Origin: Actinomadura fibrosa
GTDB lineage: Bacteria > Actinomycetota > Actinomycetes > Streptosporangiales > Streptosporangiaceae
Length of the DNA stretch: 64,000 nt
Assembly: GCF_900659615.1 (NCBI RefSeq)
Contig: NZ_CAACUY010000002.1
Span: 1-64,000, forward strand
Direction of reading: 5' to 3'
Shown: positions 1 to 64,000 of the stretch, one piece after another
Layout: every line of letters begins with the position of its first letter
How positions within the stretch are numbered: position 1 is the first letter of the stretch
Notes under the pieces: model-generated
Seen by the model: only the letters and a program-made list of their open reading frames with translations
The model's database searches: none
Told to the model about the DNA's origin: nothing
Made by a program: the position numbers and the translations under genes

Positions 1-81
1 GGCCGCCGTCGCCGGGCCCGCGGCCGCCACGAGGCAGGGCAGCAGGGCGGCCAGCGCGACCGCGCGTTCGACCGTTCTCAC
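1..81 (-). CDS. N-terminus of a secreted protein (partial)
   Basis: Only the first 27 codons are in the window; the gene runs off the left edge. From a GTG at 81 the product starts MRTVERAVALAALLPCLV and continues to an alanine-rich GPATAA stretch. This is a textbook Sec signal peptide: a short charged N-region (two Arg, one Glu), a hydrophobic core, and an A-x-A cleavage region near residue 27. The mature part is not visible, so no function can be given. The upstream bases lack a strong Shine-Dalgarno motif, and no in-frame alternative start was found in the next 70 bases. Confidence 0.55.
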   Translation of the reverse strand, partial: MRTVERAVALAALLPCLVAAAGPATAA

Positions 82-338
82 GCCGCGTCCGCCCGGGGGC
101 AGCCCGCCGGGGCCGCCGCGGAACGGCGCGCGTCGATTTCCCGCACCACGGCCCCGATCGTAGTCGGGAGATCGGTGCCGTCAGACCTTCCGGCCCGTCC
201 CGGACGCGGATTCGGCGCGTTCCGGCACCCCGGCGCGCGACCGGTGCTCCGGCCGCGGGCGTGCGGGACGTGCGCGTCCGCCGGGATCTTCGGCCCGCGC
301 GGTCCGGCGGGCGGGACGGACGAGTGGCGGGCGGGTTC

Positions 339-911
339 TCAGGCGACCGGATGGCGGGACTCGGGCGCGGCCGACCGGGAACGCGCCGGTGCCGCCGGGT
401 CCGCGGGTTCCTCCGGCACGTAGTGAAGATCGACCGGTTTGGCGTGGCACAGCTCGTAGAGCGACCGGATGCGGATGCCGAGCGCCGTCGAGGGCTCGCC
501 CGTCGCCGTGTAGACGACGTCGTCGCCGGGCAGGCCGTCCACGATGCGGCGGTCGATCAGCAGCGGCATCGACGCGGGCAGCAGCAGGGGGGAGACGAGG
601 TTGGCCGCGTACTCGGTGACGGTGTTGATCAGGTCGGGGCGGGCGGGGCGGATCAGCCGGGCGCCCACCGCGAGCCGCACGGCCTCGGCGGACGGCCGCA
701 TGCCGGCCTCGACGACGACCCCGGTGAGGAAGCGGTGGCCGGCGACCACGTCGTTGCAGGCGTAGACGCGGGTCACCAGGCAGCGGTCCGGGGGAAGGCC
801 CAGCGCCTTCGGGAGCTCGTCGGCGTGGGCCATCGCGATGGGCAGCCGCACGATCTCGTGGACGGCCTCCCACTCGAGCAACGCGCGGTGGATGGCAAGG
901 GCGTCCTTCAT
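339..911 (-). CDS. YbaK/aminoacyl-tRNA deacylase-domain protein
   Basis: The 190-residue product has the YbaK/ProX-type fold signature: an N-terminal helix (MKDALAIHRALLEW), a VHEIVRLP strand, then ALGLPPDRCLVTRVYAC near residues 38-55, where YbaK proteins read LGxxxxxxxKTLV. The family hydrolyses mischarged tRNAs such as Cys-tRNA(Pro). Here the usual catalytic lysine position appears replaced by Cys/Leu, so the substrate and even the activity are uncertain. The ATG at 911 was chosen over an upstream in-frame start because GAGGAG sits six bases before it. The C-terminal 20 residues are low-complexity Ala/Pro/Arg. It is transcribed divergently from the CCA-adding enzyme. Confidence 0.65.
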   Translation of the reverse strand: MKDALAIHRALLEWEAVHEIVRLPIAMAHADELPKALGLPPDRCLVTRVYACNDVVAGHRFLTGVVVEAGMRPSAEAVRLAVGARLIRPARPDLINTVTEYAANLVSPLLLPASMPLLIDRRIVDGLPGDDVVYTATGEPSTALGIRIRSLYELCHAKPVDLHYVPEEPADPAAPARSRSAAPESRHPVA

Positions 912-1319
912 GATCGGCTCCTCTCGTGGGAACGCGCGCGCCCCCACTCACCCCCGGAACTGGTTTCCCTGGGCCCCCGTGCTTCTCACTCTGCGGGGGA
1001 TCTCCCCACATACCCGAGATGGACGACTTAACCCTTTTCGTCCTCTGCGTGAACATCCCGACGGGCCGTCACCGCACGTACGGCGGACCGCGCCCCGGCC
1101 GGCTCCCGCTACCGTTGTTCCCACGGGAGGCGCACCGACGGCCGCGCTGGCGTCATCGGGGTGTCCAGAACGTAACCCGGGGTTCGCGCCATGTGAAGTG
1201 CCTGGCGGCCTTCTTCGGCGGCGTGACGGTCCGGCGCGGGCTCCGCAAGGTGTCCGGCGCCGCGGCCCGCGAAGCGCCGAAAGTCCTTTGTCAGCCCGTC
1301 TAGCAAGGAAATACGCTCG
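912..1319. other. Intergenic region between divergent genes
   Basis: This 408-base gap separates two divergently transcribed genes and must hold both promoters. I see a small hairpin with arms CCCCCG (974-979) and CGGGGG (994-999). Just before the downstream ATG there is an AAGGAA ribosome-binding site. No open frame here looks coding: the track of codons lacks a consistent third-position bias and no recognisable protein is encoded. Confidence 0.4.
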
Positions 1320-2819
1320 ATGGCCGTGCCCAACCAGAACGAGAACCCGGACCCCTCGCCGGACCGGCGGACCGCGATCGCGGAGCTGCTGCGCCGGATC
1401 GCGCCCGTCGCCGGCGAGCTCGGCGACCGGTTCGCCGCGGCCGGGCACGAGCTGGCCCTCGTCGGCGGCCCGGTCCGCGACGCGCTGCTCCGCCGCCCCA
1501 CCAAGGACGTCGACCTCACCACCGACGCCCCGCCGCAGCGGATCCTGGAGCTCATCGACGGATGGGCCGACGCCGTCTGGACGATCGGCATCGACTTCGG
1601 CACCGTCGGCCTCCGCAAGGCGGGCGTCGAGCTGGAGATCACGACCTACCGCAGCGAGTCCTACGACCCGAAGTCCCGCAAGCCGGAGGTCTCGTACGGC
1701 ACCTCGCTCGTGGAGGACCTCCGCCGCCGCGACTTCGCGGTCAACGCGATGGCGGCCCGGCTCCCCGGCCACGAGTTCGTCGACCCCTTCGGCGGGCTGG
1801 CCGACCTCCAGCGCAAGGTGCTGCGGACGCCGGGCCGTCCCGAGGACTCCTTCAGCGACGACCCCCTGCGGATGATGCGCGCGGCCCGGTTCGCGTCCCA
1901 GCTCGGCTTCACGGTCGCGCCCGACGTCGTCCGGGCGATGACGGACATGGCCGGACGGATCGAGATCGTCTCGGCCGAGCGGATCCGCGACGAGCTGTCC
2001 AAGCTGATCTCCGGGCGCCACCCGCGCGAGGGGCTCGCGCTGCTCGTCGACACCGGGCTCGCCGCGCACGTCCTGCCCGAGCTGCCCAAACTCCGGCTGG
2101 AGATCGACGAGCACCACCGGCACAAGGACGTCTACGAGCACTCGCTAATCGTCCTGGAGCAGGCCATCGCGCAGGAGGAGGACGGGCCCGACCTCGTCCT
2201 GCGGCTCGCGGCCCTGCTGCACGACATCGGCAAGCCGCGGACGCGCCGGTTCGAGCCCGGCGGCCGGGTGTCCTTCCACCACCACGAGGTCGTCGGCGCC
2301 AAGCTGGCCCGCAAGCGGCTGACCGCGCTGCGCTACCCGAAGGACGTCGTCGCGGACGTGTCGCGCCTCGTGGAGCTGCACCTGCGCTTCCACGGCTACG
2401 GCACCGGCGAGTGGACCGACTCCGCCGTCCGCCGGTACGTGCGCGACGCCGGGCCGCTGCTGAGCCGCCTGCACAAGCTGACCCGCGCCGACTGCACGAC
2501 GCGCAACCGGCGCAAGGCCGACCGGCTCCGGCGGACCTACGACGACCTGGAGGCGCGGATCGAGCGGCTCGCCCAGGAGGAGGAGCTCGCGGCGATCCGT
2601 CCCGAGATCGACGGAAACGAGATCCAGGAGATCCTCGGCATCGGGCCGGGGCCGCTGGTGGGCAAGGCGTACAGGTTTTTGCTCGAACTGCGCCTCGACC
2701 AGGGCGTCATCGGCAAGGACGCCGCGGCCGCGGAGCTGCGCCGCTGGGCCGCCGCGGAAGGCGTCGGCGCGCCCGAGGACGGTTCCGAGGACGGCGGCAC
2801 CGAGGGCGGGGACGCGTGA
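1320..2819 (+). CDS. cca: CCA-adding tRNA nucleotidyltransferase
   Basis: The enzyme builds or repairs the 3'-CCA end of tRNAs from CTP and ATP. The class II nucleotidyltransferase signature is complete: GGPVRDALL at residues 49-57 and the metal-binding D-V-D of KDVDLTTD at 63-65. After the RNA-binding neck comes an HD phosphohydrolase domain with LLHDIGK near residue 300, followed by HHH and further His residues. The 499-residue length matches actinobacterial enzymes that fuse the polymerase head and HD domain (M. tuberculosis PcnA, Rv3907c, also origin-proximal). AAGGAA precedes the ATG. The last codons overlap the start of bioA, suggesting translational coupling. The C-terminal tail is acidic and Gly-rich. 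Confidence 0.92.
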
Positions 2820-4141
2820 TCCCCCTGCGGCTGGGGCGGATGAGCCCCCACGAGGCCGAGCGGATGCTGGCGTTCGACGCCGAGCACATCTGGCACCCGT
2901 ACGCGCCGATGCCCGCGGCGGTGCCCGCGCAGCCGGTCGTGTCCGCGCAGGGCGTCCGGCTGACGCTCGCGGACGGCACCGAGCTGATCGACGGCATGTC
3001 GTCCTGGTGGGCCGCGGTGCACGGCTACCGCCACCCCGACCTCGACGCCGCCGTCACCGGGCAGCTCGGGAAGATGGCGCACGTGATGTTCGGCGGGCTC
3101 ACGCACCCGCCCGCGGTCCGGCTGGCCGAGCGGCTCGTCGCGCTCACCCCGGAGCCGCTGACGAAGGTGTTCTTCGCCGACTCCGGCTCGGTCGCCGTCG
3201 AGGTCGCGATCAAGATGGCGCTGCAGTACTGGCGGTCGCAGGGCCGGCCCGAGCGGCACCGGCTGCTCACCGTCCGCGGCGGCTACCACGGCGACACCTT
3301 CGGCGACATGGCCGTGTGCGACCCGGTCAACGGCATGCACCACCTGTTCGCCGACGTCCTCGCCCGGCACGTGTTCGCGCCGCCGCCGCCGCTCGGCTAC
3401 GCCGCCGAGCCCGACCAGGCCTACCTGGACGAGCTCGCCCGCCTCGCCGCCGCCCACGCCCACGAGCTCGCCGGGATCATCGTGGAGCCGATCGTGCAGG
3501 GCGCGGGCGGCATGCGCTTCTACGCGCCCGAGTACCTGCGGGCGCTCCGGGAGATCGCCGACGAGCACGGCCTGCTCCTCGTCCTGGACGAGATCGCCAC
3601 CGGGTTCGGCCGGACGGGCGAGCTGTGGGGCTGCGACCACGCCGAGGTCGCGCCCGACATCATGTGCCTCGGCAAGGCGCTGACCGGCGGCTACATGACG
3701 ATGGCCGTGACGATGTGCACCGACCGCGTCGCCTCCGGGATCACCTCCGGCGAGGCCGGCGTGCTCATGCACGGCCCCACCTACATGGCGAACCCGCTGG
3801 CCGCCGCCGTCGCCTCCGCGTCCATCGACCTGCTGCTGTCGCGCGACTGGCGGGACGAGGTCGACACCATCGAGGCGCTGCTGACGAGCGGCCTCGACGG
3901 CGCCGCCGAGCTGCCCGGGGTCGCCGACGTGCGCGTCCTCGGCGCGATCGGCGTGATCGAGGCGCGCGAACCCGTCGACGTCCCGGCCGTCCAGGAGATC
4001 GCGATGGAGAACGGCGTCTGGCTCCGCCCGTTCGGGAAGCTGATCTACACGATGCCGCCGTACGTCTGCACCGACGACGAGATCGGGCACATCGCCACGG
4101 CCATGTGGGAGATCGCCGAATCCCTCCACGCGCCGGCGTAG
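2816..4141 (+). CDS. bioA: Adenosylmethionine-8-amino-7-oxononanoate aminotransferase
   Basis: This PLP enzyme transfers the amino group of SAM to KAPA, giving DAPA in biotin synthesis. Diagnostic stretches are HIWHPYAPM near the N-terminus, [13 protein letters not shown] (substrate pocket), GGYHGDTFG, the PLP-site [12 protein letters not shown], and the Schiff-base lysine in [11 protein letters not shown] (K287 counted from the GTG). The length of about 441 residues is normal. The GTG at 2816 overlaps the TGA of the CCA-adding gene; an ATG at 2840 that starts [10 protein letters not shown] is an equally good candidate. No bioD or bioF is adjacent, so the biotin pathway is dispersed. Confidence 0.93.
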
Positions 4142-4166
4142 GGCTCCGCGCGGGGCTCAGCCGGCC

Positions 4167-5501
4167 TCAGCGGAGGGCCGGGGCCGCCTGCCGGGCGCGG
4201 GACGTCGCGGTGCGGTAGCCGACCGCCCCAGCGCCGTACGCGACGATCACCGCGAGGAGGACGAGGCGGGAGCGGCCGTCGGCCGGCAGCCACGTCGCCG
4301 CGGCGGCCGCGGCGGCGGCGAACGCGGCGTTGAAGAGCATGTCGTACACGGCGAACACCCGGCCCCGGTAGGCGTCGTCGATGGACTCCTGGAGGGTCGT
4401 GTCGACGCACAGCTTCACGCCCTGCGACACGACGCCGACGATGAACGAGGCGGCGGCCCAGGCGGGCTCGCCGAACGGCGGCCCGAGGACGAGCAGGCTC
4501 AGCGCGGCGGCGCCGAACAGCCAGGAGATCCACGCCTGCTTGCTGATCCGCCGCACCACCGGCGGCGTCACCAGCGCCGCCGCGAAGTAGCCGGCGCCGG
4601 ACACCCCGAGCATGAACGCGAACGTGGCGAGCCCCTCGTCGGCGCCCGCCGCGAAGTGCTCCCGGCACAGCAGCAGCGTCATGATCAGGAACACGCCGTA
4701 CAGGAACCGGTGGAACGAGATCGCGCCGAGGGCGAGGGCCGCCTGCCGCCGTCCGGCGATGTACCGGGCGCCGTCCGCGAGGCCGTGCAGCACGGTCCCG
4801 AGCGCCTCGCGCAGCGCGCGGTCGGGCGCCGCCCCGCCGGCGTCCGTGCCGCCCGCGCGCTGTGCGCCGTCGTCGGACGGGTGCGGGCCGAGGAGCCGCC
4901 GGGGCAGCGTCGTCGCGATGCCGCCCGCCGTGAGGAAGAGCACCGCGGCGAGCGCCAGGATCAGCGCCGTCCCGTCCGCGCCGCCGCCGAACACCCGCCG
5001 CAGCAGGTAGCCGGCGCCCGCGCCGGCGAACGCGATGACCGTCCCCGACGTGACGGCGAACGCGTTGGCCGTCACGAGCCGCTCCCGCCGCACCACGTGC
5101 GGCAGCGCCGCCGACAGCGCCGCGAGGAAGAACCGGTTCACGCCGAGCACGAGCAGGACGGCGGCGAAGAAGCCCGCGCCCTCCTCGCCCGCCGCGACCA
5201 GCGCCGCGACGAGCAGCACCAGGACGGCGCGCAGCACCGGCGTCCACAGCAGGATCTGCCGGCGCTGCCAGCGGTCGATGAACACCCCGGCGAACGGGCC
5301 GAGCGCCGAGTAGGGCAGCAGCGTGACCGCGAACGCCGCCGCGGCCTTGCCCGCCGTCGACTGCCGCTCGGGCGAGAAGAACACGTACCCCGCCAGCGCG
5401 ACCTGGAAGACGCCGTCGGTGAGCTGCGAGGTCAGCCGCGTCGCGTACAGGCGCCGGAAGTCCCGGCCGCGGAGGATCTCCCGCAGTTCACTGGCCCTCA
5501 C
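4167..5501 (-). CDS. MFS transporter, EntS/macrolide-exporter-like
   Basis: The 444-residue product has about 12 predicted membrane segments and begins with the RDFRRLYATRLTSQLTDGVFQVAL signature typical of MFS_3 (enterobactin/macrolide exporter-like) proteins, with the conserved inter-helix motif FIDRWQRRQILL near residues 75-86. A polar, Asp/Gly-rich linker near residues 200-225 probably marks the central cytoplasmic loop between the two six-helix halves. The start is a GTG preceded by no strong ribosome-binding site. It converges with bioA, with only 25 bases between the stops. The substrate cannot be inferred. Confidence 0.82.
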   Translation of the reverse strand: MRASELREILRGRDFRRLYATRLTSQLTDGVFQVALAGYVFFSPERQSTAGKAAAAFAVTLLPYSALGPFAGVFIDRWQRRQILLWTPVLRAVLVLLVAALVAAGEEGAGFFAAVLLVLGVNRFFLAALSAALPHVVRRERLVTANAFAVTSGTVIAFAGAGAGYLLRRVFGGGADGTALILALAAVLFLTAGGIATTLPRRLLGPHPSDDGAQRAGGTDAGGAAPDRALREALGTVLHGLADGARYIAGRRQAALALGAISFHRFLYGVFLIMTLLLCREHFAAGADEGLATFAFMLGVSGAGYFAAALVTPPVVRRISKQAWISWLFGAAALSLLVLGPPFGEPAWAAASFIVGVVSQGVKLCVDTTLQESIDDAYRGRVFAVYDMLFNAAFAAAAAAAATWLPADGRSRLVLLAVIVAYGAGAVGYRTATSRARQAAPALR

Positions 5502-5543
5502 CCGGTCACCCTACGCGCCGCGCCGAGTGGTTCCGCGGGACGG

Positions 5544-7316
5544 TCAGCCCGCCAGCCAGAGGCGCGTGTAGTCGTAGGACGCCGCCGTCGGCAGGAACAC
5601 GGCGCCGCGCACGCGGTCCGACCGGAAGATCGTGTGCGCGCGGTCGAGCAGCGGCACGATCGCGGCGTCCTCCATGATCTTCTGGTCGGCGAGCTGCCAG
5701 TAGCCGGCCGCGCGGGCCGGGTCCGGGGCGGTGAGCGCGGAGTCGATCAGGCCGTTGACCTGGAAGTTGTCATAGCCGCCGTAGTTGGTGGAGTTCGGGC
5801 CGTAGGTGCGGCCGTCGAACAGCGGCTGGATGATCGACCGGCCGTTGTTGCCGTACCAGTCGGGCGTCCAGCCGGGCGCGGCGATGTCCCAGACGCCTTC
5901 CTGCGCCTTCGCGGGCGTCCCGATCGTGCTGGAGTAGAACGACCCGCCGGTGTCGGGCGACAGCTCCGCCTTCACGCCGCACGCTGCGAGGTTCTGCGCG
6001 ATGGACTGCGCGATCAGCTTGTGGACGCTGTTCGTCCGGTACGGGAACTTCAGCGTGAGCCTCGGATGCTTCGCCTTGCCGAGCAGCTCGCGGCACTTCG
6101 CCGGGTCGCCGGACTCGCCGGGCGTCGGATAGCGGTCGGCCGGCGCGTAGCCCGCGTTCCCCGGCGGGATCACCGTGTGCAGCGGCTCCGCGACCGACGG
6201 CCCGCCCACGATCTTGATGAGGGCGCTGCGGTCCACGGCGTACTCCAGCGCCCGCCGCACCTCCCGGTCGCCGAGGGCGCCGCCGTTGTTCGGGCTGCGC
6301 GTGTTGAACACCAGGTAGGGGCTGTTGCTCGGGGTGTCCCTGATCGCGAACCGCGGATCGTCGCGCAGCCGCGAGACGTCCTGCGTCGGGACGGGCTGGT
6401 CCCAGGCGAGGTCGGCCGAACCCTGCTCCAACTGCCGCTGGACGGCCTCCGCCGAGTCCTGGCCGAGCGTGATCTGGATCTTCTCGACGTGCCGCTCGCG
6501 CAGCGGGTCGCTCTCCGGCCGCCACGCGGGGTTGCGGGTCAGCAGGTACGACAGGCCCGGCCGGTACTCGGCGATCTGGTACGGCCCGTCGGAGATCGTG
6601 TGCTGGCGGAAGTCCCGGCCGTCGGGCACGTACCGGTCGTACTCCTGCGGGGCGGCGGCGGTGGACGGCAGCGCGAGCAGGTTGAGGAAGTCGCTGGCGG
6701 GACGCTCCAGCCGGAACACGAGCGTCTCGTCGTCCTTCGCCTCGACGCCCTCGACGGCGTGCTCGCGCTGGTACCGGGCGATCGCGGCGGGATCCGCGGC
6801 GTCGACACCCCCGAACCCGCGGCAGAAGTCGTCCATGCCCTTCAGCGTGGACGTGAAGTACCCCTTGCTCGCGGACGGCGACGCCGGATTGCACAGCCGC
6901 TGGAGGCCGCGGACGAAGTCGTGCGCCGTCACCGGGCGGACGGGCCGCGTGTTCCACTGCACGCCCTTGCGCAGCCGCACGGTGTAGGTGCGCCCGTCCT
7001 TGCTGATGTCGCCGTTCTCGCGCGTCGGGATGCGCGCCGCCACGTCCGCCTGCACGGGGACGGTCTCGCTGAACTCGTTGGACGCGCGCGACCCGAACAG
7101 CGTGCGCGCGTACGTCCGGGACAGGCCGTACGCGCCGACGCTCGCCACCGAGGCCGTGTCGAGATGCTCCACGTCGGACGAGCCGACGACCCGGAGCGTG
7201 CCGCCGTCGCGCGGCGGGCCGTCCGCCCCGCGCGCGGAGTCCCCGCCGCCGCAGCCGCTCAGCCCGACGGCCAGCCCGGCGAGCCCGGCCGTCACCTTGA
7301 TCACCTCGCGTGCCAT
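5544..7316 (-). CDS. ABC transporter substrate-binding lipoprotein, family 5
   Basis: The 590-residue protein starts with a lipoprotein signal ending in the lipobox LSGC near residue 22, so it is expected to be anchored to the outer face of the membrane. The rest is a family 5 extracellular solute-binding protein (DppA/OppA type): DGGTLRVVGSSDVEHLDT near the N-terminus, then KDGRTYTVRLRKGVQWNTRPVRP-type strands, and the Trp-rich AAPGWTPDWYGNNGR region near residues 500-515. These bind peptides or nickel/sugar-like ligands. AGTGGAGGACGT gives a strong ribosome-binding site for the ATG. No permease or ATPase genes adjoin it, so it is an orphan binding protein here. Confidence 0.88.
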   Translation of the reverse strand: MAREVIKVTAGLAGLAVGLSGCGGGDSARGADGPPRDGGTLRVVGSSDVEHLDTASVASVGAYGLSRTYARTLFGSRASNEFSETVPVQADVAARIPTRENGDISKDGRTYTVRLRKGVQWNTRPVRPVTAHDFVRGLQRLCNPASPSASKGYFTSTLKGMDDFCRGFGGVDAADPAAIARYQREHAVEGVEAKDDETLVFRLERPASDFLNLLALPSTAAAPQEYDRYVPDGRDFRQHTISDGPYQIAEYRPGLSYLLTRNPAWRPESDPLRERHVEKIQITLGQDSAEAVQRQLEQGSADLAWDQPVPTQDVSRLRDDPRFAIRDTPSNSPYLVFNTRSPNNGGALGDREVRRALEYAVDRSALIKIVGGPSVAEPLHTVIPPGNAGYAPADRYPTPGESGDPAKCRELLGKAKHPRLTLKFPYRTNSVHKLIAQSIAQNLAACGVKAELSPDTGGSFYSSTIGTPAKAQEGVWDIAAPGWTPDWYGNNGRSIIQPLFDGRTYGPNSTNYGGYDNFQVNGLIDSALTAPDPARAAGYWQLADQKIMEDAAIVPLLDRAHTIFRSDRVRGAVFLPTAASYDYTRLWLAG

Positions 7317-7434
7317 ACGTCCTCCACTCGGATCCCCGGAAGCGGGCGCGCAATCACCGGCGGTGTCACAGTAGGGCCAGAGCGTGACAAACGGCCGCTA
7401 CATCACCGTTTTCCTCTACGAGCTCTACAGAAGT

Positions 7435-7477
7435 AAGGACGCCCTGACAGGGGGATGTCCACTGTCAGGGCGTCCTT
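7435..7477 (-). terminator. Perfect 16-bp hairpin downstream of ino1
   Basis: The arms AAGGACGCCCTGACAG (7435-7450) and CTGTCAGGGCGTCCTT (7462-7477) pair perfectly around an 11-base loop. It lies 77 bases beyond the ino1 stop on the minus strand and before the binding-protein gene, so it most likely ends ino1 transcription. The U-tract is weak, as is usual in actinobacteria. Confidence 0.75.
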
Positions 7478-7553
7478 TGGGCACTTTGTGATCAGGCTCT
7501 CAGCCGGTATGCGCCGGGCGGCCCGGCGGGCGCGACCAGCGGTCGGCGAGCGG

Positions 7554-8633
7554 TCAGCGGTCGACCTCGCCGCGGATGAACCTCTCCACGGCCTCGCGCG
7601 CCTGGTCGTCGTTGTACTGCTCCGGCGGCGACTTCATGAAGTAGGAGCTGGCCGACAGGATCGGGCCGCCGATGCCGCGGTCCTTGGCGATCTTCGCGGC
7701 GCGGACGGCGTCGATGATCACGCCGGCGGAGTTCGGGGAGTCCCAGACCTCCAGCTTGTACTCCAGGTTGAGGGGCGTGTCGCCGAACGACCTGCCCTCC
7801 AGCCGGACGTAGGCCCACTTGCGGTCGTCCAGCCACGGCACGTGGTCGGACGGGCCGATGTGCACGTCGGCCTTGGCCATCTCGTGCGGGATCTGCGACG
7901 TCACGGACTGCGTCTTGGAGATCTTCTTGGACTGGAGGCGCTTGCGCTCCAGCATGTTCATGAAGTCCATGTTGCCGCCGAAGTTGAGCTGGTACGTGCG
8001 CAGCAGCTCGACACCGCGGTCCTCGAACAGCTTGGCCATCACGCGGTGCGTGATGGTCGCGCCGACCTGCGACTTGATGTCGTCGCCGACGATCGGGACG
8101 CCCGCCTCGGTGAACTTCTGCGCCCACTCCGGGTCGCTGGCGATGAACACCGGCAGCGCGTTCACGAACGCGACCTTGGCGTCGATCGCGCACTGGGCGT
8201 AGAAGCGGTCGGCCTCCTCCGAGCCCACCGGCAGGTACGACACCAGGACGTCGACCTCGGCGTCCTTCAGGGCCTGCACCACGTCCACCGGCTCGGCGCC
8301 GGACTCCTCGACCATGTCGAGGTAGTACTCGCCGAGGCCGTCGAAGGTGTGCCCGCGCTGGACGGTCACGCCGGTCGGGGGCACGTCGGCGAACTTGATC
8401 GTGTTGTTCTCGCTCGCGTGGATGGCCTCGGACAGGTCCATCCCGACCTTCTTGGCGTCCACGTCGAACGCCGCCACGAACTCCACGTCACCGACGTGGT
8501 AGTCGCCGAACTGGACGTGCATGAGGCCGGGGACTCGCGTCTCGGGGGCCGCGTCCTTGTAGAACTCGACACCCTGGACGAGCGAAGAGGCGCAGTTGCC
8601 CACACCCACGATGGCTACGCGCACCGAACCCAT
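7554..8633 (-). CDS. ino1: Inositol-3-phosphate synthase
   Basis: The enzyme converts glucose 6-phosphate to myo-inositol 1-phosphate with NAD, feeding phosphatidylinositol and mycothiol synthesis. The NAD-binding [12 protein letters not shown] is at residues 10-21, and the family motifs [24 protein letters not shown] and [10 protein letters not shown] are all present. The 359-residue length matches the short actinobacterial form (Rv0046c type). A GAAGGAG ribosome-binding site lies before the ATG. It follows padR by 71 bases on the same strand and probably shares its promoter, whose operator is described separately. Confidence 0.96.
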
Positions 8634-8704
8634 CCGGTTGCTCCTTCTCTTCTGCGGAACATGTGGTGTTCTTCACCCGACCCCGAAGGCGCCGGACCGC
8701 GGTC

Positions 8705-9331
8705 TCAGCGGTCCGTCTCCCGAGGCATGTCCTGACTGGTCAACGATGATGATCTATGTGCTTGCTGCTCCTGCTCCGCCCGCTCGCGCCCGATGAGCTC
8801 GCTGAGCCACCGGACCTCGCGTTCGACGGACTCGAGCCCGTGGTTCTGGAGCTCGAGCGTGTAGGAGTCGACCCGCTCGCGGGTCCGCGCCAGGGCGGCG
8901 CGCACGCTCTCCAGCCGCTCCTCCAGCCGGCTGCGCCGGCCTTCGAGGATCCGCAGCCGCACGTCGGCGCGGGTGTGCGAGAAGAAGGCGAAGTGCACGC
9001 CGAACCCCTCGTCCTCCCACGACGCCGGGCCGGCCTCGGTGAGCAGCTGCTGGAGCCGCTCCTTGCCGTCGGCGGTGAGCTTGTAAACGATCTTCGACCG
9101 GCGGCTCTGCAGCGCCAGCGCCACGTTCGGCTCCTCGGGCCGGTCCTCGACGATCAGCCCGCTGGTGAGGAGCTGCTTGAGGCACGGGTAGAGGGACCCG
9201 TACGAGAACGCGCGGAACATGCCCAGCAGGGCGTTGAGCCGCTTGCGCAGCTCGTATCCGTGCATCGGGGACTCGTGCAGCAGGCCGAGGACGGCGAGCT
9301 CCAGCACGCCCGCACCCTTCTTGCCCGCCAT
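8705..9331 (-). CDS. PadR-family transcriptional regulator of the ino1 operon
   Basis: The 208-residue product begins LELAVLGLLHESPMHGYELRKRL, the winged-helix PadR signature, and carries YGSLYPCLKQLLTSGLI as the recognition helix region (residues 40-60). The C-terminal half is the charged, helical Vir-like dimerisation part with REVRWLSELIGRERAEQEQQ. The ATG at 9331 was chosen because the PadR domain starts right after it; the longer open frame upstream lies across the operator. Synteny with Rv0047c-Rv0046c supports a role in controlling ino1. It probably represses its own operon. Confidence 0.9.
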   Translation of the reverse strand: MAGKKGAGVLELAVLGLLHESPMHGYELRKRLNALLGMFRAFSYGSLYPCLKQLLTSGLIVEDRPEEPNVALALQSRRSKIVYKLTADGKERLQQLLTEAGPASWEDEGFGVHFAFFSHTRADVRLRILEGRRSRLEERLESVRAALARTRERVDSYTLELQNHGLESVEREVRWLSELIGRERAEQEQQAHRSSSLTSQDMPRETDR

Positions 9332-9367
9332 CCGGTTCCCCGTTCGCAGAGTCGATGTCTCGATCTG

Positions 9368-9413
9368 ATGTATCGAGCTAATGTATCGGCTCGATACATC
9401 GCAAAGATACGTA
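9368..9413 (-). promoter_or_regulatory. PadR operator with ATGTATCG repeats
   Basis: A perfect inverted repeat, ATGTATCG (9381-9388) and CGATACAT (9392-9399) with a 3-base spacer, is preceded by a further direct copy of ATGTATCG at 9368-9375 and followed by a half-like GATACGTA at 9406-9413. The cluster is strikingly AT-rich for this DNA and lies just upstream of padR. It fits the ATGT-n-ACAT palindromes bound by PadR proteins; binding is inferred. Confidence 0.75.
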
Positions 9414-9554
9414 CGCATGCCACATCTGGCAAGTCCGTGCCCGCGCGCCCCAGCTCTCGCGGCCCGCGGACCGTTCCCGCCGGGCCGGAAGGTGCGATCT
9501 TCCCTGCCGGGCGGACGGACCGTACGCTGCTGCCATGCGGGGTCGGAGCCGCCC

Positions 9555-9932
9555 ATGAGACCGAGGCTGGTGGTCGATTACGGCCTCGCGAAGAGGGCGG
9601 CCCTGGCAGAGTTGAGGTCGGGCGCGCTCACGCGCGACGACGCGTGCGACGCGCATCCCTACCTGCTGCGCGCCGCGCGCTACCACGGCGAGCCGACCGA
9701 GCATCCGTGCCCGGTCTGCGCCCGCGAGCGCCTCACGCACGTGACCTATGTCTACGGAGACGAACTGGGCCGCTACGCGGGGCGCGTGAAGGCCACCGCC
9801 GAGCTCGCCGAGATGGACCGCGAATACGGTGAATTCCGGGTCTATGTGGTCGAAGTATGTCAAAGTTGCGCGTGGAACCACTTGGCCATGTCATACGTAC
9901 TCGGTCACGGGGAGGACATCCCCGAGCGGTGA
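9555..9932 (+). CDS. DUF5318 zinc-ribbon-like protein
   Basis: This 125-residue protein matches the position and character of mycobacterial Rv0049 (DUF5318). Two Cys pairs, HPCPVCARE near residue 54 and VCQSCAWNH near residue 107, look like a zinc-binding knuckle. The stretch YVYGDELGRYAGRVKATAELAEMDREYGEFRVYVVEVC between them is the conserved core. The ATG is preceded by GGAG. It is divergent from padR and lies upstream of two penicillin-binding proteins in a conserved order, but its function is unknown. Confidence 0.82.
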   Translation: MRPRLVVDYGLAKRAALAELRSGALTRDDACDAHPYLLRAARYHGEPTEHPCPVCARERLTHVTYVYGDELGRYAGRVKATAELAEMDREYGEFRVYVVEVCQSCAWNHLAMSYVLGHGEDIPER

Positions 9933-10031
9933 GAGAACGAGGAGGATTTCACCGACCGCGCCGTCGCCGAGGGCGTTGACCAGCTGGAACGGCAGTGCCG
10001 CCGGGTTCGCGCTCCCACCGCTCACCAGCCC

Positions 10032-10137
10032 GCACAGTACTCTTCGGACGGCGCACGAGTCGTTTGCGGTCTGAGGGAAGGCCCCTCGGGCCCCGGGAAC
10101 CACCCGTTGTCCCCTGTTGATGAGGTCGCGTGAGTAA
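10032..10137 (+). repeat. Promoter/leader repeat, copy 1
   Basis: The region before the first penicillin-binding gene shares two blocks with that before the second. A promoter-like block near 10032-10058 (CAGTACTCTTCGGACGGCGC, cf. CAGTACGCTCGGACGACGC) contains a possible -10 TACTCT. A 22-base block (10116-10137) covers the ribosome-binding site GAGG, the GTG start and the first codons and is identical in both copies. Confidence 0.65.
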
Positions 10138-13100
10138 TCCAAGCCAGCCCCGACCGGAGTCCGGGTCGCAGTGGCCGGGCGGGCAGCATCTCCCCCGCCT
10201 TGGCCGCTCGGACGATCCGGAGGACCCGGACGCCGCGGGCGAGTCCGGCACTGCGAACCCCGACGGCGGCCGACCCGTCCCCGGCCCGTCCGCGAGCCCC
10301 GGCCCCTTCGGCGCCCCGCCGTCCACGTCGCCGTCCGCTTCGCCGCCCGCGGGGCACCCGACGTCGGGCGCCTTCGGCTCGTCCGCCGCTCCCGGCGAGG
10401 GCGCCACGGCCCCTGAGGGCGACGCCACAGCGATCTTCGGCCCGCCCCCGGCGGCCCCGAGCGGCTCCCCCGGCAGCGCCCCCGGAACGTCCGACGCGCC
10501 GCGCAACCCCGGCTTCCCGAGCGTTCCGTCGAGCGAAGACCCGCTCAGCCCCGGCTTCATGGGCGCCCCCGGAGCTCCCTCCCCCTCGGCGCCCTCGGCT
10601 CCTGGCGCTCCGTCGGCGTCCCCGGGCCAGAGCGGCCTGCCCAACGTCCCGGGTGGAGTGAGCGGCGCACAGGTGAGCGGCGCGCACGCGATCGGCGGCC
10701 CCCCGAACTTCAACGGGCCGAACGGACCCGCGAGCTCCGACCCACTGGGCGGCTCCACCCTCCCGGACGCCTCGAAGCTCCCAGGCGGCCCGCCGGCTCC
10801 CGGCACGCCCAGGGCCTCAGGCGCGCACGCCGCGTCCCCGATGAGCGGCTCGACCCCCGCGACTCCCCCCGCCTCACCGGGCTTCCCCGCCCCGCCGCCC
10901 GCAGCCACCAACGGCAACGCCTCACCGAGCGGACTGAACGGCCCCGCGTCGCCCTCCAACTCGCCCAACTTCGGCGGCTCGCCCCCTGCGGGTGCGGCCG
11001 GGGACGCGTCCCAGGGCGGTCTGAATGGCCCGGCGGCCCCTCCCAGCTCGTCCAACTTCGGTGGCCCGCCGCCCGCAGGTTCCAACGGCAACGCTTCGCC
11101 GAGCGGAGTGAACGGCCCGGCGTCGCCTTCTGGCGCGCCGAGCTTCGGCGGGTCGGCGCCTTTGTCTTCCAGTGGGAATGCGATGCCGGGGGCTCCTGGT
11201 GCTCCCGGCGTGGGCGGCGCTGGTGTCGGCATGGCAGGTGGGCCGGGAGCCGGTGGTGGGTTCGGGCAGCCGGGTGGTCCCGGCGCCGGGCCCGCGAGCT
11301 TCGGCAGCGTCGGTCTCCCGAGCGGGCCCGGCTTCCCCGCGGGCCCCGGCGTGCCGGGCGGCCCGGGCGGACCCGGTGGTCCGGGTGGCCCCGGAGGTCC
11401 TGGTGGGCCTGGTGGCCCAGGTGGGCCCGGCGTGCCTCGCAGGGCGGCCAAGCCGCGGGGGACGAAGAAGGGGGTCGTCGATCATCTCCGGTCGCGTCCG
11501 ACGGGATGGCGGCGGTTCCTCCCGTCCTGGAAGCTCGTCGCGGGTGTCAGCCTGCTCGGGTTCGCCGGCTTCATCACGATGATCTGGGTGGCCTACTCGA
11601 ACACGCCGACCCCCGTCGAGCCCACGGTTGCGGGCGTCGAGGACCAGGCGTCGATCTTCTACTACACCGACAACACCGAGATCGGACGGATCGGCAAGAA
11701 GCGGCAGAGCGTCGAGCTGAATCAGGTCCCGCCGATCGTCCAGGACGCGGTGCTCGCGGCGGAGAACCGGAGCTTCCGCACCGACCCCGGGTTCTCGGTC
11801 AAGGGCACCACCCGCGCGGTGTGGAAGAACCTGACGGGCGGCTCGGGCGGCGGCTCGACGATCACGCAGCAGCTCGCGAAGAACTACTACTCCGACCCGA
11901 ACAACCGGACCATGGACCGGAAGTTCAAGGAGCTGTTCATCTCGCTGAAGCTGGAGGACCGGTACTCCAAGAACGAGATCCTCAAGCTCTACCTGAACAC
12001 CATCTACTTCGGCCGCGACACCTACGGCGTCCAGGCGGCGTCCCGGGAGTACTTCGGGAAGGACGTGTGGAGGCTCACGCCCGACCAGGCGGCCGTCCTC
12101 GGCGGGATCATCCAGAACCCGAACCGCGACCCCGGTGAGAAGGCCAACCAGCAGTACGTGACCGCGCGGTACCAGTACACGCTCAACGGCCTCGTCTCCA
12201 TGGGCAAGCTCAGCAAGGCCGACGCCGAGCGGTACAAGGCGAAGCTGCCCAAGATCCATGAGGCGGGCACCGGGAACCAGCTCTACGGCGGGCAGCGCGG
12301 CTACATGCTGATGCGCGCGAAGCTGGAGCTCGGGCGGCTCGGGATCGACAACACGGAGCTGACGACCAAGGGCCTGCGGGTCTACACGACGTTCGACCGC
12401 AAGAAGATGGCGCAGGCCAGGCAGGCGGCCGAGAACACCGTGCCGCAGGTGAAGCCCGGCAGGCTGGCGAAGAAGAAGATCCGCGTCGGGCTGGTGTCGG
12501 TGAACACCGCCAACGGCGAGGTCGTCGCGTTCTACGGCGGCCCGAACTACCTGTCGCAGGCGTTCGACAACGTGTGGCAGGGGTCGGCGCAGGCGGGGTC
12601 GGCGATGAAGCCGTACGTGCTGGCGACCGCGCTGAAGCAGAACTACAGCCTGAAGAGCCTCGTCGAGGGACGCTCGAACACGCCGCTCGACGCGAACGGC
12701 AACGTCGTGGCGAAGGGGACGCCGGGCGCCGTCGTCGTCCCGAACAGCCACAACGAGGGCCCGGCGATCAACCTCGTCAAGGCGACACAGGACTCGGTGA
12801 ACACCGCGTTCATCCAGCTGATGGGCAAGGTCGGCATCCAGGAGGTCATCAAGACCGAGACGGACGCCGGCATCGCGTCCGACCTGCTGAAGCCGCACTC
12901 CTGCTGCCTCAACCTCGCGCTCGGCGTCAACAACATCCGTCCGATCGAGCAGGCCGCCGGGTACGCGACCTTCGCCAACGGCGGCGTCTACCACCAGCCG
13001 CACGTGATCCGCACGGTCAAGATGACCGACAACAAGACGGTGCGGCTGAAGCCGAAGTACGAGTCCCACCGCGTGTTCGACGGGAAGGTCGCGGCGGACG

Positions 13101-13750
13101 CCACGTACGCGATGCAGCAGGTGATCAAGGGCGGGACGGCGACGGCGGCCGCGCTGCCGGACGGGCGTCCCGCGGCCGGCAAGACCGGCACCACCGACCG
13201 CAACGTGGCGACGTGGTTCGTCGGGTACGTCCCGCAGGTCTCGACCGCGGTCACGATGTACAACGACGCGGTCGGCCCGGACGGGAAGAAGAAGTCGCTG
13301 ATCATCGACGGTCTCGGCGAGGTCCAGGGCGGGACGATCCCGGCGCGCATCTGGCGGGCCTACATGGCGGACGCGACGCGGGGGATGAGCCCCGAGGCGT
13401 TCCCGGCGCCCGTGTGGGGCGGCATCGTGCAGCAGTGGGCCAAGCCGCCGCCCAAGAAGGAGAAGGGCGACGGCAAGCCGCCGTGGTGCGACAAGCCGAT
13501 CGGCAAGTTCGACCCGCGCTGCCAGGACGGCGACGACGGTGACGGCGGCGACGGCGGGGACAAGCCGCCGTGCCAGTCGCCGTTCCCGGACGGCAACTGC
13601 GACCCGAACAAGCCGCCGAGCAACCCGCCGCCGGGATGGTGGTGCAGCATCCACCGGGACCCGGGGCTCTGCCGGGGCAACGGCGGACCCAACCGGCCGA
13701 ACCTCGACGGGCTCGTCCCGCTCCTTCCGCCGGCGAGGGAATCCGAATGA
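10130..13750 (+). CDS. Class A penicillin-binding protein with long Pro/Gly-rich cytoplasmic tail
   Basis: A bifunctional glycosyltransferase/transpeptidase that polymerises and crosslinks peptidoglycan (PonA1 family, same locus as Rv0050). Residues 1 to about 460 are a disordered Pro/Gly/Ser/Ala region ending in a GGP repeat run. One membrane helix follows ([20 protein letters not shown], about 468-487). The GT51 domain has the catalytic Glu at 545, but the motif reads AENRSF rather than AEDRxF, a variant also known in streptomycetes. [14 protein letters not shown] is intact. The transpeptidase has S824-A-M-K827, the SVN motif and K1018-T-G-T. The C-terminus is Pro/Gly/Asp-rich with six cysteines and a WWC motif. 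GTG start in the repeated leader. It is transcribed together with, or in parallel to, the paralogue downstream. Confidence 0.93.
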
Positions 13751-13856
13751 GCGGCGTCCGCGGAGGACAGGTCATGACCAATCGGCATGATCGAGTACGT
13801 TCGTCCCTTGTGGGGCGGGCGGACTCTGCTCCTCAGCCCCCCGCGTCTCCGCCCTC

Positions 13857-13912
13857 GCAGTACGCTCGGACGACGCACAGCCGTACCCCAGTTGATGAGG
13901 TCGCGTGAGTAA
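13857..13912 (+). repeat. Promoter/leader repeat, copy 2
   Basis: This is the counterpart of the leader at 10032-10137. Positions 13857-13880 contain the promoter-like block with a possible -10 TACGCT, and 13891-13912 is the identical 22-base block that carries the ribosome-binding site and GTG start of the second penicillin-binding gene. The spacing between blocks differs (10 versus about 57 bases). Confidence 0.65.
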
Positions 13913-16640
13913 CCCAAGCCGATACGGACCTGACTACGGAGAGAGCCCCGGTAGGCGGGGTGCGCCTCGGGGCGGGCCCCGTCCCGCCTCTTCGGGCGTG
14001 CCCGGCGCGCAGCGCGGGAACCCGGCCGGTTCGCCCATGCCCGGCCGTGCGGCCCCCCGTCCCGGCGCTAGACCAGGGGGAAGGGGCGCGGGTCCGCCGC
14101 GGACGGGCGCGCCCCGTCCCGGCGCGCCGCGACCGGGTGTGCCGAGTGGTATGCCGCCCGCCGGTGCGCCGGGCGGTGCGCCCGGTGCCCCCGGCACGCG
14201 CCGTCGTCCTCCGGGCGCTGTGCGGACCGGTCCACCGGGCCCCGGACGGCCGGGCGGCCCCGGTGGTCCGGGCGGCCCGGGCGGCCCGGGTGGTCCTGGG
14301 GGCCCAGGTGGTCCGGGCGGTCCCGGCGGCAGGGGCGGTCGCGGTCCCGGTGGTCCGGGAGGGCCCGGGGACGGCAGCCGTGGACGGCGCGGCAAGCGTG
14401 CCGACAAGCCGGAGAAGACCGGCTGGCGGAAGTACGTTCCGAACTGGAAGATCGTGACCGGGGTCATCACGGTCGGGATCCTCGGCATGGCGACCCTGGT
14501 GATCGTCGCGTACAACAGCACGCCGATCCCCAGCGAGGCGCAGGCCGACGCCACGAAGCAGGCGTCGATCATCAACTACCGCGACGGCACGACCCTCGCC
14601 CGGTACGGCTTCAACCGGCAGAGCGTCAAGCTGTCGGAGATCCCGAAGCACGTGCAGAACGCCGTGCTCGCCGCCGAGGACCGTAACTTCTGGCATGAGC
14701 CGGGCATCTCACCCAAGGGCGTCACCCGCGCGGTGTTCAAGACCGCGACCGGCGGCGACGTCGAGGGCGGTTCGACGATCACGCAGCAGCTCGCGCGGAA
14801 CTACTGGGCGGGGCTCAGCCAGGAGCGCAGCCTCAGCCGGAAGTTCAAGGAGATCTTCATCTCCATCCGGGCCGGCAAGGAGCTGAAGAAGGAGCAGGTC
14901 CTTGAGCTCTACCTGAACACCGTGCCCTTCGGCCGCCAGTCGTACGGCATCCAGGCCGCCTCGCTCGCCTACTTCCACAAGCCCGTGAAGGAGCTCGACG
15001 AGGCGCAGGCCGCGGTGCTCGCCGCGATGATCCAGCGGCCGAGCTACTTCCACTCCTACGGTCCCGACACCGACCCGGCGAAGAAGGCGCTCATCTCCCG
15101 CTGGAACTACGTCTTGGACGGGATGCAGGCGGAGGGCTGGATCACTCCGCAGAAGCGGGCGGCGGCGAAGTTCCCGAAGACGCAGAAGACGTGGAGCGAC
15201 GTCGGCGGCGGTTCCCAGACCGGCTACCTCCAGGAGCGGGTGCTGAACGAGCTGGAGTCGCTCGGGATCAGCCGGACGCGCGTGGAGACCGAGGGCCTGC
15301 GGATCACCACGACGTTCGACAAGGACCTGCAGAACTACACCGCCACCGCGGTCAACCAGATCAAGAAGCAGTACAACCTGAACAAGCAGATCCGCTTCGG
15401 GCTCACCGCGGTCGACCCGAAGACCGGCGGGGTCGTCGCCGCGTACGGCGGTCCGAACTACAAGACGCAGCAGTACGACGACTCCTTTCAGGGCGCCGTC
15501 CAGCCGGGCTCGTCGTTCAAGCCGATCGTCCTGGCGACCGCGCTCGACAAGGGCGTCAGCCTGAAGACGCCGATGGACGGCAGCTACCGCCGCGTCATCG
15601 CCGGAACGGCCTTCACCAACGACAGCCGCAGGGAGAACGGGGTCTACGACCTCAAGGAGATGACGGCGCTGTCGATCAACACGGCCTACGTCGACCTCGG
15701 CCAGAAGGTCGGGCTCGACAACGTCGCCGAGATGGCCGTGAAGATGGGCATCCCGGAGAAGACCCCGAACCTCAAGAAGGGCTACACCAGCCTCCCGCTC
15801 GGTGTCATCGACGCGAGCTCGGTCACGATGGCCTCGGTGTACTCGACGTTCGCCGCCGAGGGCAAGCACCGCGCCGCGCACGTGATCTCCAAGATCACGA
15901 CCAAGGAGGGCGGGCCGGTCAAGACGGACGCGGGCAAGCTGCTCAAGAAGCTGCCCTGGGAGACGCCCAAGCAGGTCTTCTCCGAGGGCGTCGCCCGGGA
16001 CGCCACGTCCGCGATGCGGGCCGTGGTCACGTCCGGTACCGGTACGCGCGCCAACCTCGGCGCCCGCCCGGTCGCCGGTAAGACCGGTACGACCGACGAG
16101 AACAAGTCCGCCTGGTTCGTCGGCTACACGCCGGAGCTCTCCACGTCCGTGGCGATGTGGCGGCAGGTGGGCAACACCCGGGAGTCGCTCATCGGCGTCG
16201 GCGGCTACAACCAGGTCTACGGTGGCACCGTCCCCGCCGACCTGTTCAAGATGTTCATGACGAAGGCGCTGGAGGGCAAGCCGATCTCGCAGTTCGGCCC
16301 CCCGGCCAACGTCGGCAGCATCGCGCCGTGGGCCGCGTCGCAGCCCAAGCCGACCACGTCCCCCACGCCGAGCGTGACCAACACCCCGACCTGCACGCCG
16401 GCCGGGCAGCAGAGCCGAAACGCCGTGCAGGGCAAGCCGTGCCAGTCGAAGACGCCCGAGCCGCCGACCTCGTCGACGCCGACGCCGCCGAGCAACGTGC
16501 CCTGTGACATGTTCGGCAGGCCGGCCGGGTGCAACCCGGACATACCGCCGTCGTCGGGCGACATCAGCTGGTGGTGCGCCAAGGGCCATCAGGACGACCC
16601 GCGCTGCAAGGAAGAGGACCCCCCGAACCCGAGGAACTGA
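13905..16640 (+). CDS. Class A penicillin-binding protein, second tandem copy
   Basis: This 911-residue paralogue has a shorter basic/Gly/Pro cytoplasmic region (about 1-165) with a GGP repeat run, a membrane helix (WKIVTGVITVGILGMATLVI, about 182-201), a GT51 domain with the canonical AEDRNFWHEPG (Glu258) and [14 protein letters not shown]. The transpeptidase has S536-S-F-K539, SINTAY and K726-T-G-T. It differs from the first copy in the glycosyltransferase motif (EDR versus ENR), so the pair is not a recent duplication. The extracytoplasmic tail is Pro/Thr-rich with six cysteines and a WWC motif. GTG start; ends before a strong hairpin. Confidence 0.93.
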   Translation: MSNPSRYGPDYGESPGRRGAPRGGPRPASSGVPGAQRGNPAGSPMPGRAAPRPGARPGGRGAGPPRTGAPRPGAPRPGVPSGMPPAGAPGGAPGAPGTRRRPPGAVRTGPPGPGRPGGPGGPGGPGGPGGPGGPGGPGGPGGRGGRGPGGPGGPGDGSRGRRGKRADKPEKTGWRKYVPNWKIVTGVITVGILGMATLVIVAYNSTPIPSEAQADATKQASIINYRDGTTLARYGFNRQSVKLSEIPKHVQNAVLAAEDRNFWHEPGISPKGVTRAVFKTATGGDVEGGSTITQQLARNYWAGLSQERSLSRKFKEIFISIRAGKELKKEQVLELYLNTVPFGRQSYGIQAASLAYFHKPVKELDEAQAAVLAAMIQRPSYFHSYGPDTDPAKKALISRWNYVLDGMQAEGWITPQKRAAAKFPKTQKTWSDVGGGSQTGYLQERVLNELESLGISRTRVETEGLRITTTFDKDLQNYTATAVNQIKKQYNLNKQIRFGLTAVDPKTGGVVAAYGGPNYKTQQYDDSFQGAVQPGSSFKPIVLATALDKGVSLKTPMDGSYRRVIAGTAFTNDSRRENGVYDLKEMTALSINTAYVDLGQKVGLDNVAEMAVKMGIPEKTPNLKKGYTSLPLGVIDASSVTMASVYSTFAAEGKHRAAHVISKITTKEGGPVKTDAGKLLKKLPWETPKQVFSEGVARDATSAMRAVVTSGTGTRANLGARPVAGKTGTTDENKSAWFVGYTPELSTSVAMWRQVGNTRESLIGVGGYNQVYGGTVPADLFKMFMTKALEGKPISQFGPPANVGSIAPWAASQPKPTTSPTPSVTNTPTCTPAGQQSRNAVQGKPCQSKTPEPPTSSTPTPPSNVPCDMFGRPAGCNPDIPPSSGDISWWCAKGHQDDPRCKEEDPPNPRN

Positions 16641-16670
16641 GGAAAGCCGGGAGAACACCCGGCACCCGGT

Positions 16671-16708
16671 GGAACGGCCCGGAGCCCGCGGCGGCTCCGG
16701 GCCGTTCC
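16671..16708 (+). terminator. Perfect 16-bp hairpin after the PBP genes
   Basis: GGAACGGCCCGGAGCC (16671-16686) pairs perfectly with 16693-16708 around a 6-base loop, 31 bases after the stop of the second penicillin-binding gene. It is followed by CGTTTCC. It is a good candidate terminator that separates the PBP genes from the GT87 gene. Confidence 0.75.
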
Positions 16709-16808
16709 CGTTTCCGGTCCGTATCCGGCAAGGCCTCGTGTCCGGTCTATCGGTGTCCGGGTGACCAATAGTCTTCTGTCCATGTCGTCGTCTTCGGAAA
16801 GGCTCCCG

Positions 16809-18221
16809 ATGTCCGCCGTGGAGACCGGCAGCGACGCGGTGAGCGAACACGGGCGCCCGGCCCGGCTGGCACCGGTCCTCGCGGGCGTCACCGCCCTGGT
16901 GTGCCTCCTCGGCTGGCTCCAGAAGCAGCCCTGCGCATCCGTCAGCTTCGACTTCCTCAAGACGACGACGCGGGCCTGCTACACCGACGTCTACCCGCTC
17001 TACTACGTGCGCGGGCTGAACGACGGGAAGGTCCCGTACTTCGACGCGCTCACCGGATCCGACATCCACTACGTCGAGTACCCGGTGCTGAGCGGCGGCT
17101 TCATGCAGGCCGTCGCGTGGCTCGTCCGGCCGTTCGGCGTGGACGGGCGCGGGCTCGCCTTCTACAACGTCACCGCGCTGCTGCTCGCGCTGCTGGCCGT
17201 CGTCGCGGTCCTCGCCACCGCCTACGCCGCGGGACGGCGCTCGCTGCGGACCGGCCTGATGGTGGCGCTGTCCCCGGCGCTGCTCCTCACCGCCTACATC
17301 AACTGGGACCTGCTCGCGGTCGCGCTGTCGGCGGTCGCGCTGGCCGCCTGGTCGCGCCGCCGCCCGGCCCTCGCGGGCGCGTTCCTCGGGCTGGCGATCG
17401 CGGCGAAGTTCTACCCGCTGCTGTTCCTCGGACCGCTCGTGCTGCTGTGCGCCCGGGCCGGCCAGTGGCGTGCCATGGGCCGGCTGCTCGCCGGGACGGC
17501 CGGCGCGTGGCTGCTCGTCAACCTTCCCGTGATGCTCTTCGCCTGGGACGGCTGGAAGGAGTTCTACACCTTCAGCCAGAAACGCGGCGTCGACTGGGGC
17601 TCGATCTTCTTCTTCCTCCAGGACCAGGGCGTCACCGGGCTGGACGACACCGACCGCCTCAACATGCTCGGCACCGGAACGTTCCTGGTCCTCGCGGCCG
17701 GCATCGCCGTGCTCGCGCTGGCCGCGCCGCGCCGCCCGCGGCTGCCGCAGCTGATGTTCCTGGTCCTGGTCGCGTTCATGCTGCCCAACAAGGTCTGGTC
17801 GCCGCAGTACGTGCTGTGGCTCCTCCCCCTCGCGGCGCTGGCCCGGCCGAAGCTGCCGGCCTTCGTGGTGTGGCAGCTCGGGGAGATCGTCTACTTCTTC
17901 GGCATCTGGTGGTACCTGCTGTCGGTGTCGGGCCAGACCCCCGGCGCCGACCTGTCCGGCACGCTGTCGGCGGTGCTGAGCCTCGACGCCCCCGAGGGCG
18001 GGATCAGCCAGGACGTGTACTCGATCGCTCTGCTGGCGCGCTTCCTGACCGTCCTGGCGCTGGCGGCCCTGGTGGTGTGGGACGTCCTGCGTCCGTCCAG
18101 TGACGTCGTCCGGCAGGACGGCGCGGACGACCCGGCCGGCGGGGTCCTCGACGGCGCGGAGGACGTCGTCGCGCTGAGCCGCTGGCGCCGCCCCCGCCAC
18201 GCCGCCGCCCCCGCCCTGTAA
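16809..18221 (+). CDS. GT87 (DUF2029) membrane glycosyltransferase
   Basis: The product is a polytopic membrane protein with roughly 10-12 hydrophobic segments and matches Rv0051, which lies at the same place next to ponA1 in mycobacteria. GT87 enzymes use polyprenyl-phosphate mannose to build cell-envelope glycolipids. The stretch IHYVEYPVLSGGFMQAVAWL near residue 80 contains the acidic/Tyr motif of the first outer loop, and NWDLLAVALSAVALAAW is the next conserved helix. I chose the ATG at 16809 because GGAAAGG lies before it; a GTG at 16761 would add 16 residues but has no ribosome-binding site. Envelope context with the PBPs fits. Confidence 0.82.
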   Translation: MSAVETGSDAVSEHGRPARLAPVLAGVTALVCLLGWLQKQPCASVSFDFLKTTTRACYTDVYPLYYVRGLNDGKVPYFDALTGSDIHYVEYPVLSGGFMQAVAWLVRPFGVDGRGLAFYNVTALLLALLAVVAVLATAYAAGRRSLRTGLMVALSPALLLTAYINWDLLAVALSAVALAAWSRRRPALAGAFLGLAIAAKFYPLLFLGPLVLLCARAGQWRAMGRLLAGTAGAWLLVNLPVMLFAWDGWKEFYTFSQKRGVDWGSIFFFLQDQGVTGLDDTDRLNMLGTGTFLVLAAGIAVLALAAPRRPRLPQLMFLVLVAFMLPNKVWSPQYVLWLLPLAALARPKLPAFVVWQLGEIVYFFGIWWYLLSVSGQTPGADLSGTLSAVLSLDAPEGGISQDVYSIALLARFLTVLALAALVVWDVLRPSSDVVRQDGADDPAGGVLDGAEDVVALSRWRRPRHAAAPAL

Positions 18222-18339
18222 CCGCGGCCAGGTCGTACCGCGGCCCATGCCCCCACCTTGCGGTGTCCAGTCACTGGAGACTCAAGCACAAGGCGTCTGG
18301 AACATGGACGCGGCACCCGGGACGCTCTCGCGCGGACTC

Positions 18340-18367
18340 GGTGGGGGCGTGGCGGGACACCCCCACC
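18340..18367. terminator. Hairpin between convergent genes
   Basis: Arms 18340-18350 (GGTGGGGGCGT) and 18357-18367 (ACACCCCCACC) pair with one mismatch. It sits in the 221-base gap between the convergent GT87 and DUF4190 genes and may stop transcription from both sides. The U-tract is missing. Confidence 0.45.
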
Positions 18368-18442
18368 CCCGTGACGGTGCTCCTGCCAAGCGTGGGTGCG
18401 GAAGCGGCGGGCGTCCCCCGGCTCGCCTGACGAACGGACGGT

Positions 18443-18826
18443 CTAGTAGGTGCCGGTCGTGCTGGAGCTGCCGACGACGGCGGCCCACAGCCCGATGTAG
18501 AAGATCCAGAAGATGATCCAGCCGAACGAGACGATGTAGCCGAGGACCAGGCCGGTGACGGCCATGCCCGAACCGCCCTCGCCGGTCCGCTTGATCTGGC
18601 TCTGCGCGACGTGCCCGAAGATGATCGCCAGCACGGACGTGACGCCGCAGGCGAAGAAGCCGATCAGCCCGAGCACCATGGACGCGGTGGCCATGCCGTT
18701 GTTGGGGCGCACGACCGGCGCCGACGCGCCGTAGTAGTGGTGCTGCACGGGCGGCTGGGAGTAGGACTGCGCGGCGTACGGGTCATGCGCGCCGTAGCCG
18801 TAAGGGTCGTAAGGGGGCTGTGCCAT
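18443..18826 (-). CDS. DUF4190-type small membrane protein
   Basis: The 127-residue protein has a Tyr/Pro/Gln-rich cytoplasmic N-terminus (about residues 1-40, with several PY and YG steps) followed by two membrane helices: MATASMVLGLIGFFACGVTS and GMAVTGLVLGYIVSFGWIIF. The linker IIFGHVAQSQIKRTGEGGSG is the DUF4190 signature loop. The ATG at 18826 has GGGAAG just upstream. These proteins are common in actinobacteria; function unknown. Confidence 0.8.
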   Translation of the reverse strand: MAQPPYDPYGYGAHDPYAAQSYSQPPVQHHYYGASAPVVRPNNGMATASMVLGLIGFFACGVTSVLAIIFGHVAQSQIKRTGEGGSGMAVTGLVLGYIVSFGWIIFWIFYIGLWAAVVGSSSTTGTY

Positions 18827-19012
18827 CGACTTCCCGATCGTTCGCGCGCCCGCCGCCGGAGACAAGGCACGTGCGCTGAGGGGCTGAGGTTCCGGATTAT
18901 GCCAGTGTGACGTGACCTTCGGACTTCGTCGTCATGCTGGTTCTTCGCGCGTTTAGATGCCGCGTCCGGCCTCCCGGTTCCCACCGGCCGCGACTTGCCC
19001 CGGCGGACCGGT

Positions 19013-19783
19013 TCAGGCCAGGTTGCCGCGGAGCCAGGAGATGTCGTCGGCCTGCCCGGCGGACGGCGTCTCCACGACGACCGGGGCGCCCGCGGCCCTG
19101 ACCACGCCCAGGATCAGATCGGTGTCGATGTTGCCGCTGCCGAGGTTCGCGTGCCGGTCGGCGCCGGAGCCGAACCCGTCGCGGCTGTCGTTGCAGTGGA
19201 CGAGGTCGATGCGTCCGGTGATCGCCTTGATGCGGTCGACGGCGTCGATGAGCTCCTCGCCGGCCGCGTGCGCGTGGCAGGTGTCGAGGCAGAAGCCCAC
19301 CTTCGACTCCAGGCCGGGCACGCCCGACAGCACCTCCCACAGCCGCGCGATCCGGTCGAACTTGCGGGCCATCGCGTTGCCGCCGCCCGCCGTGTTCTCG
19401 ATGTAGACCGGGATCGGGCACTCGATGCGCTCGAACACCTTGCGCCAGTTCTCGAACCCCGTCTCGGGGTCGTCGTCCTTCAGCACGTGCCCGCCGTGCA
19501 CGATCAGCGCCTTGGCCCCGATCGACGCCGCCGCCTCCAGCTGCTGCGAGAGGTTCTTGCGGCTCGGGATGCGGATCTTGTTGTTGGACGTCGCCACGTT
19601 GATCGTGTAGGGCGCGTGGACGTACACGTCCACGTCGGAGTCCTTCAGCGCCTCGACGCCCTCCGGCAGGACCGGCTTCTTCCAGCCCTGCGGGTCGCCC
19701 AGGAAGAACTGGACGACCTCCGCCCCGACCGCGCGGGCGTTGTCGAGCGGGTTGGTCTGGTCGACGTGGGCTCCGATGCGCAT
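19013..19783 (-). CDS. nfo: Endonuclease IV-type TIM-barrel (deoxyribonuclease IV)
   Basis: Endonuclease IV cuts the backbone 5' to abasic sites in base-excision repair, using three zinc ions. The zinc-ligand motifs are all recognisable in order: [12 protein letters not shown] (His), LIVHGGHVL (His), [11 protein letters not shown] (Glu), [12 protein letters not shown] (Asp, His), [20 protein letters not shown] (Asp, His) and VVETPS (Glu). At 256 residues it is slightly short for the family (about 280). The ATG at 19783 was chosen because GGGGG precedes it and MRIGAH is the usual beginning. It stands alone. Confidence 0.88.
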
Positions 19784-19911
19784 GCCCCCGAGACTAGCCG
19801 CGTCCTCCGACACCCGGCCCCTTCATCGCCGCTGGAACCCCCGAACGGCACCCCCGAACAGCCAAGCTCCGGCCGGACGGGCGCGCCGACCGGGCTCCGT
19901 GCGCGTCGGCG

Positions 19912-20217
19912 TCAGATGGTGAAGCCGCCGTGGCGCAGGGCGAAGCCGCCGCCGACGAACGCGGTCACCATCCCGATGACGTTCAGCCAGCGCTGGTTGG
20001 TCGTCGCGGAGATCAGCTGGGAGTACAGCGCGGTCGGCAGGCCGATCACGGCGGCGATCGCGCCGAAGAAGTGGGTCACCGGGATGGAGCCCAGGACCAG
20101 GGCGACGATCCCGATCGTGACCGCGGCGACCGAGAGCGCGCCCTCCAGCCGATGGTGCTCGGCCTGCGCGTCGGCGCCGACGGCCGCCTGATCGCGTCTG
20201 GCTGCGCCCTGGGACAT
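19912..20217 (-). CDS. Small two-helix membrane protein, unknown
   Basis: I do not recognise this 101-residue protein. After a polar N-terminus (MSQGAARRDQAAVGADAQAE) come two or three hydrophobic segments, ALSVAAVTIGIVALVLGSIP and FGAIAAVIGLPTALY, and a short C-terminal hydrophobic stretch with VTAFVGGGFALRHGG. GGAGGGG lies at proper distance before the ATG, which supports a real gene. It is divergent from the small protein at 20397. Confidence 0.7.
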   Translation of the reverse strand: MSQGAARRDQAAVGADAQAEHHRLEGALSVAAVTIGIVALVLGSIPVTHFFGAIAAVIGLPTALYSQLISATTNQRWLNVIGMVTAFVGGGFALRHGGFTI

Positions 20218-20396
20218 CGGACCCCTCCAAGGTCGTGTCGCCCGCGTCCGGCGCGGCACTCCACCGCGCCCCCGGACCGGTCGGACCGTGCCCCGTGGAG
20301 ATTCCCAGGACGGACGGCGGTCAACCGGCGCGCGCCCACCGAAAATGTCGGCGCCACCCGGTAGTGTCGAACACGGTTTCGAGCGGAGGCGAGCGA

Positions 20397-20561
20397 ATGA
20401 ACCAGACCGAACTCACGGTGATCGGCGACGCGGAACTCGTCGAGGAGCTCTCGCTGCTGACGACCCAGACCGCCCGCATGCGCGCCCGGATGGCCGACAT
20501 CATGGCGGAGCTGGAGCGGCGGCGCCGTCCGAGGGCCGCCCAGCGCCACGCGCGATGCTAG
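20397..20561 (+). CDS. Short coiled-coil-like protein, unknown
   Basis: This 54-residue protein begins MNQTELTVIGDAELVEELSLL and continues as an amphipathic helix with LTTQTARMRARMADIMAEL before an Arg-rich end. GGAGG is located eight bases before the ATG. The heptad-like Leu/Met spacing suggests a dimerising helix. It precedes the rpsF operon by 174 bases. No function is recognised. Confidence 0.6.
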   Translation: MNQTELTVIGDAELVEELSLLTTQTARMRARMADIMAELERRRRPRAAQRHARC

Positions 20562-20687
20562 GACGTGTCCCGCCCCGGCGGAACCGGCTCGCACGCTGCG
20601 AACTGTTGGTAGCCTGTATCGGTCGCGCGGCGGGCGCGCCCGGCGATCCGGGTCCGGCGCCACCGCGGGAGACGCGACAGCCCTCCT

Positions 20688-20706
20688 GTCACGGAGAGAC
20701 CGTGAC
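20688..20706 (+). promoter_or_regulatory. Hairpin in the rpsF leader
   Basis: GTCACGG (20688-20694) and CCGTGAC (20700-20706) pair perfectly around AGAGA, ending 29 bases before the rpsF ATG and just before the GAGGAGGT ribosome-binding site. In several bacteria the S6:S18 complex binds an rpsF leader hairpin to repress the operon; this element is a candidate, by position only. Confidence 0.4.
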
Positions 20707-20735
20707 CGCATCAGTCCAGAGGAGGTAGGGACAGC

Positions 20736-21026
20736 ATGCGTCGTTACGAACTCATGGCGATTATCGACCCCGCCATCGACGAGCGCACCGCGAACGCGGC
20801 GCTCGACCCGTTCCTGAAGGTCGTCAAGGACGGCGGCGGCAGCGTGGAGAAGGTCGACGTCTGGGGCCGCCGGCGCCTGGCGTACGACATCCAGAAGAAG
20901 TCCGAAGGCATCTACGCGGTGGTCGACCTGTCGGCTGAGCCTGCCACGGTCAAGGAGCTCGACCGTCAGCTCAACCTGAGCGAGTCGATCCTCCGTACCA
21001 AGGTCATCCGTCCCGAGGTTCACTGA
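20736..21026 (+). CDS. rpsF: 30S ribosomal protein S6
   Basis: The 96-residue product begins [19 protein letters not shown] and has the S6 core [21 protein letters not shown], followed by [17 protein letters not shown]6 pairs with S18 in the 30S platform. GAGGAGGT precedes the ATG with a nine-base spacer. First gene of rpsF-ssb-rpsR-rplI. Confidence 0.98.
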
Positions 21027-21063
21027 GCCAGGCTCAGCCCTCACACCAGCCGGAGCGAGCCCC

Positions 21064-21636
21064 ATGGCAGGCGACACCGTAATCACGATCGTCGGGAACC
21101 TCGTCGAGGACCCGAATCTGCGCTTCACCCCGAGCGGCCAGGCGGTCGCGTCCTTCCGCATCGCCTCGACCCCGCGGTTCTTCGACCGCCAGTCGAACGA
21201 CTGGAAGGACGGCGAGGCGCTGTTCCTGACCTGCAACGTCTGGCGGCAGGCCGCCGAGAACGTCGCCGAGAGCCTGCAGCGCGGCATGCGGGTGATCGTC
21301 CAGGGACGGCTCAAGCAGCGCTCGTACGAGACCCGCGAGGGTGAGAAGCGCACCGTCTTCGAGGTCGAGGTCGACGAGGTCGGCCCGTCGCTGCGCAACG
21401 CCACCGCGAAGGTCAACAAGACCCAGCGGCAGGGCGGCGGCGGTGGCGGTTTCGGCGGCGGCCAGGGTGGCGGCGGCGGCTTCGGCGGCGGCGGCCAGCA
21501 GGGCGGCGGCGGCGGTTTCGGGGGCGGGCAGCAGGGCGGCGGCGGTTTCGGCGGCCAGCAGGGCGGCCAGGCCGACGACCCCTGGGCGACCGGCGGTGGC
21601 GGCGGTGGCGGGTTCTCCGACGACCCGCCCTTCTAG
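21064..21636 (+). CDS. ssb: Single-stranded DNA-binding protein
   Basis: The 190-residue product has the OB-fold at residues 1-115 ([20 protein letters not shown], then [20 protein letters not shown] and [19 protein letters not shown]), a long Gly/Gln-rich flexible linker of about 60 residues built from [14 protein letters not shown] repeats, and the conserved acidic tip SDDPPF that recruits partner proteins. It protects single-stranded DNA at forks. The linker is made of GGC/GGT triplets, so the DNA is locally repetitive. It lies in the rpsF operon, as usual in actinobacteria. Confidence 0.97.
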
Positions 21637-21713
21637 CCTCCGGCACGCAACACACACACGACATCCATCCGTCCATTCCCGCGTGAGCGGGGCTCTCGCA
21701 AAGGAGCACCACG

Positions 21714-21950
21714 ATGGCGAAGCCACCTCCCCGCAAGCCGAAGAAGAAGGTTTGCGTTTTCTGCCAGGAGAAGATCTCCTACGTCGACTACAAGGACACG
21801 GGCCTGCTGCGGAAGTTCATCTCCGACCGCGGCAAGATCCGTGCCCGGCGGGTGACCGGCAACTGCACCCAGCACCAGCGGGACGTCGCCACGGCGATCA
21901 AGAACGCCCGCGAGATGGCGCTGCTGCCGTACACCAGCACCGCGCGCTGA
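21714..21950 (+). CDS. rpsR: 30S ribosomal protein S18
   Basis: The 78-residue protein has the S18 core [20 protein letters not shown] and the end [13 protein letters not shown]. It keeps CVFC near residue 14 and a further Cys-x-x-His (CTQH), so it is the zinc-binding C+ form. Many actinobacteria carry a second, C-minus copy used under zinc limitation. AAAGGAG precedes the ATG. Confidence 0.97.
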
Positions 21951-21969
21951 GTCGGGAGGGGAAACGATC

Positions 21970-22416
21970 ATGAAGCTCATCCTGACCCAGCAGGTCTCCG
22001 GGCTCGGCGAGCCCGGTGACGTCATCGAGGTCCGCGACGGCTACGGCCGCAACTACCTCGTCCCCCGCGGGTTCGCCATCAAGTGGACCCGGGGCGCCGA
22101 GAAGGAGATCGACTCCATCAAGAAGGCGCGTTCGGCCCGCGAGATCGCGACCGTCGAGCACGCCAAGGAGGTCGCCGGCCGGCTGCAGGCGCTGCGCGTG
22201 ACGCTGCGCACCCGCACCGGCAGCAACGGCCGCCTGTTCGGCGCGGTCACCGCCGCCGACATCGCCGAGGCGGTCAAGGCCGCCGACGGCCCCGACCTGG
22301 ACCGCCGCCGCATCGAGATCGGCAACCCGATCAAGACCGTCGGCACCCACCGGGTCAGCGTCCGCCTGCACAGCGACGTGAACGCCACGATCGACGTCGA
22401 CGTCGTCGAGGCCTGA
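21970..22416 (+). CDS. rplI: 50S ribosomal protein L9
   Basis: The 148-residue protein opens with [21 protein letters not shown] and has [14 protein letters not shown] of the N-terminal rRNA-binding domain, a long connecting helix with repeated Ala/Lys/Glu, and a C-terminal domain with [16 protein letters not shown]. It ends the ribosomal operon 19 bases after rpsR and before a strong terminator. Confidence 0.98.
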
Positions 22417-22453
22417 CCGCCCCGAGCGGCTCAGGTCCGGCATCGCGCGATCA

Positions 22454-22497
22454 GCGAGCCCCCGCGCTTCGGCTTCGTCCGGAGCGCGGGGGCTCGC
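22454..22497 (+). terminator. Terminator of the rpsF-rplI operon
   Basis: GCGAGCCCCCGCGCT (22454-22468) and AGCGCGGGGGCTCGC (22483-22497) form a perfect 15-bp stem around a 14-base loop, 37 bases after the rplI stop. Very GC-rich, without a long U-tract. Confidence 0.85.
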
Positions 22498-22593
22498 CGC
22501 GTTCACGGGATGTCGGGCATGCCTCCCGGTCGGGGGGCGCCTGCCCGGATGACCGCGCGAGCTCCACGGCCGAGGCGCGTCGCGGCTGGTCCG

Positions 22594-22609
22594 TGTTTCA
22601 TGTGAAACG
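22594..22609. promoter_or_regulatory. parS-like partition site
   Basis: TGTTTCATGTGAAACG matches the ParB-binding consensus TGTTTCACGTGAAACA with two differences; the inner 14-base GTTTCATGTGAAAC differs from GTTTCACGTGAAAC at one base. It lies between genes, close to origin-linked genes, where actinobacterial parS sites cluster. ParB binding is inferred. Confidence 0.6.
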
Positions 22610-22694
22610 TCGGGAACCGCCCGATGCTTGGTTGATCGGCAGTACGACCGCTACGTTCCGTAGGTAGATCATCGCGGGTCGAAGGGGGACGCTG

Positions 22695-23606
22695 TTGATC
22701 GCGCATTCGGGGGACGGCGCGGACGACCGCCAGCGCGACGGCGCGCCGGTGACGCGCCGCTCGGTCATCGGCGGCGTGATGGGGGCGGGCCTGATCGCCG
22801 CCTCCCTGCCCGGCGATGCCAGGGCGATGGCGAACGAGCGTCCCGACGCCTGGCTCGACCGGTTCACCGCGGACGCTCCCCGCGTCCACACGCGGGCCGA
22901 GTGGAGGGCGAAGGCGCCGAGGCGGCCCGCGAGAGTGCTGGACCGTCCGCCGGACCGCATCATCGTCCACCACACCGACACGGCGAACACGAACAACCGC
23001 TCGCTCGCGCACGCGTTCGCGCTGTCCCGCCGCATCCAGCGCTTCCACATGGGCAAGCGGGGCTGGGACGACACCGGCCAGCAGCTCACCATCAGCCGCG
23101 GCGGCTTCGTCATGGAGGGCCGCAACCGCTCCCTGCAAGCCATCCGGTCCGGCCGGCACGTGGTCGGCGCGCAGGTGCTGCACCAGAACGAGCACACGAT
23201 CGGAATCGAGAACGAGGGCCGCTACAACTCCAAGCAGGTCCCCGCCCGTCTGTGGTCGTCCCTGATCGAAGTGTGCGTGTGGCTCTGCGCGGAGTACCAG
23301 CTCGACCCGGCGGAGGCCATCGTCGGACACCGCGACTACAACAGGACGGAATGCCCCGGCGACGTCCTCTACGCCCGCCTGCCCGCGCTGCGCAGGGCGG
23401 TGGCGGAGCGTCTGGGCGGCTCCTCGCCCGCTCCTCCGGTGGACTCCCCGCAGCAGCCACCGGACGGCCCCTCGCACACGCAGGACGGACCCGACGACCC
23501 CGACTCCGACGCCGACGGCGCTCCGCCGAACTCGCAGATGCCGCCGAACTTCTTCCCCGGGGACGACGAGATGCCGATGTTCCCCCACTACGACGACTAC
23601 GGCTGA
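22695..23606 (+). CDS. Tat-exported N-acetylmuramoyl-L-alanine amidase (PGRP/amidase_2)
   Basis: The enzyme should cleave the bond between MurNAc and L-Ala in peptidoglycan, outside the cell. From the TTG at 22695 (GAAGGGGG upstream) a twin-arginine signal reads VTRRSVIGGVMGAGLIAASL at residues 19-38. The peptidoglycan-recognition fold follows, with zinc ligands in IIVHHTDTANT (His), IVGHRDYN (His) and TECPGD (Cys). The C-terminal 65 residues are Pro/Asp-rich and end in FPHYDDYG, which may be a wall-spanning or binding tail. Standing alone, it is transcribed away from the ribosomal operon. CTACGTTCCGTAG (22651-22663), a perfect 5-3-5 palindrome, lies in its promoter region. Confidence 0.88.
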   Translation: MIAHSGDGADDRQRDGAPVTRRSVIGGVMGAGLIAASLPGDARAMANERPDAWLDRFTADAPRVHTRAEWRAKAPRRPARVLDRPPDRIIVHHTDTANTNNRSLAHAFALSRRIQRFHMGKRGWDDTGQQLTISRGGFVMEGRNRSLQAIRSGRHVVGAQVLHQNEHTIGIENEGRYNSKQVPARLWSSLIEVCVWLCAEYQLDPAEAIVGHRDYNRTECPGDVLYARLPALRRAVAERLGGSSPAPPVDSPQQPPDGPSHTQDGPDDPDSDADGAPPNSQMPPNFFPGDDEMPMFPHYDDYG

Positions 23607-23726
23607 TCACCCACGTCCCGCAGCCGCCCGGCTCCGGCGCCGACCGCTGCGCCCGCCGAGCGGGGCACGCGTCGGCTGGGCCGTACACTGACCGGTCGTG
23701 TGCCGAGTGGGTGCGCGTCGGTGCCT

Positions 23727-23915
23727 TCAGTTCTCGGGGTTGGTGTAGCGGGTGCGCCGGCGGGCGATCTCCGGGTCGATGCCCTCGACGAGCGACCAGA
23801 TGCCGGCGACGCGTTCCACCAGGGTCTCGGGTGGCAGTCCGGCCAGGCCTTCGGCCGCCAGGTCGTCGATCGCCTGAGTGAGCCGGGCCATCCGCTCGCC
23901 GCGCGTGGAACACAT
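23727..23915 (-). CDS. Small helical protein, unknown
   Basis: The 62-residue product (MCSTRGERMARLTQAIDDLA...) looks like an amphipathic helical protein that ends RRRTRYTNPEN. It is divergent from the GNAT gene. TACTAT lies six bases before the ATG at 23915 and there is no Shine-Dalgarno, so the mRNA may be leaderless; an internal ATG at 23891 is possible. I do not recognise the family. Confidence 0.5.
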   Translation of the reverse strand: MCSTRGERMARLTQAIDDLAAEGLAGLPPETLVERVAGIWSLVEGIDPEIARRRTRYTNPEN

Positions 23916-24011
23916 GTTCGAATAGTAGCGAGTGGGACCCCTGGTGCGGGTGCGCTTGGTGATTTCTCCGGTCGCGTCCGAGTTCCGCCGCCGCCATGAT
24001 GTGATCGGAGC

Positions 24012-24530
24012 ATGGGTACCGCGGACGCCGTCCGGCTCGAAGGGCATGGTCTCGTCCTCCGGGAGTGGCGGGACGACGAGGGCGCCGAGCTCGTGCGGCT
24101 GTTCGACGATCCGGAGATCGCGCACTGGACGCCGCTCGCGTCCCCCTTCGACCTCCTGGCGGCGGAGGAGTACCTCGCCCGCGTCCGCCGGGGCCGTGCG
24201 GCCGGTGAGCGGCTCCATCTGGCCATCACCACCGACGGCCGCGAGCCCATGGGCGAGGTCATGCTCAACGTGGTCGCCGGCACCATCGGGTACGGGGTCG
24301 GGGCGGCGTACCGGGGGCAGCGGCTGGCGTACCGTGCTCTCCTCCTGATGACGGAGTACGCCCTCCAGGTGGAACGGCTGCCGCAGGTGAAGCTGGAGAT
24401 CGAGGCGGGGAACGCGGCCAGCGTCGCAGTGGCTCGGGCCGCCGGCTACCGCCTTGTCAACGCCGAGCCCGTCCCGGTGGAGAGCAATGGACGTTCCTAC
24501 AGCCTGCACACCTGGGTGTACGGCGCCTGA
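24012..24530 (+). CDS. GNAT-family N-acetyltransferase (RimJ/RimL-like)
   Basis: The 172-residue protein has the GNAT layout: LVLREWRDDEGAELVRLFDDPEIAHWTPL at residues 14-42, the central strand VMLNVVAGTIGYGV, the acetyl-CoA loop YRGQRLAYRALLLMTEYAL (residues about 97-115, a Q-x-x-G-x-A-like variant written GQRLAYRA) and the conserved EIEAGNAASVAVARAAGY. Members acetylate N-termini, antibiotics or amino acids; the substrate is unknown. GGAG lies immediately before the ATG. Confidence 0.85.
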   Translation: MGTADAVRLEGHGLVLREWRDDEGAELVRLFDDPEIAHWTPLASPFDLLAAEEYLARVRRGRAAGERLHLAITTDGREPMGEVMLNVVAGTIGYGVGAAYRGQRLAYRALLLMTEYALQVERLPQVKLEIEAGNAASVAVARAAGYRLVNAEPVPVESNGRSYSLHTWVYGA

Positions 24531-24583
24531 TCACGCGACCTGGGGCCAGCCAGGTCCGACGATCCGCTTGACGGCGTGATCAG
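24527..24583. promoter_or_regulatory. Inverted repeat before the second padR gene
   Basis: CTGATCACGC (24527-24536) and GCGTGATCAG (24574-24583) are perfect inverted repeats 37 bases apart, enclosing a smaller hairpin CCTGG-GGCCAG-CCAGG (24539-24554). It spans the stop of the GNAT gene and the region upstream of padR, so it could be a terminator or operator; the sequence does not decide. Confidence 0.35.
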
Positions 24584-24616
24584 CTGACCGCTATCCGTTA
24601 GGCGTCGGGAGGGTCC

Positions 24617-25150
24617 ATGCAGGACGCGGTGCTGGCGATGCTGGCGAAGGAGCCGTCGCACGGGTACGGCCTGCGCGGGCGATTGCGCCGCACCCTCGGA
24701 CCGCTGGGCGAGTCGATGAACGCGGGCCAGATCTACGTGACTCTGGCGCGGCTGGAGAAGGCGGGCCTGGTCGTCAGCGAGCGGGCGGACGGGCTGCCCG
24801 ACCGACCGGACCGCAAGGTGTACGCGCTGACACCGGCCGGCCAGCTACGGGTCTCAGCCTGGCTGGCGGAAGTGGACTGGCCCAAACCCGACCTGGCGGA
24901 GTTCCATCTCAAGCTCGCGGCGGCGGCCGCGGCCCGGCTCGCCGATCCCGTCGCGCTGGTGGACGCCCAGCGCCGCGAGCTGCTGCGGCGGCTGCTCGAC
25001 GTGCAGTGCGCAGTGCTGGCGGAGCCGGACGGTTCCACCGCAGGTCTGCTGCTCGAAGGGGTGGCGATGCGGCTACAGGCCGACCTGCGCTGGCTGGACG
25101 CCTGCGAGCGCGTCTGGTCGGACGCAGAGAACAAGTCTGAGGACACATAG
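24617..25150 (+). CDS. PadR-family transcriptional regulator
   Basis: The 177-residue product has the PadR winged helix: DAVLAMLAKEPSHGYGLRGRL at residues 3-23 and GQIYVTLARLEKAGLVVSER at 37-56, then the wing RPDRKVYALTPAGQLRV. The C-terminal part is the helical Vir-type dimerisation domain. GGGAGGG precedes the ATG. PadR genes like this usually sit before an ABC exporter, but here the next 100 bases hold no gene and then comes an opposing monooxygenase, so its normal partner seems to be missing. Confidence 0.85.
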   Translation: MQDAVLAMLAKEPSHGYGLRGRLRRTLGPLGESMNAGQIYVTLARLEKAGLVVSERADGLPDRPDRKVYALTPAGQLRVSAWLAEVDWPKPDLAEFHLKLAAAAAARLADPVALVDAQRRELLRRLLDVQCAVLAEPDGSTAGLLLEGVAMRLQADLRWLDACERVWSDAENKSEDT

Positions 25151-25258
25151 CCGTATCGGCGCCACCGGACGGCTCGACGACATGCTCGGCCTGGAGATGT
25201 GACCACCGAGGGCGGCATCCGCTCCTGCATCGTGCACAGGCTTTCGGGAGAGGGTCGT

Positions 25259-26749
25259 CTATCGGGTGCCGAACCAGCGGGTGAGGACGTCCTCCAGCGG
25301 CTCGGCGTCGTCGGACGTCCATGCGACGAAGCCGTCCGGGCGGATCAGGATCGACGAACCGGGGGCGAGGTCGCAGTCGCCCGTGACGATGTCGACGCGT
25401 CCGGCCCACGGAGCGGCCGTGTGGGCCTGGGGCTTGTCAGCGGCGATGAGGAGTCCGCGTCCTGAGCGCTGGAGCTCGGCGAGGCGCGGCTCATCCCCGG
25501 TGGCGGTCCGGACGGTGAGGTCCGGGGCGTAGGCGCGGCCGACGAGGTCCTGGCCGGAGCCGAGGTCGTAACGGACGGCCGCACCCGTGATCATGTCCGT
25601 GAGGTCGCGGTTGGCGTCGTCATGGCGGAGGAGCCGGGTGACGATGTCGCGGAGGGCGTCCACGTGCGGGCCGGGGCGCAGCAGCGCGACCTGGGCGCGC
25701 GTGTTGTCGAGGACCTGCGCGGCGACCGGCCGCCGCTCGGCGGTGTAGGTGTCGAGCAGGGCGTCCGGTGCCCCGCCGCGCGCGACCAGCGCGAGCTTCC
25801 AGCCGAGGTTGGCGGCGTCGCCGAGCCCGAGGAGGAGCCCCTGCCCGCCGAACGGCGAGTGGACGTGCGCCGCGTCCCCGGCGAGCAGGACGCGGCCCGA
25901 GCGGTAGGAGTCCGCCAGGCGGGCGTTGTCGGTGAAGCGCGTGCGCGACGAGGCGGACGTCAGGGTGACTCCCGTGCCGGTGATCCGGCGCGCGGCGGCC
26001 TGGAGCTCGTCCAGGGTGACGGGGGCGTCCCGGTCGGGAGGCGGTCCGTCGAACTCCACCATGAGGATGCGGCCGGGAGCGGGACCGTTCACCATCAGCC
26101 CGCCGGGGTGGCGCGTCCAGCCGCGGGGGCTGAACTCGGGATCGTCCAGCTCGACGAGTGCCTGGTAGCCCGTGATGATGCCTTCCGTGCCGGGGAAGGC
26201 GAACCCGCCGAGCTTACGGACGAGGCTGCGTCCTCCGTCAGCGCCGACGAGATGACTGGCGGGTAGCTCGTACTGTCCGCTGGGACCGTCGACCGTGACC
26301 GTGACTCCTTCCGAGTCCTGCACGTAGTCGGCCAAGGCATGCTCCCGGCGGACGTCCGCACCGAGCTCGGTCGCGCGTTCGGCGAGGATCTCTTCCAACC
26401 GGTCTTGCGGGACGAACGCGGTCGGCGCCGAGGGGTATCCGCTCTCGCGGAGCTCCCAGAGCCCGGCGAAATGGCCCCTGGGCATCGGACGGCCGCCAGC
26501 GCCGCCCCGACCGGGCATCTTGGCGAGGAACTCGTGCTGGACGTCCCGCACCCGCTCGGTGAGGCCGCGCCGATCCAGCATCTCGGCGGCCCTGCCGTGG
26601 ATGGCTCCCGCCTTCACCCGGCGGTCCACGTCCGCAAGCCGTTCGAGGACGGTTACGCCGACACCGTGCGTGCGCAGCTCGACGGCGAGCATCAGGCCGA
26701 CGGGTCCGCCCCCGCAGATCACCACGCTCGCGTTCGCGTCCGGGGGCAT
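25259..26749 (-). CDS. FAD-dependent aromatic monooxygenase (PheA/TfdB, rifampicin-monooxygenase type)
   Basis: The 496-residue flavoprotein hydroxylates an aromatic substrate with NAD(P)H and O2. The FAD dinucleotide motif VVICGGGPVGLMLAVEL is at residues 8-24, the second motif HLVGADGGRSLVRKL near 165, and the third, VLLAGDAAHVHSPFGGQGL, near 285, followed by DAANLGWKLALV. A C-terminal thioredoxin-like part ends the protein, as in phenol hydroxylases and Rox enzymes. AGGAGG is five bases before the ATG. It is divergent from, and almost certainly controlled by, the TetR gene at 26844. Substrate unknown; antibiotic or polyketide tailoring is possible. Confidence 0.88.
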   Translation of the reverse strand: MPPDANASVVICGGGPVGLMLAVELRTHGVGVTVLERLADVDRRVKAGAIHGRAAEMLDRRGLTERVRDVQHEFLAKMPGRGGAGGRPMPRGHFAGLWELRESGYPSAPTAFVPQDRLEEILAERATELGADVRREHALADYVQDSEGVTVTVDGPSGQYELPASHLVGADGGRSLVRKLGGFAFPGTEGIITGYQALVELDDPEFSPRGWTRHPGGLMVNGPAPGRILMVEFDGPPPDRDAPVTLDELQAAARRITGTGVTLTSASSRTRFTDNARLADSYRSGRVLLAGDAAHVHSPFGGQGLLLGLGDAANLGWKLALVARGGAPDALLDTYTAERRPVAAQVLDNTRAQVALLRPGPHVDALRDIVTRLLRHDDANRDLTDMITGAAVRYDLGSGQDLVGRAYAPDLTVRTATGDEPRLAELQRSGRGLLIAADKPQAHTAAPWAGRVDIVTGDCDLAPGSSILIRPDGFVAWTSDDAEPLEDVLTRWFGTR

Positions 26750-26758
26750 GGGTCCTCC

Positions 26759-26806
26759 TTAACAGCGTTAAACCGGCTGCCGTCCAGCCTGATTTAACGC
26801 TGTTAA
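26759..26806. promoter_or_regulatory. Twin TetR operators in the monooxygenase/tetR divergon
   Basis: TTAACAGCGTTAA (26759-26771) and TTAACGCTGTTAA (26794-26806) are each TTAAC-N3-GTTAA palindromes and are mutual reverse complements, 22 bases apart. One lies directly before the ribosome-binding site of the monooxygenase gene, the other before tetR. Repressor binding there would silence both genes. Confidence 0.8.
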
Positions 26807-26843
26807 GCTGTCAAGGCCGCGTCCCCGAGGAGGCCGTCACCCG

Positions 26844-27461
26844 ATGAAGCTGGAGCGCCAGGAGATCGTCCGCACCGCTCTCCGCCTCCTCGACGAGGTG
26901 GGCCTGGACGGGCTGAGCCTGCGCCGCCTGGCCAGGGAGCTCGGCGTCCAGGCGCCCGCGCTGTACTGGCACTTCGCGAGCAAGCAGGAACTGCTCGACG
27001 CGATGGTCACGATGATCGCCCGCGAGGGGTACGGGCCGGACGCGCCCGAGCCCGGACAGTCGTGGGACGACTGGCTCGCCGGCCGCGCCCGCGCGATGCG
27101 GAGCCGGTTCCTGGCCCACCGCGACGCCGCCCGCCTCGCCGCGGGCACCCGCCCCACGGCCGACCGCGCGCCCGCGATCGAGGGCATGGTGCGGGCACTG
27201 TGCGACGCCGGATTCACGCCCGGCGAGGCCCTCCTCAACATCCTCGCCGTCACGGACTACGTCGGCGGCGCCGTCCTCGAAGAACAGGCCGGCGGCGGCC
27301 GGGACGACGGCGGCATCGGACCGCTCGACGGCGCTCCCGCAGGTCAACCCACCCTGCAAGCGGCAGTCGCCGAGATGCGGGATCCCGACGACAGATTCGA
27401 GTACGGGCTGAGCCTCCTGCTCGACGGCATGCGCGCCCGCCTGGCGGCACGCTCCCGCTAG
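26844..27461 (+). CDS. TetR-family repressor (TetR_C_1 type)
   Basis: The 205-residue regulator begins MKLERQEIVRTALRLLDEVG and has the helix-turn-helix LSLRRLARELGVQAPALYWHFASKQELLDA at residues 25-54, the TetR(B)-like form with YWHF. The ligand domain ends with DDRFEYGLSLLLDGMRARL, as in tetracycline-type TetR. It is divergent from the FAD monooxygenase with twin operators between, a typical self-regulated resistance or modification pair. Inducer unknown. Confidence 0.9.
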   Translation: MKLERQEIVRTALRLLDEVGLDGLSLRRLARELGVQAPALYWHFASKQELLDAMVTMIAREGYGPDAPEPGQSWDDWLAGRARAMRSRFLAHRDAARLAAGTRPTADRAPAIEGMVRALCDAGFTPGEALLNILAVTDYVGGAVLEEQAGGGRDDGGIGPLDGAPAGQPTLQAAVAEMRDPDDRFEYGLSLLLDGMRARLAARSR

Positions 27462-27473
27462 CGGACGGCCCCG

Positions 27474-28802
27474 TCAGCGGACGGCGCCCGTCACCATCCA
27501 CCGGTCGCCACGCGCGCGAAGGCCCAGCGTGAGCATCCGCGTCGCCATCCACAGCCCGATGGCGACCCAGAGGCCGACCAGTCCGGCGTCCGCCCGATAA
27601 AGGATGAGGGCCGCAGGCAGGAACACCACCGTCGCGAGCACAGTGGTTACCGCCAGGTAGGCCCCGTCCCCCGCACCGATCAGGATCCCGTCCAGGACGA
27701 ACACCACACCCGCGACGGGCTGGAGCACCGCGACGAGCAAAAGCGAGGCCAGCAGCAGGTGCCGGACGTCACCGTCCGACGTGAACAGCGACGGCAGCCA
27801 CGGCCGCACCGCGAGGATCGCCAGCCCGAAGGCCACACCGCACGCCACGCCCCATCCCACCATTCGCCGGGTCACCGCCCTGGTGCCCGCGATATCGGAC
27901 GCACCCAGATACCGTCCGGTAATGGCCTGACCCGCGATGGCGATCGCGTCCAGCGCGAACGCCAGCAGCGTCCACACCTGGAAGCCCACCTGGTACGCGG
28001 CGATCTCGGCATCGCCCATCCGCGCCGCGATCGACGTCCCCACGATGAGGACGATCCGCAGCGCCGCCGTACGGAGCAGCAGCCCGAATCCCGCCGTCGC
28101 GGACGTCCGCAACCCCGCCGCGTCGGGCCGCACCAGCGCCCCGTGCCGCCGCGCCGCGCGCAGCACCACGACCACGTAGACGGCCGCGCTGCCCGTCTGG
28201 GCGAGTACGGTGCCCCACGCCGAACCGGCGATGCCCCACCCGAGGACGAGCACGAACACCGCGTTCAGCAGCAGGTTCACCGAGAACCCGCCGATGGAGA
28301 CGACCAGGGGCGTCCGGGTGTCCTGCAATCCCCGCAGCACTCCCGTGCCCGCCAGGACGATCAGCATCGACGGGATGCCGAAGAGACTCACGCGCAGGTA
28401 CGTCTCGGCGAACGGCGTCACGGCCGGGGACGCCCCGAACGCGTCCACGATCGGCGGGATCAGCGGCCATCCGGCCGCGATCAGCACGATCCCGATCGCG
28501 AGCGCGAGCCACATGCCGTCGATGCCCTGCCTGACCGCCGCCCGGAGATCCCCGGCGCCGACCTGCCGCGCCACGCCCGCCGTCGTCCCGTACGCCAGGA
28601 ACACGCAGAGGTAGACCAGCGTGTTCAGCGCCTGCGCCGCCACCCCCAGCCCGCCGAGCTGCGAGGTGCCGAGATGGCCGACGATGGCGCTGTCGGACAG
28701 CAGGAACAGCGGCTCGGCGACGAGCGCGCCGAACGCCGGCACGGCGAGCCGGAGGATCTCGCGATCGTGCGCGTTCGGACGCCGCCGGGACAAGTCGATC
28801 AT
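27474..28802 (-). CDS. MATE-family efflux transporter (DinF-like)
   Basis: The 442-residue protein has about 12 membrane helices. The MATE hallmarks LAVPAFGALVAEPLFLLSDSAIVGHLGT (residues 17-44) and LYLRVSLFGIPSMLIV-like segment near residue 130 (YLRVSLFGIPSMLIVLAGTGVLRGLQDTRTP) are clear. MATE proteins export cationic drugs or metabolites using Na+ or H+ gradients. It converges with tetR (12 bases between stops). The start ATG has only a weak AGGA upstream. Its 5' side is the DnaA-box region of dnaB. Confidence 0.88.
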   Translation of the reverse strand: MIDLSRRRPNAHDREILRLAVPAFGALVAEPLFLLSDSAIVGHLGTSQLGGLGVAAQALNTLVYLCVFLAYGTTAGVARQVGAGDLRAAVRQGIDGMWLALAIGIVLIAAGWPLIPPIVDAFGASPAVTPFAETYLRVSLFGIPSMLIVLAGTGVLRGLQDTRTPLVVSIGGFSVNLLLNAVFVLVLGWGIAGSAWGTVLAQTGSAAVYVVVVLRAARRHGALVRPDAAGLRTSATAGFGLLLRTAALRIVLIVGTSIAARMGDAEIAAYQVGFQVWTLLAFALDAIAIAGQAITGRYLGASDIAGTRAVTRRMVGWGVACGVAFGLAILAVRPWLPSLFTSDGDVRHLLLASLLLVAVLQPVAGVVFVLDGILIGAGDGAYLAVTTVLATVVFLPAALILYRADAGLVGLWVAIGLWMATRMLTLGLRARGDRWMVTGAVR

Positions 28803-29143
28803 GACCGGAACATCCTACCAGCCTGTAACCATCAAAAAATTTTCTCCCCTTACGGAGATCGACAAGCCCGACTTTCTTTCCCGCACAGCCGGTGGACGAA
28901 GTCGTCCCAGGTCAACACAGTCGACACCGGCCCCCTTCCCGCGTTGTCCCCAGAGTTGTCCACAGGTCGTGCACAACCGCCACGGCGTGTTTGCACAGAG
29001 CATCCACACCCTTGTCCACAGCTGACTTTGCCCGCGACCGCGCGGCATCGGGAGAATGTCGGACGCCTCAGGTAAACGTGGGATGGACGGTCGGCGCTGA
29101 GGCGACGGGGACGCCGGCGACCGGAGATGAAGGGGGTGCGGCG
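28803..29143. other. dnaB upstream region with DnaA boxes and an AT-rich tract
   Basis: The 341-base gap between the divergent MATE and dnaB genes has no coding content. It holds an AT-rich run near 28826-28842 (CATCAAAAAATTTTCTC), exceptional in this window, then a cluster of DnaA boxes (28944-29020, separate entry), then about 120 bases up to the dnaB GTG. The combination resembles parts of an origin, but there is no dnaA or dnaN here. Confidence 0.6.
28944..29020. promoter_or_regulatory. DnaA-box cluster upstream of dnaB
   Basis: Two exact matches to the actinobacterial DnaA box TTGTCCACA occur at 28956-28964 and 29012-29020. A one-mismatch TTGTCCCCA lies at 28944-28952 and a two-mismatch TTGTGCACG is on the minus strand at 28968-28976. 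Four boxes in 77 bases are unlikely by chance. DnaA could regulate dnaB or be titrated here. Confidence 0.7.
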
Positions 29144-31765
29144 GTGAGCGTGACGGAGCTCGGAGCGCACGAGCAGGAGTTCGAACGCACGCCTCCGCAC
29201 GACATCACCGCCGAACAGGGCGTCCTCGGCGGCATGCTGCTCTCCCAGGACGCCATCGCCGAGGTCGTCGAGGTCCTCCGCACGCAGGACTTCTACCGTC
29301 CCGCGCACCAGATCATCTACGACACGATCCTCGACCTCTACGGCCGCGGCGACCCCGCCGACGCCGTCACCATCGCGGGCGAGCTCACCAAGAACGGCGA
29401 GATCGGCCGCATCGGCGGCGCCCCCTACCTGCACACCCTGATCTCCTCGGTGCCCACGGCCGCCAACGCGGGCTACTACGCCAAGATCGTCCACGAGCGC
29501 TCGGTGCTCCGCAAGCTCGTCGAGACCGGCACGCGCATCGTCCAGATGGGCTACGCCGCCGACGGCGCCGACGCCGACGAGGTCCTCGACCGAGCCCAGG
29601 CCGAGGTCTTCGCGATCGCCGAGAAGCGCGCCGGCGAGGACTACGTCCCGCTGAGCGAGATCATGCCCGGCGCCCTGGACGAGATCGAGGCGATCGGCAG
29701 CCGCGGCGGCCAGATGGTCGGCTGCCCCACCGGTTTCGCCGACCTCGACGCCCTCACCAACGGCCTGCACCCCGGCCAGATGGTAGTCGTCGCTGCAAGA
29801 CCTGCCATGGGCAAGGCCCTAGAGCTGAGTGTCCCACTTCCTACGCCTTCGGGATGGACGACAATGGGCGAAGTGTCCGTTGGCGACTACCTGATCGGAG
29901 CCGACGGGAAGCCGACCCGGGTCGTCGCCGCGACCGAGGTCATGCACGGGCGTCCCTGCTACGAGATCGAGTTCTCGGACGGCGAGGTGATCGTCGCCGA
30001 CGCGCAGCACCAGTGGCGCACGACCACCCGTGCCTCCCGCCGGCAGCGCACCGAGAACAAGCGCGCGTACTACTGGTCCGACGAGGCGATCAACCGCGTC
30101 CGCTGGGCGACGGCCGACGCCAACGACCGACCCCGTCGCCTCATCACGCACGGCGAGGCCATGGCCGCGGTCGGATCAGAGTTCAAGGACGCCCTCTATG
30201 CGGTGACGCGCCAGCTCGGTCACCGAGGTGAGGCCGACACGAGCCTGTCGAGGCGTCAGCCGCGCTACGAGAGTACGAGCCTGCACCGAGAGCTCCTTCA
30301 GCGCGCCGTGCGTCCGAAGAACGCCGCGACCACGGCGCAGCACCGTCCCGTCAAGACGACGGAGGAGATCGCCGCGACCCTGCGGTGCGTTGGCGACGAC
30401 CGTCCCAACCACGCCGTCGCGGTCGCCGCGCCCTTCCAGCTCCCGCCCGCGGACCTGCCCATCGCCCCGTACGTCCTCGGCGCCTGGCTCGGTGACGGTT
30501 GCAGTTGGCACGGTTCCATCACCTGTTTCGACGAAGAGATCCTCGACGAGATCGAAGCGGCTGGGCAGCCTGTGAAGCGGCGAATGACTCCCGGTCAGTT
30601 CGGCCTTCCGGGGCTCACCGGGGTGATCAAGGGATTGGGGCTGTACCGGAACAAGCACATCCCGCCTGCCTACCTCCGGGCCTCCGAGGAGCAGCGGCGG
30701 GCGCTGCTGGCCGGGATGCTCGACACCGACGGCTACGTGTCCGAGATCGGGCAGGTCCAGCTCGCGTTCGCCAACAAGCGGCTGGCGGAGGACGCCCGAG
30801 AGCTCATCCTCAGCCTGGGCTATCGCGTCACGATGACCACCAAGCCGGTGAAGGGCCGGTCGCCGGAGACATCGACCTTCTATCGGATGAACTTCACGCC
30901 GACCGAGCCGGTGTTCCGGTTGCCGCGCAAGGCCGCGCGGCAACGGATGAACGTCCACCCGAAGGCGCGGGTGCGCTACATCGTGGACGTCCGCCGCGTC
31001 GAGAGCGTGCCGGTGCGATGCGTCCAGGTGGACAACGCCGACCACATGTACCTGGCCGGGCGGTCCTGCATCCCGACGCACAACTCGACACTCGCCCTCG
31101 ACTTCGCGCGCGCCGCGTCCATCAAGCACGGGCTGACGTCGGCGTTCTTCAGCCTGGAGATGGGGCGCAACGAGATCACGATGCGCCTGCTGTCCGCCGA
31201 GGCGCGGGTGGCGCTGCACGCCATGCGCTCCGGCACCATGCAGGACGAGGACTGGACGCGCCTGGCCCGGCGGATGAGCGAGGTCGCCGAGGCCCCGCTG
31301 TTCATCGACGACTCGCCGAACATGTCGATGATGGAGATCCGCGCGAAGTGCCGCCGACTCAAGCAGCAGCACGATCTGCGGCTGGTCATCATCGACTACC
31401 TCCAGCTGATGACCTCGGGCAAGCGGGTGGAGAGCCGCCAGGTCGAGGTCTCGGAGTTCTCCCGTTCGCTGAAGCTGCTCGCAAAGGAGCTGGGCGTCCC
31501 GGTCATCGCGCTGTCGCAGCTGAACCGTGGCCCCGAGCAGCGGACGGACAAAAAGCCCATGGTGTCCGACCTTCGCGAATCGGGCAGCATCGAGCAGGAT
31601 GCCGACATGGTCATCTTGCTGCATCGCGAGGACGCCTACGAGAAGGAGTCACCGCGGGCGGGCGAGGCCGACCTGATCGTGGCCAAGCACCGCAACGGCC
31701 CCACCGCCACCGTCACGGTCGCCTTCCAGGGCCACTACAGCCGCTTCGTCGACATGGCTCAATAG
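29144..31765 (+). CDS. dnaB: Replicative DNA helicase DnaB, interrupted by an intein
   Basis: DnaB is the hexameric fork helicase. The 873-residue precursor consists of an N-extein (1-224), an intein (225-647) and a C-extein (648-873), giving a 450-residue helicase of normal size after splicing. The N-terminal domain reads PHDITAEQGVLGGMLLSQDA; Walker A is split as ARPAMGK/ST with the intein just after the lysine (K224). Walker B is LRLVIIDYLQLM, and the later motifs VPVIALSQLNRGPEQR and DLRESGSIEQDADMV are intact. The GTG at 29144 has AGGGGG before it. M. tuberculosis dnaB (Rv0058) also carries an intein. Without splicing the ATP site would be destroyed. Confidence 0.97.
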   Translation: MSVTELGAHEQEFERTPPHDITAEQGVLGGMLLSQDAIAEVVEVLRTQDFYRPAHQIIYDTILDLYGRGDPADAVTIAGELTKNGEIGRIGGAPYLHTLISSVPTAANAGYYAKIVHERSVLRKLVETGTRIVQMGYAADGADADEVLDRAQAEVFAIAEKRAGEDYVPLSEIMPGALDEIEAIGSRGGQMVGCPTGFADLDALTNGLHPGQMVVVAARPAMGKALELSVPLPTPSGWTTMGEVSVGDYLIGADGKPTRVVAATEVMHGRPCYEIEFSDGEVIVADAQHQWRTTTRASRRQRTENKRAYYWSDEAINRVRWATADANDRPRRLITHGEAMAAVGSEFKDALYAVTRQLGHRGEADTSLSRRQPRYESTSLHRELLQRAVRPKNAATTAQHRPVKTTEEIAATLRCVGDDRPNHAVAVAAPFQLPPADLPIAPYVLGAWLGDGCSWHGSITCFDEEILDEIEAAGQPVKRRMTPGQFGLPGLTGVIKGLGLYRNKHIPPAYLRASEEQRRALLAGMLDTDGYVSEIGQVQLAFANKRLAEDARELILSLGYRVTMTTKPVKGRSPETSTFYRMNFTPTEPVFRLPRKAARQRMNVHPKARVRYIVDVRRVESVPVRCVQVDNADHMYLAGRSCIPTHNSTLALDFARAASIKHGLTSAFFSLEMGRNEITMRLLSAEARVALHAMRSGTMQDEDWTRLARRMSEVAEAPLFIDDSPNMSMMEIRAKCRRLKQQHDLRLVIIDYLQLMTSGKRVESRQVEVSEFSRSLKLLAKELGVPVIALSQLNRGPEQRTDKKPMVSDLRESGSIEQDADMVILLHREDAYEKESPRAGEADLIVAKHRNGPTATVTVAFQGHYSRFVDMAQ
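29816..31084 (+). mobile_element. Class 3 intein with LAGLIDADG homing endonuclease
   Basis: The 423-residue insert starts with Ala (ALELSVPLPTPSGWTTMGEV) instead of Cys/Ser and ends THN before Ser+1 of the extein. It has the class 3 W-C-T set: Trp67 in block B (ADAQHQW, with His65), Cys402 in block F (PVRCVQVD) and Thr421 in block G (PTHN). Such inteins splice through a branch on the block F Cys. A LAGLIDADG endonuclease is present with LGAWLGDG (Asp227) and LAGMLDTDG (Asp305), both catalytic acids kept, so mobility may persist. The first codons (CTA, AGT, CCA, CTT, CCT) are unlike the host. Confidence 0.92.
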
Positions 31766-31804
31766 AGCTGCACTGGGCTACGCGAGACCCGCCCGATCGC
31801 GCCT

Positions 31805-31906
31805 TCATCGCTCGGTCGAGGCGGGGGGCGTACCCGTGCGACGGGCTCGGAGTTCGATCGCGTCCAGCAGGAGTTCGAGGGTGACCTCGAACTGGTCCTC
31901 GGCCGA
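31805..31906 (-). pseudogene. C-terminal remnant of a TetR-family regulator
   Basis: Read on the minus strand, the last 33 codons before a TGA at 31805-31807 encode SSAEDQFEVTLELLLDAIEL followed by RARRTG..STER. This closely resembles the end of TetR_C_1 regulators (compare DDRFEYGLSLLLDGMRARL at 26844-27461). Upstream the similarity stops abruptly near 31906 and no helix-turn-helix follows, so it appears to be a decayed fragment. Confidence 0.5.
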
Positions 31907-31919
31907 GGACTTCACTCGC

Positions 31920-32222
31920 ATGCGACTGCATCCGGACGTCCTCGCCGCGCGGGAGCGGGCCGCCGGAGCACTCGCCGCCGAAGCGAAGGTGGCACGTCTG
32001 CCGCTGCGCGACCTGCGGCGAGCCGCGTTCCTCTACCTCGCCGCCCTCGACGACATCACGGACGAGAGCCTGCACGAGACGATCAGCGTCGGCGGCTCCG
32101 CGCCCGTCACGCTGCGGACGGCGCTGCGCCGAGGCGGACCGCACACCCTGCCTACCCTCCTCCAGTTGCTCGCCGAACGGGTCCCGGCCTCCCGGCGCAC
32201 TTGCGCGCTGGGCCTCGATGTT
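31920..32222 (+). pseudogene. Truncated coding fragment, unknown
   Basis: From an ATG at 31920 the frame encodes MRLHPDVLAARERAAGALAA and further helical sequence (KVARLPLRDLRRAAFLYLAA, DESLHETISVGG) with normal host codon bias. Near 32222 the protein-like sequence stops making sense because the frame runs antisense through the Cdd1-like gene. I read it as the N-terminal remnant of a gene whose 3' part was lost. The family is not recognised, and no ribosome-binding site is seen. Confidence 0.4.
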
Positions 32223-32525
32223 TTACGCGTCTTCGTTGGTGGCGGTGAGCAGTCGTTTGCGTTCTGGGGTGTAGTGCCACCATGGGCGGGCGGGCCGTCC
32301 TTCGGCCTGGTCGACGGCGGACATGATGGTGTCGAGCAGGCACGGGTCCAGGGCCTCACCACAGGCGGCCGACATCCGCTCGTACAGCTCGATCGGGTCC
32401 CTGCCCGTCAGCTGTGCGCTGCGCGTGATGCCGATGCGTTCGAAGTAGCCGGCCACCGCTCGGCCGACGTTGACCAGTTCGGTGAGGTCGGATTCGGCCG
32501 GGAGCCTCCGGTCTTGCGCGTTCAT
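32223..32525 (-). CDS. Cdd1-like helix-hairpin-helix protein (pathogenicity-locus family)
   Basis: The 100-residue protein has the helix-hairpin-helix-like LTELVNVGRAVAGYFERIGI at residues 13-32, followed by LTGRDPIELYERMSAACGEALDPCLLD, the pattern of the Cdd1/pathogenicity-locus family (TfoX-C-like fold), and a Trp/Tyr-rich tail RPWWHYTPERKRL. AAGGAGG lies before the ATG at 32525. It follows the FAD oxidase by 50 bases on the same strand, so it is probably the last gene of that operon. Molecular role unknown. Confidence 0.78.
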   Translation of the reverse strand: MNAQDRRLPAESDLTELVNVGRAVAGYFERIGITRSAQLTGRDPIELYERMSAACGEALDPCLLDTIMSAVDQAEGRPARPWWHYTPERKRLLTATNEDA

Positions 32526-32575
32526 GGTGTCGCCTCCTTGAGTGGTGTCCGGCACTGCCGAGGGCGGCGTCGCCG

Positions 32576-33931
32576 TCAGGGACGCGGTCGCGCCGTCATG
32601 CCCTTTGGGGGGATGTTGAAGTTGATCCGGAAGACGTTGCCGGGGTCGTGGACGGCTTTGATCTCTGTCAGGCGGGTGTAGTCGCCGGGCCGGTAGGCGG
32701 TGCGGACGATGGCCGGGTCGGTGTCCTCGACGCCGGCGAAGTTGATATTGGTGCCACCGGTGCTCCAGGGACGCATGCCCGTCAGGAACCGATCGCGTGA
32801 CTCGCGGCTCCCCGGGGCGGCTGTCGCGCCGGTGAACAGGGAGAACGTCGCGTCCCTGCCGCCGACGCAGTTGGGGATCTCGGGTGGGTGGGCGTAGGCG
32901 CCGCCGAAGTGCCGCAGCTCGGTGATGAACGGCGGCTGCGCGTCCGGTCCGGCGTGGGCCAGGAGCGTGTCGACCGCGTCGGTGCCTAGCTCGCGGAGGA
33001 GCACGTTGCGGTCATAGGCCACGTAGGGGGCATCGGTGGGCTCGTGGTGGATGGTGCCGACCTCGGCGTAGGGCATGTCCCGCACCGTGTCCATCAGGGT
33101 GGGGCCGATGTCTCGCAGCGGCCGCACCAGTTCCGCTGCGCCTTCGGCGTCGCTGAAGGCGATCCGCACGTGCGTGACGAACCTGCCGCGCAGCGGCGCG
33201 GGTACCGCGGGCAGGTCCGGGTTCTGGGCCAGCAGCACCGAGGAGGCCATGTGCTCCGGTAGCGAACGGGTCCATTCGGCGTAGGCGTGCAGGACGTCGC
33301 CGGTGGCGTCCGCGGGGAAGTACAGGCCGCCGCCGTAGAGTCGCGACACCGGGAACAGGTCGATCTCCATGCCGACGACGACGCCGAAGTTGTCCTTGCC
33401 TCCGCGCACCGCCCAGAACAGATCGGGGTCGCTGCCAGGGCCGACCTCGCGCAGACGGCCGTCGGCGGTGACCACGCGCAGCCTCCGTACGTGGTCGGCG
33501 GCGAAGCCGAAGCGGCGGCCGAGGAGGCCGGCGCCCCCGCCGGTGGTGTACCCGACCGCGCCCACGTTGGGGCTGGAGCCGTTGAGCGGGGCCAGGCCGT
33601 GCGGGGCGGCCCGCTCCACGACCTGCCGCCACCGCGTCCCCGCCTCCACCCAGGCGGACCCGGTCCGGGGGTTCACCTGGACGCCGTCCATCCGCACGGT
33701 GTTGATCAGTACCGCGCCGTCCGCCGGCACCGAGGGGCTGTGGCCGGTGGCCATCACGCCGACCGGCCGTCCCTGCGCCACCGCCATCCGCACGGCGGCG
33801 GCCACGTCCTGCTCACCGGCCGCGGCGATCACGCATGCCGGGCGCGACTCCACGGCCCGGTTGAGCCCCGTCCGCTCGCCGTCATACTGGTGCTCACCAG
33901 GTCGGAAGATCTGGCTTGGAGATAGGTTCAC
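32576..33931 (-). CDS. FAD-linked oxidase (berberine-bridge-like)
   Basis: The protein has the PCMH-type FAD domain, with [21 protein letters not shown] near residue 30, [16 protein letters not shown] (the His is the usual covalent FAD site), and [23 protein letters not shown] near 115-137. A BBE-type C-terminus contains [17 protein letters not shown]. Members oxidise alcohols, sugars or alkaloid-like compounds with O2 as acceptor. Two GTG codons (33931 and 33949) could start it; neither has a ribosome-binding site. It lies 54-71 bases after the LLM gene and probably shares its transcript, which starts at a MarR operator. Confidence 0.83.
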
Positions 33932-34002
33932 GCAGGTCAACGTATTCACGCGGACGACTGCGGTCTTGTAGGAATCGGACCTGCCGGCGTTGGCTTCGGT
34001 GG

Positions 34003-34914
34003 TCAGGAGGTTTCTTTGGTCGTGGCTTCGCGGACGGCGGGGACGATCTCTTGGGCCCAGCGACCCAGGGCGATGTCCCGGGGCGTGTCGCCGGACGGGA
34101 AGAGAATGAAGCCGGCCGCGCCGTGGTCGAGTATCGCTCCGGTGAGCTCCTCGACCCATTGCGCGACCGAGCCGCCGATCCAGCGGCCGTCGTCGTCGCG
34201 GGTGCCGGCGAGCGGGGCGGACGTGATCCGGCCGGGGAAGTTGTAGATGGTGGCGATGTCGGCGGGGTCCCGGTCGGCGGCGGCCGCGGCCTCGTCGATG
34301 ATCGGGCGGGACGTCCGGTAGCGGGGGCTGAGCCAGTCGGCGGCGTGGCCGGGGAGCCAGCCGTCGGCGAGGCGGCCGGTGACGGCGAGGGACCGCGGGC
34401 CGACCGAGCCCGTCCAGATCGGGGGCGCCGGGACGGGGGCGGGGTCGAGGGCGGTGACCTGGAAGAACTCGCCGTCGAACGTGACCGGTTCGGAGCCGCC
34501 GGACAGGGCGCGGATCAGCGTGATGCCCTCGGCGAGGGCGCGGACGGCGGCGGCCGGGGTCAGCCGGGGCACGCCCAGCCGGGCGAGTTCGTTGAGGCGC
34601 CCGCCCGCGCCGAGTCCGAGGACGATCCGGCCTCCCGAGAGGGCGGACAGCGATGTGACGGTGCGGGCGAGCATCGGCGCGGGTCGGCTCGGCAGGCTGG
34701 TGACGTTCACGAGGCCGGAGATCGTGCTCGTCCCGCCGAGCGCCATCGCGATGGTCGCGTAGGCGTCGAGGTGGTCGGCGAGGTAGTTGTGGTCGGAGAT
34801 GCTGACGAGGTCGAGGCCCTGCTCGTCCGCCTGGACGGCGGTGCGGAGGGTCTGGGGGGCGGCGGCCACCGCGTATTCCAGGCCGATTCCGAAGAGGGGC
34901 TTGCGTGCAGACAT
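34003..34914 (-). CDS. LLM-class flavin/F420-dependent oxidoreductase
   Basis: The 303-residue luciferase-like TIM barrel begins [20 protein letters not shown], has [24 protein letters not shown] (residues 83-106, the LLM signature) and [24 protein letters not shown] near 166-185. Such enzymes use F420 or FMN. GAGGAC precedes the ATG. First gene of a probable three-gene operon (LLM, FAD oxidase, Cdd1-like), divergent from marR; the operator TTCGTGAGACGAA lies 17 bases before its start. Confidence 0.87.
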
Positions 34915-34930
34915 TCGAAGTCCTCGGTAG

Positions 34931-34943
34931 TTCGTGAGACGAA
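34931..34943. promoter_or_regulatory. MarR operator, copy 1
   Basis: TTCGTGAGACGAA is a perfect 5-3-5 palindrome (TTCGT-N3-ACGAA) in the 65-base gap between the LLM gene and marR. The same motif with the flank AG occurs twice at 36578-36615. Confidence 0.75.
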
Positions 34944-34979
34944 TTGGTGGGATCGGGCCGCTGTCGTATTCTCGGGAGT

Positions 34980-35453
34980 ATGCCGAAGGCCGTGGACGGG
35001 AAGATGAGCGTGGTCACCGCGCTGGTGCGCTCCTCATTCCTGGTGGACGCCGTGTACGCGGAGGCCGCGCGGAAGCACGGGCTGACCCAGCAGCAGGGGC
35101 AGTTGCTGTGCGTGCTGATGGGTCAGCCGTACGGCATGGGCGAGCTGGGCGCGACGCTCGGCTTGGCGAAGTCGAGCCTGTCGGGGCTGGTCGACCGGAC
35201 GGTCCGCAACGGCCTGGTGCGGCGGGAGCAGGATCCGCGGGACGGGCGGGCGGCCCGTGTCGCGCTCACCCCGAAGGGCGCGCGGCTCGCGGAGGAGTTC
35301 TACACGGCGACCTGCCGGCGGATCGACGAGCTGGCGGACGTCCTCGGGGAGGAGGAGCGCGACCAGCTCGCCGACCTGCTGGGACGGGTGGTGCTGGGCA
35401 ACGAGGTCCCGGTCGTGTTCGTCGAGCCGGACGGTGGTCCCGCCGCGCGCTGA
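34980..35453 (+). CDS. MarR-family transcriptional regulator
   Basis: The 157-residue protein has the winged helix typical of Mar[21 protein letters not shown], then [45 protein letters not shown] (residues about 62-106), where the RxxDxRDxRxxxxxLT wing is complete. ATG at 34980 has GGGAG very close; an ATG at 35004 ([11 protein letters not shown]) is an alternative. It is divergent from the LLM operon, and its operator motif is shared with the oxidoreductase gene downstream, so it likely controls both and itself. Confidence 0.87.
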
Positions 35454-35467
35454 CCCCGCGCCGCGTG

Positions 35468-36559
35468 TCAGGCGGTGTCGAACAGTTCGGTGAACCGGCC
35501 GATGTAGAGGTCGGCGCCTTTGATCTCGGCGACCTGCCGGGCGGGCAGGGCGGTCGGTCCGTCCGGGCTGGGGAGCTGGCCGACGCCGCCGTCCGGGCCG
35601 AGCGGCAGCAGTAGCGCCGGGTGGGGGAGGGGCTGGTAGACGTCCGTGGGCTCCTCGCCGCGCACCTGGGCGAGGATGTTCGCGGCGGCGACCTCGGCGT
35701 GCCGCATGGCGTGGCCGGCCATCTTCGCCTCGCGGAGGTCGGTGATGTCGCCGATCGCGTAGACGTTGTCGTGCCCGTGGACGTTGAGCGTCTCGGTGAC
35801 CCGCACGTGGCCCTGCGCGGTGCGGGTGGTGAGCCGTCCATCGCCGAGGTAGTCGCCGTTGATGTGGACGCCGTAAGCACGGAACCAGATGTCGGCGGTG
35901 ATGTCGTCGCCGGTGGTCGTGCGGGCGGTGAATGTGGCGTTCGTGCCGGGTTCGGTCGGCGGCGGGTCCGCGAGGGCGGTGCCGAGGCGCAGGTCCACGC
36001 CGAGTGCGTCGAGCTGGCGGTGCAGCTCGTCGCGGACCTCCGGCAGGAAGGCGGGCAGCAGCCGTTCGGCGGGGTCGACGACGGTCACGCGCTTGCCGGG
36101 CCACACGGCCTTGATCTCGCCGGACAGCTCCAGGCCGACCGGTCCGGCGCCGGCGATCAGCACGCGGTCCGCGCCGGCGAGTTCCTTGTGGGCGGAGCGG
36201 AGCCGGTCCAGCGCCTCGGCGGTGGCGTCGGTGTCCATCTTCGCCGGGAACGGGTAGCTGGAACCGGACGCAAGGACGAGGTAGTCGGCGTCGATGCGTT
36301 CGCCTGAGGCGAGGACGACGCCGTCCGGATCGGCGGAGACGACGCGGTCGCGCACGACGCGGCCGCGTTCGAGCAGCCGGTCGTAGGGGAAGAAGACGTT
36401 CTCCGCCCAGTCGGGCCGCACGAGCGCGCGGAGCGCTCCCGCGGAGTGGACGAACGCGTCCTTGGGTTCGATGAGGACGACGTCGGTCTCCTGGTCGAGC
36501 GCCTTGGCGACCGCGGCGCCTCCGTAACCTCCACCGATGACCACAACGGTACGACTCAT
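35468..36559 (-). CDS. FAD/NAD(P)-dependent oxidoreductase (AIF/NDH-2-like)
   Basis: The 363-residue protein has the pyridine nucleotide-disulfide fold: FAD site VVVIGGGYGGAAVAKAL at residues 5-21, NAD(P) site VLIAGAGPVGLELSGEI near 136-152, and the second FAD motif NVYAIGDITDLREAKMAGHA near 275-294. No redox CxxxxC pair is seen, so it fits the AIF/AMID/NDH-2-like class rather than thioredoxin reductases. The ATG at 36559 has AAGGAG before it. It converges with marR (14 bases between stops) and has two copies of the MarR operator in its promoter. Confidence 0.88.
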   Translation of the reverse strand: MSRTVVVIGGGYGGAAVAKALDQETDVVLIEPKDAFVHSAGALRALVRPDWAENVFFPYDRLLERGRVVRDRVVSADPDGVVLASGERIDADYLVLASGSSYPFPAKMDTDATAEALDRLRSAHKELAGADRVLIAGAGPVGLELSGEIKAVWPGKRVTVVDPAERLLPAFLPEVRDELHRQLDALGVDLRLGTALADPPPTEPGTNATFTARTTTGDDITADIWFRAYGVHINGDYLGDGRLTTRTAQGHVRVTETLNVHGHDNVYAIGDITDLREAKMAGHAMRHAEVAAANILAQVRGEEPTDVYQPLPHPALLLPLGPDGGVGQLPSPDGPTALPARQVAEIKGADLYIGRFTELFDTA

Positions 36560-36577
36560 GATGCGCACTCCTTAGAA

Positions 36578-36615
36578 GTTCGTGCTACGAACGATAATAG
36601 TTCGTGGTACGAACT
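36578..36615 (-). promoter_or_regulatory. MarR operators, copies 2 and 3
   Basis: GTTCGTGCTACGAAC (36578-36592) and AGTTCGTGGTACGAACT (36599-36615) are perfect palindromes with the TTCGT-N3-ACGAA core, 22 bases centre to centre, about two helical turns. They lie just before the ribosome-binding site of the oxidoreductase gene, so repression is the likely mode. Confidence 0.8.
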
Positions 36616-36719
36616 TCAAGTTCGGATGGCGCGTGGGATCGCGGGACGTCGCGCGGGTCGCGTCCCGGGGAGGTGGCGTCAGCGGCGGGCGTCCGTGAGC
36701 GGACGCGGGCCGCGGGGTG

Positions 36720-37178
36720 TCAGGAGCGGCCCTGGGAGTGGTGCTCGATGACCCGGGTGAGGAGGTCCGCGAGCTGGGTGCGCTCGGCGGCGGAGAGGGG
36801 TGCGAGCAGTTCGTCCTGGATGCCCGCCAGTACCTCGTCGAGGTGCGACAGGTGGCGGGTGCCGGCCGGGGTGATCGTGATGATGTTGCGCCGCCGGTCC
36901 GACGGGTCGGGGGAGCGCTCGACGAAGCCCTTCGCGGCCAGCTCGTTGAGGGCGGCGACGACGTCGCTGCGGTCGATGCCGGTGTGCCGGCCGAGGTCGG
37001 CCTGGCTGGCGGGGCCGTACTCGGCCAGGGCGGCGAGCAGCCGGAAGTGGTAGCCGCGGGCTCCGGCGGCGGTGAAACCCGCGCTGACCAGGCGGTGGCT
37101 GTGCGCGGAGGCCTGGTTGATCAGCCAGCTCGGCGCTCCCCGGAGGCGCGCGGGCGGGACGGCGTCGGCATCGATCAT
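36720..37178 (-). CDS. MarR-family transcriptional regulator
   Basis: The 152-residue regulator carries GYHFRLLAALAEYGPASQADL, the recognition helix RHTGIDRSDVVAALNELAAKGFVERSP and the wing DPSDRRRNIITITPAG, all typical of MarR proteins. An ATG at 37178 is taken as start; a GTG at 37208 would add ten residues. TAGACT lies 12 bases upstream of the ATG, suggesting a very short leader. It is divergent from the NTF2-like/epoxide-hydrolase pair with a set of operators in the gap. Confidence 0.87.
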   Translation of the reverse strand: MIDADAVPPARLRGAPSWLINQASAHSHRLVSAGFTAAGARGYHFRLLAALAEYGPASQADLGRHTGIDRSDVVAALNELAAKGFVERSPDPSDRRRNIITITPAGTRHLSHLDEVLAGIQDELLAPLSAAERTQLADLLTRVIEHHSQGRS

Positions 37179-37227
37179 GAGCGGCAGTCTACCGGCGTTC
37201 GTTGGCACGACCCACGATCGGTGTTAC

Positions 37228-37259
37228 TGTTGGCGTCACCAATGTTGGTAGACCCAACA
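37228..37259. promoter_or_regulatory. Operators of the second MarR divergon
   Basis: TGTTGG-N5-CCAACA occurs at 37243-37259, and a related TGTTGG-N5-CCAA at 37228-37242, 15 bases apart. A weaker TTGG-CACGA-CCCA lies at 37202-37214. The array fills the gap between the MarR gene at 36720 and the NTF2-like gene at 37273. Confidence 0.7.
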
Positions 37260-37272
37260 ATTTGGAGGACGC

Positions 37273-37674
37273 ATGGAACGCACCGACCACGACCAGCTGA
37301 CCGACCTGGTCACCAGGCTCGGCCGCTGGCTGGACGAGAAGCGGTTCGACGAGGCGCGGACCGTCTTCACCGAGGACGCCGAAGCGCACACGGCCGGCGG
37401 GACGTCCCGCGGCGTCGAGACGCTCGCCGAGCACGCGCGCAGGAACCACCAGGTCCCGACGCAGCACTACATCACCAACCCGCTCATCGAGGTGGACGGC
37501 GACCGCGCCTCGATCAGCGCCAACCTGCTCGTCGTCTTCGCGCACGAGGAGGGGCTCCGCGTCGTCGGCGAGGTCTACGACCTCGGCGCGGTCCGGACGG
37601 ACGCCGGATGGCGGATCGCCCGGGTGGGGGCGCGCATGGTCTGGGACACGCGGCAGGAGGCGCGGCATGTCTGA
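37273..37674 (+). CDS. NTF2/SnoaL-like protein
   Basis: This 133-residue protein has the cone-shaped NTF2-like fold pattern: [32 protein letters not shown] at the N-terminus and a final beta-sheet with [29 protein letters not shown]. Such proteins act as small-molecule isomerases, cyclases or hydrolases, or simply bind ligands. TTGGAGGACGC gives a good ribosome-binding site. It overlaps the epoxide hydrolase gene by eight bases, hence translation is coupled. Confidence 0.82.
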
Positions 37675-38794
37675 GATCACCCCGTTCCGGCTGGACGTCC
37701 CCGACGCCGACCTCGACGATCTCGCGCGCCGGCTGGACGCCGCCCGCTGGCCGGACGAGCTCCCGGGCATCGGCTGGGACCACGGGATCCCGCTCGGGCG
37801 GGTCAGGGATCTGGCCGAGCACTGGCGCACGAAGTACGACTGGCGGGCGCAGGAGGCGAGGATCAACGCGTTCCCGCAGTTCACCACGGAGATCGACGGC
37901 GCGCGGGTGCACTTCCTGCACGTCCGGTCGCCGGAGCCGGACGCGCTGCCGCTGGTCCTGACCCACGGCTGGCCCAGCTCGTTCGCCGACTTCCTGGACG
38001 TCATCGGGCCGCTCACCGATCCCCGGGCGCACGGCAGCGACCCGGCGGACGCCTTCCACGTCGTCGTCCCGTCCCTGCCCGGGTTCACGCTGTCCGGGCC
38101 GACGCGGGACGCCGGCTGGACCGTCGGCCGGATCGCCAGGGCCTGGGCCGAGCTGATGCGCCGGCTCGGGTACGAGCGGTACGGCGCGCAGGGCGGGGAC
38201 TTCGGCTACCCGATCTCGAAGGAGCTGGGCACGATCGCCGCGGACCGCGTCGTCGGCGTCCACCTGAACTACCTGCCGTCGCCGCCTCCCGGCGATCAGG
38301 AGGGCGGGCTGACGGAGGAGGACCGGGCCAGGCTCGAACGGCAGCGGGAGTACGTCGCCAATCCGGCCGGATACTGGCAGATGCAGACCGATCGCCCGCA
38401 GACCGTCGCCTACGCGCTGGCCGACTCCCCGATCGGGCAGCTCGCCTGGATCGCCGACAAGGTCACCGAGTGGACGGATCCGGCGATCGGCGTCGACGAC
38501 GACCGGCTGCTCACCACCGTGTCGCTGTACTGGCTCACCGGCACGGCGGGTTCGTCGTCGAGGCTGCACCGGGCGAACGCCGGGTCCCGGGGCGGCAAGC
38601 CGACGCCCTGCCCGGTGCCGATCGGGGTGGCGGTGTTCCCGCGCGACCTCGTCCTGCCCGTGCGGTCGCTGGTGGAGCGTCACTTCGACGTCGTCCGGTG
38701 GACGGAGTTCGACCGCGGCGGCCACTTCCCGGCCGTGGAGGTGCCGGATCTCCTCACAGGTGACGTGCGGGCGTTCTTCCGCGGGTTGCGATGA
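37667..38794 (+). CDS. Epoxide hydrolase with EHN domain
   Basis: The 375-residue protein begins with the EHN domain of microsomal-type epoxide hydrolases ([25 protein letters not shown], residues 7-31, and [20 protein letters not shown]). The alpha/beta-hydrolase core has the oxyanion HGWPSSF at 100-106, the nucleophile Asp178 in [10 protein letters not shown], and the catalytic His in [10 protein letters not shown] near 353. It opens an epoxide to a diol. It is coupled to the NTF2-like gene and lies under the MarR regulator's operators, so it may answer to a toxic or signalling epoxide or lipid. Confidence 0.9.
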
Positions 38795-38806
38795 GCGGGA
38801 AGGGGT

Positions 38807-38848
38807 GCGGTCGCGCGGATCCGCACCGCGGTCGCGCGGATCCGCACC
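38807..38848. repeat. 21-bp tandem repeat between convergent genes
   Basis: Two exact, contiguous copies of a 21-base unit (38807-38827 and 38828-38848) contain GCGGTCGCGCGGATCCGCAC. Each unit can fold GCGG...CCGC, so the pair may act as a bidirectional terminator between the epoxide hydrolase and SDR genes. Confidence 0.6.
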
Positions 38849-38857
38849 CCGGTCCGC

Positions 38858-39646
38858 TCAGGCGCCGGTCAGCTCGTCCGAGAGGGCGCGGAGGCGGGCG
38901 CGGGCGTCCGCGTCGTAGGCCTGGTCGTCCGCGCGGGCCTCGGCCAGGCCGTTGAAGAAGCGCCCGGAGACGTCGTCCAGCGCCGGGTCGGTGACCAGCC
39001 GGTGCGTGGCGCGGACGCCCTCCTCCAGCGTGCTGATCGGCGTGGACACTATCTTCGTCGGCATGTACGTGGCGGGGTGCAGCGCGTTGGCGGTGACGCC
39101 GGTCCCCGCCAGCTCGGCGGCGAGGTCGATCGTGTGCATGATCTGCGCGAGCTTGCTCTGGCAGTAGGCCCGGACTCCGGTGTACCCGCGGGTGATCATG
39201 ACGTCGTCGAAGTCGATGGCGGTCTGGCCGAGGCTGCTGACGTTCACGATCCGCGCGGGCGCCGAGGACGTGAGGACGGGCAGCAGCTCCCGGGTGAGCA
39301 GGTAGTGGGACAGGTAGTTGACGGCGAAGCGCAGCTCGTGGCCGTCGGCGCTCTCGGCCCGCCCGCCGCTCGCGCCGATGCCCGCGTTGTTGACCAGCAC
39401 GTCCAGGCGCGGATGGTCGGCGCGGACGGCCTCGGCGAGCGCGCGGACCTCGGCGAGCGACGACAGGTCGGCGCGGTACCAGGCGGCGCGGCCGCCGATC
39501 TCCTGGAGGGCGGCCTTGCCGCGCTGGTCGTCGCGGCCGTGCACGAGGACGGTCGCGCCCTCCGCGGCGAGCTCGGCGGCGAGCGCCCGCCCGAGCCCGT
39601 CGGTCGCTCCGGTGATGAGGATGGTCTGCTGATCGATGGGACGCAT
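38858..39646 (-). CDS. Short-chain dehydrogenase/reductase
   Basis: The 262-residue SDR has the Rossmann motif TGATDGLG at residues 12-19, NNAG near 86, the catalytic Ser in VSSLGQ and Y-x-x-x-K in AYCQSKLAQ. It resembles the retinol dehydrogenase/oxidoreductase branch with a 20-residue insertion after the Ser (FDDVMITRGYTGVR). NAD(P)-dependent; substrate unknown. It converges with the epoxide hydrolase gene. Confidence 0.88.
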   Translation of the reverse strand: MRPIDQQTILITGATDGLGRALAAELAAEGATVLVHGRDDQRGKAALQEIGGRAAWYRADLSSLAEVRALAEAVRADHPRLDVLVNNAGIGASGGRAESADGHELRFAVNYLSHYLLTRELLPVLTSSAPARIVNVSSLGQTAIDFDDVMITRGYTGVRAYCQSKLAQIMHTIDLAAELAGTGVTANALHPATYMPTKIVSTPISTLEEGVRATHRLVTDPALDDVSGRFFNGLAEARADDQAYDADARARLRALSDELTGA

Positions 39647-39714
39647 GGGTCCATCGTGCTCGGCGCGCCCGGGCCGTGACCAGGGCGCGCCGATCGTGGT
39701 GTCCGGAGTACCAG

Positions 39715-40497
39715 TCAGCGGCGGTCGAGGAAGGCCCGGACGACCTCGGCGAACTCGTCGGGACGCTCGACGGGCGCGACGTGGCCGGTGTCCAGCTCGG
39801 CGTACTCGCTGCCCGCGATGGCCTCGGCCATCTCCCGGTGGTTCTCGACCGGGATCGTGGCGTCCCGGGTGCAGCCGACCACCAGCGTCGGCGCCTGGAT
39901 CGCGGGGAGCAGGTCGCGGACGTCCAGGCGCAGGACGAGGTCGATCAGGCGCTGGACGCCGTCAGTCGGGCGCATGAACCCGTGGGACTGCTCGACTCCC
40001 TCGTGGCCGATCGCGTTGAGGAAGGCGCGGTCGTAGGCGGTGAGCGTCGCGAAACGCCCGAAGCTCTCGGGATTCCCGGCGAGGCCCAGCCAGGTGGTCA
40101 TCAGCTGGCGGACGTACTCGTCGTGCGCGTGGGTCAGGCCCGCGACCGGGACCAGGCGCCGGACGAGGCCGGGCCGGAGCGCGGCCGCGGCGGCGGCGAT
40201 CGGCGAGCCGAGGGAGAAGCCGAGGACGTCGGCCGGGGCGGCGCCCGCGTCCTCGATGACCGCGCTGACCTGCGCGGCGAGCGCCTCGATGGTCAGCGGG
40301 GCGCCGTCGTCCTCGGCGGGGTCGCTGCCCGCGAGGTCGGGGAGGAGCACGGTGCGGTCGCGGCTGAACCGGTCGACGATGCCGTCCCACATGATCGAGC
40401 CGGGTCCGACTCCGTGGACGAGGACGAGGGCGGGGCCGGGACCGGAGCCGACGGTGCGGTAGGCGATGCGGGCGTTTCCAACGGTCAAGGTCGTCAT
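39715..40497 (-). CDS. Alpha/beta hydrolase
   Basis: The 260-residue protein has the alpha/beta-hydrolase pattern: LVHGVGPGSIMW (oxyanion region, residues 27-38), nucleophile Ser95 in LGFSLGS, an acid in GCTRDATIP and the catalytic His in LDTGHVAPVE near 245. Substrate and reaction (ester, lactone or ring-fission product) cannot be told. The GSGPGPALVLVHG start is typical of menH/haloperoxidase-like members. It stands alone between an SDR and a methyltransferase on the same strand. Confidence 0.85.
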   Translation of the reverse strand: MTTLTVGNARIAYRTVGSGPGPALVLVHGVGPGSIMWDGIVDRFSRDRTVLLPDLAGSDPAEDDGAPLTIEALAAQVSAVIEDAGAAPADVLGFSLGSPIAAAAAALRPGLVRRLVPVAGLTHAHDEYVRQLMTTWLGLAGNPESFGRFATLTAYDRAFLNAIGHEGVEQSHGFMRPTDGVQRLIDLVLRLDVRDLLPAIQAPTLVVGCTRDATIPVENHREMAEAIAGSEYAELDTGHVAPVERPDEFAEVVRAFLDRR

Positions 40498-40624
40498 GGC
40501 TTCGACGTTGCCAGCACGCGGCGGCGATGAGGAGCGGACCGCTCTGGCTAGGACACGCGATCCCAGGCTCGCGGGCGTCGCTCGATCCCGCTCCGGGGCG
40601 GAAGACGGGCCGTGCCCTTCCAGG

Positions 40625-41821
40625 TCAGGCGACCTTGAGCCGCCACAGCGACGTCACCTCGGCGGCGCGGGCGGCGTGCAGCGGGTCGTCCGGATCGGCG
40701 GCGCGGGGGTGCACCGGCGTGGTGTCGAGCCTTCCCGCGACCTCCAGCCCGGCGGCGCCGAACGCGCCGAGCAGATCGTCCCGCGAGCGGAGCCCGAGGT
40801 GCTCGGCCAGGTCGGACAGGATCAGCCAGCCCTCGCCGCCCGGTTCGAGGTGCCCGGCGAGGCCGTCGAGGAACCCGCGCAGCATCCGGCCGTCCGGATC
40901 GTAGACGGCGTGTTCGAGGGGCGAGCTGGGCCGGGCAGGGACCCACGGCGGGTTGCAGACGATGAGCCCGGCACGTCCGGCGGGGAAAAGATCCGTCTGG
41001 ACGACCTCGACCTTGTCCCCCACACCCAGGCGCTCGACGTTCTCTTGGGCACAGGCCAGCGCGCGCGGGTCCTGGTCGGTGGCGACGATGCGTTCGACGC
41101 CCCGGCGTGCGAGGACGGCGGCGAGCACGCCCGTGCCGGTGCCGATGTCGAACGCGGTCGTCGTCGCAGGCAGCGGAGCCTCGGCGACCAGATCCACGTA
41201 CTCCCCTCGGACCGGCGAGAACACCCCGTAATGCGGGTGGACGTGGTCGCCGCCTAGCGCTGCGATCGGCACGCCCTTCCGGCGCCACTCGTGCGCGCCG
41301 ATGACCCCGAGGAGCTCGCGCAAGGACGTCACGTACGGCTCGTCGTCCGGCCCGAACGCCTCCGTGCACGCCTCCCGGACGTCCGGCGCGCGCCGCAGCG
41401 GGATCTCGTGCCCGGGACCGACCGGTATGAGCAGCATGCCGAGCGTCCGCGCGCGCTGGGCACGCGCCTGGCGGTACAGGTGGAACGCCTGCACCTGGGA
41501 CGGTTCCTCCTTGCGCTTGCGCCGTTCCGCGCGGCGCGGCGTGCGGTCGGCCCGGCGCGCCATCGCCGTGAGGAGCTGCCGCGCGTTCTGGAAGTCGCCG
41601 CGCCAGAGCAGCGCCGTCCCCTCGCAGGCCAGCCGGTACGCCTCGTCCGCGCGGGTCGTGTCGTCGGCGACGACCGTGCGGCGGGGCGGCGGCGCGCTCT
41701 CCGAACGCCAGCGGGCACGGCGGCCGGAACCGTCCTCGGACCAGCCGATCACCTGCCCCGCTGTTCCGGGCTCGGCCGTTCCCGGGCCGGCCGTCCGCGC
41801 CCGTCCGTCCGCATCGCTCAT
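40625..41821 (-). CDS. Class I SAM-dependent methyltransferase with NPPW motif
   Basis: The catalytic half (residues about 190-400) has motif I AFDIGTGTGVLAAVLARRG and motif IV VCNPPWVPARP, as in the HemK/RlmG-type amino- or N6-adenine/N2-guanine methyltransferases. The N-terminal half, with AYRLACEGTALLWRGDFQNARQLL and DRTPRRAERRKRKEE, resembles a substrate-recognition domain that is found in actinobacterial methyltransferases of this family. At 398 residues it is much longer than PrmC/HemK (about 280). Substrate, RNA or protein, unknown. GAGAAG lies before the ATG. Confidence 0.83.
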   Translation of the reverse strand: MSDADGRARTAGPGTAEPGTAGQVIGWSEDGSGRRARWRSESAPPPRRTVVADDTTRADEAYRLACEGTALLWRGDFQNARQLLTAMARRADRTPRRAERRKRKEEPSQVQAFHLYRQARAQRARTLGMLLIPVGPGHEIPLRRAPDVREACTEAFGPDDEPYVTSLRELLGVIGAHEWRRKGVPIAALGGDHVHPHYGVFSPVRGEYVDLVAEAPLPATTTAFDIGTGTGVLAAVLARRGVERIVATDQDPRALACAQENVERLGVGDKVEVVQTDLFPAGRAGLIVCNPPWVPARPSSPLEHAVYDPDGRMLRGFLDGLAGHLEPGGEGWLILSDLAEHLGLRSRDDLLGAFGAAGLEVAGRLDTTPVHPRAADPDDPLHAARAAEVTSLWRLKVA

Positions 41822-41888
41822 ATGCCGCTTCTCGACCGTTCCGTGAGATCACACCGCCCGCCGGCACCTCGATCGTACGGTGCCGAGG

Positions 41889-42761
41889 CTAGGACCTCTC
41901 CCGGGACGTGAGGTCGGCGCTGGACAGGTGGCGGGACGTCGCGGCGAGCCGGCGCAGCGCCTGTTCGGACGGCGACCCGGGCTCGGCGGCGTAGAGCATC
42001 AGGCGGCTCAGGTCCGGATCGCCGGGCAGGTGGAGGGTCTCGAAGGGCAGGACGAGCTGCCCGACCTCGGGATGGCGGATGCGAGCCTCGCCATGCGTCA
42101 AATCCGTGACGTGGTGCGCGGACCACATCCGTCCGAACTCGGGGCTGCGCTCACGCAACTCGTCGATCAAAGTCCGCAGCCGCTCGTCGCCAGGATCCTC
42201 ACCGGAGCGGAACCGTAGATAGGCGACATTGCGGCGGGCCACGGTCTCCCAGTTGTCGCCGAGACGGGCCTTGTAGTCGTCGTTGAGGTGGATCTGGTGC
42301 GACCACGTCCGCTCCTCCGCGGGCACGCTCGCGAGGTCAACGAACACGGCGGACGTGAGCCGGTTCCACGCGACCACGTTGGTGTAGTGCCCCACGACGT
42401 ACGCGGGCGCGTGGCCGATCGAGTCGAGCAGGTGCTGGAGCGGCGGGCGCAGCCGGGACGGCTCCCGCGCGCGGACGCGGCGCGGCGGGTGCGCGAGGCG
42501 GTGCAGGTAGGCGTGCTCGTCCGGGTCGAGGCGGAGGGCGCCGGAGACCGCGTCGAGGATCTCCGTGGAGACGCCGTCGGCCGTCCCCTGCTCCAGCCGG
42601 ACGTAGTAGGCGACGCTGACCCCGGCGAGCTGCGCCAGCTCCTCGCGGCGCAGGCCCTGCACGCGGCGGCGGCTCCCGTACGCGGGGACGCCCACGTCCT
42701 CGGGCCGCAGCCGGGCCCGCCGCGACTTGAGGAACTCGCCGAGCTCGCGGTTCCGGGTCAT
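41889..42761 (-). CDS. XRE-family regulator with MmyB-like ligand domain
   Basis: The 290-residue protein begins with an HTH domain (RELGEFLKSRRARLRPEDVGV, RRVQGLRREELAQLAGVSVAYYVRLEQG, residues 4-60) and continues with a MmyB-like PAS-type ligand-binding domain (YVVGHYTNVVAWNRLTSAVF near 125-145, then the HPEVGQLVLPFETLHLPGDP motif near 235-254). These regulators in actinomycetes often lie opposite a transporter or SDR and bind fatty acids. Here it is divergent from a DHA2 exporter/SDR operon, which is the likely target. Confidence 0.88.
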   Translation of the reverse strand: MTRNRELGEFLKSRRARLRPEDVGVPAYGSRRRVQGLRREELAQLAGVSVAYYVRLEQGTADGVSTEILDAVSGALRLDPDEHAYLHRLAHPPRRVRAREPSRLRPPLQHLLDSIGHAPAYVVGHYTNVVAWNRLTSAVFVDLASVPAEERTWSHQIHLNDDYKARLGDNWETVARRNVAYLRFRSGEDPGDERLRTLIDELRERSPEFGRMWSAHHVTDLTHGEARIRHPEVGQLVLPFETLHLPGDPDLSRLMLYAAEPGSPSEQALRRLAATSRHLSSADLTSRERS

Positions 42762-42894
42762 GCCGAAGAGGGTATCCGGGGCGGCCGGAAGCCGTCCGCC
42801 GAGCCTCGGGCCGCGTCCGCTGAGCCTGCTACTGCCAGTGGTACGAACGGGCGGGGGCTGGGTACCCGCGCCCGCCGCGACGATCGTTTCCGGC

Positions 42895-44283
42895 ATGACC
42901 ACGCTGACCACGGCCGCCGTCGCCGCCCCCGGGCGGATGTCGTCGCGGCACAAGCTGATCCTGACCCTCCTCCTCGGCGCGCAGTTCATGCTCGCCATCG
43001 ACTTCTCCATCCTGAACGTGGCCCTGCCCGCCGTCGGCGAGGGCCTCGGCTTCAGCCTGGGCTCGCTGCAATGGATCGCGACCGCGTTCGCGCTGCCCGC
43101 GGCGGGTTTCACGCTGCTGTTCGGCCGCGTCGCCGACCTTTTCGGACGGCGCCGGATGCTGCTCGCCGGCATGGCCCTGCTCGCCGCCGGCTCGCTGATC
43201 GGCGGGCTCGCCGCGTCCCCCGCGATGCTGCTGGTCGGCCGGGTCCTCCAGGGCCTCGCCACCGCGATCGCCACGCCCGCCGCGCTGTCGCTGCTCACGA
43301 CCTCCTTCCCCGAGGGGCCGCTGCGGACGCGGGCGCTCGGGCTCAGCGGCGCGCTGATGTCCGCCGGGTTCACTGTCGGGGCGATCCTCGGCGGGCTGCT
43401 GACCGCCCTGCTGAGCTGGCGCTGGGCCTTCCTGATCAACGTGCCGGTGGCGGTGCTGATCCTCGCGGTCACGCCCGCGCTGGTCGGCGAGAGCCGCGCG
43501 CGGGACGCGGCGAGGCTGGACGTTCCCGGCGCGGTCACCGTGACCGGCGGGCTCCTCGCGCTCGTCTACGGGATCACGGCCGCCGGCGCGCACGGCTGGA
43601 GCGACGTCCCGGCGCTGGCCGCGCTCGCGGCGGCCGCCGTCCTGCTGGTCGCGTTCGTCTTGGTCGAGCGGCGCTCCCCCGCACCGCTCGCGCCGCTGCA
43701 CGTCCTCACCCGGCGGACCGTCACCTGGGGCAACGCGGGCGGTTTCATCGCCTTCGCGACCGAGACCTCGCTCGTGTTCCTGATGACCCTCTACCTCCAG
43801 CAGGTGCTGGGCTTCTCGCCGCTGACCACGGGCCTCGCGCTCGGCGTCCTCGGCGCCGGGACGTTTGCGGGCGGGGTCGCCGCGCCGCGGATCATGGGCC
43901 GGTTCGGCGGCCGCGCCGCCCTCGCGGGCGGGCTCGTCCTCCAGGCCGCCGCGACCGCGGCGCTGCTCGGCCTCGGCGCGGACCGCGACGGGCTCCCCCT
44001 CCTGCTGGCCGCCACCGCGATCGGCGGATTCGGGAACCTCGTCGCCATCGTCGCCTTCATGGGCCTCGCGACCGCCGGGCTGCCGGACCGCGAGCAGGGC
44101 CTCGCGACCGGCCTCGCCACCATGACCCAGCAGGTCGCGATCACGCTCGGCATCCCGGTGATGAGCGCCGTGGCCACCGCGAACGCGTCCGTGCTCGGCG
44201 GCGTCCACACCGCGACGCTGGCCAACGCCGCGATCGCGCTCATCGGCGCCGGCCTCACCGCCGCCTTCCTCCGCCGCGCCTGA
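42895..44283 (+). CDS. MFS transporter, DHA2 family (14 helices)
   Basis: The 462-residue protein has 14 predicted helices. Motif A (GRVADLFGRRRMLL) is after helix 2, helix 1 reads LLLGAQFMLAIDFSILNVALPAV, and GLATAIATPAALSLLTTSFPEGPLRTRALG is the motif C region of drug-proton antiporters (EmrB/QacA-type). It begins with MTTLTTAAVAAPGRMSSRHK. No strong ribosome-binding site is seen before the ATG at 42895. It is divergent from the XRE/MmyB regulator and 30 bases before an SDR gene. Confidence 0.88.
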   Translation: MTTLTTAAVAAPGRMSSRHKLILTLLLGAQFMLAIDFSILNVALPAVGEGLGFSLGSLQWIATAFALPAAGFTLLFGRVADLFGRRRMLLAGMALLAAGSLIGGLAASPAMLLVGRVLQGLATAIATPAALSLLTTSFPEGPLRTRALGLSGALMSAGFTVGAILGGLLTALLSWRWAFLINVPVAVLILAVTPALVGESRARDAARLDVPGAVTVTGGLLALVYGITAAGAHGWSDVPALAALAAAAVLLVAFVLVERRSPAPLAPLHVLTRRTVTWGNAGGFIAFATETSLVFLMTLYLQQVLGFSPLTTGLALGVLGAGTFAGGVAAPRIMGRFGGRAALAGGLVLQAAATAALLGLGADRDGLPLLLAATAIGGFGNLVAIVAFMGLATAGLPDREQGLATGLATMTQQVAITLGIPVMSAVATANASVLGGVHTATLANAAIALIGAGLTAAFLRRA

Positions 44284-44313
44284 GACCGCCCCCCGTCCGA
44301 AAGGCGTCATGTC

Positions 44314-45099
44314 ATGGATCTCGAACTCGAAGGCCGCGTCTACATCGTGACCGGCGCGTCCGCCGGGATCGGCGAGGCGACCGCCCGGCTCCTCGCCGCC
44401 GAGGGTGCCCGCGTGGTCGGCGTCGCCCGCGACACCGCCCGCGTCGACGCGATCGGCGCCGGGGTGAGCGGCGTCGCGGCCGACCTGACCGACCCGGCCG
44501 CGGCCCAGCGCGTCGCGGACGCCGCCGCCGAGCGGCACGGGCGGCTCGACGGCCTCGTCAACAACGCCGGCGGCCTGGACACGCGCATCGGCTTCCTGGA
44601 CGTCACCGACGAGCAGTGGCACGCCACATTCGAGCTGAACTTCCACGCGGCGGTCCGCATGAGCCGCGCCGCGCTGCCCGCCCTGATCGACCAGGGCGGC
44701 GGAAGCCTCGTCCACGTGTCCAGCGAGGCCGGACGGTTCCCGGACACGCCCCTCGTGGACTACGCCGCGTCCAAGACGGCCCTGCTGTCGGTGTCGAAGA
44801 CGCTCGCGGGGGAGTTCGGGCCGTGTGGCATCCGCTCGAACGTCGTCGCGCCCGGCCCGACGCGCACCCGCCTCTGGGACGGCCCGGGCGGGTTCGCCGA
44901 GCAGCTCGCGGCCCAGTTCGGCCTGCCGGTCGAGGAGGCCGTCGAGCGGTTCGTCCGCGAGGAGCGGCGGCTGCCGACGGGCCGCGTCGGCACCCCGCAG
45001 GACGTCGCCCGCGTCATCGCCTACCTGCTGTCCCCGCTGGCCGTCCAGGTCACCGGGGCGGAGTGGGCGGTGGACGGCGGTGCGCTCCGCCAGATCTAG
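44314..45099 (+). CDS. Short-chain dehydrogenase/reductase
   Basis: The classical 261-residue SDR has TGASAGIG at residues 13-20, NNAGG near 87, the catalytic Ser in HVSSEAG, Y-x-x-x-K in VDYAASKTALLSVSKTL, and the C-terminal TGAEWAVDGGALRQI. It could be FabG-like. Joined to the DHA2 exporter by a 30-base gap, it probably belongs to the MmyB-regulated operon. Confidence 0.88.
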   Translation: MDLELEGRVYIVTGASAGIGEATARLLAAEGARVVGVARDTARVDAIGAGVSGVAADLTDPAAAQRVADAAAERHGRLDGLVNNAGGLDTRIGFLDVTDEQWHATFELNFHAAVRMSRAALPALIDQGGGSLVHVSSEAGRFPDTPLVDYAASKTALLSVSKTLAGEFGPCGIRSNVVAPGPTRTRLWDGPGGFAEQLAAQFGLPVEEAVERFVREERRLPTGRVGTPQDVARVIAYLLSPLAVQVTGAEWAVDGGALRQI

Positions 45100-45110
45100 T
45101 GCCGGGTGGA

Positions 45111-45145
45111 GTGGTGTGCCGGACGGTCCCCGTCCGGCACACCAC
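45111..45145. terminator. Perfect 16-bp hairpin between convergent genes
   Basis: GTGGTGTGCCGGACGG (45111-45126) and CCGTCCGGCACACCAC (45130-45145) form a perfect stem with a 3-base loop in the 48-base gap between the SDR and NTF2-like genes, so it can serve both directions. Confidence 0.8.
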
Positions 45146-45147
45146 CG

Positions 45148-45510
45148 TTAGGCAGGGACCTTGTCCAGGAACCCGTGGACGCGGTCGAAGCGGCCGTCCT
45201 CGTCGAACACCGCCACGTCGAACCCCACCGCGATCGCCTCGCCGCCCTCCGGGCCGAGCTCCCAGGTGAAGCGGGCCACGTTGTGGTGGGCGTCCACCTC
45301 CCCCGCGGGCCGGAACACCAGGCCGGGGAACTGCTCCTGCGCGGCGCCGATGAAGGCGTCGATCGCGTCCCGCCCCTCGGCCACGCCGAGCGGGTCCACG
45401 TACACGGGCGCGTCGGTCCACGCCTCGGCGATCGCGGCGCGGCGCGCGGCGGGGTCCTTCTCGTTCCAGATCGCCAGGTACCGCTCGACCCGCTGCTGAA
45501 CGTCGCTCAT
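45148..45510 (-). CDS. NTF2/SnoaL-like protein
   Basis: The 120-residue protein starts MSDVQQRVERYLAIWNEKDP, a strong SnoaL-like beginning, and continues with AWTDAPVYVDPLGVAEGRDAIDAFI and RFTWELGPEGGEAIAVGFDVAVFDEDGRFDRVHGFLD. A cone-shaped binding pocket is expected. Unknown substrate. It is divergent from the Ada-AlkA gene. Confidence 0.83.
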   Translation of the reverse strand: MSDVQQRVERYLAIWNEKDPAARRAAIAEAWTDAPVYVDPLGVAEGRDAIDAFIGAAQEQFPGLVFRPAGEVDAHHNVARFTWELGPEGGEAIAVGFDVAVFDEDGRFDRVHGFLDKVPA

Positions 45511-45684
45511 CCTGCTGCTCCCATCTGGTTCGTCCGGGTTCGTTCGCCCCGGTGACCCCTACGGTGCCAACCGGCGAGCAGAAGATCGATTACTTGGGAG
45601 GTCATGCAGGGGCTTTCCCTCAGGCCAAGGGTGATGTCGCATTCCCGCCAGTGAACAGTGCTGACCATCGGCGATGCTGAAGGC

Positions 45685-47157
45685 ATGCATGAGGACGTCG
45701 AAAGGTGCATCCGGGCCTTCCAGTCGAAGGACGCCCGGTTCGACGGCTGGATCTTCGGCGGTGTCGTGACCACCGGCATCTACTGCCGCCCGAGCTGCCC
45801 GGTCGTCCCGCCGAAGCCCGAGAACATGCGCTTCTACCCGAGCGCCGCCGCGGCGCAGCAGGCCGGGTTCCGCGCCTGCAAGCGCTGCCGCCCGGACACG
45901 AGCCCCGGCTCCCCCGAATGGAACCACCGGGCGGACGTCGTCGCCCGCGCCATGCGGCTCATCGCGGACGGCGTCGTCGACCGCGACGGCGTGCCCGGCC
46001 TCGCCGCCCGGCTCGGCTACAGCACCCGCCAGATCGAGCGGCAGCTCAACGCCGAGCTGGGCGCCGGGCCGCTCGCCCTGGCCCGCGCCCAGCGCGCGCA
46101 GACCGCGCGGCTGCTGATCGAGACCACGAGGCTGCCGATGGGGGACGTGGCCTTCGCCGCGGGCTTCGCCAGCATCCGCTCGTTCAACGCCACCGTCCGC
46201 GAGGTGTTCGCGCTCACCCCCAGCCAGCTGCGCGACCGCGTCGCCAAGGGGCATCCGCCCGCGGGCTCGGGCACGCTGTCGCTGCGGCTGCCGTTCCGCG
46301 CGCCGCTCTGCCCCGACAACCTGTTCGGCCACCTCGCGGCCACCGCCGTGCCCGGCGTCGAGGAATGGCGGGACGGCGCGTTCCGCCGCGCGATGCGGCT
46401 GCCCCATGGGCACGGCGTCGCCGCGCTGAGCCCGCGGCCCGACCATGTCGCCTGCACCCTGCACCTGAGCGACCTCCGCGACCTCACCATCGCGATCAGC
46501 CGCTGCCGCTGGATGCTCGACCTCGACGCCGACCCCGTCGCCGTGGACGACCTGCTCCGCACCGACTCCGTCCTCGCCCCGCTGGTCGACAAGGCTCCCG
46601 GACGGCGCGTCCCGCGGACCGTGGACGGCCCCGAGTTCGCCGTCCGGGCCGTCCTCGGGCAGCAGGTCTCCACGGCCGCCGCCCGGACGCACGCGGCCCG
46701 CCTCGTCACGGCTTACGGCGACCCGATCGACGATCCCGGCGGCGGGCTGACGCACCTGTTCCCGACCCCGTCCGCCCTGGCCGAGCTGGACCCGAACGCA
46801 CTGGCGTTCCCGCAGTCACGACGCACGACGCTCACGACCCTCGTGAACGCGCTCGCGACCGGGGAACTCGACCTCGGCGTAGGAAGCGACTGGGAAGAGG
46901 CCCGCGCGCGCTTGGCCACACTCCCCGGCTTCGGACCGTGGACCATCGAGACGATCGCGATGCGCGCCCTCGGAGACCCCGACGCGTTCATCCCCGGCGA
47001 CCTCGGCATCCGCGCCGCCGCCCGCACCCTCGGGCTGCCCGCGACGCCCGCCGCGCTCACCCGCCGCGCCGCCGAATGGCGCCCGTGGCGCGCCTACGCC
47101 GTCCAGTATCTGTGGGCGACCGGTGCGCACCCCATCAACCTCCTCCCCGCCTCCTGA
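45685..47157 (+). CDS. Ada-AlkA fusion: alkylation-response activator/3-methyladenine glycosylase
   Basis: The 490-residue protein joins four parts: an Ada-type metal-binding domain with Cys34, Cys38, Cys65 and Cys68 (GIYCRPSC and CKRC), an AraC-type helix-turn-helix (residues about 95-185, LAARLGYSTRQIERQLNAEL), an AlkA N-terminal domain (LSLRLPFRAPL onward), and an HhH-GPD glycosylase with VLGQQVSTAAA and LPGFGPWTIETIAMRAL. It senses methyl phosphotriesters and excises alkylated bases. The actinobacterial AlkA (Rv1317c type) has this architecture. The ATG at 45685 has GAAGGC upstream. It precedes ogt by 15 bases: an operon. Confidence 0.92.
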   Translation: MHEDVERCIRAFQSKDARFDGWIFGGVVTTGIYCRPSCPVVPPKPENMRFYPSAAAAQQAGFRACKRCRPDTSPGSPEWNHRADVVARAMRLIADGVVDRDGVPGLAARLGYSTRQIERQLNAELGAGPLALARAQRAQTARLLIETTRLPMGDVAFAAGFASIRSFNATVREVFALTPSQLRDRVAKGHPPAGSGTLSLRLPFRAPLCPDNLFGHLAATAVPGVEEWRDGAFRRAMRLPHGHGVAALSPRPDHVACTLHLSDLRDLTIAISRCRWMLDLDADPVAVDDLLRTDSVLAPLVDKAPGRRVPRTVDGPEFAVRAVLGQQVSTAAARTHAARLVTAYGDPIDDPGGGLTHLFPTPSALAELDPNALAFPQSRRTTLTTLVNALATGELDLGVGSDWEEARARLATLPGFGPWTIETIAMRALGDPDAFIPGDLGIRAAARTLGLPATPAALTRRAAEWRPWRAYAVQYLWATGAHPINLLPAS

Positions 47158-47172
47158 TCGAGAGGACGAACC

Positions 47173-47688
47173 TTGGAAATCACCCACGCCGTGCTGGACA
47201 GCCCGGTGGGTCCCCTGACCGCGGTCGCCACCGACGGCATGCTGTCCGGCCTCTACATGAAGGACCAGCGGCACCGTCCGGCCCAGGAGACCTTCGGTGT
47301 CCCCACAGACGACCTCGACGCCGAACCGTTCGCCACCGTCGCCGCACAGCTCGACGCGTACTTCGCGGGGGAGCTGACCGACTTCGACGTCCCCCTCAAC
47401 CTGCGCGGGACGCCGTTCCAGCGCCGCGTCTGGGCCGCCCTCCAGGAGATCCCCTACGGCGAGACCGTCACGTACGGGCAACTGGCCGTGGAGATAGGCC
47501 AACCGACCGCGTCCCGGGCCGTAGGACTGGCGAACGGGCGCAACCCCTGCGGCGTCATCGTCCCCTGCCACCGCGTCATCGGGTCCACCGGAAGCCTCAC
47601 CGGCTACGGCGGCGGGCTGGAGTGCAAGCGGTACCTGCTCGACTTCGAGCGCAAGAACCGCGGCACCGCCGAGCCCGCGCTCTTCTGA
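47173..47688 (+). CDS. ogt: O6-methylguanine-DNA methyltransferase
   Basis: The 171-residue protein irreversibly accepts the methyl group from O6-methylguanine on Cys132 in the invariant IVPCHRVIG. TPFQRRVWAALQEIPYGETVTYGQLA (residues 80-105) and SRAVGLANGRNP are further hallmarks, and the Asn of GRNPCG is present. The start is TTG, with GAGAGGA upstream. It follows the Ada-AlkA gene and is expected to be induced with it. Confidence 0.95.
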   Translation: MEITHAVLDSPVGPLTAVATDGMLSGLYMKDQRHRPAQETFGVPTDDLDAEPFATVAAQLDAYFAGELTDFDVPLNLRGTPFQRRVWAALQEIPYGETVTYGQLAVEIGQPTASRAVGLANGRNPCGVIVPCHRVIGSTGSLTGYGGGLECKRYLLDFERKNRGTAEPALF

Positions 47689-47701
47689 ACCGCTCCGCTC
47701 C

Positions 47702-47729
47702 CACGCCTTCCGGCCCACGCCTTCCGGCC
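47702..47729 (+). repeat. 14-bp tandem duplication
   Basis: CACGCCTTCCGGCC occurs twice in direct contact (47702-47715, 47716-47729), followed by a partial CGCGCCT. It is in the gap between ogt and the clamp gene; probably a slippage product. Confidence 0.5.
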
Positions 47730-47844
47730 CGCGCCTCGGGCACGCGACCGATGTCAGACCCGCGCGTTAGCGTGCTTGTCATGGGCCGGAAGGCGGCCCT
47801 CACCGATCCCGCCCCTCGGGCCGGGTTCTGAGAGGAAGGTCCAG

Positions 47845-48975
47845 GTGGAGTTCCGGGTCGACCGTCAGACGCTCGCCGAAGCCGTGGCATGGGCGGCACG
47901 GACGCTCCCGGCGCGCCCCGCCCTCCCCGTCCTCGCGGGCATGCTCATCGAGGCCACCGCCGAGGGAGAGCTCAGCCTCGCCGGGTTCGACTACGAGGTG
48001 TCCGCCCGCGCCGCGGTGGAGGCCGCCGTCGCCGAGCCGGGCCGCGTCCTCGTCCCGGGGCGGCTGCTCGCCGAGATCGTCCGCAGCCTCCCCGCCCACC
48101 CCGTGGACGTCACCCTGAAGGGCTCGGAGGTCGTCGTCCGCTGCGGCCCCGCCGAGTTCGGGCTGCTCACCCTGCCGGTCGAGGACTACCCCACCCTCCC
48201 CCAGCCGCCCGCCCGGGCCGGTACGATCCCCGGCGACCTGTTCGCCGCCGCCGTCGCCCAGGTCGTCCCGGCCGCCGGCAAGGACGACACCCTCCCCATG
48301 CTCACCGGCGTCCGCATGGACTTCGAGGGCGACACGCTCTGGCTCGCCTGCACCGACCGCTACCGCATCGCCGCCCGCGAGCTGACCTGGGCGCCGTCCG
48401 AGCCGGACTTCACCGCCGGCGTCGTCGTGCCCGCCCGCACCCTCGCCGACACCGCCCGCGCCATCCGGCCGGACGCCGAGGTCGCCATCGACCTCACCGG
48501 CACCGCCGACACCCTCATCGGCGTCTCCGGCGGCGGCCGCAGCATGACCAGCCGCCTCCTCGACGACCAGTACATCAACTACAAGGCGCGGCTCACCGGC
48601 ACCTGGTCCTCGGTCGCGCTCGTCCGCGCGGCGCCGTTCGTCGAGGCGATCAAACGCGCGGCGCTCGTCACCGAGCGCGGCACCCCGATCCGGCTCTCCT
48701 TCACCGCGGACGAGGTCTCCATCCGCGCCGCCTCCGGCGACTCCGCCCGCGCCAACGAGAGCCTCGCCGCCGACCTCAGCGGCGACGACGTCGACATCGC
48801 GTTCAGCCCCCAGTTCCTCCTGGACGGCCTCGCCGGCATCGACACCGAGTACGCCCGGCTCGAATGCGCCGGCCCCACCAAGGCCGCCCTCCTCACCGCC
48901 GTCCCCGACGGCGACGACGCCAAGGACGACACCGGTTTCCGCTACATGGTCATGCCCGTCCGCCTGACCTCCTGA
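47845..48975 (+). CDS. DNA polymerase III beta-subunit-like sliding clamp (paralogue)
   Basis: The 376-residue protein has the three-domain beta-clamp pattern: FRVDRQTLAEAVAWAARTLP and LPVLAGMLIEA in domain I, LPMLTGVRMDFEGDTLWLACTDRYRIAARELTW in domain II, and DDQYINYKARL with a C-terminal FRYMVMPVRLTS (clamps end in YMVMPVRL). It is the right size for DnaN (376-380). The main dnaN is normally next to dnaA, which is not here, so this is probably a second clamp. The GTG at 47845 has GAGAGGAAGG. It lies behind the alkylation-repair pair, 156 bases after ogt, so a repair role is suggested. Confidence 0.9.
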   Translation: MEFRVDRQTLAEAVAWAARTLPARPALPVLAGMLIEATAEGELSLAGFDYEVSARAAVEAAVAEPGRVLVPGRLLAEIVRSLPAHPVDVTLKGSEVVVRCGPAEFGLLTLPVEDYPTLPQPPARAGTIPGDLFAAAVAQVVPAAGKDDTLPMLTGVRMDFEGDTLWLACTDRYRIAARELTWAPSEPDFTAGVVVPARTLADTARAIRPDAEVAIDLTGTADTLIGVSGGGRSMTSRLLDDQYINYKARLTGTWSSVALVRAAPFVEAIKRAALVTERGTPIRLSFTADEVSIRAASGDSARANESLAADLSGDDVDIAFSPQFLLDGLAGIDTEYARLECAGPTKAALLTAVPDGDDAKDDTGFRYMVMPVRLTS

Positions 48976-48981
48976 GGCCGG

Positions 48982-49545
48982 TCAGAGATCGAGCACGGCG
49001 AGCACGAACCGCAGGTCGACCTCGGCCGCGTTGCCGTACGAGTGGGGTCGATCGCCCACGAAGACGGCGGCCGTCCCCTGCGCGATGAGGTCCGTCCGGC
49101 CGTCCACGCAGAGGGTCAGCGTCCCCTCCTCGACATAGACGATCTCCTTGGTGCCGGGGACATGCGCGTCGCTCTCCCGCGTCTCCCCCGGCCGCAGTTC
49201 CCACCGCCACAGCTCCAGCGAGGGCCGCGGATCGCTGCCGGCCAGCAGCGTCCCTGTCCCGCCGCCGGAGCCGTGCCACAGCACGACATGCCGGTCCGGC
49301 GGGAACACCCGCACCGGCGGTTGCTCCTCGACCTGCACCAACCGGGTCAGCGGTACGCCGAGGGCGTCGGAGATCCTGATGAGGGTGCCGAGGTTCGGGT
49401 TGCCGCGCCCCTGCTCCAGCCCGACCAGCACGCCCTTGCTCACCCCGGCGCGCCCGGCCAGCTCGTCCAGGCTCCACCCGTGCCCGGCCCGCAGCGCCCG
49501 GACGGTCCGCGCGACGGCCTCGCCGATCGCCTCCTGATCGCCCAA
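48982..49545 (-). CDS. XRE-cupin transcriptional regulator
   Basis: The 187-residue regulator has an N-terminal HTH (VRALRAGHGWSLDELAGRAGVSKGVLVGLEQGRGNPNLGTLIRISDALGV, residues about 15-64) joined to a cupin_2 ligand domain (ELRPGETRESDAHVPGTKEIVYVEEGTLTLCVDGRTDLIAQGTAAVF). Members sense small molecules. The TTG at 49545 was chosen because GGAGG is four bases upstream and the upstream frame is low-complexity Gly/Arg. It is divergent from a B3/4-domain/exporter operon; a perfect palindrome lies between them. Confidence 0.85.
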   Translation of the reverse strand: MGDQEAIGEAVARTVRALRAGHGWSLDELAGRAGVSKGVLVGLEQGRGNPNLGTLIRISDALGVPLTRLVQVEEQPPVRVFPPDRHVVLWHGSGGGTGTLLAGSDPRPSLELWRWELRPGETRESDAHVPGTKEIVYVEEGTLTLCVDGRTDLIAQGTAAVFVGDRPHSYGNAAEVDLRFVLAVLDL

Positions 49546-49628
49546 ACTTCCTCCCGCCCCAATTCCACCACGCCCCCGGCGACCCCACGGCACCGAGCAC
49601 ACCCCGGGAATGCCCCGACCGGCCTCCG

Positions 49629-49643
49629 CGTTCACCCTGAACG
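49629..49643. promoter_or_regulatory. Palindrome in the XRE-cupin divergon
   Basis: CGTTCA-CCC-TGAACG is a perfect 6-3-6 palindrome, six bases before a good -10 element TATGAT (49649-49654) for the downstream operon. A bound regulator would overlap the -35 position; the XRE-cupin protein is the natural candidate. Confidence 0.6.
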
Positions 49644-49694
49644 GTCGGTATGATGACCGCGACGTACATTAAAGTGACCGAACGAGGAGACCGA

Positions 49695-50360
49695 ATGCTG
49701 GACCGGATCGTCGTGGACGAGGCCGTCCGGGAGCTTCGCCCCGACTTCGCCGTGCTGGTCATGACGGCCGAGGGCCTGGCGAACGGCCCCGGCGACCAGG
49801 CGTCGGCGGGCTGGCTGGCCGAGGCCGCCGCCCGCGCCGACGCCGACGACCCGCACGTGATCGCCTGGCGCGAGGCGTACCGCGCGTTCGGGGCCAAGCC
49901 CCAGCGGACCCGGCCGTCGGTGGACGCGCTGCTCCGCCGCGCGGACGCCCTCCCGTCCATCAACAAGGTCGTCGACGCCTACAACGCCGTCAGCGTCGCC
50001 TACGCGCTGCCCATCGGCGGCGAGGACCTCGACGCCTACCAGGGCCCGGCGCGGCTCGTCCGGGCGACCGGCGACGAGCCGTTCGACGTGGTCGCCGGCG
50101 GCGAGCCCGCGATCGAGCACCCTGCCCCAGGCGAGGTGGTCTGGCGCGACGACGCAGGCGTGACATGCAGGCGCTGGAACTGGCGCCAGTGCGTCAGGAC
50201 CCGCCTCACCGAGACCACCAAGAACGGCCTGTTCCTCCTCGAAAGCCTCGAACCGTACCCACTCGACCGCCTCCGCGAAGCGGGCGGCGCGCTCGCCGAA
50301 AAGCTCCGCGAGATCACGCCGGACGTCCGGATCGAGAGCCGCCTGATCGGCGGGCGGTGA
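49695..50360 (+). CDS. B3/4-domain (PheT-like) protein
   Basis: The 221-residue protein has the B3/4 fold also found in the beta chain of phenylalanyl-tRNA synthetase: VRELRPDFAVLVMTAEGLAN near the start, WREAYRAFGAKPQRTRPSVDALLRRA and LPSINKVVDAYNAVSVAYALPIGGEDLDAY at the centre. Free-standing B3/4 proteins may edit or bind tRNA; the reaction is not established. GAGGAGA precedes the ATG. It overlaps the DMT exporter gene by one base (TGATG). Confidence 0.85.
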   Translation: MLDRIVVDEAVRELRPDFAVLVMTAEGLANGPGDQASAGWLAEAAARADADDPHVIAWREAYRAFGAKPQRTRPSVDALLRRADALPSINKVVDAYNAVSVAYALPIGGEDLDAYQGPARLVRATGDEPFDVVAGGEPAIEHPAPGEVVWRDDAGVTCRRWNWRQCVRTRLTETTKNGLFLLESLEPYPLDRLREAGGALAEKLREITPDVRIESRLIGGR

Positions 50361-51241
50361 TGGTCACGATCCTCGCGCTCGGAGCCGCGCTCGCCTACGG
50401 CGTGGCCGACTTCCTCGGCGGCGCCGTCGCCCGCCGGTCAACCGCGCTGAACGCGCTGGCCTGGTGCGTCCCCACGGGACTCGCCGCCGTCCTCCTCGCG
50501 GCACTGCTCACCGGCGGCAGCGCCGGACCCGCCGCGATGGCCTGGGGCTTCGGCGCCGGCCTCGCGGGCGGAACCGGCCTGATCACCTTCTACCGCGCGC
50601 TCGCGCGCGGACCGATGAACGTGGTCGCCCCGGTGTCCGCACTGGCCGCCGCGGTGCTCCCGGTCGGCGTGGGCACGCTCCGCGGCGAGCGCTTGGACGC
50701 GACCGTCCTCGCCGGCGTCCTCCTGTGCCTGGTCGCGATCGGCCTGGTCAGCATGGAAGCGAGCGACAACGGAACAGACGAACCCACCACGACGGGCGCG
50801 CGACGCCTCCTCGACTCCGGCCCGCTGATGGCCGGGGTCTCGGGCGCCTGTTTCGGGATCTTCTTCGTCCTGCTGAAGACCGCCGGAGACGGCGGCGGCC
50901 TCTGGCCGCTGGTCGCCGCCCGCGCGGGCAACCTCGTGATCGTCGTCGCGGCGCTCCTGTTCATGGCCCGCGTCCGCCGCGGCGAGACCGGCCCGCGCGT
51001 CGCAGGCCGCACGCTGATCGGTTTCGCCCTGCTGTCCGGCACCCTCGACGCCGGCGCAAACGCCCTCTACCTCCTCGCCGTCCGCGACGGCCTGCTGAGC
51101 CTCGCCGCCGTCCTGACGTCCCTCTACCCGGCGATCACCGTCCTGCTGGCGAGATTCGCCTACAGCGAGCGCCTAAGAACCATCCAACGCCTAGGCATGG
51201 CCATAGCCATAGCAGGCGTAGCCCTCGTCACGGTCGGCTGA
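50360..51241 (+). CDS. DMT/EamA-family transporter
   Basis: The 293-residue protein has ten predicted helices in two EamA repeats, beginning MVTILALGAALAYGVADFLG and with FYRALARGPMNVVAPVSALAA closing the first repeat and YLLAVRDGLLSLAAVLTSLYPAITVLLA the second. Such proteins export amino acids or drugs. Translation is coupled to the B3/4 protein, an arrangement often found for XRE-cupin regulated amino-acid exporters. Confidence 0.87.
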   Translation: MVTILALGAALAYGVADFLGGAVARRSTALNALAWCVPTGLAAVLLAALLTGGSAGPAAMAWGFGAGLAGGTGLITFYRALARGPMNVVAPVSALAAAVLPVGVGTLRGERLDATVLAGVLLCLVAIGLVSMEASDNGTDEPTTTGARRLLDSGPLMAGVSGACFGIFFVLLKTAGDGGGLWPLVAARAGNLVIVVAALLFMARVRRGETGPRVAGRTLIGFALLSGTLDAGANALYLLAVRDGLLSLAAVLTSLYPAITVLLARFAYSERLRTIQRLGMAIAIAGVALVTVG

Positions 51242-51254
51242 CGCATGCGCCTCA

Positions 51255-51704
51255 TCATCTGACAAGAATCACAACGCTGAGCACCAGGCCGGCGACCGCG
51301 ATACCACTGTGCAGCCCCACCCACAGATGCCGCACCCGCAACCTCGCCAACCTGCCGTACCTCGCGTTGTGGCCGCTCCTCGCAGCCGCATACGTCTGCT
51401 TCAGCCGCAGATCGGGCAGGAGCTCGTCCAAGCGGTCGGAGAACTCACGACCCTGCCTGTTGTGCATCGTGGCGCGCTCCGCCAGCTTGGCCGTGGCGAG
51501 CGCGCCATAGGCGCCGATCACGACGAGCGGCACGGTCACCGCGAGCATGGAGTCCCGCAGTCCTCGCTGCCCGATGAGCCCGAATCCCAGCGAGGAGATT
51601 ACGAGGATCATGTTCGTCAGGGTCGCGCGCTGATCCTCCGAGTGCCGGAACTTCGCGCGCTGATCTTCCCAGTGCTTGAGCAGAACGTCGGAAACATCAG
51701 CCAT
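51255..51704 (-). CDS. Small membrane protein, unknown (possible SLATT-like)
   Basis: The 149-residue protein starts MADVSDVLLKHWEDQRAKFR, then has a helical pair of membrane segments (TNMILVISSLGFGLIGQRGL and MLAVTVPLVVIGAYGALATA), a soluble charged linker (AERATMHNRQGREFSDRLDELLPDLRL) and a third hydrophobic segment near the C-terminus (LHSGIAVAGLVLSVVILV). This two-TM plus helix layout resembles SLATT-type proteins, but I cannot confirm that. GAGGGAG precedes the ATG at 51704. Confidence 0.6.
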   Translation of the reverse strand: MADVSDVLLKHWEDQRAKFRHSEDQRATLTNMILVISSLGFGLIGQRGLRDSMLAVTVPLVVIGAYGALATAKLAERATMHNRQGREFSDRLDELLPDLRLKQTYAAARSGHNARYGRLARLRVRHLWVGLHSGIAVAGLVLSVVILVR

Positions 51705-51917
51705 CCCCGCTCCCTCGTCGACGCCACCGCCCTCCCAAGGTGACCGACCAGCACCCCCACGTCGACCCGCAACGACCCTCAGACAGCGTTTCCTCGGCGT
51801 GACCGAAGACGTAGCCGAGTGCTTCGACGGTGGTCTGCAACGATGGCTTGACGAAATCCGGCTCGGCGATGCGCGTTCCGTGGGGGGCCGCCGCGCCGCG
51901 GTGGTCGCCAACGCGAA

Positions 51918-51951
51918 AGGGCCGCCGACCTGATGGCAGGTCGACGGCCCT
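51918..51951 (-). terminator. Terminator downstream of tRNA-Ser
   Basis: On the minus strand AGGGCCGTCGACCT pairs with AGGTCGGCGGCCCT (one G-T/mismatch pair) around GCCATC and is followed by TTTCGC. It lies ten bases past the tRNA 3' end. Confidence 0.75.
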
Positions 51952-51960
51952 TGTAGGTGG

Positions 51961-52045
51961 CGGTGGTGGTGGGATTCGAACCCACGGAAGCTTGCACTTC
52001 ACACGCTTTCGAGGCGTGCGCCCTCGTCCACTAGGCGACACCACC
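51961..52045 (-). tRNA. tRNA-Ser(CGA)
   Basis: The 85-base cloverleaf on the minus strand begins GGTGGTGTCGCCTAGTGG and ends CCACCACCG (G73); the 7-bp acceptor arms GGTGGTG and CACCACC pair fully. The anticodon arm CACGC-CTCGAAA-GCGTG presents CGA, reading UCG Ser codons. A long variable arm (GTGAAGTGCAAGCTTCC region) supports a serine tRNA, and TTCGAATC is the T-loop. CCA is not encoded. It lies ten bases from tadA, an arrangement seen in other actinomycetes. Confidence 0.95.
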
Positions 52046-52055
52046 GCGGGAGAGC

Positions 52056-52538
52056 CTACCCGACTCTGCGGTGCGCGAAGAACTCGGAGAGCAGAGCGCC
52101 GCATTCGGCGGCCAGGACGCCGGCGACGACCTCCGGGCGGTGGTTGAGGCGGCGGTCGCGGACGACGTCCCAGAGGGAGCCGACGGCGCCTGCTTTGGCG
52201 TCCACGGCGCCGTAGACGATGCGGCCTATGCGGGCCTGGACGGACGCTCCGGCGCACATCGTGCAGGGTTCCAGGGTGACGACCAGGGTGCAGGGGGAGA
52301 GCCGCCAGGTTCCTAGGCGGGATGCGGCGGCCCGCATGGCGACGATCTCGGCGTGACCGGTGGGATCGAAGGTGCGTTCGCGGTCGTTGTGCCCGGTGCC
52401 GACGACGGCGCCCGAACCGTCCAGGACGACGGCGCCGACCGGGACCTCCTCGCCCTCGAACGCCTTGCGCGCCTCGTCGAGCGCCTGGCGCATCGGTGGG
52501 ACGAAACGGTCGGCGTAGCCGGTGCCGGGGTCAGTCAC
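52056..52538 (-). CDS. tadA: tRNA-specific adenosine deaminase
   Basis: TadA converts A34 of tRNA-Arg(ACG) to inosine. The zinc site reads H62-A-E64 and P-C92-T-M-C95, as in the cytidine-deaminase fold, with VPVGAVVLDGSG as first strand. 160 residues is normal. The start is GTG at 52538, overlapping its partner gene by eight bases. Confidence 0.95.
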   Translation of the reverse strand: MTDPGTGYADRFVPPMRQALDEARKAFEGEEVPVGAVVLDGSGAVVGTGHNDRERTFDPTGHAEIVAMRAAASRLGTWRLSPCTLVVTLEPCTMCAGASVQARIGRIVYGAVDAKAGAVGSLWDVVRDRRLNHRPEVVAGVLAAECGALLSEFFAHRRVG

Positions 52539-52968
52539 GGAGGCGGTCGAACTCCTCGCCGAAGCCGGCCCGCTCGGCGACGGTGAGGAGGGCGTCGCCG
52601 GGCAGGGCCCGCTCGCCGAGGTCGCTGAGCTGCTCGGCGTCGAGGCCGAGGTCCTCCAGGAGGGCCGGGTCGCCGGCCGGGTCCCCGTCCGGGACCTCGC
52701 CGACGAGCTGGTTGAACAGGGATCCGAGGCCGTCCTCGCGGACGGTGGACACGTAGGCGCGGGGCTCGTCCTCCCCGTCCAGCCGCAGGACGGCGAACCA
52801 GTCGTCGTCCTGCTCGATGAGCAGCACGACCGGGTCGCCGTAGGACTCGACGGCCGCCTCCCGCATCAGGTCGGCGACGTCGTCGACACCTTCGGCCTCG
52901 GCGAGGACGGCTTCCGCGCCGACCCAGCCCTGCGGGGTCTGCGCGAAGACGGCGGCGAAGTACGACAC
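52531..52968 (-). CDS. tRNA adenosine deaminase-associated protein
   Basis: The 145-residue acidic protein (MSYFAAVFAQTPQGWVGAEA...) has the pattern of the family that actinobacteria place directly before tadA, with YGDPVVLLIEQDDDWFAVLRL as core and LPGDALLTVAERAGFGEEFD at the end. Start GTG. It overlaps tadA by eight bases. It is probably a helper or regulator of tRNA editing, but the biochemical role is not known. A second, diverged member lies at 54525-55010. Confidence 0.85.
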   Translation of the reverse strand: MSYFAAVFAQTPQGWVGAEAVLAEAEGVDDVADLMREAAVESYGDPVVLLIEQDDDWFAVLRLDGEDEPRAYVSTVREDGLGSLFNQLVGEVPDGDPAGDPALLEDLGLDAEQLSDLGERALPGDALLTVAERAGFGEEFDRLRD

Positions 52969-53219
52969 GTGCTCATTTTGACATCGTCCCCAGGTGAGCG
53001 GGGGATCCCGGGCGTTCCATTTCGGTCTGCCGCACGATCGGAGCGCCCGGTGGGCGTGCGGGACCGTCCAGCGGCTCGTGGCGGGACGTCCGGAGTGGCG
53101 GCCGGCCTTTCGGTCGCGAAGATATTTCGGGTTATGCCCTTGGCTGGTCTTGTGTCCTTCTTCCCCTCGTATCGCATATGTCGTGATACTGCTCAGCGGC
53201 CTTACGCGGAAGGGGAGTC

Positions 53220-54524
53220 ATGGGCGACGAGCTGACCCGGCGCGGGTTCCTGGCGGGCACGGCGGGCGTCGCGGCGCTCATGGCCGCGAGCGGCGGCACG
53301 GCGGGGGCGGACACGGGGACGGCCGTCCGGGCACCGGTCTCGGCGCTGCCCGATCCGGACGAGTCCGGCATCGACCACATCGTCGTGGTGATGATGGAAA
53401 ACCGGTCCTTCGACCACTATCTGGGGTGGCTGCCCGGGGCGGACGGGCGCCAGGAGGGTCTCACCTTCACCGACGCGCAGGGCGCCGAGCACGCCACCCA
53501 TCACCTGACCGTCCCGCACGGCTGCGGCTTCCATGACCCCGACCACTCCTACGAGGGCGGGCGCGTCGAGTACAACGGCGGCAAGTGCGACGGCTGGCTG
53601 CGCGCCGGGGAGAACGACGTCTTCTCGATCGGCTACTTCAAGGGCCCGGACCTCGGGTTCCACGGCCACGCCGCCCTCGACTGGACGGTCTGCGACCGCT
53701 ACTTCCCGGCGATCATGTCGTCCACCTTCCCCAACCGGATCTTCCAGCACGCCGCGCAGACCGACCGGATCTCCAACACCTTCACGATCTCCGAGCTGAC
53801 CACCATCTGGGACCGGCTGAAGGCGAAGGGCGTCCCGGCCCGGTACTACTTCAGCGACGTGCCGTTCACCGCGCTGTGGGGCGTCAAGCACCTCGACATC
53901 AGCCGGAACATCCAGGAGTTCCGCGACGACGCGCGCCGGGGCCGGCTGCCCGCGGTCAGCTTCGTCGAGCCGGGCTTCCTCGGCGAGCTGTTCCTGCCGG
54001 GCATGTCGGAGGACGAGCATCCGCTCGCCGACATCCGCTTCGGCCAGGCGTTCCTCAACGAGGTCTACACGGCGATCATCGACTCGCCGAACTGGCCCCG
54101 CACGCTCCTGGTGATCAACTACGACGAGTGGGGCGGCTTCTTCGACCACGTCCCGCCGCCCGCCGGGCCCGATCCGCGCCCGGACCTCGGCACCGGCCTG
54201 CGCGGGTTCCGCGTCCCCTGCCTGCTGATCTCGCCGCGGGCGCGCCGCGGCGCCGTCGCGCACGAGGTGTACGACCACACCTCGGTGCTCAAGGCGATCG
54301 AGTGGCGGTGGGGCCTCGCGCCGCTGTCGGTCCGGGACGCCGAGGCCCGCAACATCGCGGAGGTCCTCGACTTCGCGTCCCCGGCCAACCCGGCCGCGCC
54401 GCGCTACACCGTCCCGCGGCCGATCAGCCTCGGCTGCCTGGACCCGGCGCACAGCCACACCGGCGACGACTGGGCCGAGCTCAACGCGTACGCGCTCCGC
54501 AACGGCTTCCCTCGCCGCCGCTGA
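53220..54524 (+). CDS. Tat-exported phosphoesterase (phospholipase C-like)
   Basis: The 434-residue protein has a twin-arginine signal (LTRRGFLAGTAGVAALMAAS, residues 5-24) and a phosphoesterase domain of the PF04185 type: IDHIVVVMMENRSFDHYLGWLPG near residues 50-72 (metal-binding and nucleophile region), INYDEWGGFFDHVPPP near 300 and YDHTSVLKAIEWRWG near 355. Members include non-haemolytic phospholipases C and acid phosphatases, and act outside the membrane. AAGGGGAG precedes the ATG. It lies between the two tadA-associated paralogues. Confidence 0.9.
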   Translation: MGDELTRRGFLAGTAGVAALMAASGGTAGADTGTAVRAPVSALPDPDESGIDHIVVVMMENRSFDHYLGWLPGADGRQEGLTFTDAQGAEHATHHLTVPHGCGFHDPDHSYEGGRVEYNGGKCDGWLRAGENDVFSIGYFKGPDLGFHGHAALDWTVCDRYFPAIMSSTFPNRIFQHAAQTDRISNTFTISELTTIWDRLKAKGVPARYYFSDVPFTALWGVKHLDISRNIQEFRDDARRGRLPAVSFVEPGFLGELFLPGMSEDEHPLADIRFGQAFLNEVYTAIIDSPNWPRTLLVINYDEWGGFFDHVPPPAGPDPRPDLGTGLRGFRVPCLLISPRARRGAVAHEVYDHTSVLKAIEWRWGLAPLSVRDAEARNIAEVLDFASPANPAAPRYTVPRPISLGCLDPAHSHTGDDWAELNAYALRNGFPRRR

Positions 54525-55010
54525 TCAGCCGACGGCGTCGAGGGCGCGCTCGAAGGCGGGGGCGAAGCCGAGACGGCCGGCGACGCTGAGGAGCATCTCG
54601 TCCGGATAGAGCTCCAGGTCTCCGGAGATCGCGCCGAGCTCCATCTCGTCGAGGCCCAGGTCGGCGAAGATCGACATGTCGCCGACCGGGAGGACCTGGT
54701 CGAGCTCCTCGTCATCGGGGATCGGGATGTCCAGGTACTCCAGGACCTGGCCGGCGAGAGGCCAGTCGACCGAGGCCGTGACGTCCGACAGGAACACCAT
54801 GACCTCGTCGCCGAGCAGGCGGATCGCGACGAAGAAGTCGTCGCCGACCGAGACCAGCCCGATCGTCCCGCCGAGGCTCGGCTGCTGGCGCAGGGCATGG
54901 ATCAGCCCCGCGAGATCGCCGGTCAGCGCGACCGGGAGGATCTCGGCCTCCCAGCTCTCGTCTTCCCGGTACACCACGACGGCGAAGTCCGTCGCGTCCA
55001 CATCCGTCAT
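54525..55010 (-). CDS. tRNA adenosine deaminase-associated protein, second paralogue
   Basis: The 161-residue acidic protein matches the family of 52531-52968 along its whole length: FAVVVYREDESWEAEILPV, then GDDFFVAIRLLGDEVMVFLSDV and YPDEMLLSVAGRLGFAPAFERAL. It is not next to tadA but about 2 kb away. The ATG at 55010 has GGGGTGGAA before it. Two family members near tadA and upp also occur in streptomycetes, so it is probably an old paralogue. Function unknown. Confidence 0.8.
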   Translation of the reverse strand: MTDVDATDFAVVVYREDESWEAEILPVALTGDLAGLIHALRQQPSLGGTIGLVSVGDDFFVAIRLLGDEVMVFLSDVTASVDWPLAGQVLEYLDIPIPDDEELDQVLPVGDMSIFADLGLDEMELGAISGDLELYPDEMLLSVAGRLGFAPAFERALDAVG

Positions 55011-55164
55011 TTCCACCCCACCGGCGCGGTTCCTGCCAGGGCATGGTCGCAGATGCGGCGAGCCCTCGTGCGCCCCACCGCCAAACTCGGCGCCATACCC
55101 GTGCGTGAGGTGGGGAGTCAGCACCGCTTTGCGGTGCCCGCGGCAAGAACCTACTGGATCCGCG

Positions 55165-55491
55165 TCAATTGATACGGAAGGTACGGCGGCGCAACGCCGC
55201 GTGGATCCGCGCCCGGCGCGACCGGTGCGGCGTCACGCGGCGGCGCAGCTCGCGGGCCTCGGCCAGCTCCCGGAGGAAGAGCGCGCGGCGCCTGAGGTGC
55301 TCGCGCACCTGCTCGGGGGACACGTCCGCATGGGGGTCCGCGGCGGGCTCGGCCCCGGTCCCGGGAGCGCCTGTGACATCGGTCACCGCGGCGTCGCGCG
55401 GTTCCGGAGGGCCGGGAGGCCCGGGCGGGTCCGGCGCGGACTCGCGAGCCCGCGCCGACACTTTCGGCTGCTGGTCGCTCTCGCTGCTCAT
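55165..55491 (-). CDS. Basic/Pro-rich small protein, unknown
   Basis: I do not recognise this 108-residue protein. It has a low-complexity Pro/Ala N-terminus (MSSESDQQPKVSARARESAP, then GPPGPPEP) and a basic helical C-terminus (EQVREHLRRRALFLRELAEA, RRRVTPHRSRRARIHAALRR). ATG at 55491 has no ribosome-binding site. It is divergent from upp. Codon bias suggests a real gene, but this is weak evidence. Confidence 0.5.
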   Translation of the reverse strand: MSSESDQQPKVSARARESAPDPPGPPGPPEPRDAAVTDVTGAPGTGAEPAADPHADVSPEQVREHLRRRALFLRELAEARELRRRVTPHRSRRARIHAALRRRTFRIN

Positions 55492-55575
55492 AGGGGCATC
55501 GTGCCCAGCTCAACGAGCCTCTACCCCGCTTTCGCGAGGTCCTGCCGGTGATCCCGAGTGGGCTACGGTGAGCGC

Positions 55576-56214
55576 ATGCAGGTACTCGCCGTCGACCACC
55601 CGCTCGTCGCGCACAAGCTCACCACGCTGCGGGACGTGCGCACCGACTCGCCGACGTTCCGCCGCCTGGCGGACGAGCTGGTCACCCTCCTGGCGTACGA
55701 GGCGACCCGCGACGTCCGGGTCGTCGAGGCCACGGTCCGGACCCCGCTGGTCCCCGCCCAGGGCGTCCAGCTCGCGAGCCCGAAGCCGCTGGTCGTGCCG
55801 ATCCTGCGCGCGGGACTCGGCATGCTGGACGGCATGACCCGGCTGCTGCCGACGGCCGAGGTCGGCTTCCTCGGGATGATCCGGGACGAGGGCACCCTCC
55901 AGGCCCAGACGTACGCGACCCGGCTGCCGGACGACCTGTCCGGCCGCCAGTGCTACGTCCTCGACCCCATGCTGGCCACCGGCGGGACGCTCGCGGCGGC
56001 CGTCAAGCTGCTGTTCGACCGCGGCGCGGACGACGTCACCGCCATCTGCCTGCTCGCGGCTCCCGAGGGCCTGAAGTACCTGGACCAGGCGTGTGAGGGC
56101 ATCGCCGCGCCGATCCGGGTGGTCACGGCCGCGATCGACTCCCACCTCAACGAGCAGGGCTTCATCATCCCGGGCCTCGGCGACGCCGGGGACCGCCTGT
56201 ACGGCGTGGTGTGA
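55576..56214 (+). CDS. upp: Uracil phosphoribosyltransferase
   Basis: The enzyme makes UMP from uracil and PRPP. The 212-residue protein shows [18 protein letters not shown] at the start, [16 protein letters not shown] (residues about 78-93) and the PRPP motif [18 protein letters not shown] near 128-145, with [24 protein letters not shown] at the end. There is no Shine-Dalgarno before ATG 55576; TACGGT at 55564-55569 as -10 would give a leaderless message. Confidence 0.96.
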
Positions 56215-56408
56215 TTCCGCCCGAGTCGGCGGGAGTGGCGGCGCATCGTCCCAGTTGAGGGGCTGGGTGTTACGGAGCGCCAGATGTTCGTTCCAAGTGG
56301 CAAGGGGTAATAACCCGCTACGGAACGTCAGTGCGCGTTCCCCTCCACCGCCCCGGCACAGGGGACCGTTTCGGACCGGGCGGCGCGAGCGAGCTTCGAG
56401 GAAGCGTC

Positions 56409-56681
56409 ATGGCACACCAGATGGCACACCAGGGGGACGGCGAACTGCCGCGCTTCGCCGCGATCGGCGAGCGGCTCATCGAGGAGTACCACGGGGTGCA
56501 CGCGGCCGAGACGGTGTCCCGCTGCGTCTCCGCCGCCCACTACGGCGCCGAGGAGGTCCTGGGCGCCGCGCCGCCGGACCTGGTCGAGAAGATCGCGCGC
56601 AGGCACCTGGACGTGCTCGCCGCCGTCGCCGCCGACAAGCGGCGCCAGTCGCGGCGCTCGTCCTTCGACAACGCGCCATAG
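56409..56681 (+). CDS. Small helical protein, three-helix-bundle-like
   Basis: The 90-residue protein (MAHQMAHQGDGELPRFAAIG...) predicts three helices: FAAIGERLIEEYHGVHAAETV, SRCVSAAHYGAEEVLG and DLVEKIARRHLDVLAAVAAD. The pattern resembles the three-helix-bundle dimerisation proteins of actinomycetes, though I am not sure. GAGGAAG lies before the ATG; a second ATG is four codons on. Confidence 0.6.
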   Translation: MAHQMAHQGDGELPRFAAIGERLIEEYHGVHAAETVSRCVSAAHYGAEEVLGAAPPDLVEKIARRHLDVLAAVAADKRRQSRRSSFDNAP

Positions 56682-56817
56682 GCCCTGCTTTGCCGGGGGT
56701 GGGGGCTGTGCGAAACTGAACCGGGGTCAGTACCACCGCTGGGGGGTGGGCCCCAGTCCCCCCGAGGGCTCGCGTCCCGAGGGCGGGACCAGTGGCTCGA
56801 CGCTCCGGGAGGCAGCC

Positions 56818-56976
56818 GTGCCCGCCAAGAGGTACATGACGTACGCCGCCATGGCCTTCGTCGTGTTCTACGTCATCAGGGAACCCGGCGCGCCCGCCCG
56901 TTCGGTGGGCAGCGCGGCCGGCGGCCTCGCCTCCGCCGCGGACTCCCTGACCGCCCTCGTCACGACGCTCGCCTGA
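56818..56976 (+). CDS. Single-helix membrane miniprotein
   Basis: The 52-residue product begins with a GTG (GGAGG six bases upstream) and reads MPAKRYMTYAAMAFVVFYVI, one membrane helix with a positive start, then Ala/Gly-rich sequence. It ends seven bases before the PH-domain gene, so the two are probably one operon. Function unknown. Confidence 0.65.
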   Translation: MPAKRYMTYAAMAFVVFYVIREPGAPARSVGSAAGGLASAADSLTALVTTLA

Positions 56977-56983
56977 GGCCCGC

Positions 56984-57511
56984 ATGAGGCTCGTGACTCC
57001 CGGTGACTCCGCCCCGGCGTCGGTCAACAAGTACCTGCTCCCGCACGAGAACCAGGTCATCACGGTGCGGCGGCATCCCGCCGTGCTGATGGTGCCGGTC
57101 GGGCTCGTCCTCGGCGGCCTGATCATCGCGGGCGTGCTGAGCAACACCGTCGCCAGCGACGCGGGCACCGTCATCTCCTGGATCTGGTGGGGCTGGCTGA
57201 TCCTGCTCGCCTGGTTCGTCTGGCGCGTCGCCGAATGGTCGGTCGACTACTTCGTGATCACGAACCAGCGCATGCTGCTGACCACCGGCCTCATCACCCG
57301 CAAGGTCGCGATGATGCCGCTGGCCAAGGTCACCGACATGAGCTTCAAGCGGACGATCGCGGGCCGCATGCTCGGCTACGGCGAGTTCGTGCTGGAGTCC
57401 GCCGGCCAGGACCAGGCCCTCTCGACCGTGGAGTACCTCCCCTACCCGGAACAGCTCTACCTTGAGGTCTGCGAGATGATCTTCCCGAACAAGAACCCCT
57501 CGGACGACTGA
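56984..57511 (+). CDS. Bacterial PH-domain membrane protein (YdbS-like)
   Basis: The 175-residue protein has two membrane helices (VLMVPVGLVLGGLIIAGVLS and ISWIWWGWLILLAWFVWRVA) followed by a bPH_2 domain with FVITNQRMLLTTGLITRKVAMMPLAKVTDM, the conserved signature, and YGEFVLESAGQDQALSTVEYLPYPEQLY. It resembles YdbS/YdbT-type proteins of unclear role in the envelope. It follows the membrane miniprotein. Confidence 0.87.
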   Translation: MRLVTPGDSAPASVNKYLLPHENQVITVRRHPAVLMVPVGLVLGGLIIAGVLSNTVASDAGTVISWIWWGWLILLAWFVWRVAEWSVDYFVITNQRMLLTTGLITRKVAMMPLAKVTDMSFKRTIAGRMLGYGEFVLESAGQDQALSTVEYLPYPEQLYLEVCEMIFPNKNPSDD

Positions 57512-57974
57512 GGCGCGTTCCTCGTTCCTCGTTCCTTGTTCGCGCCGCCGCGCCGTCCCGGGCGCGTCCCGCCGCTGTGCCGTTCGCCGTCCTGCGCCGT
57601 GCCTTTCGCCGTCTCGCCGGTCGGCGTGCTCGGGCCGGTGCGCGAAGGCGCTGGGCAGAGGCGCCGCGGCGCGGAATCGTGAAAGCGTCTCGCGAACACG
57701 GTCCGTCCGAAAACTGAGCTTCGGCCGATCTTGCCCGGCATCGTCGGATACCGTCGGAGGCGACAGGCGTCGCGACCGCCGGACGGGCCCGCGCGCCGGA
57801 GCCGGGAAACCGGACCGGTGTTCCGCGACGTTGACCACCGGTGTCAGGGGACGGGCCGCGCCGGACGGACGATCTCTTCTTCCGCCGCTTCGTTACTCTC
57901 GATGTGCGATAACCCGCAATGTGCAATCATGTCGGCACCCCAGCCGCCTGATTACTTCCGCTAAGTGAGTCCAC
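57512..57974. other. Intergenic region, no gene recognised
   Basis: A 463-base gap between the PH-domain gene and the XRE-TPR regulator. Near its start lies a short tandem run of CGTTCCT (57519-57541, about three imperfect copies). The last 80 bases are less GC-rich (GATGTGCGATAACCCGCAATG) and probably hold the regulator's promoter. No convincing protein or RNA structure is seen. Confidence 0.45.
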
Positions 57975-59462
57975 ATGCCGGGTCCAGGCAACGTCGGCGA
58001 ACGTGTCCGCAACCTGCGCCTGACCAGACGCTTGTCGCAGGCACAGCTCGCCGGTCACGACCTTTCTGACAGCTACATCTCACTGATCGAGTCCGGGAAA
58101 CGGACCCCGACGCCGACCGTGCTGCGCATGCTCGCCGAGCGCCTCGGCTGCACCCCGGAGTACCTCGCCGAGGGAGTGGAACCCGAGCAGCGCGCCCATC
58201 TGGAGGTACGGGAGCGCCACGCGCACCTCGCGCTGCTGGGCGGCGACCCCGCGACCGCCGAGGCGGGCTTCGACGAGGTGATCGCCCGCAGCGACGATCC
58301 CGACCTGACGGCGCGGGCCCGCTGGGGTCGCGCCCGCGCCCTGGAGGAGCTGGGACGCACCGAGCACGCCATCGCGCTCTTCGAGGAGCTGCGCGAGGCC
58401 GCCGAGCGCGACCCGGGCCGGGCCAGCTGGCTCCCGCCGGTCATCGCGCTCGCGCGCTCCTACCACGCGGTCGGCGACCTCGGCCAGGCCGTCGCCCTGG
58501 GCGAGCGCGCGATGGAGCGGCTGCGCCGGCTCGGGCTCACCGTGGGGCAGGAGTACACCGAGGCCGGCCGCGTTCTGCTGCTCGCCTACGTGGATCGCTC
58601 CGACCCTGTTCGCGCGCACACCATCGGACGAGCGCTCCTGTACCCGGAGGCGTCCGGCGAGGCGGACACCACGAGCGCCGCCTATCAGCGGGCGAGCACG
58701 CGCGCGCTGGAAGAAGGCGCGATCGGTGACGCCCTGTACTTCGCGGATCAGGCCCTCGCCGCCCGTACCGACACCACGCCGGTCCAGGCCCGTGCCCGTC
58801 TCAACCTGGCGGCCGCCAAGGCGCTGCTGAGGGGGGTCATGCCGTTCTCGGAGGCCGCCCCGGCTCCGCTTCCCGGCGGCGCCTCCGTTCCGGTGACCGG
58901 AGAGTTCACCGGTGAGGGCACGCCCGGTATCGAGCGTCCGCGCGCGGAAGGCACCCGTGAGGCCGCGCAAGAGGCACTGGAACTGCTGAAGGGGACGACG
59001 GAGCTCGGAGGGGCGGAGGCGACGGAGAGCACCATCGCCAGGGCGCGCGCGCTGGTGCTGGTGGGCGAGCTGGAGCAGGGGATCGCGGCGCTGGAGCAGT
59101 TCCTCGACACGGGGATGGCGCTCGCCCCGCCGGCGGACACCCACCCGATGACTCCGCAACCTGCGGGCGACCTCATCGCACGCACTCAGAAGACCGTCCT
59201 GGCTCGTTTGGCCCTAGCGCGTGCACGAGTGGCCCAGGGGGAAGTGTCGGCCGCCCAAGTGGTCCTCCGCGCCGCGTCCGAGCAATTGAGCACGCTCCCC
59301 GCCGGTCGTCCAGCGGCCCATCTCTACCGGGAACTCGCCGAACTGTACGAGCTCGTCCAGGACCCCGACAGCGCCGCTGGGGCGTACCGGCAGGCACTGG
59401 AGGCCGCGGGGCTTCGGGCCGCCAGAGCGCGCGAGGCGAACTGCGACCTCGGCCGCGTCTGA
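57975..59462 (+). CDS. XRE-family regulator with TPR repeats
   Basis: The 495-residue protein starts with an XRE HTH (VGERVRNLRLTRRLSQAQLA at residues 7-26, ISLIESGKRTPTPTVLRMLAERLGCTPEYL at 36-65) and then has about 400 residues of TPR-like helical pairs, e.g. LGQAVALGERAMERLRRLGL and DALYFADQALAARTDTTPVQARARLNLAAAKALL. Low-complexity linker near 290-320 (PAPLPGGASVPVTGEFTGEG). The layout is that of peptide-binding RRNPP-like or AfsR-related regulators. No ribosome-binding site is clear before ATG 57975. Confidence 0.87.
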   Translation: MPGPGNVGERVRNLRLTRRLSQAQLAGHDLSDSYISLIESGKRTPTPTVLRMLAERLGCTPEYLAEGVEPEQRAHLEVRERHAHLALLGGDPATAEAGFDEVIARSDDPDLTARARWGRARALEELGRTEHAIALFEELREAAERDPGRASWLPPVIALARSYHAVGDLGQAVALGERAMERLRRLGLTVGQEYTEAGRVLLLAYVDRSDPVRAHTIGRALLYPEASGEADTTSAAYQRASTRALEEGAIGDALYFADQALAARTDTTPVQARARLNLAAAKALLRGVMPFSEAAPAPLPGGASVPVTGEFTGEGTPGIERPRAEGTREAAQEALELLKGTTELGGAEATESTIARARALVLVGELEQGIAALEQFLDTGMALAPPADTHPMTPQPAGDLIARTQKTVLARLALARARVAQGEVSAAQVVLRAASEQLSTLPAGRPAAHLYRELAELYELVQDPDSAAGAYRQALEAAGLRAARAREANCDLGRV

Positions 59463-59481
59463 CCCTCCGGTTTTCGGACAG

Positions 59482-59512
59482 CGGGGGTGTGGAATAAAAC
59501 CACACTCCCGCT
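59482..59512 (+). terminator. Hairpin after the XRE-TPR gene
   Basis: GCGGGGGTGTGG (59482-59493) and CCACACTCCCGC (59501-59512) pair with one mismatch around AATAAAA, 20 bases after the stop. Good terminator candidate. Confidence 0.65.
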
Positions 59513-59519
59513 GGTCTTA

Positions 59520-59537
59520 TCCTGCAAACGTAGGATG
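59520..59537 (+). promoter_or_regulatory. Palindrome upstream of the FadR-type gene
   Basis: ATCCT-N8-AGGAT at 59520-59537 lies 41 bases before the start of the GntR/FadR gene. It is a reasonable site for self-regulation by this repressor. Confidence 0.5.
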
Positions 59538-59577
59538 ATTGGCTGACCGGACGTGCCGGTCGACCGGGGGGAGGGAC

Positions 59578-60255
59578 ATGACGCTGCGCACCGCCCGCCG
59601 CGCGTCGCTCGTCGACCAGGTGATCGACCAGCTCACGAGCGAGATCACCGCGGGTACCTGGCCGGTCGGCGGCAAGATCCCGCCCGAGCCCGTCCTCGCG
59701 GAGGCGCTCGGGGTCGGCCGCAACACCGTCCGGGAGGCCGTCCGCGCCCTCACCCATGCGGGGCTCCTCGACAGCAGGCAGGGCGACGGCACGTACGTGC
59801 GCGCCACGAGCGAGCTGTCCAGTGCCGTCCGGCGCCGCCTGGAGACGGCCGAGCTCGTCGAGACCCTGGAGGTCCGGCGCGGCCTTGAGGTGGAGGCGGC
59901 CCGGCTCGCCGCCGCGCGCCGCACCGCGGCGGACATCGAGGCGATCACCGCGGCCCTGGAGCGCCGGGACGCGGCGTGGACGCTCGGCGACCACGCCGCC
60001 TTCGTGGAGGCCGACCTCGCCTTTCACACCGCCGTCGTCGAGGCCACGCACAACCGGGTCCTCACCGACCTGTACCGCGACTTCAGCGCGGCGCTGAGGG
60101 CCAGCATCGGCGCCGCCGGGACCCTCCTGGAGCACGCCGACGTCCCGCACGGCCCGATCGCCGCCGCCATCGAGGCGGGCGACGCCGCGGCCGCCGCCCA
60201 GGCCACCCACGCCTGCCTGGACCGGATCCTCGCCTCCGCGGCTCCCGACCATTGA
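59578..60255 (+). CDS. FadR-family (GntR) transcriptional regulator
   Basis: The 225-residue protein has the GntR winged helix: SLVDQVIDQLTSEITAGTWPVGGKIPPEPVLAEALGVGRNTVREAVRALTHAGLL (residues 10-64), then the FCD ligand domain with VETLEVRRGLEVEAARLAAARRT and metal-site residues AFVEADLAFHTAVVEATHNRVL near 140-161. It is followed by a CynX/NimT-type MFS gene. GGGAGGGAC is a strong ribosome-binding site. The regulator and transporter probably form an operon responding to the transported anion. Confidence 0.9.
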   Translation: MTLRTARRASLVDQVIDQLTSEITAGTWPVGGKIPPEPVLAEALGVGRNTVREAVRALTHAGLLDSRQGDGTYVRATSELSSAVRRRLETAELVETLEVRRGLEVEAARLAAARRTAADIEAITAALERRDAAWTLGDHAAFVEADLAFHTAVVEATHNRVLTDLYRDFSAALRASIGAAGTLLEHADVPHGPIAAAIEAGDAAAAAQATHACLDRILASAAPDH

Positions 60256-60366
60256 CGCCGGACGCGTGAGACGGCGCCCCTGAACCGGCCTCACGCAGCC
60301 GTCCTGCCCCGTTCCCCGCTCCCACGTTCGGTACGACGCGCCCAGAAGGCGCATGACGAAGGCGAA

Positions 60367-61668
60367 ATGAACCCCTCTGCGATGACCCCCGTTCCGCACG
60401 CACCCCGAGCCTCCCGCGCCACGGCCGCCTGGTCGCTGATCGGGATCGTCCTGCTGACCGTCAACCTGCGAGCCGCGATCACCGGCGTCTCGCCGGTGCT
60501 CGGCGAACTGCGGGACGCGCTCGGCCTCTCCGGCGTCGAGGTGAGCGTCCTGACCACGCTGCCGGTGCTGTGCCTCGGAATCTTCGCCTCGCTCGCGCCG
60601 GTGCTGGCCCGCCGGCTCGGCACCGAGGTCGCCATCGCCGGGTCGCTGGTGCTGATCACGGCGGGGATCATGCTGCGGCTCGTCCCGGCCCGTGCGGCGC
60701 TGTTCGTTGGAACGGTCCTCGCGGGTGCCGGGATCGCGATGGGTAACGTCCTCCTGCCCGCGGTCATCAAGCGCGTCTTCCCCGCCCGCGTGGGCTCGCT
60801 CACCGGGCTCGCCATGATGCTGATGGCCGCGAGCGGCGCCGTCGCCGCCGGGCTCGCCGTCCCGCTGGACGACGCCGGCGGCTGGCGCCTGGCCCTCGCC
60901 GTGTGGGCCGTCCCGTCCCTGGTCGCCGCCCTCGCCTGGGGGCCGCTGGCGCTCCGTGCCCGCCGCTCGGAACCGGCCCCCGCCGCGCCCGCGTCGCGTC
61001 CGTCCTCCTCCGAGGGCTCGCTGCTCCGCTCACCGGTCGCCTGGTACGTCGCGATCTTCATGGGGCTGGCGTCGCTGATGTTCTACGTCCTGATGTCGTG
61101 GCTGCCGGAGATCATGCGGGACGCCGGATACGCCCCCGCCACCGCCGGGATGATGGTGTCGACCATGATGATCGTCGGCATCCCGCTCGGCTTCCTCGTC
61201 CCTGTGTTCGCCGCGCGCCTGCGCGACCAGCGCCTCCTCGTCGCCGCGGTCGCCGCCGCCATGGCCGCCGGCATCGGCGGGCTGCTCCTCGCACCCGCGG
61301 CGGGCTGGGCCTGGGTCGGCGTCCTCGGGATCGGGACGGGCAGCGCGTTCCCCCTCGCCTACACCCTGCTGAGCCTGCGGGCGCCGGGTCCGGGGGTCGC
61401 CGCGCGGCTGTCCGGCATGGCGCAGACGGGCGGCTACCTCCTCGCGGGACTCGGTCCGCTGGCGGTGGGCGTCCTGCACAGTGCCACGGGCGGCTGGGAC
61501 GTGCCGCTCGTCCTCCTGCTCGCCCTCATCGTGCCCGAGCTCGTGTTCGGCCTCCTGGCCGCGCGCCCGGGATTCGTCCAGCCGAGTGCCACCCGTCCTG
61601 AGGGCCACCTTGAGCACCTGGTCGAGCCCAAGGAGATGGCCGTCGCCGAACCCGCCCGGAGCCGCTGA
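60367..61668 (+). CDS. CynX/NimT-family MFS transporter
   Basis: The 433-residue protein has about 12 helices and begins with ATAAWSLIGIVLLTVNLRAAITGVSPVL, the CynX/NimT signature NLRxxxTxxxP; LSGVEVSVLTTLPVLCLGIFASLAPVLARRLG follows. Members transport cyanate, nitroimidazole or similar small molecules. It lies 111 bases after the FadR-type gene. Confidence 0.88.
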   Translation: MNPSAMTPVPHAPRASRATAAWSLIGIVLLTVNLRAAITGVSPVLGELRDALGLSGVEVSVLTTLPVLCLGIFASLAPVLARRLGTEVAIAGSLVLITAGIMLRLVPARAALFVGTVLAGAGIAMGNVLLPAVIKRVFPARVGSLTGLAMMLMAASGAVAAGLAVPLDDAGGWRLALAVWAVPSLVAALAWGPLALRARRSEPAPAAPASRPSSSEGSLLRSPVAWYVAIFMGLASLMFYVLMSWLPEIMRDAGYAPATAGMMVSTMMIVGIPLGFLVPVFAARLRDQRLLVAAVAAAMAAGIGGLLLAPAAGWAWVGVLGIGTGSAFPLAYTLLSLRAPGPGVAARLSGMAQTGGYLLAGLGPLAVGVLHSATGGWDVPLVLLLALIVPELVFGLLAARPGFVQPSATRPEGHLEHLVEPKEMAVAEPARSR

Positions 61669-61677
61669 CCGGAAAGG

Positions 61678-61989
61678 TCAGCCGTTCATGTTCACGGCGT
61701 CGAGGTCCAGGACGCGCGCGTGCAGGACCAGGCGCTGGTGGAGGGCGGCCCGGAGCGCGCGGTGCAGGCCGTCCTCCAGGTAGAGCTCGCCGTGCCACTG
61801 GACGACGTGGGGGAACAGGTCGCCGTAGAACGTCGAGTCCTTGGCGAGCAGCGACTGGAGGTCGAGCTCGCGCTTCGTGCTGATGAGCTGGTCGAGACGG
61901 ACCTGGCGCGGCGGGATCTTGGCCCAGTCCCGGGACGAGAACCCGTGCTCGGGATAGGGCCTTCCGTCACCCACCGCCTTGAAGATCAC
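61678..61989 (-). CDS. Conserved actinobacterial protein with ParB/sulfiredoxin-like motif
   Basis: The 103-residue protein begins MIFKAVGDGRPYPEHGFSSRDWAKIPPRQVRL and continues DSTFYGDLFPHVVQWHGELYLEDGLHRALRAALHQRLVLHARVLDL. I recall this form as widely conserved in actinomycetes, without an assigned function. The string DGLHRALRAALHQ resembles the GxHRxxAA loop of ParB/Srx-fold proteins, which is only a hint. It converges with the MFS gene (9 bases between stops). Confidence 0.68.
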   Translation of the reverse strand: MIFKAVGDGRPYPEHGFSSRDWAKIPPRQVRLDQLISTKRELDLQSLLAKDSTFYGDLFPHVVQWHGELYLEDGLHRALRAALHQRLVLHARVLDLDAVNMNG

Positions 61990-62463
61990 GCTCCGAGTCT
62001 ACGGCGTCCCGCGGAGTCGGAGAAGGCGTCGCAACTGGCCGGGTCATCCGACCGGCTTCCGCCGGTAAACCACCTGCGGCACCGCTCAGTGGCACGGTAG
62101 GTAAGTACCGCCGCGGCCGGTGCGGCCCACGCTCCGTCCGCCGGGATTCCGGGACCCGCATTGTCTCGGGACAAGGGCGCGGACGCGCGCCGCATTTCCC
62201 ACCTCCCATAATGGCGTGCCCGCTGTATTCGTTGCTCGTCAAGACTTGCCCTGTGGGCAATCGCGGGATACAACACGAACGAGGGATGAAAAACACGGTC
62301 CGCACGCAGGCGCCCCGGGACGGCGGTCGCGTCGCCCTCGCTCTCACCATGGGCGATCTGCGTCATCGCTCCCGATCCCGCCGACGGTTCGGAGGTTCAC
62401 GCCGGCGGATTCGACCATTTGCCGTCCCGGTCCGGCCGGACCGGGGAGCGAAAGGGGTGCTGA
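61990..62463. other. Intergenic region with two palindromes
   Basis: This 474-base stretch has no convincing gene. It contains TTGTC-TCGG-GACAA (62161-62174) and TTGCCC-TGT-GGGCAA (62246-62260), both perfect palindromes. The latter overlaps the -35 of the promoter described next. The rest is GC-rich with no recognised RNA. Confidence 0.5.
62246..62274 (+). promoter_or_regulatory. Promoter with palindromic -35 before the DUF397 gene
   Basis: TTGCCC (62246-62251) and TACAAC (62269-62274) are separated by exactly 17 bases, a good housekeeping-type promoter. The -35 lies inside the palindrome TTGCCC-TGT-GGGCAA, so a bound regulator would block polymerase. The first gene downstream is DUF397, about 190 bases on. 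Confidence 0.5.
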
Positions 62464-62661
62464 ATGTCGAAAGCCGGTTGGTCTCGCGCGGTATGGCGAA
62501 GGAGCGCGCGCAGTAACGGCAAAGGCAACTGCGTCGAGGTGGCGTCGGCGGCGTCCGTCATCGGCGTCAGGGATTCCAAGGACATCGGCGGTCCCGTGCT
62601 CGCCTTCTCCGCGGCCGAGTGGCGCGCCTTCATCGACGGCGTCAAGGCGGTCGGGCGGTAA
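62464..62661 (+). CDS. DUF397 protein
   Basis: The 65-residue protein has the DUF397 motif: WRRSARSNGKGNCVEVASAASVIGVRDSKDIGGPVLAFSAAEWRAFI. The NCVEV and RDSKD strings are diagnostic. AAGGGG is before the ATG. Normally a DUF397 protein is paired with an XRE regulator gene next to it; none is found within this window's neighbourhood, so it is an orphan. Confidence 0.88.
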   Translation: MSKAGWSRAVWRRSARSNGKGNCVEVASAASVIGVRDSKDIGGPVLAFSAAEWRAFIDGVKAVGR

Positions 62662-62726
62662 GACGGAGAAGCCGCCGAAAGCAGCGGGTCTCGATGCCGT
62701 GGGGACGGCATCGAGACCCGCCTGGA

Positions 62727-63878
62727 TCACTTGAACGGCAGCTCGGACGGAGGCGCCGGCCTGGTGCCGGTCCACGCGGCCGAGCGGAGGGTCTGGTACT
62801 CGATGACGAAGCCCGGGCGCATCTCCCGGTACTCGCCGCCGGACCTGGTCAGCTCCTCCTGCCGGGACAGCATCGCGCCGGTCCGCTCATCGAAGATGAT
62901 CACCGTGCGGCTCCGGTAGGTGCCCGCCTCGCTCGCCGGCCGCCCGTCCGCGGCGGTGACCGTCGTGGTGCGCTCGCCGGAGGCCAGCGCGATGCCCCGC
63001 CGGCCCAGCGGGTCGCTGTCGCGCCCGATCGCCCGGACGCCCGGCTGCGCCGCCAGCGCCCGCATCAGGCCCGCCCGGACCTTCGGCGGGAGCGGGGCGT
63101 CCATGATCGACGCCACCCGGTGGATCGTGGACGAGGCCCGCTGCTCCGGCGGCAGACCCTTACCCGCCGGGAGACCCGCCGCCGCGTCCGCTTCGCCCAG
63201 GAACTCCTTGGCGAGCTTGGCCGGATCGGTCGGCAGGCTCTGCAACTGCTCCACCGACTTCCCGTCCAGGAACTTCCCGCCCCCATGGGGATAGGTGCCC
63301 TTCTCCGGGCCGTCGGACCGCCACTTCGTCGCCTTCGTGGTGTACGTGATGTAGCGGTCGTCCGACCGCACACGGAAGCTCGACGGCGACCCGGCCTTGC
63401 GCCACAGCTCCGCGTCCCGTGCGGTCAGCGGCCGGGCCGGGAGATCGCGTCCGTAGTACGCCTCGCCCATGCCCGACTTCGCGCCCCACCACCCGAACGT
63501 CTCGTCGTGCGCACCGGTGATCGCGTAGGTCCCGGTCCTGGCCCGCATGATGTACGACTGGCCCGACACCACGTCGGCGTACCAGTACCTTCCCACCGGC
63601 TGCTGCTCGGCCTTCTCCGCGGCCGCCAGGAACGCCGCCTTGCCGTCCAGGCTGACCGTGCCGGACGGCGCCGGCGCCGGCGCGTTCCCGCCGGTGAACG
63701 CGATCGCGACGGCCGCCGCCGCGCCCGCCGCCACCAGGCCGCCGCCGAGCCCCCAGCCCAGCCGGGGCCGCGAGCGGCGCGGCGGACCGTCCAGCAGCGC
63801 CCGCGCCCGCCCGATCATCTGGGCGGTGGGCGGCGGCGGCTCGGGGTAGGAGTCGCGGACCATCCGCACCTCATCCAT
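62727..63878 (-). CDS. CU044_5270-family membrane-anchored protein
   Basis: The 383-residue protein has a cytoplasmic N-terminus (MDEVRMVRDSYPEPPPPTAQ), one membrane helix near residues 41-62 (LGWGLGGGLVAAGAAAAVAI) and a large outer domain with RYWYADVVSGQSYIMRAR, SPSSFRVRSDDRYITYTTKATK and GRDSDPLGRRGIALASGE. It matches the pattern of CU044_5270 proteins, which in actinomycetes lie behind ECF sigma factors and may act as anti-sigma or partner proteins. GGAGGAA precedes ATG 63878; it overlaps the sigma gene by eight bases. Confidence 0.83.
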   Translation of the reverse strand: MDEVRMVRDSYPEPPPPTAQMIGRARALLDGPPRRSRPRLGWGLGGGLVAAGAAAAVAIAFTGGNAPAPAPSGTVSLDGKAAFLAAAEKAEQQPVGRYWYADVVSGQSYIMRARTGTYAITGAHDETFGWWGAKSGMGEAYYGRDLPARPLTARDAELWRKAGSPSSFRVRSDDRYITYTTKATKWRSDGPEKGTYPHGGGKFLDGKSVEQLQSLPTDPAKLAKEFLGEADAAAGLPAGKGLPPEQRASSTIHRVASIMDAPLPPKVRAGLMRALAAQPGVRAIGRDSDPLGRRGIALASGERTTTVTAADGRPASEAGTYRSRTVIIFDERTGAMLSRQEELTRSGGEYREMRPGFVIEYQTLRSAAWTGTRPAPPSELPFK

Positions 63879-64000
63879 GCTGTTCCTCCAGAGTGAGCAT
63901 CGGATTGGTCCCGCCCAGCGCTTTGCGCAGCGTGGTTCGGGCACGGTTCAGCCGGGAACCGACCGTGCCGTAGGAGATCCCCAGCGCCGCCGCGACCTCG
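63871..64000 (-). CDS. C-terminus of an ECF sigma factor (partial)
   Basis: Only the last 42 codons are in the window. They read EVAAALGISYGTVGSRLNRA followed by RTTLRKALGG, the sigma-4 helix-turn-helix typical of ECF sigma factors, and end at a TGA (63871-63873). The stop overlaps the ATG of the CU044_5270 gene, so both are co-transcribed and coupled, an arrangement often seen for a sigma factor and its regulator. The subgroup cannot be assigned from this fragment. Confidence 0.8.
   Translation of the reverse strand, partial: EVAAALGISYGTVGSRLNRARTTLRKALGGTNPMLTLEEQHG

Follow-up and report, generated by a model that had tools for sequence, protein, structure and literature searches.

The dnaB gene of Actinomadura fibrosa is interrupted within the P-loop of its helicase, and the locus raises the question of what kind of intein sits there, whether its endonuclease may still move it, and what has become of the same element in related species. 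The window analysed is the whole stretch of 64,000 nucleotides at positions 1 to 64,000 of contig NZ_CAACUY010000002.1 (assembly GCF_900659615.1). The reading preferred with good confidence is that of a 423-residue DnaB P-loop intein with a class 3 signature and both LAGLIDADG aspartates, which is predicted to follow the class 3 splicing route and probably still homes into empty dnaB alleles.

The dnaB precursor and its predicted splicing

The precursor has 873 residues counted from a GTG start (Table 1), a length common to several relatives in the protein database matches, and both the N- and the C-terminal helicase domains are recognised in it by Pfam and NCBIfam. Directly before dnaB, on the opposite strand, lies a 442-aa open reading frame (27474-28802, minus strand) whose product is presumed to resemble a MATE-type transporter. 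The intein comprises residues 225-647 of DnaB as numbered from this GTG and is flanked by ARPAMGK upstream and STLALD downstream, dividing the P-loop between its Lys and Ser. These boundaries, and an insertion just after the P-loop lysine, had been proposed in an initial annotation made from the letters alone, and both stand. In G174 and G037, which belong to the same genus, the site reads ARPAMGKSTLALD without any insert (ARPAMGK/STLALD), which fixes both ends independently of motifs, and in phmmer alignments intein residues 1-71 and 385-423 pair with the termini of DnaB mini-inteins of known structure (best E 9e-44). DnaB was found in 65/65 genus genomes, the site being filled in 63 and empty in those two; an intein at this place is not a matter of chance, because all 63 inserts lie at exactly the same site.

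Table 1. Coordinates of the dnaB precursor gene and of the parts of its intein (positions in the window)
Feature	Position	Strand	Basis
dnaB precursor gene from GTG start through stop codon, 873 aa	29144..31765	+	Pfam and NCBIfam DnaB matches
N-extein, ending in ARPAMGK	29144..29815	+	recomputed reading frame
AT-rich third codon positions spanning the N-junction	29774..29875	+	codon composition
Intein, 423 aa	29816..31084	+	frame, phmmer alignment, empty-site genomes
N part of splicing domain, residues 1-75	29816..30040	+	phmmer, fold model, structural alignment
Cys48 codon	29957..29959	+	sequence, genus conservation; role of the M. smegmatis counterpart as described in PMC6195587
Trp67 codon (block B)	30014..30016	+	sequence
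Mostly helical linker ahead of endonuclease, residues 76-205	30041..30430	+	fold model; boundaries chosen by the analysts
LAGLIDADG motif 1, residues 219-228 (Asp227, 30494-30496)	30470..30499	+	sequence, fold model
LAGLIDADG motif 2, residues 298-306 (Asp305, 30728-30730)	30707..30733	+	sequence, domain match, fold model
C part of splicing domain, residues 385-423	30968..31084	+	phmmer, fold model
Cys402 codon (block F)	31019..31021	+	sequence
Thr421-His422-Asn423 codons (block G)	31076..31084	+	sequence
C-extein, first residue Ser+1, without second intein in the window copy	31085..31762	+	sequence, genus comparison

The recomputed frame places Ala1, Cys48, Trp67, Cys402, Thr421, His422 and Asn423 in the intein, followed by Ser+1; those of them that the initial annotation names have the positions it gave, and its class 3 (W-C-T) assignment is borne out as well. 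Position 1 is Ala, with no Cys, Ser or Thr there, the Trp-Cys-Thr set of blocks B, F and G is given by W67, C402 and T421, and the intein ends in the near-universal Asn before a Ser, one of the two residues (Ser/Thr) expected at +1. The P-loop Lys/Ser site together with the homologous splicing domain makes the element a member of the DnaBi1 or DnaB-b family. Comparison across the genus was made on 62 in-frame copies of 137-596 aa, G253 being left out since its filled site (L080) holds an insert of 1820 nt, a length not divisible by three, owing to either a sequencing error or a broken frame. A1, C48, D62, H65, W67, C402, T421, H422 and N423 do not vary in these copies, and C418 is present in 59 of them.

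In class 3 inteins splicing is started by the block F Cys and two branched intermediates follow, as described in PMC5222942. In the intein of the window, Cys402 would accordingly attack the bond between Lys and Ala, forming the block F branch, Ser+1 would then take over the chain, and cyclisation of Asn423 would leave the P-loop closed, while the unspliced helicase would have no complete ATP site. Splicing would in this way govern DnaB helicase activity, as the initial annotation had proposed; for the M. smegmatis intein, loss of ATPase activity through a P-loop insertion is treated in PMC6195587 as only reasonable to assume. According to the same source, M. smegmatis DnaBi1 sits in the P-loop, oxidants induce a Cys48-Cys118 disulfide in it, and every Cys48 change tested abolished its splicing. 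Counterparts of both cysteines, the pair that forms an inhibitory disulfide in redox-switched DnaB inteins, are present in the window intein (C48 and C402). The presence of Cys48 is by itself weak evidence for an evolved sensor, because its invariance in 62/62 in-frame genus copies fits a need in splicing.

The endonuclease in the window and across the genus

Both LAGLIDADG motifs of the window intein keep an Asp at the catalytic position, D227 in LGAWLGDG and D305 in LAGMLDTDG. The LAGLIDADG_3 profile matches with 34.3 bits against a cut-off of 22.5, Hom_end with 21.0 bits falls 0.1 bit short of its cut-off of 21.1, and the fold model confidently shows a splicing domain with a two-motif, PI-SceI-like endonuclease. 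The initial annotation had called both aspartates kept and the endonuclease apparently intact; the former is seen directly, and the latter agrees with the fold model and gains strength, at the level of the group, from an omega of 0.067 for this domain across the 13 copies that are full length and keep both Asp, the window copy included. Judged by its motifs and predicted fold, the window intein likely still encodes a DNA-cutting enzyme able to work. Such an enzyme would cleave the joined GK/ST of alleles that lack the intein, and in the repair of the break these would acquire a copy of it, although few empty targets are visible in a genus with 63/65 sites filled.

Empty, full-length, eroded and mini states of one site exist side by side in this single genus. 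Both D227 and D305 are present in 15 of the 62 in-frame copies, one of them in 7 and neither in 40, the last including four mini-inteins of 137-178 aa. Thirteen of the 15 both-Asp copies, that of the window among them, are 423-424 aa long and the other two (G210 and G231) are shortened; the little-diverged pair G248/G202 records the loss of one Asp. Some eroded inteins are far longer than the full-length form: 596 aa in G227 (L116), 563 aa in G249 (L083) and 526 aa in G247 (L117). A split C-extein match suggests a second DnaB intein in 15/65 genus genomes (for example L099 of G217 and L105 of G232), about 170 residues after the P-loop; there is none in the window copy. This series is a more useful result than the window intein itself. 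Across 65 species a single codon is seen either empty or occupied by a full-length, one-Asp, dead or mini-intein, so that the rise and decay of such elements could be tested there. The same applies to why endonucleases persist after fixation, for which alternatives are listed in PMC1654191, and to whether a dead endonuclease can become needed for splicing, a mutualism discussed in PMC8966425.

Selection was compared by codon-model fits, in which grid runs and free fits agree, between the 13 full-length copies and 18 species that have lost both Asp and form one clade of the intein tree (for example L122 of G203, L123 of G131 and L069 of G223); G235 was left out of codon comparisons, having two stops in the joined extein reading. 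In the full-length group omega is 0.047 for the N splicing part, 0.090 for the linker, 0.010 for the C splicing part and 0.021 for the exteins, next to the endonuclease value given above; the dead clade gives 0.062, 0.274, 0.025 and 0.007 for the same parts and 0.133 for the endonuclease, where omega = 1 scores 292 log units below the best grid value. Pairwise medians, which come from non-independent pairs and exceed the model fits, point in the same direction; in this GC-rich genus the size of the effect varies with the method. Among 34 long copies missing at least one Asp the median is 0.52 in the endonuclease and 0.87 in the linker, and the full-length group of 13 has 0.18 and 0.16, respectively. 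Whichever method is used, the region preceding a dead endonuclease core is under weaker constraint than the core. Retention in frame is in itself uninformative, because loss of the frame would inactivate an essential gene, and it is the pattern of substitutions that counts. Endonuclease domains that aid splicing regardless of nuclease activity are discussed in PMC8966425; the dead clade fits such a role without proving it, and a dead core serving as a splicing scaffold is possible.

Two other accounts of the window intein have to be weighed here. One of them accepts the class 3 splicing part and takes the window endonuclease as already inactive for causes other than loss of Asp, the intein being fixed and merely inherited. 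Decay of this domain is common, as both Asp are gone in 40/62 in-frame copies and one in 7/62, and the sister genome G231 carries an intein with both Asp that is nevertheless shortened to 339 aa; yet the full 423-aa length of the window copy with both its Asp, the low omega of its group, the confident two-motif model and an N-junction codon pattern typical of full-length copies speak against inactivity, which is considered rather unlikely. The other account dispenses with Cys402 and lets Ser+1 attack the N-junction directly in a class 2-like manner. Class 2 inteins, as described in PMC5222942, also have no N-terminal nucleophile, but the complete Trp-Cys-Thr set, invariant in 62/62 genus copies, and the class 3 nature of the nearest solved relatives make this account barely credible.

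Likely transfer within the genus and the codons at the N-junction

A species tree was built from the atp operon (6229 columns, 64 genomes; G235 left out as a partial match). The rpoB gene was dropped as a marker, with two copies in several genomes, matched at different places, and no match over the cut-off in 8/65. The intein data of 61 taxa reject the species tree (AU p 1e-8), and so do local tests of the group with G217 and G243 (p 1e-13) and of G225 with the mini-intein species, made on the splicing domain only (p 2e-6). A local ten-taxon test of the group with G240, G234 and G238 does not reject it (p 0.5); for the 13 full-length copies it is not rejected by the inteins (AU p 0.26) and marginally rejected by the exteins (p 0.04).

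It could be argued that inheritance in the genus was vertical only, scattered full-length copies being those not yet decayed, and the unrejected species tree for the 13 full-length copies and for the ten-taxon group, together with the single Asp loss in G248/G202, is in favour of this. Against it stand synonymous differences between the inteins of G217 and G243 of 4% in the endonuclease, 9% in the linker, 12% in the N splicing part and 25% in the short C part, when G217 differs from its near kin G203 by 54%, 51%, 63% and 21% in the same parts, and from its nearest kin G203/G221 by 53-54% in the endonuclease, with extein differences of 9-10% for G217 against G243, G203 and G221 throughout. Likewise G225 (L107, 424 aa) is sister to G209 (L097, 137 aa) in the species tree with support 100, yet the 137-aa inteins of G233, G216 and G209 (L093, L096, L097) form a clade of their own, also with support 100, and the intein data reject the species-tree placement of both the G217 and the G225 groups. 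An exclusively vertical history is accordingly very unlikely. Full-length copies inside eroded or mini-intein lineages point to replacement or re-invasion through transfer, the route of which would be a matter of inference, and some lineages of the genus have likely been re-invaded. For the window's own copy transfer is undecidable, because its synonymous sites are near saturation against the shortened intein of its sister G231 (about 0.5, as against every copy compared). Co-conversion around the intein found no support: identity profiles of dnaB in twelve genome pairs have no tract centred on the junction, and neither has a partial Mantel analysis (twelve windows, 61 genomes), in which the 14 codons that precede the junction gave an r of 0.155 (p 0.02), exceeded by the 0.19 and 0.18 of two windows farther out.

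In full-length copies, including that of the window (loci L009 and L098-L112), third codon positions are AT-rich to either side of the N-junction, which is not so in most dead or mini copies. For codons -12 to -6 the full-length group of 13 has a third-position GC of 0.62, compared with 0.89 for 40 copies that are dead, mini or frame-shifted (p 1e-6; G235 excluded, and the copies are related, so that p values overstate independence); the two groups have 0.77 and 0.91 in codons -5 to -1 and 0.45 and 0.82 in intein codons 1-10, and full-length copies are back to 0.98 at codon -21 and beyond. Next to the C-junction the first 12 codons do not clearly differ and codons 13-20 are slightly lower in the full-length group (0.91 against 0.96, p 0.03, with the same overstatement). 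Set against its closest relatives that are not full length, the full-length copy has the lower value in 8/9 comparisons, among which G240 ties with one of its two kin, and the predicted RNA structure is weaker around the N-junction. Inspection of the junction sequences for an internal promoter or ribosome start revealed nothing obvious. The empty allele of G037 (L128) has the same kind of AT-rich codons before the site and shares GCC GCA AGA CCG GCA with intein-bearing alleles, those of G215, G236, G237 and, outside the genus, L024. This string could be the scar of a precise intein loss, and the empty allele of G174 has ordinary codons.

As a general trait of active inteins the AT-rich junction had to be rejected, being absent in most of 26 loci from other genera, though most of these keep both motifs. 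A fall on both sides was found in G052 alone (0.43 before, 0.40 after); it is one-sided before the junction in L024 (0.71), L030 (0.64) and L020 (0.71) and after it in L018 (0.50) and L029 (0.60). No junction was found in L022, and the scan missed the C-end in L018, L019, L020 (G160, G035, G137) and L035 (G032), where related inteins follow the GK of P-loop proteins other than DnaB, with flanks such as MPHMLIAGATGSGK. Protection from self-cutting, flanks travelling with the intein and donor composition are candidate causes. A wider reading would have an active endonuclease make the host allele recode the N-junction with rare AT-rich codons, keeping the left half-site and the intein start from recutting, whereas a dead core (both Asp gone, omega about 0.13, 18 species) would be kept by selection as a splicing scaffold while the region preceding it loosens, and such lineages would be open to re-invasion by active copies. 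It is regarded as unlikely, and is held less probable because some intact copies in other genera do not have the codon pattern.

Comparison with known inteins

Class 3 DnaB inteins, insertion into the P-loop and LAGLIDADG-bearing inteins are already known. A literature search, with subscription titles mostly outside its scope, found no paper combining Actinomadura, intein and DnaB. With the same scope, no genus-wide series like the present one was seen in the titles and abstract beginnings of the matches listed for class 3 inteins with homing endonucleases, the homing cycle, inactive or domesticated endonucleases and junction self-cleavage. In a family-wide sample an intein match was present somewhere in 120/200 genomes. 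DnaB inteins of Streptosporangiales (Actinomadura, Spirillospora, Nonomuraea and others) occupy the same site with at most 85% identity over the whole intein and are annotated just as replicative DNA helicase, the closest named proteins coming from Actinomadura and Spirillospora; many are eroded, longer or without a LAGLIDADG_3 match, and some are accompanied by a second intein. PI-SceI, the yeast VMA intein, is a far more distant relative in another host protein (16-18% identity), and its first residue is a Cys nucleophile.

The closest solved relatives are the class 3 P-loop mini-inteins of Mycobacterium DnaB, M. smegmatis DnaBi1 (PDB 6bs8/6own) and MchDnaB-1 (PDB 6rix/6riy), called DnaB-b and described as having no endonucleases in PMC5050341. 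They share with the window intein the insertion point, Ala1, Cys48, Trp67, the block F Cys, the Thr-His-Asn end and Ser+1, and in structural alignment the splicing domains are 62-64% identical (62% to M. smegmatis DnaBi1). In contrast to these elements of 139-145 aa, which have been studied as redox and zinc sensors in a form without endonuclease, the window intein adds a helical linker and a LAGLIDADG endonuclease with both Asp at the same site, and corresponds, in a full-length and mobile-type form, to the DnaB mini-inteins of mycobacteria.
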